From: Candidatus Rokuibacteriota bacterium
GTDB lineage: Bacteria; Methylomirabilota; Methylomirabilia; Rokubacteriales; CSP1-6
Direction of reading: 5' to 3'
Length of the DNA: 64,000 nucleotides
Assembly (NCBI GenBank): GCA_016184365.1
Contig: JACPCW010000072.1
Span: 17,341-81,340, forward strand
Of this stretch, positions 1 through 64,000 are shown in pieces. How positions within the stretch are numbered: position 1 is the stretch's first letter; each line of letters opens with the position of its first letter. The position numbers and the translations under genes are program-made. The notes below the pieces were generated by a model. It saw only the letters and a list, made by a program, of their open reading frames with translations, searched no databases and had not been told where the DNA came from.

Positions 1-55
1 CGAGCGATGGAAGCAACCGAGCGGCCGAGCGGGCGACCGAGCGGCGACGCGAGGC

Positions 56-433
56 TCAGGCAGCGACGTCGTCGCGAGGCCGCGCGCCGACGATCTGGTC
101 CCGCAGCTGCTCCCAGTCGAACGGCTTCCGAAGCACGACGTCGGCGCCGGCGGCGGTGGCGCGCGTGACCTGGCGCTCGTCCGATCCCGAGATGACGACG
201 ACGCGCGGCCGCGGCGTCGCGCTGGCCACGATCTCGCGGATGAGGATCTCGCCGGGAATGTCGGGCAGCCGCAGGTCGGTCAGGAGGACGTCGAACGTCT
301 CCCGCGAGGCCGCGTCGATGGCCTCACGGCCGGTGGGCACGGCCACGACCTCGATACCTTCCACCCCGATGAACAGCGTGAGCAGCTTGCGGACGTCATC
401 GGCGTCTTCGACGAGGAGGACGCGAAGTGCCAT
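56..433 (-). CDS. Response regulator receiver-domain protein
   Basis: MALRVLLVEDADDVRKLL...DVLLTDLRLPDIPG...VVISG...KPF receiver signature. Confidence 0.85.
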   Translation of the reverse strand: MALRVLLVEDADDVRKLLTLFIGVEGIEVVAVPTGREAIDAASRETFDVLLTDLRLPDIPGEILIREIVASATPRPRVVVISGSDERQVTRATAAGADVVLRKPFDWEQLRDQIVGARPRDDVAA

Positions 434-475
434 GGATAGCCCACGTGGCAATCGCCGTGCCATGATGCAGGCCTC

Positions 476-2629
476 ATGACGGCCAGCCCTTCGATCGCCG
501 ACGGCACGTTCCCCAGCACCTGCTGGGAATGCGGCACGATCTGCGGCTCGCTCGTGACCGTGAAAGACGGCCAGGTGGCCAAGGTCGGTCCGAACCCCGA
601 CCATCCCGCGACGCGCGGCGCGTTCTGCGTGAAAGGCATTCTCGGCGCGCCCGGCTGGACGACGCATCCGTCGCGCCTGACCCAGCCGCTCCGGCGTGTC
701 GGCACGCGCGGCGAGGGGCGGTGGGAGCCGCTCGGCTGGGACGACGCGCTCGACGTGATGGCGGACGGTCTCGCCTCGGTGCGCGAGCGCTTCGGGCCGC
801 TCGCGATCGCCGGCGCGGTCAGCGGCGCGTTCTTCAGCCGCGGTCTCACCGTGGCGCTCCTCATGCGGTCGCTCGGCTCGCCGAACTGGCTGATCAACCA
901 GGACCTGTGCGGCGGGTGCCGCGCGCTGAGCGACCGGCTGACGGGGCTCGCGATCGATCGCGGGGAAGACATCGACGCGACCCGCTGCGCGCTCGTCGTC
1001 GGGCGCAACCCGTCCGCGGCCGACCCCGCGCAGTGGCAGGCGCTCAGGCGCGCCCGAGCGAAGGGCGCGCGCATCATCGCGATCGATCCCAAGCGCATTC
1101 CGGTCGCGGACATCGCCGATCTGTGGCTGCGCGTGCGGCCGGGCACCGACGCGGCGCTCGCGCTGGCGATGATCCACGTCCTCGTGACCGAGGGCCGGCA
1201 CGACCGCGAGTTCGTCGCGCGATGGACGCACGGCTTCGACGCGCTCGCGGCGCGCGCGGCGCAGTATCCGCCGGAGGTGGCCGCGCGCCTGACGGGTGTC
1301 GCGGCCGACGACATCGTCCGCGCGGCGCGGATGTACGCCGACGGGCCGTCGACGTTCGTGTCCGGCCACGGCATCGACGCGTTCAGCGCCGGTGTGCAGA
1401 CGTTCCGCGCGTATCACGGCCTCGTCGCGATCAGCGGCAACCTCGACCGCGAAGGCGGCAACCGGCGTGTGAAGCGCCCGGCGGGCTATCGCACGTATCT
1501 CGACCTGCTCCATCACCCGGATTTCCGGCTGCCGCGCGAGGTGGAAGAGCGCACGATCGGCGCCGACCGGTTCCCGCTGTGGGCGGGGCCGCGCGGCTGG
1601 CAGATGGCCTGTCACAACCCGTCGGTGATCGACGCGATCCTGACCGGGGAGCCGTATCCGATCCGCGCGATGTACGTGAGCGGCGTGAACGTCGTCGTGA
1701 CGTACCCGAACGCGCGCAAGACGGCGCGCGCGCTCGCGTCGCTCGATTTCCTCGCCGTCGCGTCGCAGACCATGACGCCGACGGCCGAGCTCGCCGATCT
1801 GGTGCTGCCGAAGACGACGACGCTCGAAGAGGAAGAGGTGTCGCTGAACCCGGCCGGTCCGTGCGTCACCTATACCCGGGCCGCGGTGCCGCCGCGCGGC
1901 CAGGCGCGCTGCGATCTCGACATCGCCGTCGGGCTGCTCGACCGGCTCGAGGCCCGCGGCGCGATCGCGAAGAACTTCTTCCGGTGGCGGACCCAGCGCG
2001 AGTTCTGCGACTTCCTCCTGGCGGACACGACGATCTCGCTCGACGACCTCCGCACCCGCGGCTTCGCGACGTATCCCTACCGGCTCGGCAATTTCGACGA
2101 GCAGGGCTTCAACACGCCGACCGGCAAGATCGAGCTCTTCTCGACGACGCTCGACGGTCTCGGCCTCGATCCGCTGCCCGATTTCGTGACGCCGGCGGCC
2201 GAGCGCGAGGGACACGATGCGGGCGCGTACCCCCTCGTCCTCCTGACCGGCGATCGCGAGAAGGCGTACCACCATTCGCGCTTCCGCGAGCAGGCATGGG
2301 CCCGACGCATGTCGCCGGATCCCGAGCTGCGCGTGCATCCGGAGACGGCCGCGGCCCACGGCATCGCGCGCGGCGACTGGGTGTGGGTCGAGACCTCCGG
2401 GGGCCCGGGTCGCTGCCGGCTTCGCGTCGAGCTCACCGAGGCGACGCCGCCGGGCGTCGTCTCGACGGGCATGGGCTGGTGGTTTCCCGACGCGCCCGTT
2501 CCGGACCACGGCGCCTTCGACGTCAACGTGAACGCCGCGATGTCGTACGACGGTCCGTGGGATCCCGTGTCGGGCTCGGCCGACACGCGCGGCCTGCGCT
2601 GCCGCCTCGTCCCGGTCCCCGCCGCGTAA
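476..2629 (+). CDS. Molybdopterin-dependent oxidoreductase (4Fe-4S, formate dehydrogenase/nitrate reductase-like)
   Basis: 717 aa; N-terminal CWECGTICGS Fe-S motif, molybdopterin oxidoreductase and dinucleotide-binding domain sequence. Confidence 0.9.
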   Translation: MTASPSIADGTFPSTCWECGTICGSLVTVKDGQVAKVGPNPDHPATRGAFCVKGILGAPGWTTHPSRLTQPLRRVGTRGEGRWEPLGWDDALDVMADGLASVRERFGPLAIAGAVSGAFFSRGLTVALLMRSLGSPNWLINQDLCGGCRALSDRLTGLAIDRGEDIDATRCALVVGRNPSAADPAQWQALRRARAKGARIIAIDPKRIPVADIADLWLRVRPGTDAALALAMIHVLVTEGRHDREFVARWTHGFDALAARAAQYPPEVAARLTGVAADDIVRAARMYADGPSTFVSGHGIDAFSAGVQTFRAYHGLVAISGNLDREGGNRRVKRPAGYRTYLDLLHHPDFRLPREVEERTIGADRFPLWAGPRGWQMACHNPSVIDAILTGEPYPIRAMYVSGVNVVVTYPNARKTARALASLDFLAVASQTMTPTAELADLVLPKTTTLEEEEVSLNPAGPCVTYTRAAVPPRGQARCDLDIAVGLLDRLEARGAIAKNFFRWRTQREFCDFLLADTTISLDDLRTRGFATYPYRLGNFDEQGFNTPTGKIELFSTTLDGLGLDPLPDFVTPAAEREGHDAGAYPLVLLTGDREKAYHHSRFREQAWARRMSPDPELRVHPETAAAHGIARGDWVWVETSGGPGRCRLRVELTEATPPGVVSTGMGWWFPDAPVPDHGAFDVNVNAAMSYDGPWDPVSGSADTRGLRCRLVPVPAA

Positions 2630-2711
2630 GTTCGCGTCGCGACGACTCTTTCGCGCGGCGGGCGCATCGCTGGCACCGCCTTCGCACCTTCCGGGCGGGC
2701 GGAGGGGCCGG

Positions 2712-3197
2712 ATGAAAGCGACGACGGTGCTCAGGCAGGACCACGCGCAGGTGCGGCGCCTCTTCGCACAGCTCGGCCGCACGAAGCCGACGAACATCGC
2801 CCGGCGCCAAGCGCTCGTCGACGAGCTCGTGACGGCGATCGAGATCCACGCCAAGACGGAAGAGGAGCTCTTCTATCCGGTCATCGCGCCGCTCGCGCCG
2901 CGCGCCGTGCAGGACGGGGAAGACGAACATGGCGAGATCGGGACCCTCATCGCCGACGTCGAGCGCTGCGCCGCCGACTCACCGGCGCTCGACCGGGCGC
3001 TCGCGCATCTCCGCACCCGGATCGAGCACCACGTCGCCGAGGAAGAACGCGCTCTCTTCGCCGCCGCGGCGCGGCTCGGCCACGAGCATCTGACGTGGCT
3101 CGGCGGCGAGATGACGGCGCGCAAGAGCCAGCTTCTGCAGAGTCCAATGCAGAAAGCGCTGCGCGGGATGAAGAAGCTCGCGCGGAAGGTCGCCTAA
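2712..3197 (+). CDS. Hemerythrin HHE domain protein
   Basis: LRQDHAQV...IHAKTEEELFYP...DEHGEI...HHVAEEERALF. Confidence 0.85.
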   Translation: MKATTVLRQDHAQVRRLFAQLGRTKPTNIARRQALVDELVTAIEIHAKTEEELFYPVIAPLAPRAVQDGEDEHGEIGTLIADVERCAADSPALDRALAHLRTRIEHHVAEEERALFAAAARLGHEHLTWLGGEMTARKSQLLQSPMQKALRGMKKLARKVA

Positions 3198-3460
3198 GCG
3201 GCGCGGCGTCGGGCTTGCGCGACGACGCCCCGCACGTCGTCGGGCGTCATCCACGTGTGCGACGTCCACTCGGCGGTCTCGCCGCAGAAGCAGGCGACGA
3301 CGACGCGATAGGCCAGCGTGGCCGCGACGTGCGCCGTGTCACAGAAGAGCCCGCCGCAGCCGCGGTGGCCGTCGAGAAACGAGCGCACGCCGCGCAGCAC
3401 GCCCTCGCGCGTCTGTCCGGATCGTCGTCGGTCGCCCGCCGGTCGTGGTGTCATGGGCAT
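3194..3460 (-). CDS. Hypothetical protein
   Basis: Open frame with plausible composition, tail-to-tail with the hemerythrin gene. Confidence 0.4.
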   Translation of the reverse strand: MPMTPRPAGDRRRSGQTREGVLRGVRSFLDGHRGCGGLFCDTAHVAATLAYRVVVACFCGETAEWTSHTWMTPDDVRGVVAQARRRAA

Positions 3461-3551
3461 GCCGTCTTTGCAGGCGGCATTCCGGTGACTCGACACGCGT
3501 CGCGGGCCGGAACGGTCGATGGGGCGCGGGGTTATCGGTCGTCGGCCGCGG

Positions 3552-3791
3552 CTATCGCGCGAGCGGGACGCTGTGGGGCAGGAGCACGGTGCGGGTGACG
3601 GGCCGGATGCGACGGCAGCCCGAACACCTCCAGACGTCCTTCAGAAAGTCCGGCGACGCGGAGAGCTCGCCCGTCGTGCGCGTCACGTCAGCCGGCGCGG
3701 CGCGGAGCGCGCGCGCGAGGCAGTCGTCGCAGAGCGCCTCGCCGCGCGCGTCGAGCAGCAGGGCGACGAGGGCGGGCTTGAACCGCAGCAT
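3552..3791 (-). CDS. Small CxxC...CxxC putative zinc protein (paralogue family)
   Basis: MLRFKPALVALLLDARGEALCDDCLARAL...WRCSGCRRIRPV; resembles 13978, 23239 and 31593 loci. Confidence 0.6.
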   Translation of the reverse strand: MLRFKPALVALLLDARGEALCDDCLARALRAAPADVTRTTGELSASPDFLKDVWRCSGCRRIRPVTRTVLLPHSVPLAR

Positions 3792-3978
3792 GTGGCGTTC
3801 GTCCTGTGCAGCGGGCGTGCCTGACCGGGTGCACGGGATATCAAGCCGTTGCGCTCGCGGCAGGGTACTCGTTGCCAGACATCGGCCAACCGTTTCGCGC
3901 CTCACCGGCATCTCGCGTGCTTCGACGAGACCTTCCCTCAGGCGCTCGCGTTGGGCGGCCGAGAGGAGTCGAAGCACC

Positions 3979-4755
3979 GTGCAACCCCCTGCATCCCGTC
4001 ACGCCGCCCTCGCCACCGTGCTCTCCGTCACCGAAGCGGCCCGGGCGCTGGCCGACGCGCGCGAGGTCGCTCGTCGCGGCGCGCGCGCCGTCGCGCACCT
4101 CCTCGGCGCCGACACCGCCGTGTACTTCGCCCTCGATGAAACGCGGCAGCAGGCGACCGCCGTCGCCGGCTACCGCGTGCCCGCGGAGCTCCAGCAGCCC
4201 GCGTACCGCATTGCCACGGCCGACGTGCCGCCGGTCCTCCGGGACGCGGGCCGCCGCAGCGAGCCGGTGATCGCGGCCGCCGTTGCCGACGATCCGGGCT
4301 TCGAGTCCGGCGCGCTGCGTTCGCTGCCGCGCGCGCCGCGGTCGATGGTCTGCGCGCCGGCCGTCCACGGCGGCGTCGTGCGCGGCGCGCTCGTGCTGTT
4401 CTGGTGGGAGCGCGCGTACGAGCCCGGCGCGGACGACGTCCGCGTCGCGACGACGGTCGCGACGTGGATCGCGCTCGCGCTGGACGCCACGGCGGTCGCG
4501 GTCGTCGCGCCGAACCGGACGCTCTTCATCATTGCGCGGCACAACGAGCATCTCTACCGCTCGCTGCGGCGGACGTTCGAGGACGACCAGACCGTGACGG
4601 TCATCCTCGATCGACGGGCCGCGGAACGCCGGGCGGGCGCGAGCGCCACGGAGCTCGAGCGGCGCGGTCGCGAGCGCCGGCTGACGCCGGACGTCGAGAC
4701 GCAGCTGCGCCGGCGGGGCTGGGCCGTCGTGACGGTCAAGCCGTTCCGGCGATAG
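3979..4755 (+). CDS. GAF domain protein
   Basis: GTG start; GAF-like LGADTAVYFALDE...ALVLFWWERAYEPGADDVRVATTVATWIALAL. Confidence 0.6.
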   Translation: MQPPASRHAALATVLSVTEAARALADAREVARRGARAVAHLLGADTAVYFALDETRQQATAVAGYRVPAELQQPAYRIATADVPPVLRDAGRRSEPVIAAAVADDPGFESGALRSLPRAPRSMVCAPAVHGGVVRGALVLFWWERAYEPGADDVRVATTVATWIALALDATAVAVVAPNRTLFIIARHNEHLYRSLRRTFEDDQTVTVILDRRAAERRAGASATELERRGRERRLTPDVETQLRRRGWAVVTVKPFRR

Positions 4756-4794
4756 CGTGGCGGGCGCGGTAGGATGGCGCCGGGAGGCCGCGCC

Positions 4795-5394
4795 ATGCCC
4801 GTCCCGATCGACCCCGCGCGCGACGCGCTCGTCATCGTCGACGTTCAGAACGACTTTTGCCCCGGCGGCGCGCTCGCGGTCAACGCCGGCGACGAGGTCG
4901 TGCCGGTGATGAACCGCTATGCCGAGCGGTTCGCGCGCGCGGGCGCGCCGGTGTTCGCGTCGCGCGACTGGCATCCCCGGCAGACGAAGCATTTCAAGGA
5001 GTGGGGCGGCGTCTGGCCGCCGCACTGCGTGCAGGGGACGCGCGGCGCCGAGTTCCATCCCGCGCTCTCGCTGCCGCCGCGGACCGAGATCGTCTCGAAG
5101 GGCATGGATCCCGATGCGGACGCGTACTCGGCGTTCCAGGCGGAGACTTCGGATGGCACGCCCTTCGCCAACGCGCTCGCGTCGCGCGGGGTCCGGCGCC
5201 TGTTCATCGGCGGGCTCGCGACCGACTACTGCGTGAAGGCCACCGTGCTCGACGCGCGGAAGCACGGCTTCGAGGCGTTCGTGCTCGACGATGCCTCGCG
5301 CGCGGTCGAGGTGGCCGCGGGTGACGGCGCGCGCGCGGTCGACGAGATGACGACGGCTGGCGCGCGCCTGCTGCGGAGGACCGAGCTCGCGTGA
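4795..5394 (+). CDS. pncA: Nicotinamidase/isochorismatase-family hydrolase
   Basis: ALVIVDVQNDFCPGGALAV...SRDWHP...HCVQGT...GLATDYCVKATVLDA. Confidence 0.88.
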   Translation: MPVPIDPARDALVIVDVQNDFCPGGALAVNAGDEVVPVMNRYAERFARAGAPVFASRDWHPRQTKHFKEWGGVWPPHCVQGTRGAEFHPALSLPPRTEIVSKGMDPDADAYSAFQAETSDGTPFANALASRGVRRLFIGGLATDYCVKATVLDARKHGFEAFVLDDASRAVEVAAGDGARAVDEMTTAGARLLRRTELA

Positions 5395-6596
5395 TCCACG
5401 CCGGCTCCGGTCTCGCCGTGTCGGCCACGCCGGACGACGCGGCGCTCGAAGCGTCGCTGGCCGCGATCCAGGCGTCGGGCACGGATCGCGCGGACCTCGC
5501 GCTCGTGTTCGCGAGCGGCGCGGAAGCCGGCGATCGCGCGCACGCCGTGCTCCATGCCGTACGCCGCGCCACCGGCGCGCGCGCCGTCGTGGGCTGCACC
5601 GGTGTCGGCGTGCTCACCGAGCGGCGCGAGGTCGAGGGCGACACGGCGGCCGCGGTCCTCACGGTCGCACGCGACGGCCTCGTCGTGACGCCGTTCCTGC
5701 TGCCCGATCTCGAAACCATCGGTGCCGACGCCGGGTCGCGCCTCGCCGTCGCGACCGCCGAGACGGTGCTCGAGAGCGGGTCGGTGATCCTGCTGCCGGA
5801 CGCGCGCGGCCTCGATCCGTGGGCGCTGCTCACGCGCTTCGACGCGGCGATGGGGTACGTGCCGATCGTCGGCGCCGTCGCCGCCGGCCCGGCGCTCGTC
5901 GAGTTCTGCAACACGGACGTCACGCAGGGCGGGGTCGCCGGCCTCGCGCTCTCCGGCGAGGAGCCCGTGATCGGCGTCGCGCAGGGTTGCATGCCGATCG
6001 GCGAGCCGTACGTGATCACGGCCGCCGAGGGCACCGTGATCCACTCGATCGGCAGCCGCCGCGCGCTGGTCGTGCTGAAGGAGGCGATCGAGACCCTGCC
6101 GAATCCGAACGAGCGGATCCAGCGCGCGGGGCTCTTCGCCGGCCTCGCCATCGATCCGGCGAAGTCGCCGCTCGAGCGCGGCGACTTCCTCGTGCGCCAT
6201 CTCGTGGCGATCGACCAGTCGAGCGGCGCGATCGCCGTGGGCGACCAGGTGCGCGTCGGTCAGACGATCCAGTTCCAGATCCGCGACGCCGAGGCCGCGC
6301 GCGACGATCTGGCCGCGATGCTGGCGGGTGTCGTGCGCCGGCTCGATGGACGCCGGCCCGCGTTCGGCTGCTACTTCAACTGCGCCGGCCGCGGCGAGGG
6401 GCTCTACGGCAAGCCGGACCACGACGTCACGATGATCCGCGAACGGCTCGGCCCGGTCCCGCTCGCCGGCTTCTTCGGCAACGGCGAGTTCGCGCCGATC
6501 GCGCGCCGGAACCTCTTCCACACGTACACGGGCGTACTCGTGATCTTTCCAGATGGGGGCCCCGACATGGCCCCCATGCCCCCCGACGCTCGGTAG
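5391..6596 (+). CDS. FIST domain signal-transduction protein
   Basis: FIST N and C domain pattern (VVGCTGVGVL; FGCYFNCAGRGEGLYGKPDHDVTMIRERLGPVPLAGFFGNGEFAPI); C-terminus GGPDMAPMPPDAR is repeat-derived. Confidence 0.85.
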   Translation: MIHAGSGLAVSATPDDAALEASLAAIQASGTDRADLALVFASGAEAGDRAHAVLHAVRRATGARAVVGCTGVGVLTERREVEGDTAAAVLTVARDGLVVTPFLLPDLETIGADAGSRLAVATAETVLESGSVILLPDARGLDPWALLTRFDAAMGYVPIVGAVAAGPALVEFCNTDVTQGGVAGLALSGEEPVIGVAQGCMPIGEPYVITAAEGTVIHSIGSRRALVVLKEAIETLPNPNERIQRAGLFAGLAIDPAKSPLERGDFLVRHLVAIDQSSGAIAVGDQVRVGQTIQFQIRDAEAARDDLAAMLAGVVRRLDGRRPAFGCYFNCAGRGEGLYGKPDHDVTMIRERLGPVPLAGFFGNGEFAPIARRNLFHTYTGVLVIFPDGGPDMAPMPPDAR

Positions 6597-6624
6597 CGCC
6601 CCGGGGAACCCGGGGCGCTCCTCG
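6553..6624 (+). repeat. Dispersed double-hairpin repeat, copy 1
   Basis: gggggccccgacatggcccccatgccccccgacgctcggtagcgccccggggaacccggggcgctcc. Confidence 0.85.
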
Positions 6625-7518
6625 GTGAAGCTTCCGCACGTCGCGCTCGCCGTGCTCGTCGCCGGCATGTGGGGCCTCGCGTTCGTCGCGACGCGCATGG
6701 CGCTCGACGACTTCTCGCCGCCGCAGCTCGCCGCGGCGCGGTTTCTCGTCGCGTGCGCGCCCGCGCTGCTGCTGCCGCGGCCCCGCATTCCGTGGGCGCT
6801 GCTCATCGCCACCGGCCTGACGCTGTTCGCCGCGCAGTTCCTGCTGCAGTTCTTCGGGATCGCGCTCGGCATGCCGCCGGGCCTCGCGTCGGTCGTCATG
6901 CACACGCAGGCGTTCTACACGATCGCCTTCGCCGCGCTCGTGCTGCGCGAGTGGCCGACCGGTCGCCAGCTCGCGGGCGCCGTCGTGGCCGCCGGCGGCG
7001 TGGTCGCGATCGGACTGACGGTGGGTCAGGACCTCACGGTGATCGGTCTCGTGCTCACGAGCCTGTCGGCGATGAGCTGGGGGGTCGGCAACATTCTCCT
7101 GAAGCGGCTGCCGCCGGTGCCGATCCTCAATCTCGTCGTGTGGCTGAGCCTCGTTCCGCCGCTGCCGGCGCTGGCGGTGGCGCTCGCCCTGGACGGCCCG
7201 CTGGCGATCGGCGACGCGATCGCGGGGGCGAGCTGGCGCGGCGTCGCGTCCGTGCTCTATCTCGGCGTCATCGGCAACATCGTCGCGTACGCGATCTGGG
7301 GCGCGCTGCTGCGCCAGTATCCCGCCGCCACCGTCACGCCGTTCGCGCTGCTCGTGCCCTTCGTCGCGTCGTATGCGTCGTCGATCGCGTTCGACGAACG
7401 GTTCGGTGCGCTGCGGCTCGGCGGCATGGCGCTCGTGCTGCTCGGGCTCGCGATCATCGTCGTCCCGCTCGGACGGGTCGCGCGCGGCGTGCCGGCCGCA
7501 TCGCGGAGCCCGTCATGA
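6625..7518 (+). CDS. EamA/DMT-family transporter
   Basis: Ten hydrophobic segments; two EamA-like halves; GTG start directly after the repeat. Confidence 0.88.
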   Translation: MKLPHVALAVLVAGMWGLAFVATRMALDDFSPPQLAAARFLVACAPALLLPRPRIPWALLIATGLTLFAAQFLLQFFGIALGMPPGLASVVMHTQAFYTIAFAALVLREWPTGRQLAGAVVAAGGVVAIGLTVGQDLTVIGLVLTSLSAMSWGVGNILLKRLPPVPILNLVVWLSLVPPLPALAVALALDGPLAIGDAIAGASWRGVASVLYLGVIGNIVAYAIWGALLRQYPAATVTPFALLVPFVASYASSIAFDERFGALRLGGMALVLLGLAIIVVPLGRVARGVPAASRSPS

Positions 7519-8123
7519 GAGGGTGCGAGCAGATTCCGTGGCTCTACGACGCGCTCTGCACCGTGTGCGAGGCGACCGGATTCAAGCGGTGGCGGCAATG
7601 GCTCGCCACGGGCGCACGCGGTCGCACCCTCGACCTCGGCTGCGGTACGGGGCGGAACCTGCCGCTCTTTCCCTCCGGCGTGCGCGCCGTCGGCGTCGAT
7701 CCGGAGCGCGCGTCGCTCCGCCGCGCACGCCGGCGCTCGCGCGGCACGCCGCTCGTGCAGGCGCGCGCCGAAGCGCTGCCATTCCGCGACGGCGTCTTCG
7801 ACACCGTCGTCACCGGTCTCGTGTTCTGTTCGGTCTCCGACCCGATGCGCGGGCTCGCGGAGGTCAAGCGCGTCCTCGCGCCGAACGGCACGCTCCGCAT
7901 GCTCGAGCACGTGCGTTCGACGAAGCCGTGGAAGGCGCGGTTCCAGGACTGGATCCAGCCCGCGTGGACGCGAGCGAGCGGCGGCTGCCATCCGAATCGC
8001 GACACCGAGCGGACGGTCACCGCGGCGGGATTCGCGATCGACGAGCGAACGCGCCGCGCGAAGGCGGACATGCGGCGCTTCGAGGCGCGACCGGCGCGAG
8101 GCGGTGAGTACAATCGATCATGA
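7515..8123 (+). CDS. Class I SAM-dependent methyltransferase
   Basis: TLDLGCGTGRNLPLF...GVDPE...LPFRDGVFDTVV. Confidence 0.88.
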   Translation: MRGCEQIPWLYDALCTVCEATGFKRWRQWLATGARGRTLDLGCGTGRNLPLFPSGVRAVGVDPERASLRRARRRSRGTPLVQARAEALPFRDGVFDTVVTGLVFCSVSDPMRGLAEVKRVLAPNGTLRMLEHVRSTKPWKARFQDWIQPAWTRASGGCHPNRDTERTVTAAGFAIDERTRRAKADMRRFEARPARGGEYNRS

Positions 8124-8830
8124 GCACGAAGCCACGCCGCGAGCCGAGTCTTCCCGACCTGTCGAGGTACGGACGGCTCGCCGAGTACCGGGCGAAGCGC
8201 CGCTTCGACGTCACGCCGGAACCGCCGCCGCGTCTCGCGCGCGCCGTGAAAACGGCCGCCACGGCCAGCCCGAAGCTGGAGTTCGTCGTCCAGAAGCACC
8301 GCGCCGGACATCTGCACTACGACTTTCGTCTCGAGCACGAAGGCGTGATGCTCTCGTGGGCCGTACCCAAAGGTCCCGCGCCCGATCCCGCCGTCAAGCG
8401 GCTCGCGATGCAGACCGAGCCGCATCCCATGGACTACAACCAGTTCGAAGGCGTGATTCCCGAGGGCGAATACGGCGGCGGCACCGTCATGATCTGGGAT
8501 CGCGGCACCTGGACGCCGGAATCGAGCGACGTCGGCCGCGCGCTCGCGAAGGGCGACCTCAAATTCCGGCTCGACGGGCGGAAGCTGAAGGGCTCGTGGG
8601 TGCTCGTGCGCACGCACGGCCGGCAGTGGCTGCTCATCAAGCACCGCGATGCGCACGCGTCGAGCGAGGATCTGACGGCGACGAAGCCGCGGTCCGTCGT
8701 CTCGCGCCGCACCCTGGCGGCGATCGCGCGCGCGGCCGGCGCGTCGCCGCGTCAGCTCGAGCAGGCCGCCGCCGCCGATGTGCCGCGGGATGCGGCCGCG
8801 CCTGCGGCGACGCAGCACCGCGCGCGTTAG
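8120..8830 (+). CDS. LigD-type 3'-phosphoesterase domain protein
   Basis: EFVVQKHRAGHLHYDFRLEHEGVMLSWAVPKGP...MDYNQFEGVIPEGEYGGGTVMIWDRGTW. Confidence 0.9.
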   Translation: MSTKPRREPSLPDLSRYGRLAEYRAKRRFDVTPEPPPRLARAVKTAATASPKLEFVVQKHRAGHLHYDFRLEHEGVMLSWAVPKGPAPDPAVKRLAMQTEPHPMDYNQFEGVIPEGEYGGGTVMIWDRGTWTPESSDVGRALAKGDLKFRLDGRKLKGSWVLVRTHGRQWLLIKHRDAHASSEDLTATKPRSVVSRRTLAAIARAAGASPRQLEQAAAADVPRDAAAPAATQHRAR

Positions 8831-8850
8831 TGTCCGCCGAAGCGCGTGGT

Positions 8851-8926
8851 CGAGGAGCGCCACGGCTTCGCCGGGGCGCTTCCGAGCGCGAGAGGATCCG
8901 GGGGGCCATGTCGGGGCCCCCCATCT
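8851..8926 (-). repeat. Dispersed double-hairpin repeat, copy 2
   Basis: gagcgccacggcttcgccggggcgcttccgagc...ggggggccatgtcggggcccccc; supplies the ATG of the downstream ligase. Confidence 0.8.
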
Positions 8927-9831
8927 CGATCCGTCCGATGCTCGCCACCCTCGTCGGCGAGCCGTTCCACCGTGAGGGCTGGGTCTACGAGGAGAAGTAC
9001 GACGGCTTCCGCATCGTCGCGTACAAGGACGGCCGCCGCGTCACGCTGATGACCCGGAATCTCAAGGACCGGACCGGCGACTTTCCGGATCTCGCGGCCG
9101 CGGTCGCGAAGCTTGCCGCGCCCACGCTCGTGCTCGACGGCGAGGTCGTGATCTTCGATCCCGAAGGCATCTCACGGTTCCAGCTGATGCAGCGTCGTGC
9201 CGAGGGCGCCGCGGTCTACGTGGTCTTCGACTGTCTCTTCGCGCGCGGCCGCGACCTGCGCGCGCGGCCGCTCCGCGAGCGCCGCCAGGCGCTCGAGGCC
9301 GAGGTGCGCGAGAGCGAGACGCTGCGGCTCGCACGGCGGTTGTCGGACGACGGCCTCGCCGCGTTTCGCGAGGCGAAGAAGCGCGGCCTCGAGGGCCTGA
9401 TCGCGAAGGACGGCGCGTCGCACTACGAAGACGGCGCGCGGTCGATGGCGTGGCGCAAGGTGAAGGTCCGCAACGAAGAGGAATTCGTCATCGGTGGATT
9501 CACGCGTCCGGAGGGATCACGCAGTCACTTCGGCGCGATCCTCGTCGGCGCGTGGCAGCGCGGCACGCTGCGGTACGCGGGCAAGGTCGGCACCGGCTAC
9601 ACGGCGAAGATGCTGGCGGACCTGATGGCGCGCTTCCATCCGCTCGTGCGTCCGACGTCGCCGTTCGCCGATGCGCCGCGCGAGCGGCGCGTGACGTGGC
9701 TCGAGCCGTCGCTGATCGCGCAGGTCGGGTTCACGGAGCTCACCGACGACGGCCGGCTTCGCCACCCGACGTTTCTGGGGCTGCGGGACGACAAGGCCGC
9801 GAGCGAGGTGCGCTGGCCACGCCGGGGCTGA
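8908..9831 (+). CDS. ATP-dependent DNA ligase (LigD ligase-domain type)
   Basis: MSGPPISIRPMLA...WVYEEKYDGFR (KxDG nucleotidylation motif) ...LDGEVVIFD...EGLIAKDGASHYEDGARSMAWRKVK. Confidence 0.9.
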   Translation: MSGPPISIRPMLATLVGEPFHREGWVYEEKYDGFRIVAYKDGRRVTLMTRNLKDRTGDFPDLAAAVAKLAAPTLVLDGEVVIFDPEGISRFQLMQRRAEGAAVYVVFDCLFARGRDLRARPLRERRQALEAEVRESETLRLARRLSDDGLAAFREAKKRGLEGLIAKDGASHYEDGARSMAWRKVKVRNEEEFVIGGFTRPEGSRSHFGAILVGAWQRGTLRYAGKVGTGYTAKMLADLMARFHPLVRPTSPFADAPRERRVTWLEPSLIAQVGFTELTDDGRLRHPTFLGLRDDKAASEVRWPRRG

Positions 9832-9854
9832 CGCGCGCTCAGCGAGCGAGCGGG

Positions 9855-11588
9855 TCACACCGCGTACCGGCGGCGGATCGCGGCGAGCGCCTCTCGCCGC
9901 GATGCCGCCGGCGGCAGCGCGAGGTTCGATTCCAGCCCCGCCATCTCGGTCGCCAGCTCCGGATCCTTGATCATCTCGCGCAGCCAGCGCGAGTAGTCGC
10001 CGTGCCGCAGGTGGAACGCCCAGGTGTCGGGATCGACGCCGTCGGCGAGCTCGCAGAACCGGACGAGATTCGCCGCGCGGAGGTTGAGCGCGCCCGCGGG
10101 CCCACGGAAATAGAAGCTGCGGTCCGGTGGCAGCTCGCCTTCCGTGTACTTCCGCACGTGGCGGCGGTGCTCGACGCGCCGGCGCGCCACGGTGAACCGC
10201 GTCGCGCCCGACTCGCTGTCGTCGAGCCACGCGATCGCCGCTTCGCCGCGGGCGAACGGCGGTCCGCCGATCGGCGCGGCGGGCGGACGGTCCGGACGTT
10301 CGGCACGCAGCGCGCGGAGCGTCGCGTCGAACGCGTCGAGGTCCGTCGACGCGAGCACGTTCGGCGTCGCATGCAGGTCACGCGCAAGGTCGTCGACCGA
10401 CAGCGTGATCACGCAGAGCGGGTCGCGCACGGCTTTCAACGCTTCGGCGCCGGGCGAGCCGTCGGCCGGCAGCAGGTGATGCGCCTCGTCGACGAGCAGC
10501 CAGTGCGGGAGCCCGGTCGCGCTGCGCGCGGCCGCGATCTTCGCGAACACCAGCGCGCCGTACTCGACCTTGTCGGGGCGCGACATGGACGAGAGGTTCA
10601 GGACGAGGCTGGTGCGCGGCCGGCGCAGGAACTGCTCGAGCTCGTCGGCGGTCGGCAGTCCATGGTCCGACTTGCCGCCGAGGACGAGCATGCCTTCCAG
10701 GTCGCTCAGGCTCTGATAGTCGCCTTCGGGGTCGAGGAGACAGACGCTGCGTCCCGTCTCGACGAGCCGCTCGACGAGCAGGCCGGTCAGTGTCGACTTG
10801 CCGCTGGCCGACGGACCGACGACGAGCAGCCGCGTGCCGTGCACGGGAACGCGCACAGGGGTGCCGTCGGCGCGGTCGCCGAGGTTCACGCGGTGGCGCA
10901 CGAGGCCCGGCGCGAGCGCGGCGATGTCGGTGAGCACGTGGTCTTCGATGAAGCGCCGCGCCCCGTGCGAGCCGTGTTCGGCGGTCACGTAGTCCGCGCG
11001 CTCGCGCAGCGCGGGAACCGCGTCGCCGACCGCGACCGACAGCTCCGCGATCGCGAGGAACGCGTGGTCGTTTTCGCCGTCGCCGATGCCGACGACGTTG
11101 TGCGGCGAATAGCCCATCGCCGTCAGCCACGCCTCGAGCCCGGTGGCCTTCGTCACGCCGCCGGGCAGCAGCATCAGGGCCCCCTTGTTGAAGACGAGCG
11201 TCCGCTCCACGCCGGCTTCGCGGATCGCCGCGATCGATTCTTCGGCGAACGGCGCGAGCGTCGCGATGAGCGAGCTGCCGAGGTCGTGGGGCACTTCCCG
11301 CCGGCGGAGCTGATCGACGAGCGCCGGCTCGGGCGCGTCGCCGAGCACCTTCACCTCGCGCCGCGCGGGGAAGTAGAGCACCGCGCCGTTTTCGGCGACG
11401 ACGGCGTCGAACATCTCGTCCACGGTGGGACACACGTGGCGCAGGTCGGGCAGGACGCGGCCCGTGACGAGCACGAGCTTGCGGCCGGATTCACGGACCC
11501 GGGCCAGCGTCGCCGCCATGTCGCGCGAGACGTGGCCGTGGTCCGCAACGGTTCCGTCGTAATCACAGGCGAGGACGTGGACGATCAT
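9855..11588 (-). CDS. Fusion of HAD-IIB phosphatase and HerA/DUF87-like ATPase
   Basis: N-term ACDYDGTVADHG...GIGDGENDHAFL (HAD); C-term LLVVGPSASGKSTLTGLL (Walker A) and HWLLVDEAHHLL (Walker B). Confidence 0.85.
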   Translation of the reverse strand: MIVHVLACDYDGTVADHGHVSRDMAATLARVRESGRKLVLVTGRVLPDLRHVCPTVDEMFDAVVAENGAVLYFPARREVKVLGDAPEPALVDQLRRREVPHDLGSSLIATLAPFAEESIAAIREAGVERTLVFNKGALMLLPGGVTKATGLEAWLTAMGYSPHNVVGIGDGENDHAFLAIAELSVAVGDAVPALRERADYVTAEHGSHGARRFIEDHVLTDIAALAPGLVRHRVNLGDRADGTPVRVPVHGTRLLVVGPSASGKSTLTGLLVERLVETGRSVCLLDPEGDYQSLSDLEGMLVLGGKSDHGLPTADELEQFLRRPRTSLVLNLSSMSRPDKVEYGALVFAKIAAARSATGLPHWLLVDEAHHLLPADGSPGAEALKAVRDPLCVITLSVDDLARDLHATPNVLASTDLDAFDATLRALRAERPDRPPAAPIGGPPFARGEAAIAWLDDSESGATRFTVARRRVEHRRHVRKYTEGELPPDRSFYFRGPAGALNLRAANLVRFCELADGVDPDTWAFHLRHGDYSRWLREMIKDPELATEMAGLESNLALPPAASRREALAAIRRRYAV

Positions 11589-11616
11589 CGCGGGGCGGGA
11601 CGTGCCTCTCGTTCCA

Positions 11617-12324
11617 CTATAACAACGCGTTCGCGGACACCCGCGCCAGTAAGCGCTTCGCCAGCTCCGGCCCGCGCGCCTCCGCCTCGTGCTTGAAGTA
11701 CACGTACGCGTCGCGCCACTCCGGTCGCTGCACGGACGCGGCCCAGCGATCGAGCTCGTCGTCGGTGTAGCCGGCGTCACGCAGCCGCAGATAGCCCCAC
11801 GACGCCGTCGCGACGTCGGGCGTGGTGCCGGCGTCCGTGTCGGCGATGCAGAGCGCCGCGTCGCGGGCGCGCAGCACGTCGTACACGTCGTCGGCGAACC
11901 ACGAGGCATGGCGGAACTCGAGTGCGACGCGAAGACCCGGCGGGAGCAGCGCCAGCAGCGCGGCGAGACGGGCCGTCTCTTTCTTGAAGGTCGGCGGCAG
12001 CTGGAAGAACAGCGGGCCGAGCTTCGGGCCGAGCGTCGCGGCCACGTCGGCGAAGCGGCGCGCGGGATCGTCGACGTCGATGAGCCGCTTCAGGTGCGTG
12101 ATCCGCTGCGGCGCCTTGAGCGTGAAGACGAAGCGGGCCGGTGTCGCCGCCGCCCACGACGCGACCGTCGCTTCCGTCGGCATCCGGTAGAAGCTCGCGT
12201 TGATCTCGACGGTGCCGAAGCGCTCGGCGTAGTACGCGAGCATCGCCTTCTGCGGCAGGTCGGTCGGATAGAAGTGGCCGCGCCACTCCGGGTAGTTGTA
12301 GCCCGACGTGCCGACCCGGATCAC
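11617..12324 (-). CDS. DUF72 domain protein
   Basis: IRVGTSGYNYPEWRGHFYP...YYAERFGTVEINASFYRMP...FVFTLKAPQRITH. Confidence 0.9.
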   Translation of the reverse strand: MIRVGTSGYNYPEWRGHFYPTDLPQKAMLAYYAERFGTVEINASFYRMPTEATVASWAAATPARFVFTLKAPQRITHLKRLIDVDDPARRFADVAATLGPKLGPLFFQLPPTFKKETARLAALLALLPPGLRVALEFRHASWFADDVYDVLRARDAALCIADTDAGTTPDVATASWGYLRLRDAGYTDDELDRWAASVQRPEWRDAYVYFKHEAEARGPELAKRLLARVSANALL

Positions 12325-13414
12325 GGCCGGCCGAGGAGCTCCCGGTAGACCGCCGTCGTGCGCGTCATCACCGCGTCGATCGACTGGTCGTCGCGGACCG
12401 CCGCGCCGCCCGCCCGCGCCATGTCTCGTGCGCGGTCCGGGTCGTTCAGCAGCGCGAGAATCGCGGCCGCGAGGGCAGGGCCGTCGGCCGGCGGCACCAG
12501 GCGGCCGGTGACGCCGTCGCGGATGACTTCCGGACTGCCGCCGACGGTCGTCGCGACGACAGGGGTGCCGACGGCGAGCGCCTGGAGAATGACCTGGGAC
12601 GTCGCTTCCGACTTGATCGACGGCAGCGCGAGGATGTCGAGCGCGGCGAGGACTTCGGGAATGTCGCGCCGGAAGCCGACCATGAGGACCTCGCGCTCGA
12701 GCCCCGTCTCGCGCACACGACGCTGGATGTCGTCGAACCCGACGCCGGCGCCGACGATGAGGAACCGCGCGTCCGGCCGGACGGCCAGGATCTCGCGCGC
12801 CGCTTCGAGGAAGTACCGATGGCCTTTCGAGCCGCGCACGTTCGCGACGATGCCGACGAGCGGCCCGTGCAGGCCGAGCTCGTCGCGCACGCCCTTGCCG
12901 GACACGCCGGGGTGGAAGCGCTCGAGGTCGACGCCGGCGGTGATCGCGACGACACGACTCGCGGCGATGCCGGCATCGCGCACGAGCCCGGCCGCCCGGT
13001 CGCCGCTCGCGATGATGCGGTCGGCCAGGCGATAGACGAGCGCGCTCGTGATCGGGATGGTGACGTGCCGGCTGCGGACGACGGGCAGGCGGAGCGACTT
13101 CGCGGCGAGGCCGCCGAGCCAGCTGTCGACCGAGCTGTGCGTGTGGACGAGCGCCACGCCGCGCTCGCGCATCAGGCGTCTCAGGGTCCGGAAGGCAGAC
13201 AGCTCCGTCGCTCCCCGCATGCGGAGCGGGACCATCGGCACATCGTACGAAGACGCTTCGCGCGCGAGCGCGGTCCCGGGCTGGCAGACGACGAGCGTGC
13301 GCCAGCCGTGGACGAGAAGCCAGCGCGCCTCGGCCAGGATGCGAATCTCCTGACCGCCGAAGCCGACCGAAGCCTCAGTGTGAAGGACGAGAGGCGGAGT
13401 GGGCGCGGTCGCTG

Positions 13415-13421
<7 letters not shown>
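12321..13421 (-). CDS. Glycosyltransferase family 4 (GT-B)
   Basis: Homologous-looking N-terminus (LHTEASVGFGGQEIRILAEARWL) lies upstream of the first GTG (13241); only CTG at 13419-13421 is available before the upstream stop. C-term PSIKSEATSQVILQALAVGTPVVATTVGGSPEVI. Confidence 0.75.
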
Positions 13422-13777
<356 letters not shown>

Positions 13778-13791
13778 GAGAGGGCTCCTTT

Positions 13792-13849
13792 TTCGAACCG
13801 AGCGGGAGGCGAGTTCACCGTGAACCGACGACCGCCCGAACGGTTCGAA
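13792..13849 (-). promoter_or_regulatory. Inverted repeat in the RRM-gene 5' leader
   Basis: ttcgaaccgagcggg (13792-13806) vs cccgaacggttcgaa (13835-13849), 13/15 complementary, with inner gttcaccgtgaac hairpin; ends just upstream of the AAGGAG Shine-Dalgarno. Confidence 0.5.
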
Positions 13850-13977
13850 GTATACAGCAGGACGTCAACGTGCAAATGGGCCGCGATCGATTGGGGAAAA
13901 CTTTTCCCGTTGCGCGCTGCGCCGTATCTGCCCGAATCTTCCCGGGAGCCTCCGGCGACGGGCGCCGACATCCAACC

Positions 13978-14205
13978 GTGACCGAACGCACACCGCTGTC
14001 CCAGGCCCTGGGTTTCCTGCGCGAGCAGGCCGGCATCGCCTTCTGCTTCGACTGTCTCGCCAACGCGATCGGCGCGACGACGCGGGACCTCGCGGAGCCT
14101 CTGCGGCGGGTCGTCCCGCGCACGGGGTCGCCCATCGATCTCGGACGCGGGCGGTGCAGCGTGTGTCGGTCGGAGACCGAGGTCGCGCGCCACACGCTAC
14201 ACTAG
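13978..14205 (+). CDS. Small CxxC...CxxC putative zinc protein (paralogue family)
   Basis: LSQALGFLREQAGIAFCFDCLANAIG...GRCSVCRSETEV. Confidence 0.6.
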   Translation: MTERTPLSQALGFLREQAGIAFCFDCLANAIGATTRDLAEPLRRVVPRTGSPIDLGRGRCSVCRSETEVARHTLH

Positions 14206-14212
14206 GGCCGCT

Positions 14213-15494
14213 TTGACGATTGCCGAGCGCAGGCCCTGGCAGGCGGTCCTCCGTCTTCTCGAGCGCGACGAGCGAGTGTTCGCCGGTCTGCTCGCCATCG
14301 CGATGGTCGGCGGTCTCGCCACGATCGGACTCATCCCGCTCCGTCCCCGCTATCGCATCGACCTCGTGTCGCTGGTCTTCTGGTTCACGGCGTACAAGGT
14401 CGGCGTCTTCGCGCTCGTCACCGTCAAGCCGCGGGCGACCCGCGGCATCTTCCTCTGCGCGCTGGCCGTCGATCTCGTGCTCGTGTTCGTGCTCCTCTGT
14501 CTCACGGGCGGCGGCGACAGCTTCTACTACGCGCTCTTCTTTCCGCTCGTCGGCGTCAACGCGTACTACTTCGGGCCCCGGATCGCCGGCGTCGCCGCGC
14601 TCACGGCCGGCGCGCTCTTCGCGCTGGCGGGGTGGCTCGTGCCGCCGTGGGTCGGCTGGCCGTCCGTGCTGTTCCTGTCCGTCGGCTGGGGGCTGCCGGC
14701 CGTGTTCCTCGGGTACGTCGCCGAGCGCGAGCGGCACGCGCGCGAGGAAGTCGATCAGCTGAACCTCGAGCTCAAGGGCACGCTGACGCGGCTGCAGGCC
14801 ACGCAGCACGAGCTGCTCGTCTCGGAGCGGATGGCCACGGTCGGTCGGCTGTCGTTGAAGGTCGCCCACGAGGTCCGCAACCCGATCAGCGCGATCGAGC
14901 TGAACGCCGAGATGCTCCAGGAGATCGTCGGCGGCCAGCCGGGCGCGGAGATGGAGGAGGCGAAGCACCTCGTCGCCGCGATCCGCGACCAGGTCTCGGC
15001 GCTCGATGCGCTGACCGAGGAATACCTGGCGTTCGCGCGGTTCCCGCGCCCTCAGTTCGAGGAGGAGTCGGTGAACCAGCTCGTCGAGGAGCTCGCCGAG
15101 TTCGTGCGGCCGGTTGCCCTGCGCCAGGGGCTCAGCGTGCGCGCCGAGACGGATCCGAACGTGCCGACGATGGAGATCGACCGCGGGCTCCTGCGCCAGG
15201 CGATCCTCAATCTCGTGAAGAACGCCTTCGAGGCGCTGTCGCGCGGCGGCGAGGTGACGATCGGAAGCCGTCTCGATGGCGAGGCGGTCGAGATCGCAGT
15301 GTCCGACACCGGGCCTGGCATCACCACCGAAGTCGCCGAGCGCTTGTTCGAGCCGTTCTTCACGACGAAGCCGCAGGGCACGGGATTGGGTCTCGGCATC
15401 GCGCGCCAGATCACGGAGGAGCACGGCGGCGAGCTCCGGTGGCGTAACGGTCCGGAGCGCGGAGTGACGTTCACGATCCGCCTCCCGGTGAAGC

Positions 15495-15511
<17 letters not shown>
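14213..15511 (+). CDS. NtrB-like membrane sensor histidine kinase
   Basis: TM segments, KVAHEVRNPISAIELNAEML (H box), NLVKNAFEAL (N box), TGPGI...TGLGLGIARQI (G boxes). Confidence 0.92.
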
Positions 15512-16895
<1,384 letters not shown>

Positions 16896-16942
16896 CTCGC
16901 CGGACGCGATCCACCCCGCTCTGCCTTCGCCGGCGTCGCTGG

Positions 16943-17188
16943 TCAGCGACCGCGCACGGTGAGGACGGGGCACGGCGAGATCGCGACGATGCGCTCGGCC
17001 ACGCTGCCCAGCAGGAGCTTACGCAGTCCGGTCCGTCCATGCGTGCCGACCACCACGAGGTCGGCCGCGCTGCGCTTCGCCGCGCGAGCGATCGCATCAC
17101 GGGGATTTCCCTCCACGAGGCGAGTCGTCACGCGCACCCCGGCCGTCTTCGCCCTCCGGCCGAGCGTCTCGATGCGTTTCGCCGCCAT
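16943..17188 (-). CDS. Truncated universal stress protein (C-terminal half only)
   Basis: [39 protein letters not shown]; canonical N-terminal Usp strand absent; ATG preceded by AGGAGA. Confidence 0.6.
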
Positions 17189-17455
17189 CAGTCGTTCTCC
17201 TCGGGTGTTCGCCGCCTCGAAGGCCTTCGCGGTGCAACCCGGCCGCCAGGAGCTCACGGGCGCCTCGCCGCGGCAGTTCTTACAGTCCGCGAGTCCGCGG
17301 CGTCGGCATTGCAGCCAGAGCGCGGAGAGGTATGTCCATGTTGCAGGACGGGACGGGGCCGACATGTGACATCGAGGCTGCAAGCTTTGGGCCTCGTACC
17401 TTCGCAACGCCACTGGCCTTACGGTTGCAACGACGTGTCGTGGAGGTCTCGTGTC

Positions 17456-17980
17456 ATGCGCCTCACGCGGGGATGGACGCAGCGCCGCATTCCGGAGCGT
17501 CCGACCCTTCAGGTCGCGATCATCGGCGGGCTGGCGGCGACGTCGCTGATGACGCCCGTCGCGTACGTTTCCGCCCTCCAGCCGCTGGACTTCGCGGCGA
17601 TGCTCGGCTCACTCGTGACGGGCGAGACGACGGTGTCCGTGTCCGGCGCGTGGCTCGCCGGAATGCTGCTTCACTTCGTGAACGGCTCGCTCGTCTTCCC
17701 TGCGGTCTATGCGTTCGTTCTCTACCCCGTTCTTCCGGGTCGTCCATGGCTCAAAGGCGCCACGTACGGCGTTGCGCTCTGGGCGCTGGCGCAGGCGCTG
17801 GTGATGCCGCTCGCCGGGATGGGGTTCTTCTCGCAGGGCGCGCCGCGTCCCATGGCCGCGCTCGCCTGGAGCCTTGGCAGTCACCTGCTCTACGGTCTCG
17901 TCCTCGGAGCGCTGGTGGCGCCGTGGCTCGTGCGATTCATCGAAGAAGAGGAGCGCGAGGTGCAGCGCCGGGCGGCGTGA
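17456..17980 (+). CDS. Membrane protein of unknown function
   Basis: Four predicted TM segments; weak sigma54-like element upstream at 17413-17429. Confidence 0.6.
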
Positions 17981-18004
17981 CGGAGCGCGCCGCACCTCGT
18001 GCCT

Positions 18005-18145
18005 TCAGCTCGCTTTCCGCGAGCGCTGGTGATTCGTCCCGGTATCGCCGGTCGTCGAGGAAGCCCGCAGCGCGCGCCGCTTCAGCGCGCGCCTGACGGC
18101 CATGACCGCCAGGACGAAGGCGATGATGCCGAGCGCGAGGGACAT
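18005..18145 (-). CDS. Small single-TM hypothetical protein
   Basis: MSLALGIIAFVLAVMAVRRALKRR... Confidence 0.35.
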   Translation of the reverse strand: MSLALGIIAFVLAVMAVRRALKRRALRASSTTGDTGTNHQRSRKAS

Positions 18146-18219
18146 CGTGACGGCATCGACGTGCGTCGGTGTAGCTCTTGCCGTCATGTGTCGCGGGGTG
18201 ATACTTTCGCGGTCCGCGC

Positions 18220-18612
18220 ATGCAGACCACCCCACTGGACCAGGTGTCCATCCTCGTCGTCGACGATCACGACGACACGCGAGCCTTGCTGCAATTCGTG
18301 CTGCTCGACGCCGGCGCGCTCGTCCAGACGGTCTCGAGCGCGGAGCGCGCCCACCAGGCGCTGCAGATCGCGGTGCCCGACGTCGTCATCGTCGATCTCG
18401 AGCTCACCGGCCGGGACGGTTACTGGGTCCTCGGCGCCATCCGTGCGTTGAATGCCAGCAAGCGTGTCCGGGTCATCGCCGGGACGGCGCACGTGTCAGC
18501 GAGCGAACGCGCGCGCGCGCTCGCTGCCGGATTCGACGGCTTCCTGACGAAGCCGTTCGCGCCGGACGAGCTCGTCACGCTGATCGCGGCGCTCGTTCGC
18601 GACCCGCGCTAG
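18220..18612 (+). CDS. Response regulator receiver protein
   Basis: SILVVDDHDDTRALL...DVVIVDLELTGRDG...KPFAPDEL. Confidence 0.9.
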   Translation: MQTTPLDQVSILVVDDHDDTRALLQFVLLDAGALVQTVSSAERAHQALQIAVPDVVIVDLELTGRDGYWVLGAIRALNASKRVRVIAGTAHVSASERARALAAGFDGFLTKPFAPDELVTLIAALVRDPR

Positions 18613-18707
18613 TCGACGCGACGGTCGCCCCCGTCGATCACGCCGCGCGGCGGCCCGCCGGCCTCGCAACCGGGGTCGGCGGCAGGGCCCTTGCTCGATC
18701 AGGCCGT

Positions 18708-19256
18708 ATGCGCGCGCGCAGCGGAATCGCCGCGTGGCTCCTGGCGCTGGCCTGTGTCGTCGGCGCGTGCGACTCCGGTCACGCGCCGGCGGGCTGGGCC
18801 GAGCGTCGCGGTCTGGCCGGCGGCGGACCCGTGCCCGATCAGCCGCTGACCGATCCGCGCAACGACGCGCCGTCGACGGTGATGAAACCGGGGCAGGCCC
18901 GGTTCTGGCTCGGCCTCACCGTCGCGCTCGTCGCGCTCGGCGGGTTCAGCGTCGCCGTGCTCATTCCGATGCTCGAAGCGCGGCAGCGCACGCGCCGCCG
19001 CGGCGACGACGTGCAGCAGGCCGTCGTCCTCCGACTCGGCCGGGAGTCGCGCTTCGCGCAGGCGGCCGTTGCGCCGACGCCGGAGATCGGCTTCTGGCGC
19101 AACGAAGTCCGGCTGGTCGTGAGCGGTGAGGTGGCGTCGGAGGCCGACCGCCGGCGCGCGCTCGACGTCGTCAGGGAAGAGGCGGCGCGCGCGCCGGTCA
19201 CGATCCGCGTCGTCGATCGACTCGCGGTTCAGTCCGACCGTCGCGCCGCCGGCTGA
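18708..19256 (+). CDS. Membrane-anchored protein with BON-like C-terminus
   Basis: TM segment, then VRLVVSGEVASEADRRRALDVVREE...VRVVDRLAV. Confidence 0.5.
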   Translation: MRARSGIAAWLLALACVVGACDSGHAPAGWAERRGLAGGGPVPDQPLTDPRNDAPSTVMKPGQARFWLGLTVALVALGGFSVAVLIPMLEARQRTRRRGDDVQQAVVLRLGRESRFAQAAVAPTPEIGFWRNEVRLVVSGEVASEADRRRALDVVREEAARAPVTIRVVDRLAVQSDRRAAG

Positions 19257-19284
19257 CACCGGCCTGTTCGTGGGACCATGGGCC

Positions 19285-20298
19285 ATGCCTGACGCCACGA
19301 ACCTCACGATCGTGCTGAAGAGCCATCCCGTCGGTGCGCCGCGTCCCGCCGACTTCGCGCTCGTCCGCGACCCGATTCCCAAGCCCGGAGCGGGTGAAGT
19401 CCTGTGTCGCACGATCTACCTCTCGCTCGATCCGTACATGCGCGGACGCATCAGCGGCGTCCGCTCGTATGCCGCGCCCGTCGAGATCGGGCAGGTCATC
19501 GTCGGCGGCACGGTCAGCGAGGTCGTCGAGTCGAATCATCCGCGCTTCCAGCGCGGCGACGTCGTCGTCGGCTACGACGGCTGGCAGGCATACGCGGTGT
19601 CGAACGGCGCCGGAATGCGGACGCTCGACCGGGCGGCGGCGCCGATCTCGACCGCGCTCGGCGTGCTCGGCATGCCGGGGCTCACGGCGTACGTCGGTCT
19701 GCTCGACATCGGTCGCCCGCAGCGCGGCGAGACGGTCGTCGTGTCCGCGGCATCCGGCGCGGTCGGCTCGATCGTCGGCCAGCTCGCGAAGGCGGAAGGC
19801 TGCCGGGCCGTCGGCACCGCCGGGACCGACGAGAAGTGCCGCTACGTCGTCGACGAGCTCGGCTTCGACGCGTGCGTGAACTATCGGCAGGGGCTGCCGG
19901 CGTCGCTGGCCGCGGCGTGTCCGAACGGGATCGACGTGTACTTCGAGAACGTCGGCGGCCCGGTGCTGGACGCGGTGCTCGCGCTCGCGAACCAGGGCGC
20001 GCGCATTCCGCTGTGCGGTCTGATCTCGGAGTACAACGCGACGTCGCCCGTGCCGGGACCGAACTGGCGCCCGCTCCTCGCCAAGCGGATCCGCGTCCAG
20101 GGCTTCATCGTGTCGGACCACCTCGATCGGGCACCCGCCTTCCTCGAGGACCTGACGCCGCGCGTTCGCGACGGCCGGCTCAAGTACCGCGAGGACGTCG
20201 TCGACGGGCTCGAGAACGCGCCGGCCGCGTTCATCGGGCTCCTCCAGGGCAAGAATTTCGGCAAGCTGATCGTCCGCGTCGGTCCGGAGCCGGCCTGA
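19285..20298 (+). CDS. NADP-dependent MDR-family oxidoreductase
   Basis: LSLDPYMRGRI...SAASGAVGSIVGQLAK...YFENVGGPVLDAVL. Confidence 0.92.
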   Translation: MPDATNLTIVLKSHPVGAPRPADFALVRDPIPKPGAGEVLCRTIYLSLDPYMRGRISGVRSYAAPVEIGQVIVGGTVSEVVESNHPRFQRGDVVVGYDGWQAYAVSNGAGMRTLDRAAAPISTALGVLGMPGLTAYVGLLDIGRPQRGETVVVSAASGAVGSIVGQLAKAEGCRAVGTAGTDEKCRYVVDELGFDACVNYRQGLPASLAAACPNGIDVYFENVGGPVLDAVLALANQGARIPLCGLISEYNATSPVPGPNWRPLLAKRIRVQGFIVSDHLDRAPAFLEDLTPRVRDGRLKYREDVVDGLENAPAAFIGLLQGKNFGKLIVRVGPEPA

Positions 20299-20442
20299 CG
20301 ACGGGCGCCGCGGCTCCGCTTTTGACACCGGCTTGCCTGAAGTAGGCAGGCAGTTCGCCCGCGCCGCGTCGCCTGCCGGGTGCGATCGTCCAGCGTTTCG
20401 CGACCTTATCCGTCGGCGAGGAAATTGCTAGCGTGCGATCGC

Positions 20443-20799
20443 ATGGAGACCGCGCACTCGCTCTGGACCCTGACGATGTTGCTGGTTTCGACCGTCGCGA
20501 CGTCGGCGGGCATCTGGGTGTTCGAGGGGCGCCGGCGCGCGCGCCAGCAGGCGGCCGCGCTCGAACACAGCATCAACGGCCGTCTCAGCCGGGACGCGTC
20601 GCTGTCCGGCCTCCGGATCGTGCCGCGGCCACAGGTGCGCTCCTGGATCGGCGACATCGACCTGAGTCTCGACGGCGTCGTCTCGTCCGATGCGGAGCGG
20701 TCACGCGTGCTCGCGATCGCCGACGAGGAGCTCGGACTGCTGCCGGCGCGCGCCCGCGTGGTCGACCGTCTGCGCATCGGGCCGCCGCGCGCGGCCTGA
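20443..20799 (+). CDS. Membrane-anchored protein with BON-like C-terminus
   Basis: TM then DIDLSLDGVVSSDAERSRVLAIADEEL...ARVVDRLRIG; parallels the 18708 gene. Confidence 0.45.
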   Translation: METAHSLWTLTMLLVSTVATSAGIWVFEGRRRARQQAAALEHSINGRLSRDASLSGLRIVPRPQVRSWIGDIDLSLDGVVSSDAERSRVLAIADEELGLLPARARVVDRLRIGPPRAA

Positions 20800-20801
20800 C
20801 C

Positions 20802-21623
20802 CTAAACGCCCGCAAGCCGCGCGAGCTCGGCGAACGACGTCACGATCGCGTCCGCGCGCGCGTCCGGCGGCGCGCCCTCAGGCGCGTACAGCACCGTGCG
20901 CATGCCCACGCGGCGACCGCCTTCGATGTCCGACGGCAGGCTGTCTCCCACCATGGCGGCTTCGTGCGCGGCGAGCCCCAGGCGCTTGAGCGCCATGTGG
21001 AACAGCGGGGCTTCGGGCTTGCCGACGACGATCGGCTGCACCCCCGCCGCCGCGGCGACCGCCGCGATGATCGCGCCGCACCCGGGAAGGAACTCGCCGC
21101 CCTCCACGGGAAGTCGCGGATCGACGTTCGGCGTGACGAGCGGCGCGCCGGCCGCGGCAGCGCGCGCGGCGACGGTCAGCCGCTCGTAGGACAGATCGAA
21201 GTCGTTGCCGACGGCGACGACCGTGGCGCGGCGGTAGTCCTTCACGTCGACGATCTCGTGCCCGGCGCGGCGCACCATGTCCGCGAGCTCGTCGGCGCCG
21301 ATCACCAGCACGCGTGAGCGTCCGAACCGCTCCGCGATCGTCTCGCCGATGATGTCGAGCGGCGTGAGCGTGGCGTCGCCCGCCGTGACGCCGAGCCCTT
21401 CGAGCTTTCGACGGATGTCGGCGCCCGTCGCGCGGGAGTTGTTGGTGATGAAGCCGAGCTTGCGGCCGGCGGCGTGCAGCGCGCGCAGACAGTCGCCGGC
21501 GCCGGGGCTCAGAACATCGCCGGTCCAGACGCAGCCGTCGAGGTCGAACACGAACCCGCGCAGGTAGCGGAGCGCCCCGGGTCCCCCGGGGCGCTCCGAG
21601 GGCGGGGGGGGGGGGGGGGCCAT
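20802..21623 (-). CDS. HAD-IIA family hydrolase
   Basis: RGFVFDLDGCVWTGD...FITNNSRATG...GDSLPSDIEGGRRVGMRTVLV-like; likely start ATG lies inside the repeat. Confidence 0.85.
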   Translation of the reverse strand: MAPPPPPPSERPGGPGALRYLRGFVFDLDGCVWTGDVLSPGAGDCLRALHAAGRKLGFITNNSRATGADIRRKLEGLGVTAGDATLTPLDIIGETIAERFGRSRVLVIGADELADMVRRAGHEIVDVKDYRRATVVAVGNDFDLSYERLTVAARAAAAGAPLVTPNVDPRLPVEGGEFLPGCGAIIAAVAAAAGVQPIVVGKPEAPLFHMALKRLGLAAHEAAMVGDSLPSDIEGGRRVGMRTVLYAPEGAPPDARADAIVTSFAELARLAGV

Positions 21624-21640
21624 GTCGGGGCCCCCCACGT
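21569..21640 (-). repeat. Dispersed double-hairpin repeat, copy 3 (contains G16 tract)
   Basis: ggagcgccccgggtcccccggggcgctccgagggcG16ccatgtcggggcccccc. Confidence 0.85.
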
Positions 21641-22809
21641 CAATCACAATCCCGCTTGAACTCCTCGACGGCGTCGCGGTACGTGTGCTCGGTGCGCTCG
21701 GCGACGCTGGCCCAGCTGAACTTGTCCTCGACGCGCTTGCGGCCGGCCTGACCCATCGCGCGCGCGCGGTCCGGATCGTCGAGGAGCTTGCGGATCGCGC
21801 CCGCGAGGTCGTCCGGCCGCGCGGGCGGGACGAGCAGCCCGGTGACGCCGTCGTCGACGACTTCCAGGATGCCGCCGACCGCGGACGCGACGACCGCAGT
21901 GCCGCACGCCATCGCCTCGAGATTGATGAGACCGAACGGCTCGTAGACGGACGGGCAGGCGAAGACGGCGGCGTGGCTGTAGAGCTGGACGACTTCGTCG
22001 ACCGGCACCATCGCCGGGATCCACGTGACGTTCTTGTGGTTCGGCAGCGCGGCCTTCAAGCGCTCTTCGATCTCCGGCGTGTCCGGCGCCGAGGCGCACA
22101 GCACGACCTGCACCCCCTGCGGCATCTTCGGCGCGGCTTCGAGGAGATGGAAGATGCCCTTCTGGTCGGTGATGCGGCCCACGAACAGCACGTACGGCGG
22201 CTTCACGCCCCACTTCGCGAGCGCATCGCGCTTGTCCGTGCGCTTGAAGCGATCCGGATCGATGCCGTTGTGGATCGTGATCACCTTCGCGGGATCGACC
22301 GAGAAGTGCGTCACGATGTCGTCGCGCATCTTCGCCGACACGGCGATGACGCGATCCGCGGACTCCACGGCCGTCTTTTCGATCCACGTCGAGACGAGAT
22401 AGCCGGTGCCGAGCTGGTCGGCCTTCCATGGGCGCAGCGGCTCCATGCTGTGGAGCGTGACGATCAGCGGGATCCGATGAACCATGCGGATCCAGAGCCC
22501 CGCCATGTCGGCGTACCAGGTGTGGGCGTGCGCGACGTCGGCGTCGACGGGGTCGCGCGCCATCGCGAGCCCGATCGACATCGTTTCGAGCGCGGGCGCG
22601 TAGCGCGGCCCGTCCTTGTCCGCCTTCAGACGCTCCCACGGCGTGTAGCCGCGCAGCGCGATGTCGTCCGTGCGCGGGTCGCGCGGACCGAAGCACCGGA
22701 CCTCGACCTGCATGCGGCGCGCGAGCGCGATGGAGAGCTGATCGACGACGACGCCGGCGCCGCCGTAGATGTGCGGCGGATATTCACGCGTGAGGAGCAG
22801 CGTCTTCAT
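21640..22809 (-). CDS. Glycogen synthase-like glycosyltransferase
   Basis: MKTLLLTREYPPHIYGGAGVVVDQL...HAHTWYADMAGL...NGIDPDRFK...PSVYEPFGLINLEAMACGTAVVAS. Confidence 0.88.
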   Translation of the reverse strand: MKTLLLTREYPPHIYGGAGVVVDQLSIALARRMQVEVRCFGPRDPRTDDIALRGYTPWERLKADKDGPRYAPALETMSIGLAMARDPVDADVAHAHTWYADMAGLWIRMVHRIPLIVTLHSMEPLRPWKADQLGTGYLVSTWIEKTAVESADRVIAVSAKMRDDIVTHFSVDPAKVITIHNGIDPDRFKRTDKRDALAKWGVKPPYVLFVGRITDQKGIFHLLEAAPKMPQGVQVVLCASAPDTPEIEERLKAALPNHKNVTWIPAMVPVDEVVQLYSHAAVFACPSVYEPFGLINLEAMACGTAVVASAVGGILEVVDDGVTGLLVPPARPDDLAGAIRKLLDDPDRARAMGQAGRKRVEDKFSWASVAERTEHTYRDAVEEFKRDCD

Positions 22810-22866
22810 GGTTGGCCCAGCATACCATCGGGTCTTACGGCGTTCGGGTGCGCGGCGGCGCGCGGC

Positions 22867-23075
22867 TCAGGCGGCCAGCGGCGTGATCAGCGCCGGGACG
22901 TCGGCGTCGCGCGTGCTCGGGACGGGACGGCGGTGCTGCACGTGTCGGGTGAGGCCGAGCTCGCCGAGCAGGCAGCCGCACGACCGGTCGCGCAGCGTCG
23001 CCGTGTCGCCGGTCTCGGCGTTGAGCAGGACCTGTGCGGCGCTCGATCGAAGCGTCGTGACGAGCAGCGCGGCGG
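22867..23075 (-). pseudogene. Possible remnant of a phenylacetate-CoA-ligase-like C-terminal region
   Basis: Open frame reads ...VLLNAETGDTATLRDRSCGCLLGELGLTRHV... with no intact upstream gene; assignment from memory of family motif only. Confidence 0.3.
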
Positions 23076-23238
23076 CCTGCGCGCCCGCACGCGAGCACCG
23101 CCCATGACGAGAACGCGCGGCCGCCGAGGCCCTGGACGGCGCGAAGCGTCGCGGGCGGAAGGGACTCGCCGGTCGCGCGTCACGGGGCGCCGGTCGGGCA
23201 AGCGATTGCCGTAGTTCGGAAGGTTCGGGGCAGTCGCG

Positions 23239-23472
23239 TCAGCCGCCGTCGGCGGTATCCCGCGCCTTGACGACGATGCGGGTCTTGCCGCACGCGGCAC
23301 AGCGCCCGTAGGCGCGCCGGAAGGCGGGCACCGCCTCGAGCTTGAGCGTCGCCTCGTGCGCGCTCTTGTGCGACACGTCGAGCGCCCGGGAGATGCACCC
23401 GACGCAGAGATCGCGCCCGGGCTGCGACGAGAGGAATTCGACCACGCGGTCCTTGAGCTTCACGGTCTGCAT
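23239..23472 (-). CDS. Small CxxC...CxxC putative zinc protein (paralogue family)
   Basis: RVVEFLSSQPGRDLCVGCISRALDVSHKSAHEATLKLEAVPAFRRAYGRCAACGKTRIVV. Confidence 0.7.
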   Translation of the reverse strand: MQTVKLKDRVVEFLSSQPGRDLCVGCISRALDVSHKSAHEATLKLEAVPAFRRAYGRCAACGKTRIVVKARDTADGG

Positions 23473-23590
23473 GAGGCGGCCTTCGGGCCGCCGTCACTGT
23501 CGACGACACGGCCCGTGCCGGTCAAGCAGGCGAATACCTGACGGCCCGCCCGAGGACATTTCCCCAAGATGAGCCACCGCGGGTAGCGGT

Positions 23591-24520
23591 TCAGATCAAG
23601 CGTTCGCGCACGTGCCGGCGGACCCGCGCGATCAGGCCCGGCTTGAGCGCGCGCAGCGCCCGGAGGCGCGCGTACGTCTCGTGCGCGAGCGGGCGCCGGT
23701 CGGCCAGCGCCTCCCGGATGCCGGCGAGCCCATCGCGCACGCCACGGGCGAACGCGCCGAGCTCGCCGGCACGGAGGGCGGCGAAGCCCATCAGCGCGAG
23801 ATCCTGGGCGATCACTCCCGCGGCCTGCCGCGGCCGATGGTTCCTGAGGGCCACCCAGATCGCGTTCCGGGTGAACGTGTAATAGATCCGGCTCGACGGC
23901 CGCACGCTCCCGTCGACGAGGTGCCGGACGCGGACCGTCGGCGTGTACACGAGATCCCAGCCCCGGTTGAGCAGTCGCAGCGCCAGGTCCCAGCCCTCGT
24001 GGCCGATGAAGAACGGCTGCCAGTAGCCGCCCGCCGCGAGGTAGGCGTCGCGGCGGCAGGCCGACGCGCCTTCGAGGACGTAGTCGGTGCTGAACTCGGT
24101 CTCGGCGAAGCGGTCGGGATCGCGCGGATGGCACCAGTCGCGGCGCGAGAGCTGCCCGTCGGGCCCGAGGATCGTGAAGTTCACGACCGCGGCGCGCGGA
24201 TGACGCTCGAACGCGAGCACGGCGCGCTCGACGTCGTCCGGCGTGGTGAAGCGCACGTCGTTGTCGATGGTGACCACGAGATCGCCCTTGGCGGCGGCGA
24301 CGCCCGCATTGCGGCCGGCGGCGGCGACGTTTTCCGGCAGCGGCACCAGGCGCACGTCGGGAAACTCCTCACGCACCATCTCCCGAGAGCCGTCGGTGGA
24401 GGCGTTGTCGACCGCGAGGATTTCGAGGACCGGATAGCGCTGGGCGCGTGCGCCGTGCAGCGCGTCGCGCAGCGCATCCCGGCGCTGGTAGTTCAGCACC
24501 GCGATCGAGACCGTGCGCAT
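23591..24520 (-). CDS. Glycosyltransferase family 2
   Basis: SIAVLNYQRRDALRDAL...ILAVDNASTDGS...VVTIDNDVRF. Confidence 0.92.
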   Translation of the reverse strand: MRTVSIAVLNYQRRDALRDALHGARAQRYPVLEILAVDNASTDGSREMVREEFPDVRLVPLPENVAAAGRNAGVAAAKGDLVVTIDNDVRFTTPDDVERAVLAFERHPRAAVVNFTILGPDGQLSRRDWCHPRDPDRFAETEFSTDYVLEGASACRRDAYLAAGGYWQPFFIGHEGWDLALRLLNRGWDLVYTPTVRVRHLVDGSVRPSSRIYYTFTRNAIWVALRNHRPRQAAGVIAQDLALMGFAALRAGELGAFARGVRDGLAGIREALADRRPLAHETYARLRALRALKPGLIARVRRHVRERLI

Positions 24521-25554
24521 CAGTTCGGCACCTGCCGGCGGATCCACGGGCCGACCGCGTTCGCGATCGGCACCGGCACGCGCTTCCAGAGCTCGATCAT
24601 GCGCTCGTACCGGCTCCGGTCGCGCTCGACCGAGGGCGCGGCGCCGGGCGCCAGGTCGACGAACATCCACGGCAGCACGTACGGCTCCGCGCCCCACTGG
24701 CGCTTGAACTCGAACGTGCCGGCGTTCTTGAACGACCGGCCGAGATCGAGCACGCGATAGCCGTTGCGGCATCCGAACCGGATGACTTCCCAGTAGAGGA
24801 CGAAATTCGGACAGAGCGAGAACGCGTCGCGGAGCGACGACACCCACGGGACCATGATCGCGTCGCGGAAGAACAGGCAGATCGCCGCGCCGATCGCGCG
24901 GCCCGGCGTGTCGCGCACGATGAGAATGCGCGCCGTGCCCGGCAGCTCGTCGAGCATGGCGCGGAAGTACGCGCGGCTGTGGACCGGCGAGCCGAGGTCC
25001 CGCATGTTGACCGCGAAGACCTGGTAGAACTCCTCGAGCGCTTCCGTGCCGCACCAGTGCGCGGTGAGTCCGTTCTTCTCGCCCTTGCGGACGCGGTTGC
25101 GGCGCTCGGACGGCAGCGCCTTCCAGACGGCGTCCTCGGCGGTGAGGGTCAGCAGCATCGTGACGCGGTCTTCGGCGGTGGGGTAGGGCAGCGGCGTCGG
25201 CTCGAGCTGCCGAAGCCCGAGGCTGTGCGCGCCGAGGTCGCGCGCCACGCCGAGCGCGGTGTCCACGAGCCGCGTTTCGATGCCGCGGTTCGGCTCGGCG
25301 ACGATGCCGCCGTAGTCGAGGAACGGCATCGACGCGAGGCGATGGCCGAAGATGCGGCTGCGGATCATGACGAGCGGCAGCGCGCCGACGATCTCGCCGG
25401 CGTCTTCCGCGGTCAGGTAGATGGGCTCGTGGCCGTACGCGCGCTGCACCACGCGGCCCCACCCGGACAGATGCGCCACGGTCGACGACGCGTGGCGTTC
25501 GACGAACCGGTCCCAGCTCTTGTCGACGTCGGACGTGCGGAGAATTCGGATCAT
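24520..25554 (-). CDS. FemAB-like/GNAT protein of exosortase-EPS type loci
   Basis: SERRNRVRKGEKNGLTAHW...LGSPVHSRAYFRAML...WEVIRFGCRNGYRVLDLGRSFKNAGTFEFKRQWGAEP. Confidence 0.88.
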   Translation of the reverse strand: MIRILRTSDVDKSWDRFVERHASSTVAHLSGWGRVVQRAYGHEPIYLTAEDAGEIVGALPLVMIRSRIFGHRLASMPFLDYGGIVAEPNRGIETRLVDTALGVARDLGAHSLGLRQLEPTPLPYPTAEDRVTMLLTLTAEDAVWKALPSERRNRVRKGEKNGLTAHWCGTEALEEFYQVFAVNMRDLGSPVHSRAYFRAMLDELPGTARILIVRDTPGRAIGAAICLFFRDAIMVPWVSSLRDAFSLCPNFVLYWEVIRFGCRNGYRVLDLGRSFKNAGTFEFKRQWGAEPYVLPWMFVDLAPGAAPSVERDRSRYERMIELWKRVPVPIANAVGPWIRRQVPN

Positions 25555-25569
25555 GTCACCGCGGTAGTG

Positions 25570-25586
25570 CGCAAGGCGCCTGCCAC
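25570..25586 (-). promoter_or_regulatory. Weak sigma54 -24/-12 candidate upstream of the FemAB-like gene
   Basis: GTGGCAGGCGCCTTGCG; implied leader only a few nt. Confidence 0.35.
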
Positions 25587-25615
25587 ACCGTGACGCCCGG
25601 AAATCGGCCACTTCG

Positions 25616-25640
25616 GCACGCGCGTGCGGAGCGCGCGTGC
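25616..25640. promoter_or_regulatory. Inverted repeat GCACGCGCG-N7-CGCGCGTGC
   Basis: Perfect 9-bp arms, about 170-190 bp upstream of the sigma54 candidate at 25810. Confidence 0.4.
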
Positions 25641-25809
25641 AACGACATCGACACATCGGGGCGGCCACTGCACACGCCCACCCGCCGCTGTTCGTCACAC
25701 GACGGCTGACACTTTCTTGACACCGTCACCGTCACCACCGCCAGCCTCATCCCGCGACTGTGGAAACTTCAACGCTCGTACCACCGCGCGGTTACACGCC
25801 GCCGACGCT

Positions 25810-25826
25810 CTGGCGCGCCCCTTGCC
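25810..25826 (+). promoter_or_regulatory. Sigma54 -24/-12 promoter candidate
   Basis: CTGGCGCGCCCCTTGCC in non-coding DNA 5' of the 25907 CDS. Confidence 0.6.
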
Positions 25827-25906
25827 GTGGCCTCGCCTTCGGCAAATGGTTGCCCGGTCTTGTAACGCGTACATGGGCCACCACGCACCTTGACGGTGAG
25901 GAACTG

Positions 25907-26242
25907 ATGAACGTAGAGACGCTCGCGCTGCGATCCGCTGCGAAGACGGATGATGCGCCGACGACCGGACGACCGGTCGCGCGGCGTCCCGGGCTCGACG
26001 TGCGGCTGGCCGTCCGCCCGGTCGGCGGCGCGACCGCGGTGACGGTGAAGGTCGGCGGGGCGCGCGGACCGTTCCGCGTGTACGTCTACGTCGACGGCGA
26101 CCTGACCGAGGCGTGGATCCCGGCGAAGGAGACGAACGAGCTCCTGTCCCGTGTGCTCAGGCACGGCCGTCACACGGTCACGGCGCGTGCGATCGACGCG
26201 CTCGGCCGCTGGGGCGGCGCCAGCACCATGACCGTAGGCTAG
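25907..26242 (+). CDS. Hypothetical protein with possible Ig/beta-sandwich fold
   Basis: GPFRVYVYVDGDLTEAWIPAKETNELLSRVLRHGRHTVTARAIDALGRWG; SD GAGGA. Confidence 0.6.
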   Translation: MNVETLALRSAAKTDDAPTTGRPVARRPGLDVRLAVRPVGGATAVTVKVGGARGPFRVYVYVDGDLTEAWIPAKETNELLSRVLRHGRHTVTARAIDALGRWGGASTMTVG

Positions 26243-26256
26243 ACGAGGTTCCCACC

Positions 26257-26289
26257 GCACGCGCGTTCCGCGAAGCGGGACGCGCGTGC
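26257..26289. other. Strong hairpin GCACGCGCGTTCCGC-GAA-GCGGGACGCGCGTGC
   Basis: 15-bp stem with one G-T wobble, 3' of the 25907 CDS and about 55-85 bp 5' of the sigma54 candidate at 26343. Confidence 0.6.
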
Positions 26290-26342
26290 ACAAACACACT
26301 TCACACGTCACGTAAACGCCCGCCGTTCGGCATTTCTTCGGT

Positions 26343-26359
26343 CCGGTACGAGTCTTGCG
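26343..26359 (+). promoter_or_regulatory. Sigma54 -24/-12 promoter candidate
   Basis: CCGGTACGAGTCTTGCG. Confidence 0.55.
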
Positions 26360-26386
26360 CCTGTCCCGTCGCGGAGGACGCGCACG

Positions 26387-27046
26387 ATGATCCAGGCAGT
26401 CATTCTCGCGGCGGGCCTGCGCTCGCCGGCGCCACTGATCGGTCTCGCCCTCGACTCGCTGCTCGAGGCCGGCGTGAAGGATGCCATCGTCGTGACCGAA
26501 GCCGACGGTGCGGCGGTCCACGCGTATCTCGCGCGGCGCTTCGATCTGAACGTCACCGCCGTCGAGCATCGCGACGCCCGGACCGGCACGCTCGCCTCGG
26601 TCGCCGCCGTCGCGCACCTGATCGAGGACGACTTCGTCCTGATCGACGGCGATCTCATGTTCGAGCCCGCGCTCGTGTCGCGCCTCCTCGGTCCCGGGAC
26701 GCGCCTGGCCGTCGATCCGAGGCGCCCGGTCGATGACGAGGCCGTGAAAGTCGCCGCGGAAGGCGAGCGCATCCTGTCGGTCGGCACGTGCCTCGCGCCG
26801 TTCCAGCAGCCCGCCGGCGAATCGATCGGCATGGCGAAGATCGACCTCGCGACCGGCGAACGGCTCTTCGTCGTCGCTCGACGGCTGCTCGACGCCGGCC
26901 TGCGTCACCTCAGGTACGAGGCGGCGTTCGAGGCCCTGATCGACGAGGGGGAAGTGTTCGAGATGACGGACATCACCGGCCTCCGGTGGACAGCCATCGG
27001 CGACGGTGCGGAACGGGAATTCCACATCCGGCGTGCAACCGCCTGA
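26387..27046 (+). CDS. NTP_transferase-like nucleotidyltransferase with altered signature
   Basis: MIQAVILAAGLRSPAPLIGLALDSLLEAGVKDAIVVTEAD...LIDGDLMFEPALV. Confidence 0.7.
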   Translation: MIQAVILAAGLRSPAPLIGLALDSLLEAGVKDAIVVTEADGAAVHAYLARRFDLNVTAVEHRDARTGTLASVAAVAHLIEDDFVLIDGDLMFEPALVSRLLGPGTRLAVDPRRPVDDEAVKVAAEGERILSVGTCLAPFQQPAGESIGMAKIDLATGERLFVVARRLLDAGLRHLRYEAAFEALIDEGEVFEMTDITGLRWTAIGDGAEREFHIRRATA

Positions 27047-27098
27047 CCCCTTCGGCGATCCGATTCCCCTTGAATGCCCTCCCAGGGCCGTTCCGGGC

Positions 27099-27115
27099 TC
27101 GGTACGGGACTTGCC
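27099..27115 (+). promoter_or_regulatory. Sigma54 -24/-12 promoter candidate
   Basis: TCGGTACGGGACTTGCC. Confidence 0.55.
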
Positions 27116-27139
27116 CCGGTGATCGAAGGAGCTTGACGC

Positions 27140-27940
27140 ATGTACGGCCGTGAAAAAGCGTGGGGCGAGACGGATTGGCGCCGGCGGACGGGGTACCGGC
27201 TGCTCGGGGAGCTTCATCTCCCCGGCCGGCTGCGTGCCTGGCACGTCATCAGGGAGCTGAAGCGCCTCCTCTGCTGGGGACCCGAGCCGCGCACGCTGCT
27301 CGACGCGGGCGGCGGCGAGGGGGCCTTCTCGTACTGGGTCGCCCGGAAGTTCCCCGAGTGGAAGATCGTCGTGGCCGACAACGAGCAGGACACCCTCGAG
27401 CGGGGCCTGCGCATCAAGGACAGTCTCAGGCTCACGAACGTCGAGGTCCGGCTGAGCGACCTGCGCGACGCCGTCGAGGAGAAGTCCTACGACGTCGTGC
27501 TCTGCACCGACGTCCTCGAGCACATCGCCGAGGACGGTCTGGTGCTCAAGAACCTCGGCACGGCGCTCAAGCCCGGCGGCGTCGTGATCGTGACGTCGCC
27601 GAGCGTGCCGCAGCCGCGACACCTGCCGCTGGTGCGATGGCGCGAGCGCCGGATCGGATTCCATCCGTCGGACTACGGGCACGTGCGTGACGGATATTCG
27701 AACACCGAGCTCGCCCGGCTGCTGGAGCACGCGGGGCTCGAGGTCGAGTCCGTGCGTCACACGTTCGGCCCGTTCGGGACGCTGATGTTCGATCTCTTCT
27801 TCGCAACCGGCGACAACGAGCCGCATCCGCTCGTGTACGCCGCGCTCTTTCCGCTCTACATGGCGCTGGCGCGCCTGGATCTGGCCCTGCCCGCGCGGCA
27901 CGGCGCGGCGGTGCTGGGCGTGGGACGCAAGCCGCTGTGA
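27140..27940 (+). CDS. Class I SAM-dependent methyltransferase
   Basis: TLLDAGGGEGAFSYWVARKFPEWKIVVADNEQ...DVVLCTDVLEHIAEDGLVLKNLGTALKPGG. Confidence 0.88.
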   Translation: MYGREKAWGETDWRRRTGYRLLGELHLPGRLRAWHVIRELKRLLCWGPEPRTLLDAGGGEGAFSYWVARKFPEWKIVVADNEQDTLERGLRIKDSLRLTNVEVRLSDLRDAVEEKSYDVVLCTDVLEHIAEDGLVLKNLGTALKPGGVVIVTSPSVPQPRHLPLVRWRERRIGFHPSDYGHVRDGYSNTELARLLEHAGLEVESVRHTFGPFGTLMFDLFFATGDNEPHPLVYAALFPLYMALARLDLALPARHGAAVLGVGRKPL

Positions 27941-27987
27941 CATCGCGCGCGCATCCGCGCGACGCCGGCTGAGGACGGAGGCCTGGT

Positions 27988-29235
27988 ATGTGGCTCCTGC
28001 TCTTGATGATCTTCATCATGCCGTTCGAGACGAACCCCTATCTCAAGATCTCGGACAGCTTTCTCGGTGTCTTCCAGGACTTCACCGTCATCAAGCTGCT
28101 CGGCATGATCGGCTTCGGATGGGCGGTCGCGCGCGTCCTGCAGGGCGGCGACGACGAGGGCCTCTTCGGGTCGCGGCAGGCCAAGCTCTTCCTCGCGCTC
28201 TACGCCGGCATCCTGTTCGCCGGCCTGCTGTCCGGGTCGGGCTTCCTCGTCATCTCGCGCTATCTCGCGTTCATGCTGTTCATGCCGTTCGTGCTGGCGT
28301 CGATCCGCACGCACGACGATCTGCGCCGCGTGATCTACGCCCTGGCGCTCACGTTCGTCGTCGTGTTCCCGTACGCGCTGCGGCAGATGTACCGGTACGG
28401 CGCGCGCCTCGGCACGGGCGTCAGCGAGACGAACTACTTCGCCGCGAACCTCGTCCTCGTCATTCCCATCGCCTTCGCGATCGCGCTCACGCAGGTCGAT
28501 CCGATGAAGCGGAAGCTGTGGTTCAGCGGCGGCCTCGTGCTGTGCCTGGCGCTGTTCCTCACGTCGTCGCGCGGCGGCTTCCTCGGGCTGCTCGTCGCGG
28601 GGGTCGCATACGCGTACCGTCGGCGCGGCCTGATGGGCGCGGTCACGGTGCTGACGATCCTGGTCCTGGCCGTCCTGCCCACGGGCATCGGCGAGCGGAC
28701 GATCGCGTCGATCACCGGCACGGCGCACGAGACGCCGGGTCTCGAGCAGTCGAACCGCGCGCACACCGGCCTCCTGAAGGCCGGCTTCCGGATGGTCGCC
28801 GACGCGCCGATCACCGGCGTGGGCCCGCAGAACTTCAAGGCGCTCTCCCTCAAGTACGCGCCGGAGCTCGACCGCGCCTTCATCGCGCACAACACCTATC
28901 TCGAGCTGGCCGCCGAGACCGGCATTCCGGTGCTCGTGCTGTTCCTGCTGCTGCTCTGGCAGGTGTACCGCACGTTCAATCGCGCCACGCAGCTGCGCGG
29001 CTCGCCCGAGGCGCGCGAGCTCGCGACGCTGGCGGAGGGCCTGCGCTGCGGACTCCTCGGCTTCGTCGTGTCGGCGTCCTTCATCAGCGCCCAGTACGAG
29101 AAGCTGTTCTGGGTGACCGTCTTCGTGTCGATCGCCGTCGAGCGCGCCGTGAGCCGCTACGAGCGGCGGGTCGCGGAGCAGGCGACCGTGCCTGATCCAC
29201 TCGCGTTCACGCCGGCCGGAGCTCCGGCCCGATGA
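27988..29235 (+). CDS. O-antigen ligase-family membrane protein
   Basis: Polytopic; SSRGGFLGLLVAG and GVGPQNFKAL...AHNTYLELAAETGIPVL. Confidence 0.88.
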   Translation: MWLLLLMIFIMPFETNPYLKISDSFLGVFQDFTVIKLLGMIGFGWAVARVLQGGDDEGLFGSRQAKLFLALYAGILFAGLLSGSGFLVISRYLAFMLFMPFVLASIRTHDDLRRVIYALALTFVVVFPYALRQMYRYGARLGTGVSETNYFAANLVLVIPIAFAIALTQVDPMKRKLWFSGGLVLCLALFLTSSRGGFLGLLVAGVAYAYRRRGLMGAVTVLTILVLAVLPTGIGERTIASITGTAHETPGLEQSNRAHTGLLKAGFRMVADAPITGVGPQNFKALSLKYAPELDRAFIAHNTYLELAAETGIPVLVLFLLLLWQVYRTFNRATQLRGSPEARELATLAEGLRCGLLGFVVSASFISAQYEKLFWVTVFVSIAVERAVSRYERRVAEQATVPDPLAFTPAGAPAR

Positions 29236-31259
29236 CGGTGATGACGCGGCTCTCCGTCGCGCTGCTCACCGGGCTGCTCGTGGTCGCGGGCGCGGCGTTC
29301 GCGCAGAACGGCGGCCTGACGGCGCTGCCGCCGCTCGGCGCCGCGCAGAACCTCGTGCAGGACGGCAGCTTCGAATCGAGCGGCGCGTGGCGCGTCCGTC
29401 CGGAGGCCGCGTTCGCCGTCGACGCCGGCGGCCGCTCCGGGAAGGCCCTCCGGATGGCGGGCGCGGACCGCGACGCCGGCGTCGCCACCGCCGATCAGAC
29501 GGTCACGCTCGAGCCGGGCTTCCACACGATCCAGGGCTGGGTGAGGACGGAGAAGGTCGGGACGGCGTCGCCGCGGACCGGCGTGCGCCTCTGCCTCGAC
29601 GGCCGGCCGCGCGTGAACTGGTGGAAGTGCACCGGGGTCGCGCGCGAGACGAAGGCGTGGACCGAGTTCTCGCGGGTGGCGGTCTCGGTGCCCGAGGCGG
29701 GACCGTATCGCGTGACGGTCGGCGCGTACGGCAAGCCCGACGGCGTCGCCTGGTTCGACGACGTCGCGGTCACGCGCGTGAAGGCGCCGCCGCTCGACGC
29801 GTTCCTGCTGTATCCGAACTATCGCGGCACGCTGTGGGACGACCGGCCGCAGACGATCCGCGTGTCGCTCGCGGTCGCGCCCGACGCGCCACGCGGCGCC
29901 GAGCGGATCCGCGTGTCCGTCGTCGAGGAATCCGGCGGCGCGGTCCGCGCGCATCGTGACTGGCCCGCGAGCAGCGCGCGCGGCAAGCGGCTGGTGGGCG
30001 AGCTCGACGCGGGCCCGCTCGGCCACGGCGAATACCTGCTGCGCGCCGCGCTGCTCGATGCGAGCGGCACCAGCGTCTTCGCCTATCCCGAGCATCGGAT
30101 CGCGAAGATGCCGGCGAAGAGCCGCCGGAAGCTGAACGCGTGGGTCGACGAGACGAACGTCACGCACCTCGGCGGCAAGCCGGCGTTCGTGCTCGGCCTC
30201 TACAACACGTCGGGCTTCTCGACGAACCGCGCCGCCTATGCCGCGGGCAGGGACGGCTGGGGCAACGACCGCATCGGCGAGGCGCCCTTCAACATGCTGA
30301 TCAACTACCACCTCGGCGCCACGCCGATCCCGGCGCTGAACGTCTACATGGACGATCTGCACGCGCGGGGGATCTATTACCTCCAGACCGTGAACTTCTA
30401 TCACGAGGCGCACCCGCAGTACCGGAAGCTGCCGTACGACGCGATCCGCGACGGCGAGGACGCGCTGAACCGGTGGGTGGGGAAGACGCTCGCGAAGCAT
30501 CCCGGTCTCGCCGGCTTTTACACCGCGGACGAGCGCACGGCCGACATGGTTCCGACCGTGTTCCGCCAGCATCGCGAGCTGCGCCGTGCGGCGCCCGGCA
30601 CGCTCGACTACGCCGTGCTCGGCAACGGCTGGCAGGACCAGGCGCCGCTCTGGCGTGACGCCGCCGACGTGCTCGGTCTCGATCCGTATCCCATCGTGAA
30701 GCCCGGTGACAACCACCTGGCGATGGTCGGCGAGTGGACGCGCATCGGTCAGGATGCGGTGATGGGCGCGCGGCCGCTCTGGATGGTGATCCAGTACTTC
30801 CCGGTCACGCGGCAGGGCGGCTGGCCGTCGCGCGAGGACCTCCGCACGATGAGCTGGATGGCGATCGTCGAGGGCGCCAAGGGCCTCTTCTACTGGTCGT
30901 TCGGGGTGAAGGGCCTCGCGTGGGTGAAGGATCCCGACGAGAAGATGAAGCGCTGGCAGGATCTCGTCGCGGTGACGAAGGAGATCAAGGCGCTCGAGCC
31001 CGTGCTGCTCGCGCCGGACGCCGCCGTCGTGCGCGAGGCGCCCGCGCCGATTCGCGTGCTCGGAAAGAAGATGCCCGACGGCACGCGCTATCTCTTCGCG
31101 TACAACACCACCGGGAAGGACGCGCCCGTGCGCCTGACGCTCACCGAGGTCGCGCGCGAAGTCGCGGCGATCGGCGGCGGAGCCGCGGGCAAGCTCGACG
31201 GCTCGACGCTGACCGACACGTTCGGCCCCTACCAGGTGAAGCGGTACTCCATTCGATAG
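29232..31259 (+). CDS. Secreted glycoside-hydrolase-like protein with N-terminal CBM-like region
   Basis: Signal peptide; NLVQDGSFESSGAWRV CBM-like; YTADERT...DVLGLDPYPI...GAKGLFYWSFG barrel-like. Confidence 0.65.
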   Translation: MTVMTRLSVALLTGLLVVAGAAFAQNGGLTALPPLGAAQNLVQDGSFESSGAWRVRPEAAFAVDAGGRSGKALRMAGADRDAGVATADQTVTLEPGFHTIQGWVRTEKVGTASPRTGVRLCLDGRPRVNWWKCTGVARETKAWTEFSRVAVSVPEAGPYRVTVGAYGKPDGVAWFDDVAVTRVKAPPLDAFLLYPNYRGTLWDDRPQTIRVSLAVAPDAPRGAERIRVSVVEESGGAVRAHRDWPASSARGKRLVGELDAGPLGHGEYLLRAALLDASGTSVFAYPEHRIAKMPAKSRRKLNAWVDETNVTHLGGKPAFVLGLYNTSGFSTNRAAYAAGRDGWGNDRIGEAPFNMLINYHLGATPIPALNVYMDDLHARGIYYLQTVNFYHEAHPQYRKLPYDAIRDGEDALNRWVGKTLAKHPGLAGFYTADERTADMVPTVFRQHRELRRAAPGTLDYAVLGNGWQDQAPLWRDAADVLGLDPYPIVKPGDNHLAMVGEWTRIGQDAVMGARPLWMVIQYFPVTRQGGWPSREDLRTMSWMAIVEGAKGLFYWSFGVKGLAWVKDPDEKMKRWQDLVAVTKEIKALEPVLLAPDAAVVREAPAPIRVLGKKMPDGTRYLFAYNTTGKDAPVRLTLTEVAREVAAIGGGAAGKLDGSTLTDTFGPYQVKRYSIR

Positions 31260-31263
31260 TACC

Positions 31264-31331
31264 CGGGGGCCCCGACATGGCCCCCAGACCCCCCGCGCTC
31301 GGAAGCGCGCCGGGGGAACCCGTCGCGCTCC
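31264..31331 (+). repeat. Dispersed double-hairpin repeat, copy 4
   Basis: gggggccccgacatggcccccagaccccccgcgctcggaagcgcgccgggggaacccgtcgcgctcc. Confidence 0.85.
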
Positions 31332-31585
31332 GATGCGTTGCTCGCCGACGAGGCGGCGCGGCTCGGCATCCGGACCGCGGGCGACCTCTTCGGCGGCATC
31401 GTGCCGTTTCCGTTCGTCGGCACGAAAGCGATCACGCACGCGCTCGTCTCGCCGCAGGCGGAGCGGCCGACCGGGTGGTCGGAGGCGTTCTCGGCGCGCA
31501 CGGCCTCGGTCGTCCTGCCCGGATCCCGCATCCGGTCGTCGCGAACTATCTCGCTGCGTTCCGCCGGTCGGCCGCGTCCGTGACG
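31332..31585 (+). pseudogene. Gene remnant abutting the repeat
   Basis: SDALLADEAARLGIRTAGDLFGGIVPFPFVGTKAITHALVSPQAERPTGWSEAF then loss of coherent frame; no N-terminus. Confidence 0.4.
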
Positions 31586-31592
31586 CACCATC

Positions 31593-31781
31593 TCATCCGG
31601 GGCGCCGATCAGTCACGACGCGAGTCTTGGCGCACGCAGCACATCGGCCGTAGCCGCGATGGAAGTCGCGGTGGGCTTCGAGCTTCCCGGCCCGCGAGCG
31701 CAGCAAGGCCACGATCCGTTCTCTCAACGTGGTCAGGTCGTGGTCCGCGTCGACGCGGCGGTGCTGGCCGACGACGGGCAA
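31593..31781 (-). CDS. Shortened member of the small CxxC protein family (possible pseudogene)
   Basis: LRERIVALLRSRAGKLEAHRDFHRGYGRCAACAKTRVV; N-terminal CxxC half deleted. Confidence 0.45.
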   Translation of the reverse strand: MPVVGQHRRVDADHDLTTLRERIVALLRSRAGKLEAHRDFHRGYGRCAACAKTRVVTDRRPG

Positions 31782-31883
31782 CCCGGCCAGTCGGTCCTCG
31801 AGGACTGGCCGCGCGTTCCCGCGGGAACGTCGCAGGGCCGCGCGACGTCTGAAGTCAGCCTGATGCCGCCGACCGGATCAGCG

Positions 31884-32717
31884 TCAGGGGCGCGAGCGGA
31901 TCCGAGCGGGCGCGCCGCTCGGCGTGGCGCGCCGGAGCAGCAGCACCGTCGCGACGAACGGCACCATCATCACGAGATAGACGACCTTGCCGTAGGCCAG
32001 GTGTGCGACGCCCGTCGCGGCCTCACGGCCGAGGTAGTGCGCCACGACGCCGGTCCCGGTCACGCGGATGATGTTGGCCGTGATCGCCGCGACGATGGCG
32101 ACGGCGACGACGGCCGCGCGCCGGCCCGGCGTCCGCTGGGTGAGCCAGCCGAACGCCACGCCGACCACCAGCATCGCGAGCAGGAACCGGAGACCGTTGC
32201 AGCTCTCCTCGACGTGCAGCACGACCGCCGGCAGCGTGATGAACAGGCCGCTCTGGATGGAGGGGATGCCGATCGCGTTCAGCGCCACCGTCGCCGAGGT
32301 CGCCGCGAGCTGCTGCAGCGGGAGGGAGACCGCGGTGATCGCGCGGTCCGGCAGCGGCGCCATGAAGACGAGGAACGCCGCCGGAAACGCGAAGGCGCGA
32401 AAGCCGACCGGCCCGAGCGCGAACAGTCCGATGCCAGTGACCACGACGGGGATCGACAGCGCGCGCAGCATGAGGCTCTCGGCCCCGACGCCCGCGGCGA
32501 GCAGCGCGAGGCCCGCCGCGATGACGCCCAGACCCGGCCGCCAGCGCGTGCGCGCCGCGCGCGCCAGCTCCGCGCGCGACTCCCAGACGAGCCATGCGCT
32601 GAACGCGGGAATGAGGAATCCGTAGTTGAAGTAGCTCACGCGCCACCAGACGCCCACGAGCTCGTAGAGCACCGGCGTGTAGAGCAGGACCAGCGCGGCG
32701 AGAGCGACGTGGATCAC
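31884..32717 (-). CDS. Exosortase (XrtA/EpsH-like), no EpsI-type extension
   Basis: EESCNGLRFLLAML, ANIIRVTGTGVVAHYLG, GVAHLAYGKVVYLVM: Cys/Arg/His exosortase motifs in a polytopic protein. Confidence 0.92.
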   Translation of the reverse strand: MIHVALAALVLLYTPVLYELVGVWWRVSYFNYGFLIPAFSAWLVWESRAELARAARTRWRPGLGVIAAGLALLAAGVGAESLMLRALSIPVVVTGIGLFALGPVGFRAFAFPAAFLVFMAPLPDRAITAVSLPLQQLAATSATVALNAIGIPSIQSGLFITLPAVVLHVEESCNGLRFLLAMLVVGVAFGWLTQRTPGRRAAVVAVAIVAAITANIIRVTGTGVVAHYLGREAATGVAHLAYGKVVYLVMMVPFVATVLLLRRATPSGAPARIRSRP

Positions 32718-33664
32718 GCGGCGATCCGTTCGCGCGCCGCCGCCGTGAACCACTCGGCGGTGCGGCGCAGGCCCTGCGCGAGATCCACGTCCGGCGCCCA
32801 GGCGAGCTCGCGCTTCGCGCGGCTCGGGTCGAGCACGCTGCGGCGCAGGTCGCCGGGCCGCGGCGCGGCGTTGACGGGCGACAGCCGCGTGCCGGTGATC
32901 GTCGCGAGCGACTGCCACAGATCGTTGACGCTCACTTCCCGGCCGCTCGCGACGTTGAACACGGTCGGTGTCGCCGGGTCGAGGTGCATGGTGAGGGCGA
33001 TCAGGTTCGCGCGGACGACGTCGTCGACGAACACGAAGTCGCGCGTCTGCCCGCCGTCGCCGAAGATGGTCGGCGTCACGCCCGCCAGGATCTTCTGCAT
33101 GAAGATCGCGACGACGCCCGCTTCACCGTGCGGGTCCTGCCGCGGCCCGTAGACGTTCGCGTAGCGCAGGACGACCGATCGCAGGCCATGGGTCGCGCGA
33201 TAGCCGTCGAGGTAGTGCTCGACCGACAGCTTGGCGATCGCGTAGGGCGACAGCGGGCGGCACGGATGCCGCTCGTCGGCGGCGCCGGCGTCGATCTCGC
33301 CGTAGATGGCGCCGCCCGTCGAGGCGAACACGACGCGCGCGACGCCGTGCCGCCGCGCCGCTTCGAGGAGCTTCAGCGTGCCGACGACGTTGATCGAGGC
33401 GTCGAGGACGGGGTCTTCCACGGAGCGCCGCACGCTGACCTGCGCCGCCTGGTGGCTGATCACGTCCGGCCGCTCGGCCTGGACGACCGCGTCGATGTCG
33501 TTGGTGCGGAGGTCCACGCGGTACCAGCGCGCCCGGACGTTCAGGTTCGCGCGCGCGCCGGAGGAGAGATCGTCGACGATGACCACCTGGTGGCCCGCCT
33601 CGAGGCAGGCGTCGACGATGTGCGAGCCGATGAATCCCGCGCCGCCGGTTACCAGTACACGCAT
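32714..33664 (-). CDS. NAD-dependent epimerase/dehydratase (GalE-like)
   Basis: MRVLVTGGAGFIGSHIVD...YAIAKLSVEHYL. Confidence 0.93.
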   Translation of the reverse strand: MRVLVTGGAGFIGSHIVDACLEAGHQVVIVDDLSSGARANLNVRARWYRVDLRTNDIDAVVQAERPDVISHQAAQVSVRRSVEDPVLDASINVVGTLKLLEAARRHGVARVVFASTGGAIYGEIDAGAADERHPCRPLSPYAIAKLSVEHYLDGYRATHGLRSVVLRYANVYGPRQDPHGEAGVVAIFMQKILAGVTPTIFGDGGQTRDFVFVDDVVRANLIALTMHLDPATPTVFNVASGREVSVNDLWQSLATITGTRLSPVNAAPRPGDLRRSVLDPSRAKRELAWAPDVDLAQGLRRTAEWFTAAARERIAA

Positions 33665-35205
33665 CACGCTGACCTCGTTTCGAGGGCCGGCTTCGCCGGC
33701 ACCTCGGAGTCTTTGGGTCGGGCCGGCGGCCGACGCCACCGGGCCATCGATCGGTTGAAGGTCATGAGGGCGAAGCGCCATTCGCGCGCGCCGACGACAC
33801 GGAGCCCGACGGCGGCGCCGACGTAGGTGGCCAGGCCGGCCATCCCCGCGAGGACGATGCGGAGCAGATCGGGCTCGTCGGTGGCGATGGCGACCGCCGC
33901 GCCGTACGACAGCACCCCGGCGCCGGCGATCCGCAGGAGCGTGAACACGGGGACACGGCAGCCCTGCGCCCGCGCGAGCACCACGAACGCCCACGACGTC
34001 GCGACGAGCTGCGCGAGGGTGTTCGCGCCGACCGCGCCCCAGGTGCCCCAGACGGGAATGAACAGGATGGCCGCCCCGATGTTGATCGCGGCGGCGACGC
34101 TCGTGGCCGTGACGGCGCAGCGGCGGTCACCGAGACCGCGGAGAGCGGTCCACGCGACCTTCCGCATGGAGGCGAAGACCGCGACGATCATCATCACCGA
34201 CAGCAGGGCGGCGACCGGGCGGTACGCCTCGCCGTAGAGCAGCGTCACGAGCGCGGGCGCGACGGCGGTCGTGACCGCGGCGATCGGCGCGCCGACGAGC
34301 GTCACGTTCCGGAGCGCCCCGCGGTAGACGCCGCGGAACTCGTCCATCGCGCCGCGTCCGTGCAGGCCGGAGAACGTCGGCAGGAGCGCGCCGATCGTGA
34401 TCTCGGGGAAGATCATCGCCTTCGTCGCGAGCCCGAACGCGAGGCTGTAGAAGGCGATGTCGTGCGAGTCGGTCCAGAATCTGAGGAAGAAGACCTCGGA
34501 CCGGTCCCACACGAGCGCGTCGAGGACGACGACGACCGAGAGCGGGACCAGGTAGGCGCGCATGTCCTGCCCGAGCGCGGGCGGCACGGGCGCGGCGCTG
34601 GCCGGATAGATCGACCGCGCGCGGCGGCGCTGGAGCATGGCCGACACCGTCGTGCCGATCATGTTGCCCGCGACGATCCCGACGAGGTCGAATCCGAGCG
34701 CGAGCGCGACGACGGTCGCCACGAAGTGCAGCCCCATCTTGATGGTGCTGACCTGCGTCGTGAGGTCGTACCGGTTCGCGCCGTAGACGGCGTGCGAAAA
34801 GATGTGCTCGAGGGTGATCGGGAACAGGCCGAGACACACGAGCGCGAGCGGCCAGCGGATCGCGTCCGGGGCGACGGCGAGGACGATCGGCATCATCGCG
34901 GCGGCGACGATCGCGGTGGCGAGGATCTGGTGCCGCTTCATGCGCTCGACCACGCCCCAGGCGAGCGCCGGATCGCCCTGCGCGAGCGCGCTCGCCGTGT
35001 AGCGGGTCGTGCCGACGGCGAACCCGAGGGAGGCGAGCGCCGTCAACGTGCGCGTCACCCACAGGATGTAGGAGAAGTCGCCCATGCGCGCCGGCCCGAG
35101 CCAGCGCGCGAGGACGACCGACATCACCACGCCGCTGCCGAGCCCGATCACGGTGACGAGCCCGAACCAGAACGTGTTCCGGACGAGGGTGTCCCGCGTG
35201 CTCAC
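33664..35205 (-). CDS. Wzx/MATE-type polysaccharide flippase
   Basis: NTFWFGLVTVIGLGSGVVMSVVLARWLGPARMGDFSYIL; many TMs; C-terminal SEVPAKPALE from a repeat. Confidence 0.9.
   Translation of the reverse strand: MSTRDTLVRNTFWFGLVTVIGLGSGVVMSVVLARWLGPARMGDFSYILWVTRTLTALASLGFAVGTTRYTASALAQGDPALAWGVVERMKRHQILATAIVAAAMMPIVLAVAPDAIRWPLALVCLGLFPITLEHIFSHAVYGANRYDLTTQVSTIKMGLHFVATVVALALGFDLVGIVAGNMIGTTVSAMLQRRRARSIYPASAAPVPPALGQDMRAYLVPLSVVVVLDALVWDRSEVFFLRFWTDSHDIAFYSLAFGLATKAMIFPEITIGALLPTFSGLHGRGAMDEFRGVYRGALRNVTLVGAPIAAVTTAVAPALVTLLYGEAYRPVAALLSVMMIVAVFASMRKVAWTALRGLGDRRCAVTATSVAAAINIGAAILFIPVWGTWGAVGANTLAQLVATSWAFVVLARAQGCRVPVFTLLRIAGAGVLSYGAAVAIATDEPDLLRIVLAGMAGLATYVGAAVGLRVVGAREWRFALMTFNRSMARWRRPPARPKDSEVPAKPALETRSA
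33679..33705 (+). repeat. PAKPALE hairpin repeat, copy A
   Basis: ttcgagggccggcttcgccggcacctc. Confidence 0.6.
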
Positions 35206-36326
35206 GCGAATCTCGGCGCCAGCGTCGGGACGCGCGCGACGAGCGTCCACATCTGCGGAAACACTCGCGTCTCGAGCAGGCGGAAGGCGCGGTAGAGCCT
35301 CGGGCGGAGCACGAGGTCGTGGAACGGCACGAACGTGTCGAGGCGGCAGCCGAGCCCGGCCTTGAAGTGGTACACCCCCCACCCGGCGTCCGTCTCGCGC
35401 GGCGGCAGCTGCACGCCGCTCCCGCCGAAGTCGGCGAGCTCGCAGCCTTCGGCGCGCGCGCGGCGCGCGAACTCCCACGAGATCGCCGGCGCGACGTGGT
35501 GGCGGACGGCGTCGGCCGCGTTGCCGCGCACCGAGGTGTAGAGGAGATACGCGCGGCGGCCGAACCGGATGGAAAGCAGGCCGCCCACGACGGCGTCGCC
35601 GGTGCGCGCGATCAGGAGCGTGCAGGCGCCGGCCGCGCGGTAGTGACGGATGAGCGACCGGTAGTAACCGACGTCGCGCACCGGGAAGCCCTTGATGCGC
35701 CCGACGTTCACCATGAGCGCGTGGAAGGCGACCACGTCCTCGTCGCGGTCGGTCGCGTCGATGACGAGACCCTTGCGCGGCGCCGCGGCGATGTACTCGC
35801 GCATGCGCCGGCGCATCGCGCCGAGCAGCGTCTTTTCATCCGGCGTGAGATCCAGCACCTGGACGTAGCGGGGCGTGTTCCACGTCGTCCACGGCTCCGG
35901 CAGCGACACGAGGTCGTGCCGTGCGAGGCACGCCGCGTCCGCGGCGTCGTCCATCGGCACGCCCGGGCTCATGCGCACGAGGATGGCGCGGGACTCGCGG
36001 CCGGCGGTCCGCATCGCGCCGAGCAGCCGGTCGAGCGCCTCGGGCTCGCCGGGGCTGAAGAGCGGCCCGCGCGGCGCGTACGCGACGGCCCCGAGGCCGG
36101 GCACCGCCCGCGTGAGCATCGCGCACGCCGCCAGGCACTCGTCGCGGCGGTACACCGCGAGGCGCGTGGCCGGCCACCCGTGCTCGGTGCGGAGCGCGCC
36201 CCACTCGAAGCCCTGCTTGACGTCGCCCGCCGGGAAGCGCTCGACGACGCGGTTCCACTCCACGCGGTCCGTGATGCGCCGGCACACCAGCGCGTCCGTG
36301 GCCGCAGCCATCGAGGTCGTCGTCAC
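35202..36326 (-). CDS. FemAB-like peptidyl/GNAT transferase
   Basis: VKQGFEWGALRTEHGW...AYAPRGPLF...MRRRMREYIAAAPRKGL...FKAGLGCRLDTFVPFHDLV. Confidence 0.85.
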   Translation of the reverse strand: MTTTSMAAATDALVCRRITDRVEWNRVVERFPAGDVKQGFEWGALRTEHGWPATRLAVYRRDECLAACAMLTRAVPGLGAVAYAPRGPLFSPGEPEALDRLLGAMRTAGRESRAILVRMSPGVPMDDAADAACLARHDLVSLPEPWTTWNTPRYVQVLDLTPDEKTLLGAMRRRMREYIAAAPRKGLVIDATDRDEDVVAFHALMVNVGRIKGFPVRDVGYYRSLIRHYRAAGACTLLIARTGDAVVGGLLSIRFGRRAYLLYTSVRGNAADAVRHHVAPAISWEFARRARAEGCELADFGGSGVQLPPRETDAGWGVYHFKAGLGCRLDTFVPFHDLVLRPRLYRAFRLLETRVFPQMWTLVARVPTLAPRFA

Positions 36327-37492
36327 GCCGCGCGTTCCGTGACGGCCGGCTGGCCGGTGGGCGCCCAGACGGACTCGGCGCCGGACGTGAGGAAGCGGAG
36401 GACGCCCCCGACGCCCGCCACGCTGACGACGCAGAAGTAGTAGGGCAGCGCCAGCCTGCCGATCGATCGCCCGCCGCGCTCGGCGAGATACCCGGCCAGG
36501 GCGAGCGCGTAGAAGCCGATCTGGCCGGCCATCGTCAGCGCATAGATCGTCGACTCGGCGGCCAGCGCCGCGTTCGTGACGAGCGCGGTCCCGAGGAAGA
36601 CGGCGGTGTTCCACCGCAAGGCGCGGTGGGACACGAGCATGAACGCGGCGCGCCACTGGCCGGCGGCGATCAGGCGGGGCAGCCACTCGCGAACGATGTG
36701 GATGCCCTGCGCGATGATCCGGACGTGACGCCGGAACTCCTGAGTACCGCCCTTCGACGGCGGCTCCATCGTGTAGGCCGCGCCATCGAAGCGGCAGAGC
36801 CCGCCGGCGAGCGCGACCTGGATCGGGTGCAGGAGATCGTTGACCTGCGCGCTCGCGAGGTCGCGGTAGACGTCGCGGCGCAGGGCGTAGATCGCGCCGT
36901 CGGCGCCGGCGAGGAAGCCGAGCCCGGCTTCGCCGGACTTCACGAGCTCCTCGAACCGCACGTAGCCGTTCGAGACCGCCTGCGCGTCCGCCGCGGCGCT
37001 CGACGCGTAGAGGCCCTGGCCGCTCACGAGCGACACGCGCGGGTCTTCGAACGGCGCCGCGAGGCGTGCCAGCGCCTCCGGACCGAAGAGCGCGTTCGCG
37101 TCGGTGAACACGAGCACGTCGCCGCTGGACGCCGCCACGGCGCGGTTCAGCGCGAGCGACTTGCCGCTCCGCGTGTCCTGGCGGAGCAGGCGAACGCGCA
37201 CGTCGGGATAGTGCGCGACGATCTCGTCGGTGGCGTCGGTCGAGCCGTCCGAGACGACGATGACCTCGAGCCGGTCCCACGGATACCGCTGGCGCAGCGT
37301 GCTGCGCAGCTTGGCCGCGATGCAGCGCGCTTCGTTGTAGGCGGCGACGATCACCGTGAGGCGTGGCAGCCGCCGGCGGGACGGCGCGGGCGGGCGGCGC
37401 CAGCGCCCGAGGGCGGTGACGAGCACGGGATACCCGACCCAGGTGTAGCCGACGGCGAGCGCGGCGAGCCAGAAGAGCGTGTCGACGATCAT
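36323..37492 (-). CDS. Membrane glycosyltransferase family 2
   Basis: LTVIVAAYNEARCIAAKL...VIVVSDGSTDATDEI; TM helices at C-term. Confidence 0.9.
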   Translation of the reverse strand: MIVDTLFWLAALAVGYTWVGYPVLVTALGRWRRPPAPSRRRLPRLTVIVAAYNEARCIAAKLRSTLRQRYPWDRLEVIVVSDGSTDATDEIVAHYPDVRVRLLRQDTRSGKSLALNRAVAASSGDVLVFTDANALFGPEALARLAAPFEDPRVSLVSGQGLYASSAAADAQAVSNGYVRFEELVKSGEAGLGFLAGADGAIYALRRDVYRDLASAQVNDLLHPIQVALAGGLCRFDGAAYTMEPPSKGGTQEFRRHVRIIAQGIHIVREWLPRLIAAGQWRAAFMLVSHRALRWNTAVFLGTALVTNAALAAESTIYALTMAGQIGFYALALAGYLAERGGRSIGRLALPYYFCVVSVAGVGGVLRFLTSGAESVWAPTGQPAVTERAA

Positions 37493-38613
37493 CGGCGGGG
37501 TTCTCCGAGGACGCTGCGATACACACGCGCCGTCGCTTCCACCTGCGTCGCGAGGTCGAATCGCCGGAGCACGCGCTCGCGTCCGGCGCGCCCGACGGCG
37601 CGCGCACGCTCCGGGTCGGCCAGCATCCGGACCAGCGCGCGGCCGAGCGCGGGCGGGTCCGCCGGCGGCACGAGCCAGCCGGTGACGTCCTCGTCGATGA
37701 CCTCGGGCGTGCCGTCGACGGCGGTCGCGACGACCGGGCACGCCATCGCGGACGCCTCGATCACGGTGAGCGGCATGCCCTCGTAGAGCGACGGCAGCGC
37801 GAGCCCGTCGAGCGTGTCGAGCAGGCGGGGAATGTCGCTGCGGAAGCCGAGGAAGACGACCGAGTCCGCGAGGCCGAGCGACCGCACCTGGCCCTCGAGC
37901 TCCGCGCGCAGCGAGCCGTCGCCGATGACGAGCAGCCGCGCGTCCGGATACTCGCGCACGACGGCCGGCCACGCGGCGAACAGGTACCGGTGACCCTTCT
38001 GGGTCTCGAGACGTCCGACGACCCCGACGACCGGAGCGACGCGGTCGATGCCGAGCTCCTTGCGGACCGTGTCGCGGTGGCCTCCCGGCGCGAACGCCGA
38101 GAGATCACGGCCGTTCGGCACGACGACGACTTTCGCCGCCGGGTAGCCCTTGCCCTCGACGAGGAAGCGCGCGGCCGCCTCCGAGACGGCGATGACGCGA
38201 TCGCAGAAGCGGGCGACGAGGCGATCGAGCACGAAGTTGCCGCTTCTCCGGCCCTGCCGCCAGCCCTCGCGCCCGTGATACGTCTCCACGACGCGCGGGA
38301 CGCCGGCGAGGCGTGCGAGCGGGGCGGCGACCGCCGTCGAGCGGAAGAGGTGCGCATTGACGATGTCCGGACACCAGCGGCGGAAGAAGGCGTCGAGGCG
38401 GCCGAGCTCGCGCGGCTCGAGCCAGCTCTCCGCCCGGACGGCCGTGGTATCGACGCGGACGCCGGCGAGATCGGGCGCCAAGGCGTCGAGGAGCGGCGCC
38501 GGCGCCGCGAGCGCCGTCTGGAATTCCCTCGGGTCGAGCCGCTGGAGCAGCGCGAGGACGACTTCCTCGACGCCGCCGCGCACCGGTGACGTCAGCGCGA
38601 AGCAGACCCTCAC
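37489..38613 (-). CDS. Glycosyltransferase family 4
   Basis: VVPNGRDLSAF...LPSLYEGMPLTVIEASAMACPVVATAVDGTPEVI. Confidence 0.92.
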   Translation of the reverse strand: MRVCFALTSPVRGGVEEVVLALLQRLDPREFQTALAAPAPLLDALAPDLAGVRVDTTAVRAESWLEPRELGRLDAFFRRWCPDIVNAHLFRSTAVAAPLARLAGVPRVVETYHGREGWRQGRRSGNFVLDRLVARFCDRVIAVSEAAARFLVEGKGYPAAKVVVVPNGRDLSAFAPGGHRDTVRKELGIDRVAPVVGVVGRLETQKGHRYLFAAWPAVVREYPDARLLVIGDGSLRAELEGQVRSLGLADSVVFLGFRSDIPRLLDTLDGLALPSLYEGMPLTVIEASAMACPVVATAVDGTPEVIDEDVTGWLVPPADPPALGRALVRMLADPERARAVGRAGRERVLRRFDLATQVEATARVYRSVLGEPRR

Positions 38614-39773
38614 GCCGCCGCCTCGTGGGGCGCGATCCCGAGATCCTCGAGCAGCACGCCGCGAACGCCGGTGATGTGATCGACGGCCTTGTCGACCGGC
38701 ACGTTCGAGAGCAGCACCGCATCCGCCGTCGGCTCGCTCGGGTGATAGCCGTGCATGCCGGCGAACCGGATGCGCCCCATGTGGCTCGGCGAGAGGAGCA
38801 CGCCGGGCTTCGCGAGGAACAGCATGTGGTAGTAGCGGCCGTCCTCGAACCAGATGCCGAGGCGCTCGAGCTCGGCGCGCGAGAGGAGCTGCCCGCACGG
38901 GTGCTCGACGAGGAGCTCGGTGAGCTTCGCGCGCGCGCGATCGTTCCAGACCCAGAACCGCGCCATCGTCGAATCGATCGCCGCGAGGTAATCGTCCGGG
39001 GCGTCGAGCCCGAGCGTCGCGATGTCGCGCGGCAGGTCGTACGTCCACCGGATGGGCGTCATGCCGTGGTCGGAGAACACGAACATGCGCACGTCGCGGC
39101 CGCTCTGGCGCGCGGCGTCCCACACGCCGCGGAGTCCCGCTTCGTACCACGCGAGCTGCTTCGCGACGCCGGCCTCGTCGTGGATGTTGAAGTGCAGGTA
39201 GTGATCGAGGCCGGAGAGGTACAGGAAGAGCACGCGCGCGTCGGTGGTGCGCGCGCGCTCCGGTGCGAGCGCCAGGATCTGCGCGTCGGTGTGGGCGTGG
39301 TAGTTGTAGCACTCCCACGTGATGCCGCGGCGCTCGAGGTCGTCGAAGAGCGACGGAGCATCGAGGCCGCCCGGCTGATAGATGTCGCGCTTCTCCGTCA
39401 TGTCGTAGAGCGGCAGGTGCGCGATCGGGTACGAGTGGATCGAGAAGTACCCGGTGTAGCCGGACAGGCGCCGCGACACGTGCTTGATCGCGCGGCGGGT
39501 GAACTTGTTCTCGACGAGCCCTTCCGGCAGCTTCGCGAGCGGGCGCATCCAGCGGAACGGCGACTGCCCGGGCGCGTGATAGAAGAGGTTCCAGTGCCCG
39601 TGCTCGGCCGGCGTCTTGCCGGTGAGGAGCGTCGGGATCGCGCCGGAGCTGTACCCGAGGATCGTCACCAGCCAGCGGCGGTCCGTGAGCACCTCGTCGA
39701 GGAACGGAGCGCGCTTCACCAGGTCCCAGCCCAGCGCGTCGACGAGCACGTAGATCGACAGCGGAGTCGACAT
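38610..39773 (-). CDS. Alkaline phosphatase-superfamily/phosphodiesterase-like protein
   Basis: YVLVDALGWDLV...GYSSGAIPTLLTGKTPAEHGHW...FVFSDHGMTPI...GMHGYHP. Confidence 0.8.
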   Translation of the reverse strand: MSTPLSIYVLVDALGWDLVKRAPFLDEVLTDRRWLVTILGYSSGAIPTLLTGKTPAEHGHWNLFYHAPGQSPFRWMRPLAKLPEGLVENKFTRRAIKHVSRRLSGYTGYFSIHSYPIAHLPLYDMTEKRDIYQPGGLDAPSLFDDLERRGITWECYNYHAHTDAQILALAPERARTTDARVLFLYLSGLDHYLHFNIHDEAGVAKQLAWYEAGLRGVWDAARQSGRDVRMFVFSDHGMTPIRWTYDLPRDIATLGLDAPDDYLAAIDSTMARFWVWNDRARAKLTELLVEHPCGQLLSRAELERLGIWFEDGRYYHMLFLAKPGVLLSPSHMGRIRFAGMHGYHPSEPTADAVLLSNVPVDKAVDHITGVRGVLLEDLGIAPHEAAA

Positions 39774-39781
39774 GGATCTCC

Positions 39782-41056
39782 TCAGGTGTTGCGCACGCAC
39801 CAGCGCCACAGGGCCGTGATCACCCCGCGCTCGGCGTCGGGGCGATGGCGGAGCGCTGCGCTTTGCACCGGAAGCAACGCCGCGATGCGACGCGGCGGAA
39901 TGGTTGGATGCACGAGGTTGAGATACGCGAGCGCCGCCGCGGCGTAGAGCAGGCCCCGCGGCGTGGACGTCAGGAACAGCCGCGCGGCGCGCAGCCGCGA
40001 CAGCGGGACGGGCGAGCGGCGGGGGTTCACCGCGAGCTTCGTCCAGTCCCACACGCGGCGCCGGAAGCTCGGCGTGCGCAGCCAGCGGCGGAGCAGACCC
40101 GGGACGTCGCCGTCGGTGTCGAGCAGCGCGGCGAGCTCCCAGCGGAGGAGCGCGGTGACGGCGGGAGCCGCGGTCGCCATGCGCGACCGGATCCACGCGC
40201 GCTGCGCGTCGAGCGTCATGTCGCCGGCGAGCACGCCGCTGCCGTCGCCCGGGGCGATCTTGAGCCGCGCGGCACGCTCGAGCTCGGGCACGAACGCCGG
40301 CGGCATCGCCGCGGCCAGCGACGGTGTTTCGGCGAGGAGCCGCGCGAAGGCCGCGGGCCGCGCTTCGTACGACGGCTCGTGGCGGCCGCTGAACGCGAGC
40401 GCCGATCCGGCGAGGTCGAGCATGAGCTTCAGGCGCTGATACGCGAGGTCCCACAGCGCCCGGCCGTCGAGCGTCGGCACGCGGTCCCACGCCTCGAGCT
40501 GCTCGATCGTCCGATTGAACAGGAGGTAGAGCGCGTCCGTCGGCGGAATCTTCTCGGGACCGAACTCGCGCACCAGCTTGACGATGTCGTGCGGTCCCCA
40601 CACCACCTTGCCGTGGCGGATCAGGTCGTACACGAAGATCGACGGAGACGCGTACCGGCGGAGGTACTCGATCCCGACCGGTCCGAATTCGACGTCGACT
40701 TCCACCTCGTCGCGGACGGCCTGGGTCGCGTCCTTCGCCCAGTCGGCCATGCGCGTGCGGTAGGCGTAGTAGTCGACCGCGCTCGCGAAGACGACGAGGA
40801 ATTCGATGTCGCCGAGGACGCGCAGGCGCCCGCCGGCGGACATGACGCTGCCTTCGCCGCGCGCGAAGCTGCCGGTGAGGATGAGCGCGGCGAGCTTGCC
40901 TTCGGGCAGGCGGTCGCGCAGCAGGTCGCACGCGCGCACGAGCGCGCGGCGGATGACCGCTTCGTGCCGCGGGTCGCGGCAGAGCGGGAAGTCGACGTTC
41001 GGCGCGTCGTTACGCGAGGAGGCGAGCACCGGTCCGAACCTCCTCGCGCCCGGCAC
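39782..41056 (-). CDS. Nucleotidyltransferase-fold protein of unknown function
   Basis: LILTGSFARGEGS...RVLGDIEFLVVF (GSxxxGxxS...DxE pattern). Confidence 0.65.
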   Translation of the reverse strand: MPGARRFGPVLASSRNDAPNVDFPLCRDPRHEAVIRRALVRACDLLRDRLPEGKLAALILTGSFARGEGSVMSAGGRLRVLGDIEFLVVFASAVDYYAYRTRMADWAKDATQAVRDEVEVDVEFGPVGIEYLRRYASPSIFVYDLIRHGKVVWGPHDIVKLVREFGPEKIPPTDALYLLFNRTIEQLEAWDRVPTLDGRALWDLAYQRLKLMLDLAGSALAFSGRHEPSYEARPAAFARLLAETPSLAAAMPPAFVPELERAARLKIAPGDGSGVLAGDMTLDAQRAWIRSRMATAAPAVTALLRWELAALLDTDGDVPGLLRRWLRTPSFRRRVWDWTKLAVNPRRSPVPLSRLRAARLFLTSTPRGLLYAAAALAYLNLVHPTIPPRRIAALLPVQSAALRHRPDAERGVITALWRWCVRNT

Positions 41057-41750
41057 GGCGGGCGCGGATCAGGGCCGCGGCGACCTCCACGAGCGGCTCG
41101 AGCCGCCCGGTGTTTTTCAGCACGACGTCGGCGAGGGTCTTCGTCGGCTCGACGTAGCGCACGTGCGCCGGCATGACGGTCTCGGCGTACTGCCGCAGCA
41201 CCGACGCCGACGCGCGGCCGCGCTCGATCGTGTCGCGGGCGAGCCGACGGCGGAGGCGTAGCAGGCTCGGCGCGTCGACGAAGATCGCGAGATCCAGCAG
41301 CGCGCGGACCGCGGGGTCGTGGAGGAGCAGGATGCCGTCGACGAGCACGAAGGTGCGCGGCTCGACGGCGTCGGCATCGCCATCCCGCCGGTGCGTCACG
41401 AAGCAGTACCGCGGCGGGCACACGCGCTCACCACGACGAAGCCGCGCGAGATCGTCGCGGAACCGCAGCCCGTCGAGCGCGTCCGGCACGTCGAAGTCGA
41501 GCGCGGCGCGCTCGGTCTCGTCGAGATCACTGCGATCCCGGTAGTACGCGTCGTGGCAGAGCACCGACGTGTGCTCGCGCCCGAGCTCGTCGGCGACGAG
41601 CCGTACGAGCGTCGACTTGCCGCTGCCGCTCCCGCCGGTCACTCCGACCACGAACGGGGGGGCCCCGACATGGCCCCCCCGACCCCCCGACGCTCGACCG
41701 TCCCCGGGGAACCCGGGGCCGGTCTCGAATTCCGTGCGCTCTCCGCTCAT
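41010..41750 (-). CDS. Uridine kinase/phosphoribulokinase-like P-loop kinase
   Basis: VVGVTGGSGSGKSTLVRLVADEL...HDAYYRDRSDLDETERAALDFDVPDALD; N-terminus repeat-derived or start downstream. Confidence 0.85.
   Translation of the reverse strand: MSGERTEFETGPGFPGDGRASGGRGGHVGAPPFVVGVTGGSGSGKSTLVRLVADELGREHTSVLCHDAYYRDRSDLDETERAALDFDVPDALDGLRFRDDLARLRRGERVCPPRYCFVTHRRDGDADAVEPRTFVLVDGILLLHDPAVRALLDLAIFVDAPSLLRLRRRLARDTIERGRASASVLRQYAETVMPAHVRYVEPTKTLADVVLKNTGRLEPLVEVAAALIRARRAGREEVRTGARLLA
41655..41722 (+). repeat. Dispersed double-hairpin repeat, copy 5
   Basis: cgggggggccccgacatggcccccccgaccccccgacgctcgaccgtccccggggaacccggggcc. Confidence 0.85.
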
Positions 41751-42922
41751 GCGGCCACCGAGACCGGGTGGCCGGCGGCGCCGGCCACCCGCTTCAGCAC
41801 GGCCTCGTACTGCGCCGCGATCGCGGACCAGCCGTAGCAGCGCTCGACGAGGTCGCGCGCATTCCGCGCGACCGTGTTCGCGACGACCGCGTGGCCCAGC
41901 AGGAGCACGACGGTCTCCGCGAGGTCGGCGTCGCGCTCGGCGACGAGCACGTGATGACCGGCGATCACGTCGGGCAGGGCGGCGGTCGTGCCGGGCGAGG
42001 CGACCACGGGCGTGCCGAGCGCCATGGCGTGCGGGACCAGGCTGCGCCGTGCCGCGGCGGCGTCGAACGGGCTCACGGCCGCGGCGGCGCTCCAGAAGCT
42101 CGGCCGGATGTCGCCGACCGGCGCGACGATGCGCACGGCGTCGAGATGCGCGAGCCGCCGTGCGCCGCCGACGGGCGCGGTGGCGACGAGGATCATCTCG
42201 GCGCGCGGACGGACGCGGCGGATGCGCGGCAGCACCGACGTCGCGAAGCGATACGCGGCGTCGGCGTGCGGCCGGAACCCGAGATCGCCGGCGAAGACGA
42301 TGCGATCGGTGTCACCGCTGCGGCGGAACGTGTAGCGGCCGAGGTCGAGGCCGGGCGGCACGACGTCGACGCGCGCCAGCGGCACGTGGCGGCCGAGCAG
42401 CGCGCGGTCTGCGTACGACGGCACGATGCACGACGCCGCCTTCGCGAACCAGCGGTGCGCCCACGCGTCGGCGCCCCGATCCGTGAACCAGCCCGCGAGC
42501 CGGTCGAGCGGCGAGCGGACGAGGCGCCCGGCGAGGTCGGACAGTCGCGCGGCGTGCGGCGTGAGGACGCACGCCGCCGGCGTCGCGGCGGCGAGCGGCG
42601 CGATCATCGCGCCGTGCAGGTACACGACGTCCGGCATGAAGCCGCGCACGCGGCGCTCGAACGCCGCCTGCAGGCCGGTCAGCCCGACGTCGGGATCGCC
42701 GGAGAGGGGACGGCGCCAGCGCGCCGCCGGGAGCACCTCGGCGAACGCGGCGCGGCGTCCAGGCCAGCGCCGCTGCAGATCCGTGTCGATGGGATCCGCG
42801 GTCGCGAGCACACCGACTTCGTGGCTCGCGGCGAAGGCGCACAGCAGCTGCGCGGCGTCGGCTCGCGCCGTGTCGGGACACGGAAGGTATGGCGCCCGCT
42901 CGGAAACGAAGAGGATCCGCAC
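41747..42922 (-). CDS. GT-B glycosyltransferase of exosortase-EPS type
   Basis: MRILFVSERAPYLPCPDTARADAAQLL...GLDLGRYTFRRSGDTDRIVFAGDLGFRPHADAA. Confidence 0.88.
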   Translation of the reverse strand: MRILFVSERAPYLPCPDTARADAAQLLCAFAASHEVGVLATADPIDTDLQRRWPGRRAAFAEVLPAARWRRPLSGDPDVGLTGLQAAFERRVRGFMPDVVYLHGAMIAPLAAATPAACVLTPHAARLSDLAGRLVRSPLDRLAGWFTDRGADAWAHRWFAKAASCIVPSYADRALLGRHVPLARVDVVPPGLDLGRYTFRRSGDTDRIVFAGDLGFRPHADAAYRFATSVLPRIRRVRPRAEMILVATAPVGGARRLAHLDAVRIVAPVGDIRPSFWSAAAAVSPFDAAAARRSLVPHAMALGTPVVASPGTTAALPDVIAGHHVLVAERDADLAETVVLLLGHAVVANTVARNARDLVERCYGWSAIAAQYEAVLKRVAGAAGHPVSVAA

Positions 42923-42926
42923 CCGC

Positions 42927-43790
42927 TTACCCGAGGCTCGCGGCCGCCGTCAGGCGGCGCGGCGTCGCGACCTCGGGCCACGCACGCGCGATCGACGTGA
43001 ACGAGAAGCTCTGCAGCAGCATCGCGAGCTTCTCCGTCGCCGCGGCGAGGCCCACGTAGTGCCGGAACCGTGCGCGCGCGCTCATCGGCGGGCGCGGCTG
43101 GTCCGGATCGAATTCCCACGGATGCACGAAGAGCACGAGCGGAGCCGCGTCGCGGCGGTTGACCCGCGCGAGCGCGGCGCGGATCAGCGCACCCGGGAAC
43201 AGCCGGAAGAACCCGCCACCGACCGGCAGGTTCACGCCGGCGAACCGCGCCGTGCCGACCGGAACCTCCATGAGGCCCTCGGGCAGCGGATGCGGAAAGC
43301 GCGGCGCGTCGGGAAAGCCGTAGCGGTCGTGCGCGATCGGATTCACGCTCGAGTCGTAGGCGTGGCCTTCGTCGGCAAGGATCTCGAACGCCCAGCGCGT
43401 GTCCGGACGGATCGAGTAGTTCGGGGCGCGGTAGCCGACCACGCCCTGGCCGGACGCCTGCTCGAGCGCGTGCCGCGCGCGGCGCACGTCGGTGCGGAAG
43501 CGATCCGGCCCCTGCTCGTACGCGAGGCTGTGGTCCCAGCCGTGCGAGGCGAGCTCGTGGCCGCGGGTCACGATCTCGCGGACGAGCCGCGGATGACGCT
43601 CGGCGACGACGCCGAGCGTGAAGAACGTCGCCCGTGCGCCGTGGGCGTCGAGGAGATCGAGCAGGTACCGGGTCTCGGGGACGACGCGGCTCGGCAGTCG
43701 CCGCACCGCGTCGCCGAGCGCCTCGGCGAACTCGACCGAATTCCAGTACTCCTCGACGTCCACGGTGAGGACGTTGGTGCGATCAGTCAA
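42927..43790 (-). CDS. Polysaccharide deacetylase
   Basis: LTVDVEEYW...ATFFTLGVVAERHPRLVREIVTRGHELASHGWDH...GYRAPNYSI. Confidence 0.92.
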   Translation of the reverse strand: MTDRTNVLTVDVEEYWNSVEFAEALGDAVRRLPSRVVPETRYLLDLLDAHGARATFFTLGVVAERHPRLVREIVTRGHELASHGWDHSLAYEQGPDRFRTDVRRARHALEQASGQGVVGYRAPNYSIRPDTRWAFEILADEGHAYDSSVNPIAHDRYGFPDAPRFPHPLPEGLMEVPVGTARFAGVNLPVGGGFFRLFPGALIRAALARVNRRDAAPLVLFVHPWEFDPDQPRPPMSARARFRHYVGLAAATEKLAMLLQSFSFTSIARAWPEVATPRRLTAAASLG

Positions 43791-44907
43791 CGAGTCCGCC
43801 TCCGAGCTTGAAGCTGACGTACTTCCGCCAGCCGTCCGGCTCTTCGGCCACGGCCGCGCCGTTGCGATCGTCGTCGTTGAAGACGAGACCGAGCACGCGG
43901 TGCCGGCCGATCGTGTCGAGCCCGTCGACGAGCCCCTCACGCGGCGTGCGGTTGGCGCGCACGATCATCACGAAGCCGTCGACGGCGTCGCGGAGGATGC
44001 CGACGTCGGGGAACAGCAGCACCGGCGGGGTATCGACGACGACGAAGTCGAAGCGGGTCCGCAGCGTCTGGAAGAGCTGGGTGAACCGCGGCGACTTCAG
44101 GAGCTCGTACGGCATCGACGACACCGGACCGGCGGGCACCACCGAGAAAGCGATGCTCGACGGCTTCTCGATGACGTCGTCGGGCGTCAGACCGGCGTCG
44201 AGCAGATAGCTCGAGATGCCCCGGGCGGACGCGAGGCCGAGGTAATCGGCCACGCGCGGGTGGCGCAGGTCGGCGTCGACGAGCACGACCTTCGCGTCGG
44301 GCGCCTGACCGAGCGCGCCGGCCAGGTTGATCGCGCTGATCGTCTTGCCTTCGCCGCGGCCCGCGCTGGAGACCGCGACGACGTGCAGGCCGCGCTCGCG
44401 ACGGAAGTTCTCGATCGCCAGACGCACGGTGCGGTACTGCTCGGCCGCGAAGCCCGTCGGCGCGAGCAGGCTGACCAGGTGGTCATCGAGCTGACCCGCC
44501 TCGCGGATCTGCGACGACGTGTCGCCGACGAAGATGTCGGCGTGGCGGCTCTTCTTCTTCGACCGCGCCATCGGCGAGCCGAAGGTGCGCATCGGGTCGG
44601 CCGGCTTCTCCGGCGCGGTCACGGTCTCGGCGCGCGCCGCGGGGCGCGTGTCCATCACGGCCGGCGCGGTCGCCGCCTCGGCTCGCGGCGCCGGCGCGGC
44701 GCGCAGCGCGGAGTCGAGACGGGCGTGGGGTTCCCCCACGGCCGTCGAGCGTCGGGGGGGCGGGGGGGCCATCTCGGGGCCCTCCCGGTCAATGATCGCG
44801 TCCGCCGTCGGCGTGGTGGGCTCGGCCGGCCCGGTCGGTCCTCCGACCGTCTCGGCCTGCGCCCGCTCCCTCTCGGCGTTCTCCAGGGCTTGGAAGAACT
44901 TGCTCAC
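43783..44907 (-). CDS. CpsD/CapB-like tyrosine autokinase (EPS)
   Basis: VVAVSSAGRGEGKTISAINLAGALGQ...VVLVDADLRHPRVADYLGL...FDFVVVDTPPV. Confidence 0.9.
   Translation of the reverse strand: MSKFFQALENAERERAQAETVGGPTGPAEPTTPTADAIIDREGPEMAPPPPRRSTAVGEPHARLDSALRAAPAPRAEAATAPAVMDTRPAARAETVTAPEKPADPMRTFGSPMARSKKKSRHADIFVGDTSSQIREAGQLDDHLVSLLAPTGFAAEQYRTVRLAIENFRRERGLHVVAVSSAGRGEGKTISAINLAGALGQAPDAKVVLVDADLRHPRVADYLGLASARGISSYLLDAGLTPDDVIEKPSSIAFSVVPAGPVSSMPYELLKSPRFTQLFQTLRTRFDFVVVDTPPVLLFPDVGILRDAVDGFVMIVRANRTPREGLVDGLDTIGRHRVLGLVFNDDDRNGAAVAEEPDGWRKYVSFKLGGGLVD
44724..44790 (-). repeat. Dispersed double-hairpin repeat, copy 6, in frame inside the BY-kinase CDS
   Basis: Encodes DREGPEMAPPPPRRSTAVGEPHARL within the linker before the P-loop domain. 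Confidence 0.85.
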
Positions 44908-44916
44908 GGCATCCTC

Positions 44917-45891
44917 CTATCGAATGGCGCCGCCGAGCCACCCCAAGGCGTTCGCGGCGAACACGAGCATCAGCATCAGCAGGAACACGAGGACGGCGAC
45001 ACCGCCGCGGGCCGCCCACACCATCCCGCGGCTCGGGACGAGCCGCATGGCGCGACGGCGTTTCCACTCGGGCTTCTCGCCCTCTTCCAGGTACTCGATC
45101 GCCTCCTGCACCATGCCGCCGTCGATGCGGCGCTTCGAATCCGCGTAGCCGGAGAGCAGGCAGTGGTCGCAGACGATGTTGATGACGCGCGGCGTGCCCT
45201 TGCTGTAATCCGAAATCTTCTGGATGGCGGCGTCGGTGAAGATCCCGGCGTCGGTGGCGCCGGCGACGCGCAGGCGATGACGGATGTAGAGCCGCGTCTC
45301 CTCGGGCGAGAGCGGCCCGATGTGACACCGGAGCCCGATGCGCTGCTTGAGCTGCCGGAGCTCCGGCACGTTGAGCTTTTCGCGAAGCTCCGGCTGGCCC
45401 ACGAGCAGGATCTGCATCAGCTTCTGATTCGTGGTCTCGAAGTTCGACAGGAGGCGCACCGCTTCGAGCGTCTCGATCGAGAGGTTCTGCGCCTCGTCGA
45501 TGACGATGACCGGAGACCGGCCCTGGCGGTGCTGCTCGATGAGGAACTCGTTCAGCTCGACGAGCCGCTGCGCCTGCCTCTGCGCCTGGGACTTCATGCC
45601 CCAGTCGTTCAGGATGTACTCGAGCAGGCCTTCGATCCCGAGCGCGGAGTTGTGCACGTACGCGACCGGGGTCATGCCGTCGAGCCGCTCCAGGAGCGTG
45701 CGCAGCAGCGTCGTCTTGCCCGTCCCGATCTCGCCCGAGAGGACGATGAACCCCTTCCGCTCGCGGACACCGTAGAGGAGCTGGGCCAGCGCCTCCCGGT
45801 GCCGCGCGGACTGGAAGAGGAACTTCGGGTCGGGCGTCGGTCCAAACGGCGCCTCGTGGAGTCCGTAGAACTTGAGATACATGCCCGTCAC
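44917..45891 (-). CDS. ExeA-like AAA ATPase of exosortase/EPS loci
   Basis: MYLKFYGLHEAPFGPTPDPKFLF...GEIGTGKTTLLRTLLERL...VIVIDEAQNLS; C-terminal TM. Confidence 0.93.
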   Translation of the reverse strand: MTGMYLKFYGLHEAPFGPTPDPKFLFQSARHREALAQLLYGVRERKGFIVLSGEIGTGKTTLLRTLLERLDGMTPVAYVHNSALGIEGLLEYILNDWGMKSQAQRQAQRLVELNEFLIEQHRQGRSPVIVIDEAQNLSIETLEAVRLLSNFETTNQKLMQILLVGQPELREKLNVPELRQLKQRIGLRCHIGPLSPEETRLYIRHRLRVAGATDAGIFTDAAIQKISDYSKGTPRVINIVCDHCLLSGYADSKRRIDGGMVQEAIEYLEEGEKPEWKRRRAMRLVPSRGMVWAARGGVAVLVFLLMLMLVFAANALGWLGGAIR

Positions 45892-47570
45892 CTTCTCGCC
45901 GTCGGAGTCGCATCCGGCGTCAGCAGGCCGACGAGCTCGTGGTTGCCGTACGCGATCGCGAACGTGGTGCCGACCACGGCGAGGAGGCCGATGGCGACGG
46001 CGGCCGTCGCCAGGCGGCGCTGGCGGGACAGACGCCGCAGGTCGGTCTCGGTCGTGATGCGCGGGATCATCGCGAGGATCGGCACCGGCAGCTTCGACCG
46101 CACCTCGTCGACGCGGCGGAACGACGTGTCGACGTTCTCGGCGAGGACGACGGCGGCGCCGGAGGCGCCGAGCGCCAGAACCAGACCGATCAGCAGCAGG
46201 CGGATGCGGTTCGGGCCCGTCGGCCGCTCGGGGACGACGGCCGGATCCATGATGCGGAAGTTCTCGCCCTTCTGGCGCTGCTCGAGGTCGGCGGCGATGC
46301 CGGCCTCTTCACGCTTGCCGAGCAGCGAGCGGAACAATTCCTTCGTCGATTCGTAGTCGCGCGCGATGAGCGACAGCTCGTGCTCGCGGCGCGGCGTGTT
46401 CTCGATGCGCCTCTCGTAGGTCGCGATCTGGCGCTGGAGGGAGGCCATCTGCTCGGCGCCCGTCTTCACCTCGACGTTGGCCTGGTCGACCTGCGACATC
46501 AGGCTCGTCACGTACGGGTTCGTCGGCGCCATCCGCAGCGCGGACTTCTTGTCGTCCTTCTGCTTCGGCAGCGCCATCGCCGACTGTTCCTCGGCCAGGC
46601 GCGCCTCGAGCAGGCGGATCTGGTCCTTGGTGTAGACGATGTCCGGGTAGCGGTCGCTGTACTTCGTCTGCAGCGCCGCGAGCTCCTGCTTGAGGAGATT
46701 CAGGCGCGCGGCCATGGAGCCGGCCGCCGGCGGCGCGGCCGTGGTCGCGGCGGCGGGGCCGGAGCCCTGGTCGATCTCGGCGAGCGCCTGCGTGATCTGC
46801 TGGCGGCGCTCGGCGGCGCGGCGGTGCGTCTCCTGCGCGCCCGCGAGCTGCGACTGCAGCCGCTCGAGCGTGCGGAGGTTGGCGTCGCGCTGCTCGGGCA
46901 GCTCGCCCATGTAGCGCTCCTTGTACTCGGTGACGCGCTTCTCCTGCTCGGCGAGCTTCTTCCGCACTTCCGTGAGCTGCGAGCCGAGGAAGTCGGACGT
47001 GCCGACCGCCTGCTTCTCGCGCAGCTTCACGTTTTCCTGGATGTAGAGGCCGGCCAGGGTGTTCGCGACCTGCATCGACACCTGCGGGCTCGTCGTCGAG
47101 TACGACACGGCGAAGGCCACGGTGCGCGGGTCACGGTCGCGGCGCGCGCCGGGGCGATCGCGCTCCGTCGACGTGTCCGCGAACTCGATCCTGATGTCCT
47201 TCCGCATCTTGTCCACGACGTCGTCGGGCGAGGCCGTGGCGCGGAGCTTCGGATACAGGTTGTGCTTCTCGGCGATCTCGTAGAGCCGCGTCCGCGACAG
47301 GATCTCCTGGGAGAGCGTCAGCAGGCGGCCCTCGACGTCGCTCGTGACCGTCGACTTCACGAACGCTTCGGGGATCTGCTGGCGGTCCACCATGACCGTC
47401 GCGCGTGCCGTCCAGAGACTCGGCAGGAAGAACGCGAGGGACGCGGTCGCGGTGAGGACGAAGAGAAAGGGAACGAGCGCGAGGACCTTCCGGCGCCGGA
47501 TCGTCTCCAGCAGACCGGAGAGGCCCTGGCCGCGCGTCGGTGCGTTGTCGGTAGTGGTCATGATCGACAC
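45888..47570 (-). CDS. Wzz/GumC-like chain-length determinant
   Basis: Two flanking TMs, coiled-coil core, ...ENTPRREHELSLIARDYESTKELFRSLLGKREEA. Confidence 0.92.
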   Translation of the reverse strand: MSIMTTTDNAPTRGQGLSGLLETIRRRKVLALVPFLFVLTATASLAFFLPSLWTARATVMVDRQQIPEAFVKSTVTSDVEGRLLTLSQEILSRTRLYEIAEKHNLYPKLRATASPDDVVDKMRKDIRIEFADTSTERDRPGARRDRDPRTVAFAVSYSTTSPQVSMQVANTLAGLYIQENVKLREKQAVGTSDFLGSQLTEVRKKLAEQEKRVTEYKERYMGELPEQRDANLRTLERLQSQLAGAQETHRRAAERRQQITQALAEIDQGSGPAAATTAAPPAAGSMAARLNLLKQELAALQTKYSDRYPDIVYTKDQIRLLEARLAEEQSAMALPKQKDDKKSALRMAPTNPYVTSLMSQVDQANVEVKTGAEQMASLQRQIATYERRIENTPRREHELSLIARDYESTKELFRSLLGKREEAGIAADLEQRQKGENFRIMDPAVVPERPTGPNRIRLLLIGLVLALGASGAAVVLAENVDTSFRRVDEVRSKLPVPILAMIPRITTETDLRRLSRQRRLATAAVAIGLLAVVGTTFAIAYGNHELVGLLTPDATPTARR

Positions 47571-47574
47571 CTCG

Positions 47575-48243
47575 TTACGGAACGACGACGACGTCGCCCG
47601 CCCGGAGCGCCAGGATGTCTTCCTGACCGCGGACCGCGCGGTTGTAGTTGAAGGACAGCTTGTGGGTGTTGCCGTAGGTGTCCTTGCGGAACACCACGAT
47701 CTTCGAGGGCGACGCGAAGTCCCGGAACCCGCCCGCCATCGCGAGGACTTCGAGGATCGACGTGTCGGCCTTGAGCTGCAGCACGCCCGGCCGGTTGACC
47801 TCGCCGAGCACCGACACCTTGTAGCTGCGGACGTCGGTCACGATGACGGAGACTTCGGGGTTCGGCATGAACTCGGCGAGCGCCCCGGCGATCTTGTCGC
47901 GCAGCTGCATCGCCGTCAGGCCGGCCGCGTGGATGTCGTGCAGCAGCGGCAGCGAGATCTTGCCGTCGGGACGGACGGGGACGGCCCTCGACAGCGTGTC
48001 GTTCTTCCAGACCGTGATCTGCAGCATGTCCTCGGCGCCGATGACGTAGTCCGTCGGCACCGCCGGCGTCACTTTCGCGGCGGGCGCGGACGGAGCGGGG
48101 GAAGCCGCGGGGGACGGCGGCGCCGTCGCCTTCGCGGCGGGGACGGCCTTCGGCGCCGGCGTGACCGGCGCCTTCTGCTGCGCCAGGGCCGGTACGGCCA
48201 TGGCGGCGACGAGCGCGAACGAAAGCACGAGGCGAGTCGACAT
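47575..48243 (-). CDS. Wza-like polysaccharide export protein
   Basis: Signal peptide; DYVIGAEDMLQITVWKNDTLSRAVPVRPDGKISLPLLHDIHAAGLT...VSVLGEVNRPGVLQL. Confidence 0.93.
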   Translation of the reverse strand: MSTRLVLSFALVAAMAVPALAQQKAPVTPAPKAVPAAKATAPPSPAASPAPSAPAAKVTPAVPTDYVIGAEDMLQITVWKNDTLSRAVPVRPDGKISLPLLHDIHAAGLTAMQLRDKIAGALAEFMPNPEVSVIVTDVRSYKVSVLGEVNRPGVLQLKADTSILEVLAMAGGFRDFASPSKIVVFRKDTYGNTHKLSFNYNRAVRGQEDILALRAGDVVVVP

Positions 48244-48271
48244 CGTGATCCTCCTCGAAGAGCTGACCGCC

Positions 48272-49714
48272 CTAGCTGGCGGCCGCATCCTGCTTGAGGC
48301 CCATGTCCTTGATCTTGTAGAGCAGGGCCCGGTAGCTGATCTTCAGCATCTTGGCCGTCTTCACACGGTTCCACCGACACTGCTCGAGCGCGCGCATGAT
48401 GACTTCACGCTCTGCTTCGAGCACCGCGCGCCGCGAGATCTCCTTGAGCGACAGGCCGCGCGACTGCGCGAACTGCTCGGCGGCCGGAGCGGGCGCGGCG
48501 GGAATCTGCGGAATGGCGAGTGAGCGGGGCAGCGTCAGGTCTTGCAGCACGATCATCCGCTTGATGAAGTTCTCCAGCTCGCGGATGTTGCCGGGCCACG
48601 GAAACGCGACGAAGGCCTGCATGGCCTCGCCCGACATCTCGCGCGCGGGCAGGTTGAACTGCCGCGCGTAGCGCTCGACGAAGTAGCGCACGAGCCCGGG
48701 AATCTCTTCGCGCCGCTCGCGCAGCGGGGGCACGACGATGTTGATGACGTTCAGGCGGTAGAAGAGATCCTCGCGGAAGCGGTTGCCGGCCACCTCGCGC
48801 GCGAGGTCGCGGTTGGTGGCGCAGATCACGCGCACGTTGACGTTCAGGTTCTGGCGGCCGCCCACGCGCGAGAACTCGCCGTCCTGCAGGACGTGGAGCA
48901 GCTTGGCCTGCAGCGCGGGATGCAGCTCGCCGATCTCGTCGAGGAAGATCGTGCCGCCGTCGGCGAGCTCGAAGCGACCGGGCTTGCGCTGGTGCGCGCC
49001 CGTGAAGGCGCCGCGCTCGTGGCCGAACAGCTCGGACTCGAGCAGCTCGCGCGGCATCGCCGCGCAGTTCACCTTCACGAACGGCGCGCGGCGCCGCGTG
49101 GAGGCGCCGTGGATCGCGCGCGCCACGAGGTCCTTGCCGACGCCGGTCTCGCCGCAGACGAGCACCGTGACGTCCGCGCGCGCGGCCTGCTCGACGATGC
49201 CCATGATGTCGCGCATCGCCGGGCTCAGGAGCAGCCCGAGCTCCCGCTGCAGCCGCTCGCCGTCGTCGCCGGCGGCCGGCCCGCTCACGGACGTCGCGCG
49301 GGCTTTCGTCGCGTGCGTCTTGATGGCGGTCTCGAGGTCCTCGGCGGTGTAGGGGCGCCGCAGGAAATCGTCGGCGCCGGCCTGGATGGCCTCGACGATC
49401 TGCGAGCTCATGCCGGTGTCGGCGATCATGATCACCGGGCCCGACTGCTTGAGCTCGCTCGCGCGGCGCAGCAGCTCGATGCCGGACATGCCCGGGAGCC
49501 GGATCGCGACGAGCGAGAGCGCGAAGCGCGTCTGGCCGATCAGCTCCAGCGCTTCCTCACCGGTCGCGGCGGCGACCGGCACGTAGCCCCAGCCCGTCAG
49601 CTGGGAAACGACACGTCGGCGCTGATCGGGCTCGCTCTCGACGACGAGCACGCAGCGTTCGTTCGGCGTGGTCACGAGCGTGGACGGGGCGGTGTCGAAG
49701 CTGGGGATTCTCAT
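48272..49714 (-). CDS. Sigma54-dependent response regulator (PrsR-like)
   Basis: Receiver + [14 protein letters not shown], Fis HTH; ATG at 49714 preceded by AGAGG (longer ORF start at 49735). Confidence 0.92.
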
Positions 49715-49752
49715 GCCGGTTGGAGCCTCTGACATGCGGCATCATTCGTCGT

Positions 49753-49769
49753 GGCAAACGGCGTGCCGG
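49753..49769 (-). promoter_or_regulatory. Sigma54 -24/-12 promoter candidate
   Basis: CCGGCACGCCGTTTGCC directly upstream of the sigma54 regulator that heads the long EPS operon. Confidence 0.65.
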
Positions 49770-49892
49770 ACCTTCCGAACGCACCGAACGCGCGGCGGGA
49801 GACGGCGCGCGCGCGCGTGTGCTCGCGCGGACGGCTTCCCGTGAGGAGGCAGGTGCCCCTTCTCGGTAAAGCTTTGGCGCGATGGCTCGGAC

Positions 49893-51248
49893 TCATCCCG
49901 GTCGCTTGCCGCTGAGGACGAATTTCACCGTGTCGAAAATGATGCGAAGGTCGAACGCCACGGACATGTGCTTGACGTAGTAGAGGTCGTAGCAGAGCTT
50001 TCGCGTGACCTCTTCGGTCGACATCGAATAGCCCGCTCGCACCTGCGCCCAGCCCGTGAGACCGGGGCGCACCTCGTGCCGGAGGTTGTAGAACGGGATC
50101 ACCGCGGAGAACGTCACCACGTTCGAGGCCATCTCGGGGCGCGGCCCGACGAGGCTCATCTCGCCGCGGAGGATGTTGACGAACTGCGGGATTTCGTCGA
50201 ACCGGTACTTCCGGAGGAACGCGCCGCAGCGCGTGACGCGGCTCGCGTTGTCGCGCGCCCACACGCCGTCGCGCGCCGGCTCTTCCGGACGCATCGTGCG
50301 GAACTTGATCAGGCGGAACGGACGGCCGCCGCGCCCGATGCGCTCCTGGATGAAGAGGACCGGACCCGGCGATTCGAGCTTGATGAGGGCCGCGACGATC
50401 GCGACGAACGGGATCGCGCAGACGAGGCCGAGCGCCGCGACGGCGCCGCTCAGCAGGCGCTGGAGCAGGACCTGCGTGCGCGAGATCCGGAAGCCGCCGC
50501 CGAAGATGAGCGCGCTCGGCGTCAGCGACTCCACGGGGAGCCGGCGCGTCAGGCGCTCGAACGCCGTGCTGCCGTCTTCGATCGCCACGCCGCGGAAGCG
50601 GCACGTGAGGAGGTCCGCGACGGGGAGGTTCCCGCGCCGGTCCGGCATCGCCACGACGATGCGGTCGGGCCGGTGGCGGCGCACGACGTCGCCGATCTCC
50701 TCGTAGCCGCCGAGGTGCGGGCCGGTCTGCGGGGCGACGGCCGGATCGCCGACGAACCCGACGAGCGTCATGGCGAGGTCCGCGCGCGTCTGGATCTGCT
50801 CGGCGAGATCGACGGCGAGCGCGCTCCGTCCCATGATCACGACGCGCTCGGCGAACGGCTCGCGTTTCGCGAGCGTGTACACCGAGGCGCGTACCGCGAT
50901 CACGGCGCCGAGCGCCAGGAGGAGCGCGTACGACGCGGCCTGTCCACCGACGCCGAGGCCCGGGAAGGCGACGTACGCCGCCGCGAGGGCCACGGCCGTC
51001 ATGCCGAGCGCGCGCGCGAGCCGGGTGAAGACATGGCCCAGCGCGTGCGACGTCTCGAAGTCGTAGAGGTCGTTGTAGTAGAACGCGACGAGCGCCGCGA
51101 TCACGATCACGCCGAGGCGCGCGGCGAGCGTCCACGGATTCGCGAGGGCGTCGGGTGTGGGCCACAGCGACAGCGCGCCGGCGAGCACCGCGGCCGTGGA
51201 CAATCCATCGAGCCAGGCGATTCTTCTCACGAGTGACATGGTGTTCAT
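49893..51248 (-). CDS. Initiating undecaprenyl-phosphate sugar transferase (EPS)
   Basis: KFRTMRPEE...RKYRFDEIPQFVNILRGEMSLVGPRPE...RHEVRPGLTGWAQV. Confidence 0.94.
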   Translation of the reverse strand: MNTMSLVRRIAWLDGLSTAAVLAGALSLWPTPDALANPWTLAARLGVIVIAALVAFYYNDLYDFETSHALGHVFTRLARALGMTAVALAAAYVAFPGLGVGGQAASYALLLALGAVIAVRASVYTLAKREPFAERVVIMGRSALAVDLAEQIQTRADLAMTLVGFVGDPAVAPQTGPHLGGYEEIGDVVRRHRPDRIVVAMPDRRGNLPVADLLTCRFRGVAIEDGSTAFERLTRRLPVESLTPSALIFGGGFRISRTQVLLQRLLSGAVAALGLVCAIPFVAIVAALIKLESPGPVLFIQERIGRGGRPFRLIKFRTMRPEEPARDGVWARDNASRVTRCGAFLRKYRFDEIPQFVNILRGEMSLVGPRPEMASNVVTFSAVIPFYNLRHEVRPGLTGWAQVRAGYSMSTEEVTRKLCYDLYYVKHMSVAFDLRIIFDTVKFVLSGKRPG

Positions 51249-51276
51249 GAGCGCGTCGCGCTCGACAGCAGAGAAG

Positions 51277-51293
51277 CGCAAGGGAAGTGCCAA
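51277..51293 (-). promoter_or_regulatory. Sigma54 -24/-12 promoter candidate
   Basis: TTGGCACTTCCCTTGCG upstream of the sugar transferase. Confidence 0.68.
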
Positions 51294-51552
51294 ACCCCTG
51301 CAACGCGTCGCGGAAGCGCGTGATCTTGCGCGGTCTTGCTGCATCGGTGGCGCGGGGTCGAGGGGAAGGGGTCACGCGAACGGGGCGCAATTCAGCAACA
51401 CGATGCAGCGCGCGTAGGCACGCGCTTGCACCGATCCGCGCGTTTTCACATGGACTTCGCGCGCGTGAAAGAGCACTTCGTCACCCGATGTAGGGCGACG
51501 CGTTCAGTCGCTCACGCCGCGATCACGCGCGCGGTGCCGCGGTCACTCCGGA

Positions 51553-51697
51553 GGGCGAGGGGGGCGGGGGTTCGCCCGGAATTCCGCGCTCGCTCTCATG
51601 CGCTCGGCGTAGCGACCGCAGGGCATCACGCCACGCTGCGTCCGTACCGTGGTCGAAGCCAAACGGAATTCCGGACGAACCCCCGCCCCCCTCGCCC
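51553..51697. repeat. 34-bp inverted repeat pair with 77-bp spacer
   Basis: gggcgaggggggcgggggttcgcccggaattccg (51553-51586) vs cggaattccggacgaacccccgcccccctcgccc (51664-51697): 33/34 complementary. Confidence 0.85.
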
Positions 51698-51804
51698 CGC
51701 CGAGTCCGCACCACGCGCGTCGAGCACCGCGAGCACATGGAATACGGCGAGACATCGAGTACCACGACCGCGAGATCGGCAACAGGTCCGAGCGGGAAAA
51801 CGAA

Positions 51805-51872
51805 ACGGCCCCGGGTTCATCCCGGGGCCGTTGAGCGTTGGGGGTATGGGGGCCATGTCGGGGCCCCCATCC
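51805..51872 (-). repeat. Dispersed double-hairpin repeat, copy 7, terminator-like
   Basis: Minus strand: ATGGGGGCCCCGACATGGCCCCCATACCCCCAACGCTCAACGGCCCCGGGATGAACCCGGGGCCGTTTCGTTTT. Confidence 0.85.
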
Positions 51873-51884
51873 AGCTAGGCCGTC

Positions 51885-53168
51885 CTAATCCCAGCGGATC
51901 GGGTACCCCACGAGGATGCCGACGAACACGCGGTTCTGATCGACGTCACGGCCGAGCGGCTCGCCCGTCGTCGGGCTGCGGAGCGTGCCGTCCGACACCT
52001 GGTGGAGCAGCGCGTAGCCGGCGGTGACGGCGAACCACGGCGTCATCTGGTACGTCGCGCGGATCGGCAGCGAGAACGTCTTCACGTCGATCGTGTTGTC
52101 GTGCGGCGACTCGGACGTGCGGTACTGCGGCAGCGCCTCGATCGTCAGCCCGCGCATGAGCGTGGCGACGATGACGCTTGCGCCGAACGTCTGGTTGTCG
52201 GCGATGCCGCCCAGCCCGCCCGCGGTGGTGACTTCGCGCGCGTACAGCACGCCGGTCTCGCCCCAGGCGTACCGCTTGCGCAGCGACGCGAAGAGGAAGG
52301 GCGCCACGCGCGTGTCGTCGTCGCGGAACTCGATCGTCGGGCCGCCGGTGATCGATCCCGTGAGGGTCGGCGTGAACTCGTACGTCAGGCCCACGCGGGG
52401 CGTGTGGGTGGTCGCGTCCTCTTCGTCTTCGATGTCGAAGTACGCCACCTGGTAGCCGAGCGAGCCGCGGAAGCGCGGCGTGAAGGTGCGCTCGACCTCG
52501 ACGTCACCCCGGTAGGTGTCCGAGTCGCGCAGGTCGCGCGAGTCGAAGCGCTGCGCCGTCCACGCGCCGAACGTGCGGAACGCCGTCAGCCGGTCGAGCT
52601 GCCACGCGGCGCCCGGCCGGACCGTGTTGCTCCACGCCTGGTCGCGGCCGGTCACGACGCCTTCCGGCGAGAACGCGTTCACGCCGGTGTTGAAGGTGAA
52701 CATGTCGTCGAGCGACAGCGTCAGCGTCGGATCCGGGCGGTAGAAGCTGTCCATCACGAACCGCTGACGGTCGAACCCTTCGTTGCGGTCCGGCTCGCGC
52801 ATGTACAGCCGCGCGTCGAACTCGTAGCCGACGTTGAAGCGGTAGGTCGGACGCTCGGCGGTGAACGTGAGGCCCGGCGTGAGGACGGTGATGAGATCCC
52901 AGTCGCGCCGGCGATTGTCCATCAGGACGTTGTCGTTGAACTCCTCGGCGACGCCGAGCGTCGGGGTCAGCGTGATCGGCGCGCGCAGGGGCTGCTGGAG
53001 CGGTGGCTGGCCGCCAGTGCGCGCCGGCGGCTCGGTGCCGGGCAGCGGGCGCTGCAGAAGCGGAGCCGTCTGCGCCGTCGCGAGCGCAGGAGCGACCGCG
53101 ACAGCGAAGAGCAGGGACACCACCGCAACAGCAGGCCGGGTCCGGCACCACAACGGGGCGGGGGTCAC
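51885..53168 (-). CDS. Outer-membrane beta-barrel protein (EPS-associated)
   Basis: Signal peptide; TLGVAEEFNDNVLMDNRRRDWDLITVLTPGLTF; alternating beta-strand pattern, ends YPIRWD. Confidence 0.85.
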   Translation of the reverse strand: MTPAPLWCRTRPAVAVVSLLFAVAVAPALATAQTAPLLQRPLPGTEPPARTGGQPPLQQPLRAPITLTPTLGVAEEFNDNVLMDNRRRDWDLITVLTPGLTFTAERPTYRFNVGYEFDARLYMREPDRNEGFDRQRFVMDSFYRPDPTLTLSLDDMFTFNTGVNAFSPEGVVTGRDQAWSNTVRPGAAWQLDRLTAFRTFGAWTAQRFDSRDLRDSDTYRGDVEVERTFTPRFRGSLGYQVAYFDIEDEEDATTHTPRVGLTYEFTPTLTGSITGGPTIEFRDDDTRVAPFLFASLRKRYAWGETGVLYAREVTTAGGLGGIADNQTFGASVIVATLMRGLTIEALPQYRTSESPHDNTIDVKTFSLPIRATYQMTPWFAVTAGYALLHQVSDGTLRSPTTGEPLGRDVDQNRVFVGILVGYPIRWD

Positions 53169-53181
53169 GGCTGATTCTGTA

Positions 53182-53565
53182 TCACACCCCCGGGACCGGC
53201 TGAAAGGGCTTTCTCTCACCGAGTCGCTCGATGGCACGGTGATAGTGGGTGAGCGCCGCCGGTTTCGCGATGACGTCGACCGCGCCGAGGCGCCGCACTT
53301 CGTCGATTTCGTCCGGCGTGGCGTGTCCCGTGATGACGACGACGGCGAGCGTCGGTCGCCGGCGCTTCACTTCGGCGAGGACCTCGAGGCCGTTCATGCC
53401 GGGCATCGACACGTCGAGGAACATCGCATCGACGCCGGCGTCGTCCAGCCGCTTCAGCGCATCCGCGCCCGAGTTGACGGTCGTCGTGCGATGCCCTTGC
53501 CGCGTCAGCGACTTCGCGAGCACCTCGGCCACTTCCGGTTCGTCGTCCACGATCAGGATGTTCAT
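53182..53565 (-). CDS. Response regulator receiver protein
   Basis: NILIVDDEPEVAEVLAKSL...DAMFLDVSMPGMNG...KPAAL. Confidence 0.92.
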   Translation of the reverse strand: MNILIVDDEPEVAEVLAKSLTRQGHRTTTVNSGADALKRLDDAGVDAMFLDVSMPGMNGLEVLAEVKRRRPTLAVVVITGHATPDEIDEVRRLGAVDVIAKPAALTHYHRAIERLGERKPFQPVPGV

Positions 53566-53688
53566 TCGTTTTCTCCTGTGTTGTAGTTCTTACACATACC
53601 CCGGCATTTTCTACAAAATCGGCGCACCGTCCGTTTGCCCACTGGCCATAACTGGCAGTAATCGTTTCGAAAGTGCCGTGGGAAAAAC

Positions 53689-53705
53689 TTGGCACATGCA
53701 CTGCA
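53689..53705 (+). promoter_or_regulatory. Sigma54 -24/-12 promoter candidate embedded in an inverted repeat
   Basis: TTGGCACATGCACTGCA, flanked by ACTTGGC...GCCAAGT arms. Confidence 0.55.
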
Positions 53706-53808
53706 GCCAAGTGCAGACGTGATGAATTCCGACCCGGAAAATGACCGAGAGTCCATGGGGGGCGAGACTTCCGAGCGCGCGCGCCGAGAGCGCGGAGAGG
53801 ACACGGGA

Positions 53809-54831
53809 ATGAGCGACGGCCTCAACCTCTGCACGAGCAGCAAGATGCAGCCGATCCGTGATCTGGTCGGGAAAGTCGCGTCGACCAACACGACGGTGTT
53901 GCTGCGCGGCGAGAGCGGCGTGGGCAAGGAGATCGTCGGGCGCGCGATTCACAAGGCATCGCCGCGCGCCAACAAGCAGTTCCTGAAGGTCAACTGCGCC
54001 GCGCTGCCGGGCGAGCTGCTCGAGTCGGAGCTCTTCGGACACGAGAAGGGCGCGTTCACCGGCGCGTACCGTCAGAAGCCCGGCAAGTTCGAGGCGGCCG
54101 ACGGCGGCACGCTGCTGCTGGACGAGATCGGCGAGATGCCGCTGCGGCTGCAGGCCAAGCTGCTCCACGTCCTCCAGGACGGCGAGTTCTCGCGCGTCGG
54201 CGGTGAGCGGCTCATCGGGACGGACGTCCGGCTGATCGCCGCGACGAACCGCGATCTCGAGAACGCCATGCGCCAGCATCAGTTCCGCGAGGATCTCTAT
54301 TACCGCCTGAACGTCATCGAGATCCGCATCCCGCCGCTCCGTGAGCGCCGCGAAGAGATCCCGGTGCTCGTCGAACACTTCCGCCGGAAGTTCAACGTCC
54401 AGTACGGACGCACCGTCGAGATCCCGGCGGAGACCGTGCGCGTCTTCATGGAGTATCACTGGCCTGGCAACATCCGCGAGCTCGAGAACGCGGTGAAGCG
54501 GGTCGTCGTGCTCGGCAGCGCGCGGCCGGTGCACCAGGAGATCATCACGAGCCTGCAGCGCGGCCCGCGCACGAGCGTGCCGGTCGCGGCGGCCGCGGCC
54601 ACGATCAGCCCCGATCAGGTCATCAGCCTGAAGGAGATCGCCCGCCAGGCCGCGCGCGAAGCCGAGCGCGTCGCCATCAAGGAAGTGCTCGACCGCGTGC
54701 ACTGGAACCGCGCGAAGGCCGCGCGGCTGCTGCAGATCAGCTACAAGGCGCTCCTCTACAAGATCGTGCAGTGCGGGCTCGTCACGCCCGACCCCGACAA
54801 GGCGGCGGCGAAGGAGTCGGTCGCCAGCTAG
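53809..54831 (+). CDS. Receiver-less sigma54 enhancer-binding protein
   Basis: AAA+ [24 protein letters not shown]-terminal Fis HTH; ATG at 53809 preceded by GAGAGGA (longer starts possible). Confidence 0.88.
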
Positions 54832-55008
54832 GCGGCGCGCCGACCGAACACGAGTTCGCTCGCGGCGAGCGCCGTGAGCAGGACGAAGTAGAGCAGGACA
54901 CGTAGCGCCATCGTCGAAGCCTCCCGGTACGGGGGATGAGCAACACGCGTGCCCCGGCCGGGAGGCCACCCGCCTCGGCCGTTCCGTTCGCGATGCTACT
55001 CTAGGCCC

Positions 55009-55488
55009 ATGTTCGATATCGGCCTGCAGGAGATGGTCCTGATCGGCGTCATCGCGCTGCTCGTGTTCGGACCATCGAAGCTGCCGGAGCTCGGCCGCAT
55101 GTTCGGTCGCGCGATGCGCGAGTTCCGCCGCGCGAGCGACGAGTTCCGCTCCACGGTCGAGACCAATCTGCAGATCAACGATCCCGAGCCGACGTACTCC
55201 GCGACGACGTCGCCGCCCGTCCCGACCGAGCCGACCGCCACCGACACCTCGATCGCGACGCTGCCGTCCGAAATCGAAGCGGCGCAGAGCGGCGAGCCCG
55301 CCGTGGCCGTCGAGACGCCCAGCGAAGCCTATTGCGCCCAGCGCGGCTCGCGCCTGTTCCACCGCCGCGAATGCGCGTGGGTGACGCGGATGCCCGAGGC
55401 CGACCGTATCTATATGAAGACGGTCGCCGACGCCCGCGACCAGGGCTTCTCGACCTGTCCGGTCTGCGAGCCTTGGGAACCCGCTTGA
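55009..55488 (+). CDS. TatA/B-like protein fused to a C-terminal Cys/His domain
   Basis: IGLQEMVLIGVIALLVFGPSKLPELGRMFGRAMREFRRAS; C-term CAQRGSRLFHRRECAWVTRM...GFSTCPVCEPW. Confidence 0.88.
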   Translation: MFDIGLQEMVLIGVIALLVFGPSKLPELGRMFGRAMREFRRASDEFRSTVETNLQINDPEPTYSATTSPPVPTEPTATDTSIATLPSEIEAAQSGEPAVAVETPSEAYCAQRGSRLFHRRECAWVTRMPEADRIYMKTVADARDQGFSTCPVCEPWEPA

Positions 55489-55578
55489 TCCCGGACCGGC
55501 GAAGTTCTCAGCCTGACTACGAATTTGCCCGTTCCTCCGTGCTGGGCCCGCAAGGCGGGCCTGGGCGCCGCGAGCTCT

Positions 55579-55592
55579 GTTGACGCTGGAAC
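55579..55592 (+). promoter_or_regulatory. Imperfect second LexA-operator-like site
   Basis: gttgacgctggaac vs gttgacgcgtcaac. Confidence 0.3.
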
Positions 55593-55687
55593 GCTCGGTG
55601 TGACGTCGAGATAGCCCGGCCGGTACCTGCCGGCAGGGCCAGAGAGCACTACAAAGCCCGTACCACCCGCCCCTGGACTCGTTTTTT

Positions 55688-55701
55688 GTTGACGCGTCAA
55701 C
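55688..55701 (+). promoter_or_regulatory. Candidate LexA operator (perfect 14-bp palindrome)
   Basis: GTTGACGCGTCAAC, 44 bp upstream of the lexA ATG, followed by a further GTTGA half-site. Confidence 0.6.
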
Positions 55702-55744
55702 ACCCGTTGAGTATCGTGGGCCTCACCATCCAAGGAGGGCTGCG

Positions 55745-56365
55745 ATGCGGGAATTGACGAGCCGTCAGCGTGACGTGCTGGGGTTCATCCGGAACTTCAG
55801 TGCGCAGCACGGCGTACCGCCGACCGTTCGCGAGATCGGCGAGAAGTTCCGCGTCACACCACGCGCCGCGTTCGACCATCTGCGCGCGCTCGAGCGCAAA
55901 GGGGCGTTGCAGCGTCGTGAGGCGGCCGGCCGCACCTCGCGGGCGCTGACGGCGGTCGATCAGTCGCCGGGCGGCTTTCGCCGCGTTCCGATTCTCGGCC
56001 GCATCGCCGCCGGTGTGCCGATCGACGCGGTGGAGAATCGCGAGGGCGAGCTGCCGCTGGCGGAATCGGCGTTTCGCGGGAACGCCGAAGACGTGTTCGC
56101 GCTGCGCGTCCGCGGCGACAGCATGATCAACGCGCACATCTGCGACGGCGATCTCGTCCTGGTCCGCCGGCAGGATGCGGCGCAGGTCCAGGACATCGTG
56201 GTCGCCATGGTCGACGGCGAAGCCACGGTCAAACGCTTCCTGCGCGACGGCTCGCGAGTCGTGCTGAAGCCCGAGCATCCGACGCTCGCGCCGATCGTCG
56301 TCGATCCGAGCGAGCGCGAGCTCCGCATCCTCGGCAAAGTCATCGGCCTCCTGCGCGGTTTCTGA
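55745..56365 (+). CDS. lexA: LexA repressor
   Basis: LTSRQRDVLGFIRNF...PPTVREIGEKFRV; ILGRIAAGVP cleavage region, VRGDSMINAHICDGDLVLV, VKRF. Confidence 0.95.
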   Translation: MRELTSRQRDVLGFIRNFSAQHGVPPTVREIGEKFRVTPRAAFDHLRALERKGALQRREAAGRTSRALTAVDQSPGGFRRVPILGRIAAGVPIDAVENREGELPLAESAFRGNAEDVFALRVRGDSMINAHICDGDLVLVRRQDAAQVQDIVVAMVDGEATVKRFLRDGSRVVLKPEHPTLAPIVVDPSERELRILGKVIGLLRGF

Positions 56366-56429
56366 GTCGGAAGGAGACAGCGATGTACGCCCATGCGCTC
56401 ACGTATCCGTCACTCAAGACGCGCCGCGT

Positions 56430-56470
56430 GCGTCAGGTGCGCACGCGTCGGCGCGCCCTTTTTTTCCGCG
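56430..56470 (+). terminator. Putative lexA terminator region
   Basis: GC-rich dyads cgtgcg...cgcacg and cgcgtcggcgcg followed by cccttttttt. Confidence 0.5.
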
Positions 56471-56624
56471 GAAGTACTCGCCATATGCGTGCCCTTTCGC
56501 ACCGCAAGTCGGCCGCGAGCGTGTAGTGGGGCCGAGAGCTCCTGCGCATGACGGCGGCGCTGGCGAACGTCGCCGGCTGGGCGGCGCTCGCTTACATCGT
56601 GCTGTAGCCGCCCGGTCGGCCGAC

Positions 56625-56651
56625 TTCGAGCGCCGGCTTTGCCGGCGCCTC
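56625..56651 (+). repeat. PAKPALE hairpin repeat, copy B
   Basis: ttcgagcgccggctttgccggcgcctc, matches copy at 33679. Confidence 0.6.
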
Positions 56652-56725
56652 CGATGGGTCCGAGACCTCGCGGGTAACCGGTGGGGGGGTGCCGGGGGAG
56701 CGGCGTCGCTCCCCCCGCCTATGAA

Positions 56726-58642
56726 TCAATAATACGGGTCGTCGAGGTCGCGGAAGCCGGGGCGCTCGCCGCTGCCGCCGGCGCGGGCGCGCGTGACCTC
56801 GTACACCTTGGCCGCGATGAACAGGTCGAGCAGCTCGCCGTCGAGCCGGCCGGCGCGCCGCTCGTGATCGAGGATGTCGATGGCGTTCTCCGGTGAGATC
56901 GCCGGCTTGTACGGGCGGTCGAACGCGGTGAGCGCGTCGTAGATGTCCGCGATCGTCATCATCCGCGTCTGCAGCGGGATCGCTTCGCCGCGAATGCCGC
57001 GCGGATAGCCGGAGCCGTCGAGCTTCTCGTGATGATCGCGGGCGATCTCCGGCAGCCGCCGGAACTCGTGCGTCCACGGAATCTGCGCGAGGAACTGGAA
57101 CGTGTGCACGACGTGCGACCGCACCTCGACGTATTCGTCGGACGTGAGGCTGCCGCGGGCGATCGCCAGGATCTCGGCTTCGTCCGGCGTGATGACGGGC
57201 CGCGGCGCGCCGGTCCGGTCGGCGAACGTGCGGCGCGCGATGGCGTCGATGTCGGCGCGTGTCGCCGGCGCGAACACCGTCGGCTCGTTCACCCGCAGCA
57301 CGCCGGTCAGGCACGCGTCGAGCTCGGCGAGCGCGGCCGCCATCTCCACGTCGAGCGCGGCCGCCTGCGCGGGGAAGTCGCGCGCACCGTGGTCGAGGAC
57401 GTACTGCAGCTTGCGGTGCGCGTAGGTCAGCTCGACCTCGCGCTTCAGGACCTCGACGCGATGGCGGATGCGCTCGAGCATCTCCGGATGGAGCTTCTTG
57501 GCTTTGCCGAGCACGCGCTCGCGAACCGCGACTTTTCCGAAGTCGTGGAGCAGGGCGGCGTAGCGCAGCTCGCGCAGCCCGGCATCGTCCAGGCGCGCGT
57601 AGGCCAGCCGTCCGCGCCCGCCGCGGTTCGCCGCTTCGGCGAGCGCCACGGTGAGGTCGGCCACCCGGAACGAGTGACCCGCCGTCGTTGGATCGCGCGA
57701 CTCGATGGCGATGACCGACGCCCGGACGAAGCCGTCGAAGAGCCGGCGGATGTCGTCGTACAGCCGGCTGTTCAGCAGCGCGACGGCGGCCTGCGACGCC
57801 AGCGACGACACGAGCTGCACGAAGCGCGACGGGAACGGCCGCGCCAGCCGCTCGACCTCGTCGGGTGACCGCAGCCGCGTCGTGAGCGACGGCTTGCAGT
57901 TGATCAGCTGGACGACGCCGATGATCTCGCCCTGGGGGGCGCGCATCGGCACGACGAGCATCGACTTCGTCCGGTAGCCGATCCGGGCGTCATAGGAGCG
58001 ATTGATGTCGAACGCGGCGCCCTCCGGCAGCGTGTAGGCGTCTCCGAGATTCAGCGGCTCGCCCGACAGCGCGACGAAGCCGGCGACGCTCTGCCGATCG
58101 AGCGGCAGCGTCGACTCCTCCCACGGCACGGGCATGCTGTCGTTCTGCGCCAGCGCGAACCGCAGCTGTCGTGCGCCGTCGCGCGTTTCTTCGACCAGGT
58201 ACAGGGAGCCGGCGTCGGACAGCGTGATCTCGCGCGCCGTGCGCAGGATCATCTCGAGCAGCCGGTCGGGATCGCGCTCGGCCGTGAGCTGGATGCCGAT
58301 CGCATTCAGGTCGTGCAGCTCGCGTTCGAGCCGCGCGACGTCGGCGGAGGCGTGGAGGTCGGCGAAGGCGTTTCGCACCGCGCGCGCGACGACGTCGCGC
58401 GCCGACCCTTCGGGCACGACCGCGTACCACTGCTCCGGCCATGGTCCCGGCGCCAGCGGATCGACCACGGCGATGAGCCGCGTGCGGATGGACGGCTTGA
58501 GCGACGACTTCGGCCCGACGAGCACGACGGCCTCGGTGGCCGTTTCCGCGGCCCACGTCGCGACGTCGAACTCGTCGGCGACGGCCCGGGCGGCGGCAGC
58601 CGCGGCCGGCGCTTCGGGATCGAACATCACGGCGCGTTGCAT
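56726..58642 (-). CDS. GAF + HD-GYP domain phosphodiesterase
   Basis: GAF domain; AGHSFRVADLT...ALLHDFGKVAV...DHHEKLDGSGYPRGIRGEAIPLQTRMMTIADIYDALT. Confidence 0.93.
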   Translation of the reverse strand: MQRAVMFDPEAPAAAAAARAVADEFDVATWAAETATEAVVLVGPKSSLKPSIRTRLIAVVDPLAPGPWPEQWYAVVPEGSARDVVARAVRNAFADLHASADVARLERELHDLNAIGIQLTAERDPDRLLEMILRTAREITLSDAGSLYLVEETRDGARQLRFALAQNDSMPVPWEESTLPLDRQSVAGFVALSGEPLNLGDAYTLPEGAAFDINRSYDARIGYRTKSMLVVPMRAPQGEIIGVVQLINCKPSLTTRLRSPDEVERLARPFPSRFVQLVSSLASQAAVALLNSRLYDDIRRLFDGFVRASVIAIESRDPTTAGHSFRVADLTVALAEAANRGGRGRLAYARLDDAGLRELRYAALLHDFGKVAVRERVLGKAKKLHPEMLERIRHRVEVLKREVELTYAHRKLQYVLDHGARDFPAQAAALDVEMAAALAELDACLTGVLRVNEPTVFAPATRADIDAIARRTFADRTGAPRPVITPDEAEILAIARGSLTSDEYVEVRSHVVHTFQFLAQIPWTHEFRRLPEIARDHHEKLDGSGYPRGIRGEAIPLQTRMMTIADIYDALTAFDRPYKPAISPENAIDILDHERRAGRLDGELLDLFIAAKVYEVTRARAGGSGERPGFRDLDDPYY

Positions 58643-58685
58643 GGGCCACAGTAGTCCAAACGGCGCATCGGGCACAATGACGGCG

Positions 58686-60281
58686 ATGGAAGGCACGTCG
58701 GTGAACACCGCGTTCGCGGACTTCGTCGCGCTCTGTCGCGAGCTCGAACGCACACCGGGCCGTCTCGAGAAGCGGCGCCTGACCGCGGACTTCCTGCGCC
58801 GGCTCGATACGTCGGAGGTGGCGACGGCCGTCGCGTTTCTCTCCGGCCGCGCGTTCCCCGTGTCCGATCCGCGCGTCCTCGGCGTGCGCGGCCTGCCGAA
58901 CCCACCGGCAGACCATCGAAGCGATCGAGCGCCGCAGGATCGCGGCCTCACGATCGCCGACGTCGCGGCGACGTTCGCCGCCGTCGCCGAAGCGACCGGC
59001 GCGGGGTCGCGGCGCGCGCGCGAAGAGCGGCTCCTCGCCCTCGCGGCGCGAGCCACCGTGGACGAGCGCGCGATCGTGCACCGCATCATCGGCGGCGAGA
59101 TGCGCACGGGCGTGTCGGAAGGCGTCGTGCTCGAAGCCATCGCCGCGCTCGCCGGCGGCGACCTGCCGGCCACCCGGCGCGCCGCGCTCTTTCTCGGCGA
59201 CCTGTCCGTGGTCGCGGAGCTCGCGGCGACGGGTGGAGCGGCCGGGCTCGCCGCCGTGACGCCGCGCCCGTTCGTTGCGCTGCTGCCGATGCTGGCGGAG
59301 ATCGCGACCGATTTCGGCGACGTGCTCGCCGCGCACGGCGGGCGCACGGCGCTCGAGTACAAGTACGACGGTGCGCGGATCCAGCTCCACAAGGACGGCG
59401 ACCGCGTCCGGATCTGGAGCCGCCGGATGTCCGATGTCACGCGCAGCCTGCCCGACGTCGTGGAGCTCGCGCGGCGCGACCTCCCGCGCGGCCCCGTGAT
59501 TCTCGACGGTGAAGTGCTCGCGCTCGATCGCGCCGGACGTCCGCTGGCCTTCCAGGAGCTCATGCGCCGGTTCCGGCGCGTGCACGGCGTCGAGTCGCTC
59601 GTCGGCGAGATGCCGCTCGCGCTCTATTTCTTCGACTGCCTGATGAGCGAGGGGCGTGCGCTCATCGACGCGCCGTATGCCGAGCGGTGGGACGCGCTGA
59701 CCACGGCGACCGGCGGTCGATATCTCGCGCGGCGCGTCCTGGTCGGCGACGTCGCGACGGCGCAGCAGGTCATGGCCGACGCGCTCGCCGAGGGACACGA
59801 AGGCGTGATGGCGAAGGATCTGAAATCGGCGTACGAGCCCGGCGGACGCGGCAAGCGCTGGTTCAAGGTGAAGTCGGCCGCGACCGTCGACTGCGTGATC
59901 GTCGCGGCGGACCGCGGATCCGGCCGACGCGCCGGGTGGCTGTCGAACTATCACCTCGCGGTGCGCGCGGGCGACGAGTTCGCGGCAGTCGGCAAGACGT
60001 TCAAGGGGCTCACGGACGCCGAGTTCGGCGCGATGACCGAGCGGCTGCAGGCGCTCGCGGTCGGCGACGACGGCTACACCGTGCGCGTCCGGCCGGAGGT
60101 CGTCGTCGAGGTCGAGTACAACGAGATCCAGAAGAGCCCGACCTATCCCTCGGGCCTGGCCCTCCGCTTCGCGCGCATCGCGCGGATCCGTGACGACAAG
60201 GCGCCGGGGCAGGCGACGACGCTCGACGAGCTGCGCGCGCTGTACGAGCGGCAGTTCGGGACGAAGGGGCGTGTCGTATAG
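58686..60281 (+). CDS. ATP-dependent DNA ligase (LigB/archaeal-type)
   Basis: TALEYKYDGARIQLHKDG (KYDGxR) ...LDGEVLALD...EGVMAKDLKSAYEPGGRGKRWFKVK. Confidence 0.93.
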   Translation: MEGTSVNTAFADFVALCRELERTPGRLEKRRLTADFLRRLDTSEVATAVAFLSGRAFPVSDPRVLGVRGLPNPPADHRSDRAPQDRGLTIADVAATFAAVAEATGAGSRRAREERLLALAARATVDERAIVHRIIGGEMRTGVSEGVVLEAIAALAGGDLPATRRAALFLGDLSVVAELAATGGAAGLAAVTPRPFVALLPMLAEIATDFGDVLAAHGGRTALEYKYDGARIQLHKDGDRVRIWSRRMSDVTRSLPDVVELARRDLPRGPVILDGEVLALDRAGRPLAFQELMRRFRRVHGVESLVGEMPLALYFFDCLMSEGRALIDAPYAERWDALTTATGGRYLARRVLVGDVATAQQVMADALAEGHEGVMAKDLKSAYEPGGRGKRWFKVKSAATVDCVIVAADRGSGRRAGWLSNYHLAVRAGDEFAAVGKTFKGLTDAEFGAMTERLQALAVGDDGYTVRVRPEVVVEVEYNEIQKSPTYPSGLALRFARIARIRDDKAPGQATTLDELRALYERQFGTKGRVV

Positions 60282-60292
60282 AATCGCCGTCG

Positions 60293-61177
60293 ATGACTCC
60301 ACGCGCATCGACGGGACTTCCGAAGCTCGACGAGATGCTGGGCGGCGGCCTGCTGCCGGGCACGCTCACGGTGGTGTACGGCGCGACCGGCATCGGCAAG
60401 ACGCATCTCGGGCTGACGTTCGCGAATCACGGCGTCACCGCCGACGACGCGCGCGGCGTGGTGCTCGACATGAACGGCCGCGGCGACAGCCAGCAGCACG
60501 ACGAGTACGCCGCGCGGCTCTTCGCGTGGGATCTCAAGCCGTGGGCGCACACGGTGACCCCGATGTCGCATCCCTATCCGTCCGAGACCGACATGCAGGC
60601 GTTCTACTCGAACGCGCTCAGGTGGGTCGGGCGCGTGCGCGACTTCCAGGTGCCGACGTCCGACGGCGGCTTCGAGTTCGACTGGAACTGGAAGGCGTCC
60701 TACAACCGGGCGCTCTACACGGTGCGACCGTACCTCTACTTCCACTTCGCGGCCGGCACGCGGCGCGTCGTCGTCGACGGCGTCGAGCCGATGGACGCAC
60801 CGGCCGACTCCATCCAGTTCCACATGTTCAACGACGTCTACCACACGATCATCCACCGGGACGCCGAGACGCTCGGCATGGAGATCTGCCTGCCGGTGTG
60901 GCGGCACCGCGCGTTCATCGACTCACATCGCTACGACCACACCGCGATCACGACGGTGCTGCTCGTGACGACGGAGGAGACGCGGCTCGAAGACCTGCTC
61001 GCGCGGAAGGTGGCGACGGGCGACATCGGCGCGACGGCGAACACGATCGTCGTCATGGGCAGCGAGCGCGCCGGCCACCGGGTCGCGCGCATGCTGTCGC
61101 TCGTGAAGCACCGCGGCAGCGCGATGACGGACGAGATCGTGGAGTTCCGGATCGGCGCGAAGGGGATCGAGCTCTAG
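60293..61177 (+). CDS. RecA/KaiC-superfamily ATPase
   Basis: TGLPKLDEMLGGGLLPGTLTVVYGATGIGKTHLGLTFAN. Confidence 0.85.
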   Translation: MTPRASTGLPKLDEMLGGGLLPGTLTVVYGATGIGKTHLGLTFANHGVTADDARGVVLDMNGRGDSQQHDEYAARLFAWDLKPWAHTVTPMSHPYPSETDMQAFYSNALRWVGRVRDFQVPTSDGGFEFDWNWKASYNRALYTVRPYLYFHFAAGTRRVVVDGVEPMDAPADSIQFHMFNDVYHTIIHRDAETLGMEICLPVWRHRAFIDSHRYDHTAITTVLLVTTEETRLEDLLARKVATGDIGATANTIVVMGSERAGHRVARMLSLVKHRGSAMTDEIVEFRIGAKGIEL

Positions 61178-61178
61178 C

Positions 61179-61892
61179 TCAGGCGCCGAGCTCGTCGGCG
61201 AGAGCGACGAAGTCCTGGGCGACGACGTCGAACTCCGGCCGCGCGTCCGCCCTGAACGCCACCGCGCGTTCCGGGCCATGCTCGAGGGGCCGCGGCACGT
61301 ACGCCGTCCGGAAGCCGCAGCCGCGCGCCGCCATCAGGTCGTTTGGATGCGCCGCGACCATCAGACACTCCGCCGGGCGTAGCCCCAGGAAGTCCGCGGT
61401 CCGCAGATACGCGTCGGGCCGCGGCTTGTACGCGCGCGCCGGCTCCGCGCCGAGGATCGCGTCCCACGGCAGCCCCGCGCGTCTCGCCATGTTCACCATC
61501 AGCGCCACGTTGCCGTTCGAGAGCGTGGCGAGCACGAACTTCCGCTTGAGCCGCGTGAGGCCGGCGACGACGTCCGGCCACGGATCGAGGCGATGCCACG
61601 CGCGATTGAGATCGTCGATCGCCGCGGCGTCGAGGCCCGTGATGCCGAAGTCGTCGAGCAGGCGCACGAGGCTCTCGCGATGCAGGTCGTCGAGCTTCGT
61701 CCACGCGCGTCGCCCACTCCGGACCTCGTCCATCGACGGCTGGTAGAGCCCGCGCCAGGCGTCCGCGAAGCGCGCCCAGTCCGCCCCGACGCCGCGCGCG
61801 CGGCCGAAGGCTTCGCCTTCGCGGATGATGCTCGCGCGCCAGTCGACGACGGTCCCGAAGACGTCGAACGTGAGCGCCTTCACGGTCTCCAT
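61179..61892 (-). CDS. Haloacid dehalogenase type II-like HAD hydrolase
   Basis: ALTFDVFGTVVDWRASI...LATLSNGN...KPRPDAYLRTADFL. Confidence 0.9.
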   Translation of the reverse strand: METVKALTFDVFGTVVDWRASIIREGEAFGRARGVGADWARFADAWRGLYQPSMDEVRSGRRAWTKLDDLHRESLVRLLDDFGITGLDAAAIDDLNRAWHRLDPWPDVVAGLTRLKRKFVLATLSNGNVALMVNMARRAGLPWDAILGAEPARAYKPRPDAYLRTADFLGLRPAECLMVAAHPNDLMAARGCGFRTAYVPRPLEHGPERAVAFRADARPEFDVVAQDFVALADELGA

Positions 61893-61935
61893 GGGGCGGC
61901 CTCCCGGCTAAGCTTGAGGTGGAGCGGACTCTAGC

Positions 61936-63381
61936 ATGGCGAATCTGAGGCTCGAGCAGTTGCCGGCCGGCAGTCGCGACCTGTTGCGCGCGGTGCTCGA
62001 CGTGGCGCGCGACCGCGCGCCCGTCGTCGTCGGCGGCGTGGTGCGCGATGCGCGTCTGCGCCGCCGGCGCGATGGCGCGAAGGCCGACGTGGACGTCACT
62101 GTCGCGCGCGACGCGCTCGACACCGCCCGTCGCGTCGCCGACCGCGTCGGCGGCGCCTACGTCGCGCTCGACGAGGAGCGTGGCGCCGCGCGCGTCGTCA
62201 CCGCCGATGCGCGACTCGACGTCACCGACCTGCGCGCGCCGACGCTGGAAGCCGACCTCGCCGCGCGCGACTTCACCGTGAATGCGCTCGCGGTGCCGCT
62301 CGCCCCGCTCCTCGAGCGCGGCCGCGCGGCCATCGTCGATCCGACCGGCGGGCTCGCCGATCTCGCCGCGGGGCGTCTCCGGCCCGCGGGTCCGACGGTG
62401 CTCGCCGACGATCCGGTGCGGGCGCTGCGCGGCGTGCGTCTCGAAGCCGAGCTGCCGCTTCGCCTCACCGCCGCCGCCGCGCGGGCCATCCGCGCCGTCG
62501 CGCCGACGCTCACGCGCGTCTCGCCGGAACGCATCCGCGACGAGATCCTCGCGATCCTCCGGGTGCCGCAGACGGCGCCCGCGCTCCGCCGGCTCGACGC
62601 GCTCGGGCTCCTGACGGTCGTGTTCCCGGAAGTGGAGCCGATGCGGCGCTCCCGTCAGCCGCTGCCGCACCGCTTCACCGTGCTCGAGCATTCGCTGCGT
62701 GCCGTCGGCGGCGCGGACCGTCTCCTCGCGCGCCTCGACGACCTCGAGCCGTTCGGCGACGAGCTGGCCGCGCACGTCCGCACGACGCTGGGCGGCGGCA
62801 TCGACCGCCGGCAGGTGCTGAAGCTCGCCGCGCTGCTGCACGACGTCTCGAAGCCGGAGACGCGTCGCGAAGTGAACGGCCGGATCCGGTTCTTCGAGCA
62901 CGACACCATCGGGGCGGACCGGGTGCGTGCGATCGGGGAGCGCCTGAAGCTGCCGGAGCGCGCGACGACGCTGCTCGAGCGGCTGGTGCGCCATCACCTC
63001 CGGATGATGCACCTCGGTCAGGCGGGCGAGGTGACGTCGCGCGCCCGGTACCGGTTCTTTCGCGATCTGCGCGAGGACGCGCGGGACCTCCTGTTGCTCT
63101 CGCTCGTCGACGCGGCGGCCGTGACCGGGGAGTCGCCACGCTCGACGTGGCGACGCGCGACGCTGATTCACGACCTGCTGCGCGGCTGGTCGGAGGACCA
63201 GGACCTGGCGACGGCGCCGCCGCTCGTGCGCGGCGAGGACGTCATGCGGCACTTCGGGCTGCCGCCGGGGCCGGTGGTCGGCGCGCTGCTGCGCCGGGCC
63301 CGCGAAGCGCAGGATCTCGGGCTCGTCCGGACGCGCGACGACGTCCTCGCATTCCTTGACTCGTCGGAAAACGGTCAATAA
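61936..63381 (+). CDS. CCA tRNA nucleotidyltransferase / polyA polymerase family with HD domain
   Basis: VVGGVVRDARL...DVDVTVARDA...ARDFTVNALAV...ALLHDVSKPETR. Confidence 0.9.
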   Translation: MANLRLEQLPAGSRDLLRAVLDVARDRAPVVVGGVVRDARLRRRRDGAKADVDVTVARDALDTARRVADRVGGAYVALDEERGAARVVTADARLDVTDLRAPTLEADLAARDFTVNALAVPLAPLLERGRAAIVDPTGGLADLAAGRLRPAGPTVLADDPVRALRGVRLEAELPLRLTAAAARAIRAVAPTLTRVSPERIRDEILAILRVPQTAPALRRLDALGLLTVVFPEVEPMRRSRQPLPHRFTVLEHSLRAVGGADRLLARLDDLEPFGDELAAHVRTTLGGGIDRRQVLKLAALLHDVSKPETRREVNGRIRFFEHDTIGADRVRAIGERLKLPERATTLLERLVRHHLRMMHLGQAGEVTSRARYRFFRDLREDARDLLLLSLVDAAAVTGESPRSTWRRATLIHDLLRGWSEDQDLATAPPLVRGEDVMRHFGLPPGPVVGALLRRAREAQDLGLVRTRDDVLAFLDSSENGQ

Positions 63382-63428
63382 AGTAGCGGCATCCCGAACC
63401 GGCCCAGTCCCTCTCCGAGGAGGAGTCC

Positions 63429-64000
63429 ATGAGGCTTGCCCGCAGCCTGTTCCTGCTCTGTCTGGCGCTGCTTGCCCCGTTCGCGGCGGACGCGGCGCCC
63501 GCCGGCAAAGTGGTCGTCGCGCAGGGCGTCGATCCCTCGACGCTCGACGTGATGAACCAACAGGAGACGCCGGCGTCGAACGTCGCCGCGCAGATCTTCG
63601 ACACCCTCGTGGAGCGCGACGCGAACTTCAAGCTCGTGCCGGCCCTCGCCACGGAGCTGCCGAAGCTCGTCGCGCCGACGGCGTGGGAGATCAAGCTCCG
63701 CAAGGGCGTGAAGTTCCACAACGGCGAGGACTTCAACGCCGAGTCGGTGAAGTTCAGCCTCGAGCGCGTCGCCAACCCGGCGAACAAGCTCCGCGGCAGT
63801 TCGCCGTTCGGCCCGATCGACCGCGTCGAGATCGTCGATCCCTACACCGTCCGGGTGCACACCAAGAAGCCCTGGCCGATCTTCGTGTCGGCGATGAACT
63901 TCCGCCAGGCGTCGATGTACCCGCCGAAGGAGTACGCCGGCAAGGACACCTCGTACATCACGAAGTCGCCGATCGGGACCGGCCCGTACAAGTTCGTGCG
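63429..64000 (+). CDS. ABC transporter solute-binding protein, family 5 (truncated by window end)
   Basis: Signal peptide; VVVAQGVDPSTLDVMNQQETPASNVAAQIFDTLVERDANFKLVPALATELPKLVAPTAWEIKLRKGVKFHNGEDFNAESVKFSLERV. Confidence 0.9.
   Translation, partial: MRLARSLFLLCLALLAPFAADAAPAGKVVVAQGVDPSTLDVMNQQETPASNVAAQIFDTLVERDANFKLVPALATELPKLVAPTAWEIKLRKGVKFHNGEDFNAESVKFSLERVANPANKLRGSSPFGPIDRVEIVDPYTVRVHTKKPWPIFVSAMNFRQASMYPPKEYAGKDTSYITKSPIGTGPYKFV

Follow-up and report, generated by a model that had tools for sequence, protein, structure and literature searches.

Non-autonomous IS200/IS605 derivatives have a hairpin near each end, fixed cleavage tetranucleotides and an AT-rich left flank, and show no consistent target duplication. 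The BOX, RUP and RU sequences of other bacteria are intergenic non-autonomous repeats of approximately 100 bp that are able to extend reading frames. The GTAG REPs are dispersed palindromes that are located at the 3′ ends of genes, seldom occur where genes diverge, and can supply the stop codon of an ORF (PMC3733652). For the CGTC REPs a dedicated transposase is not known, and frequent G-T pairs in REPs have been interpreted as pointing to a function as RNA (PMC3733652).

The element described here is a two-hairpin repeat of approximately 75-100 bp found in an uncultured soil/groundwater bacterium of the Candidatus Rokuibacteriota, and it is a new family, of two-hairpin design, that behaves like a REP/MITE-type dispersed element. 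The family is real: the host genome (G000; 5.58 Mb in 146 contigs, about 90% complete) includes 449 copies of a 19-nt core at up to two mismatches, 232 in forward and 217 in reverse orientation, and the reversed core used as a control gave no match at the same tolerance. Detailed surveys of copies and their context read 1.24 Mb of this genome, as stretches. In a sample of the phylum, the exact core was present in 36 of the 57 genomes of the host's family and in none of the 38 other genomes, so the copies are not limited to the DNA in which they were noticed. Three members of the host genus have 449, 412 and 55 copies (up to two mismatches), and other genomes 319, 251 and 226; the rest of the family had few or none, several relatives within it having no copies at all. 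The element-rich genomes include G000, G002, G017, G019, G034, G062 and G063, and the element-free ones G008, G016, G018, G022 and G029. A covariance model, read for presence only, found the element in 48 of the 57 family genomes, and all the matches listed in a scan of GTDB species (at least 78 stretches) belonged to Candidatus Rokuibacteriota. The best Rfam match, with E 0.28, stayed below the gathering threshold, by which a known structured RNA was rejected, and a phage or plasmid origin was rejected because the phage, plasmid and viral collections searched had no match to the element. Neither was the sequence found as a described family in the literature searched, in agreement with the first-pass annotation of this DNA, which knew of no named family.

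A scan of the window (the whole 64,000-nucleotide stretch analysed, C119:17341-81340) with GGGGCCCCGACATGGCCCC at up to three mismatches gave exactly seven matches, where 0.08 were expected from shuffles, and confirmed all the copies that had been placed at 6553, 8851, 21569, 31264, 41655, 44724 and 51805. Copy 1 (6546..6625, plus strand) is composed of the AT-rich box, hairpin 1 with its core at 6556-6574, the spacer, hairpin 2 and a TCGG end, and provides the final codons of a FIST-domain gene (5391-6596). Copy 2 (8850..8930, minus strand; core 8902-8920) is antisense and located between genes for a LigD 3′-phosphoesterase and an ATP-dependent DNA ligase, two domains that are encoded here by adjacent separate genes (8120-8830 and 8908-9831) with the element between them. 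Copy 3 (21564..21644, minus strand; core 21616-21634) is sense, immediately 3′ of the stop of a glycosyltransferase gene (21640-22809), and copy 4 (31256..31332, plus strand; core 31266-31284) lies 6 nt past the stop of the gene at 29232-31259. Copy 5 (41649..41728, plus strand; core 41659-41677) is antisense in a same-strand cluster, between uridine-kinase-like and glycosyltransferase genes. Copy 6 (44714..44793, minus strand) has a degenerate core with two mismatches (44765-44783), the other six cores being exact. Copy 7 (51800..51877, minus strand; core 51849-51867) is found 17 nt past the stop of the gene at 51885-53123 and, alone among the window copies, has a T-rich stretch after it. A long inverted-repeat-like stretch, GGGGCGAGGGGGGCGGGGGTTCGTCCGGAATTCCG ... 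CGGAATTCCGGGCGAACCCCCGCCCCCCTCGCCC, is present downstream of it at about 51490-51720 on the minus strand. The annotated occurrence in both orientations at gene borders was borne out in the window copies, as was the absence of a transposase nearby: the ten window proteins neighbouring the copies that were scanned are ordinary enzymes, transporters or unclassified, and none is a transposase.

On the left the element has a box rich in AT, which is followed by hairpin 1; a C-rich spacer, with CGCTCG at its end, then leads to hairpin 2 and to TCGA. The left box is a low-information segment from about -10 to -2 relative to the stem, with an AT fraction of 0.54 where a sense gene ends there and 0.52 where none does (52-54%), compared to 0.29 (29%) further upstream. 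Hairpin 1 has a stem of 9-10 bp, a 7-nt loop, CCGA(C/A/G/T)AT, and a near-invariant core, GGGGCCCCGA(C)ATGGCCCC, flanked by outer pairs that vary freely and are compensated (UA, CG, AU, GC). In hairpin 2, about 8 bp are usually followed by a 1x1 mismatch and then by 4 bp and a loop of 3 nt, for which GAA is the commonest sequence. Its sequence is variable, the constants being the pairing, the short loop and the bordering CGCTCG and TCGA; the CGCTCG box was missing in only one of 143 core copies (1.24 Mb). All parts of the originally annotated arrangement of hairpin 1, spacer and hairpin 2 are present in every window copy, but the sequence of hairpin 2 is not fixed. The hairpins are predicted to be stable. 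Because variants that combine another hairpin 1 loop with a normal hairpin 2 exist, the core count somewhat underestimates the size of the family. In some copies (L049, L083, L061 and G002:C73 near 174.2 kb, L151) a repeat of another kind, a second, small palindrome that resembles GGTGCGCGGACGCACC, is nested in the apex of hairpin 2. Composite elements of the genus g18 have two or three hairpin 1 units, spaced 32-71 bp, and one or no hairpin 2 (L247 4806-5024; L250 8989-9071; G019C21 24600-24743).

An alignment of 60 copies had 13 of 19 pairs changed on both sides (108 cells, compared to 29 ± 4 after shuffling), and a covariation score of 0.274 against 0.063 when shuffled and at most 0.07 in slid controls. 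One-sided changes of the G-U type were rare, with 6 cells in this alignment, and G-T amounted to 2.6% of the paired hairpin 2 positions. Given the G-T criterion of the REP literature (PMC3733652), we infer that this scarcity favours pairing at the DNA level or a templated correction of the palindrome. When the variable loop position was ignored, the 1.24 Mb contained 135, 17, 4 and 7 core matches at 0, 1, 2 and 3 mismatches, followed by background, and the reversed control 0, 0, 0 and 2. This spectrum indicates that hairpin 1 is constrained in its sequence and hairpin 2 in its structure.

Genes for the context survey were those of our own codon-usage gene caller, the start sites of which are approximate. 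At or beside gene borders were found 129 of the 136 copies placed in the 1.24 Mb, the other seven lying deep within predicted genes; with 449 copies in the genome, the element is, as a REP is, an abundant dispersed palindromic repeat that is mainly extragenic. Of the 129 intergenic copies, 60 are in antisense and 34 in sense orientation to the genes on both sides, 32 lie at convergent junctions and 3 at divergent ones. Divergent junctions are avoided, as they hold 3 of 129 copies while representing 12% of junctions (p = 8e-5) and 29% of intergenic bases (p = 6e-15). A matching pattern of placement relative to genes is found in the GTAG and CGTC REPs (PMC3733652). The excess of antisense-to-both over sense-to-both copies (60 versus 34 in the 1.24 Mb of G000, p about 0.01) is an unexplained orientation preference, and the copies have no replication-strand bias as judged by GC skew. 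Of 66 genes in the sense orientation, 45 end no more than 20 nt from the core, most commonly at -4 or -8, and the stop is TAG at 7 of the 12 -4 positions as compared to 23% TAG genome-wide; therefore the element probably often provides the stop codon. For 62 of 92 antisense genes the end lies 40-80 nt past the core, at about the right end of the element. The genes beside the elements are ordinary, such as those for ABC transporters, dehydrogenases and regulators.

Long synteny with the window was found in G002:C73, G017:C52, G028:C185 and G034:C225, and at the placeable junctions none of these four genomes has an element with a core where the window has one. G002, G017 and G028 lack copy 5 at the corresponding position, and G017 and G028 also lack copy 7, in place of which G002 has a GC hairpin with an unrelated loop. 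The junction corresponding to copy 3 is 4 nt long in G034 and in G002 holds a core-less hairpin in reverse orientation, and the elements of G002 itself sit elsewhere than those of the window. Insertion-like turnover is seen as filled and empty pairs with clean insertions of approximately 100 bp (L011/L067, L070/L065, L054/L088, and two G002 sites compared to the window), although at the 70-87% identity of these comparisons neither the exact termini nor the direction, gain or loss, is proven. L011 reads TGA, about 100 bp and a start, and the empty L067 reads TGACAACCATG, with a gap of 5 nt. One G002 insertion (near L150:12361) is located in a conserved operon, in a gene pair that overlaps in relatives, and as a consequence the upstream C-terminus becomes GGPDMAPTPP....

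Alignment scores between unlinked copies within the 1.24 Mb reach 73 of 79, and in the near-identical ones the similarity spans from a few nt left of hairpin 1 to CTCGA, the flanks being unrelated. Most compared sites are common to G019 and G062, which are 85-87% identical, and movement must therefore be slow; so copies are vertically inherited in the short term and gained or lost in the long term. Head-to-tail tandem units are common, with periods of 93-102 bp that equal the insertion size and five copies in L066, and one orthologous site has three units in L107 but a single hairpin 1 in L085. Target-site duplications showed no excess at k=4 and a weak one at k=6 only, none of them consistent. 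A single intergenic site in two species about 85% identical (G019C21 15695 and G063C150 6005; L243, L261) carries elements with near-identical hairpin 2 in opposite orientations, which suggests that the element was inverted in place or that a hot spot received insertions more than once.

We consider it probable that the repeat is a lineage-specific non-autonomous REP/MITE-like element, with a defined structure of about 75 bp and insertion units of about 97-100 bp, copied via a trans-acting enzyme. Such an enzyme would copy the element to new sites using hairpin 1, with its fixed loop (CCGACAT) and inner stem, as a sequence-specific recognition site, and hairpin 2 as a structure-only end signal beside the TCGA right end; the hairpins would act at the DNA level, possibly as single strands. 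Insertion would prefer sites rich in AT; with a genome of 71% GC, these would be largely stop codons and gene ends, and the purging of insertions in genes and promoters would leave copies at 3′ ends. Tandem arrays may come from duplication or from repeated insertion. It is a more tentative proposal that the element is active, moved by a machinery that is neither REP-RAYT/Y1 nor any IS class tested, reads one hairpin by sequence and the other by shape, and inserts at AT-rich gene ends.

The steep conservation of the core could, as a counterpoint to a mobile element, be due to selection for a host function. The repeat would then be a 3′-end element kept by selection after an ancient spread, serving to terminate transcription in both directions, to stabilise mRNA 3′ ends or to bind a nucleoid or uptake protein, with hairpin 1 as the protein-binding site. 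Copies that adjoin stop codons on either strand, stable hairpins, and the sites common to genomes about 86% identical are all consistent with this explanation, which we nevertheless regard as unlikely since a T-tract (at least 6 T among the 14 nt past hairpin 2) follows only 1 of 109 copies, copies are found within tight same-strand gene pairs (such as the pair with a 5-nt gap in the empty L067 and the G002 pair that overlaps in relatives), syntenic relatives lack the window copies, and several family genomes are devoid of the element. A canonical intrinsic terminator in particular was rejected on the scarcity of T-rich tails and because the window sites are not orthologous in the relatives; their presence at identical sites in all relatives was what the first-pass annotation had expected of ordinary terminators.

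That annotation also called for a search for an associated RAYT/TnpA-REP transposase. The Y1 transposase (RAYT/IS200 TnpA, PF01797, Y1_Tnp) had no match above the family cut-off in 14 of 15 element-rich genomes, even with matches listed to E<=1, and the sole match, in G002, is partial and at a locus without an element core. The genomes searched are drafts, 77-97% complete, and therefore a single gene missing in one of them is weak evidence, but its absence in 14 is meaningful. It is thus rather improbable that the copies are relics of a REP family that has lost its RAYT or has one too diverged to be recognised. Hairpins at both ends, the AT-rich left flank and the lack of target duplication do recall IS200/IS605-type insertion, and the distribution resembles that of the GTAG and CGTC REPs, including the group without a dedicated transposase (PMC3733652); on the other hand, no GTAG or CGTC tag beside a hairpin was seen in the profiles and alignment, and near-identical dispersed copies suggest relatively recent activity. 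The TnpB zinc-ribbon domain was found in none of nine element-rich genomes tested, and the reverse transcriptase, IS110 (PF02371) and DDE_Tnp_1 (PF01609) families are sporadic; all four were rejected as the mover, each being missing from several element-rich genomes. Two cores near such transposase- or reverse transcriptase-type genes (L293, L191) are isolated adjacencies, the one in L293 being an ordinary complete element. The 143 core copies of the 1.24 Mb included no autonomous long copy, and no gene with elements on both sides is transposase-like.

A short coding repeat adding the peptide GPDMAPxPP to proteins, as the core had also been read, is scarcely credible: although read-through takes place at some gene ends (6553; the G002 gene near L150:12361) and some predicted genes start inside the element, length differences of 1-2 nt in the spacer and the hairpins mean that no frame is kept, copies occur in both orientations and a stop is often present in the left box, making the peptide a by-product of read-through.

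With this element, of two-hairpin design and without RAYT, the range of REP-like populations of intragenomic sequences comes to include an uncultured phylum, and its approximately eightfold spread in copy number within one genus makes the spread of "transposase-less" palindromic repeats directly testable. The near-invariant 19-mer can be a metagenome marker for the host's bacterial family, and gene callers may read through the element, generating false N- or C-termini (GGHVGAP..., MGGPDMAP...). The interest would be much greater if a new type of mobilising enzyme were found.

With the non-autonomous IS200/IS605 derivatives the element shares the end hairpins, the AT-rich left flank and the lack of a consistent target duplication. 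Its right end is TCGA, and its left box has no one fixed tetranucleotide. It differs from them in that, save for the partial Y1 match of G002, neither TnpA (Y1) nor TnpB was found in the element-rich genomes tested, and a tnpA/tnpB assignment was therefore rejected. It was also rejected as a classical MITE, as its ends are different hairpins, target duplications are not consistent and no long transposase-bearing copy was found. BOX, RUP and RU (see also PMC2229807 and PMC2759123) are likewise intergenic and non-autonomous, of about 100 bp, and can extend reading frames, but they are unrelated in sequence and host, and the Rokubacteria element has no terminal inverted repeats. It is REP-like with the same gene-relative placement as the CGTC REPs, but is longer, has a second hairpin and no CGTC tag, and the 9-10 bp stem and 7-nt loop of hairpin 1 compare to stems of 8-9 bp and loops of 4-5 nt in those REPs (PMC3733652). 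In the GTAG REPs the unit is one palindrome of 20-40 bp or an inverted pair, and here it is two dissimilar hairpins; since the tag was not seen and no RAYT was found in 14 of 15 element-rich genomes, membership in the REP-RAYT system was rejected. The REP/BIME-type behaviour initially proposed for the repeat is otherwise largely supported, also by the insertion turnover: as the GTAG REPs and REPINs (RAYT, TnpA-REP), the element forms hundreds of dispersed palindromes that are located at gene 3′ ends, are few at divergent genes, and occur in tandem clusters.
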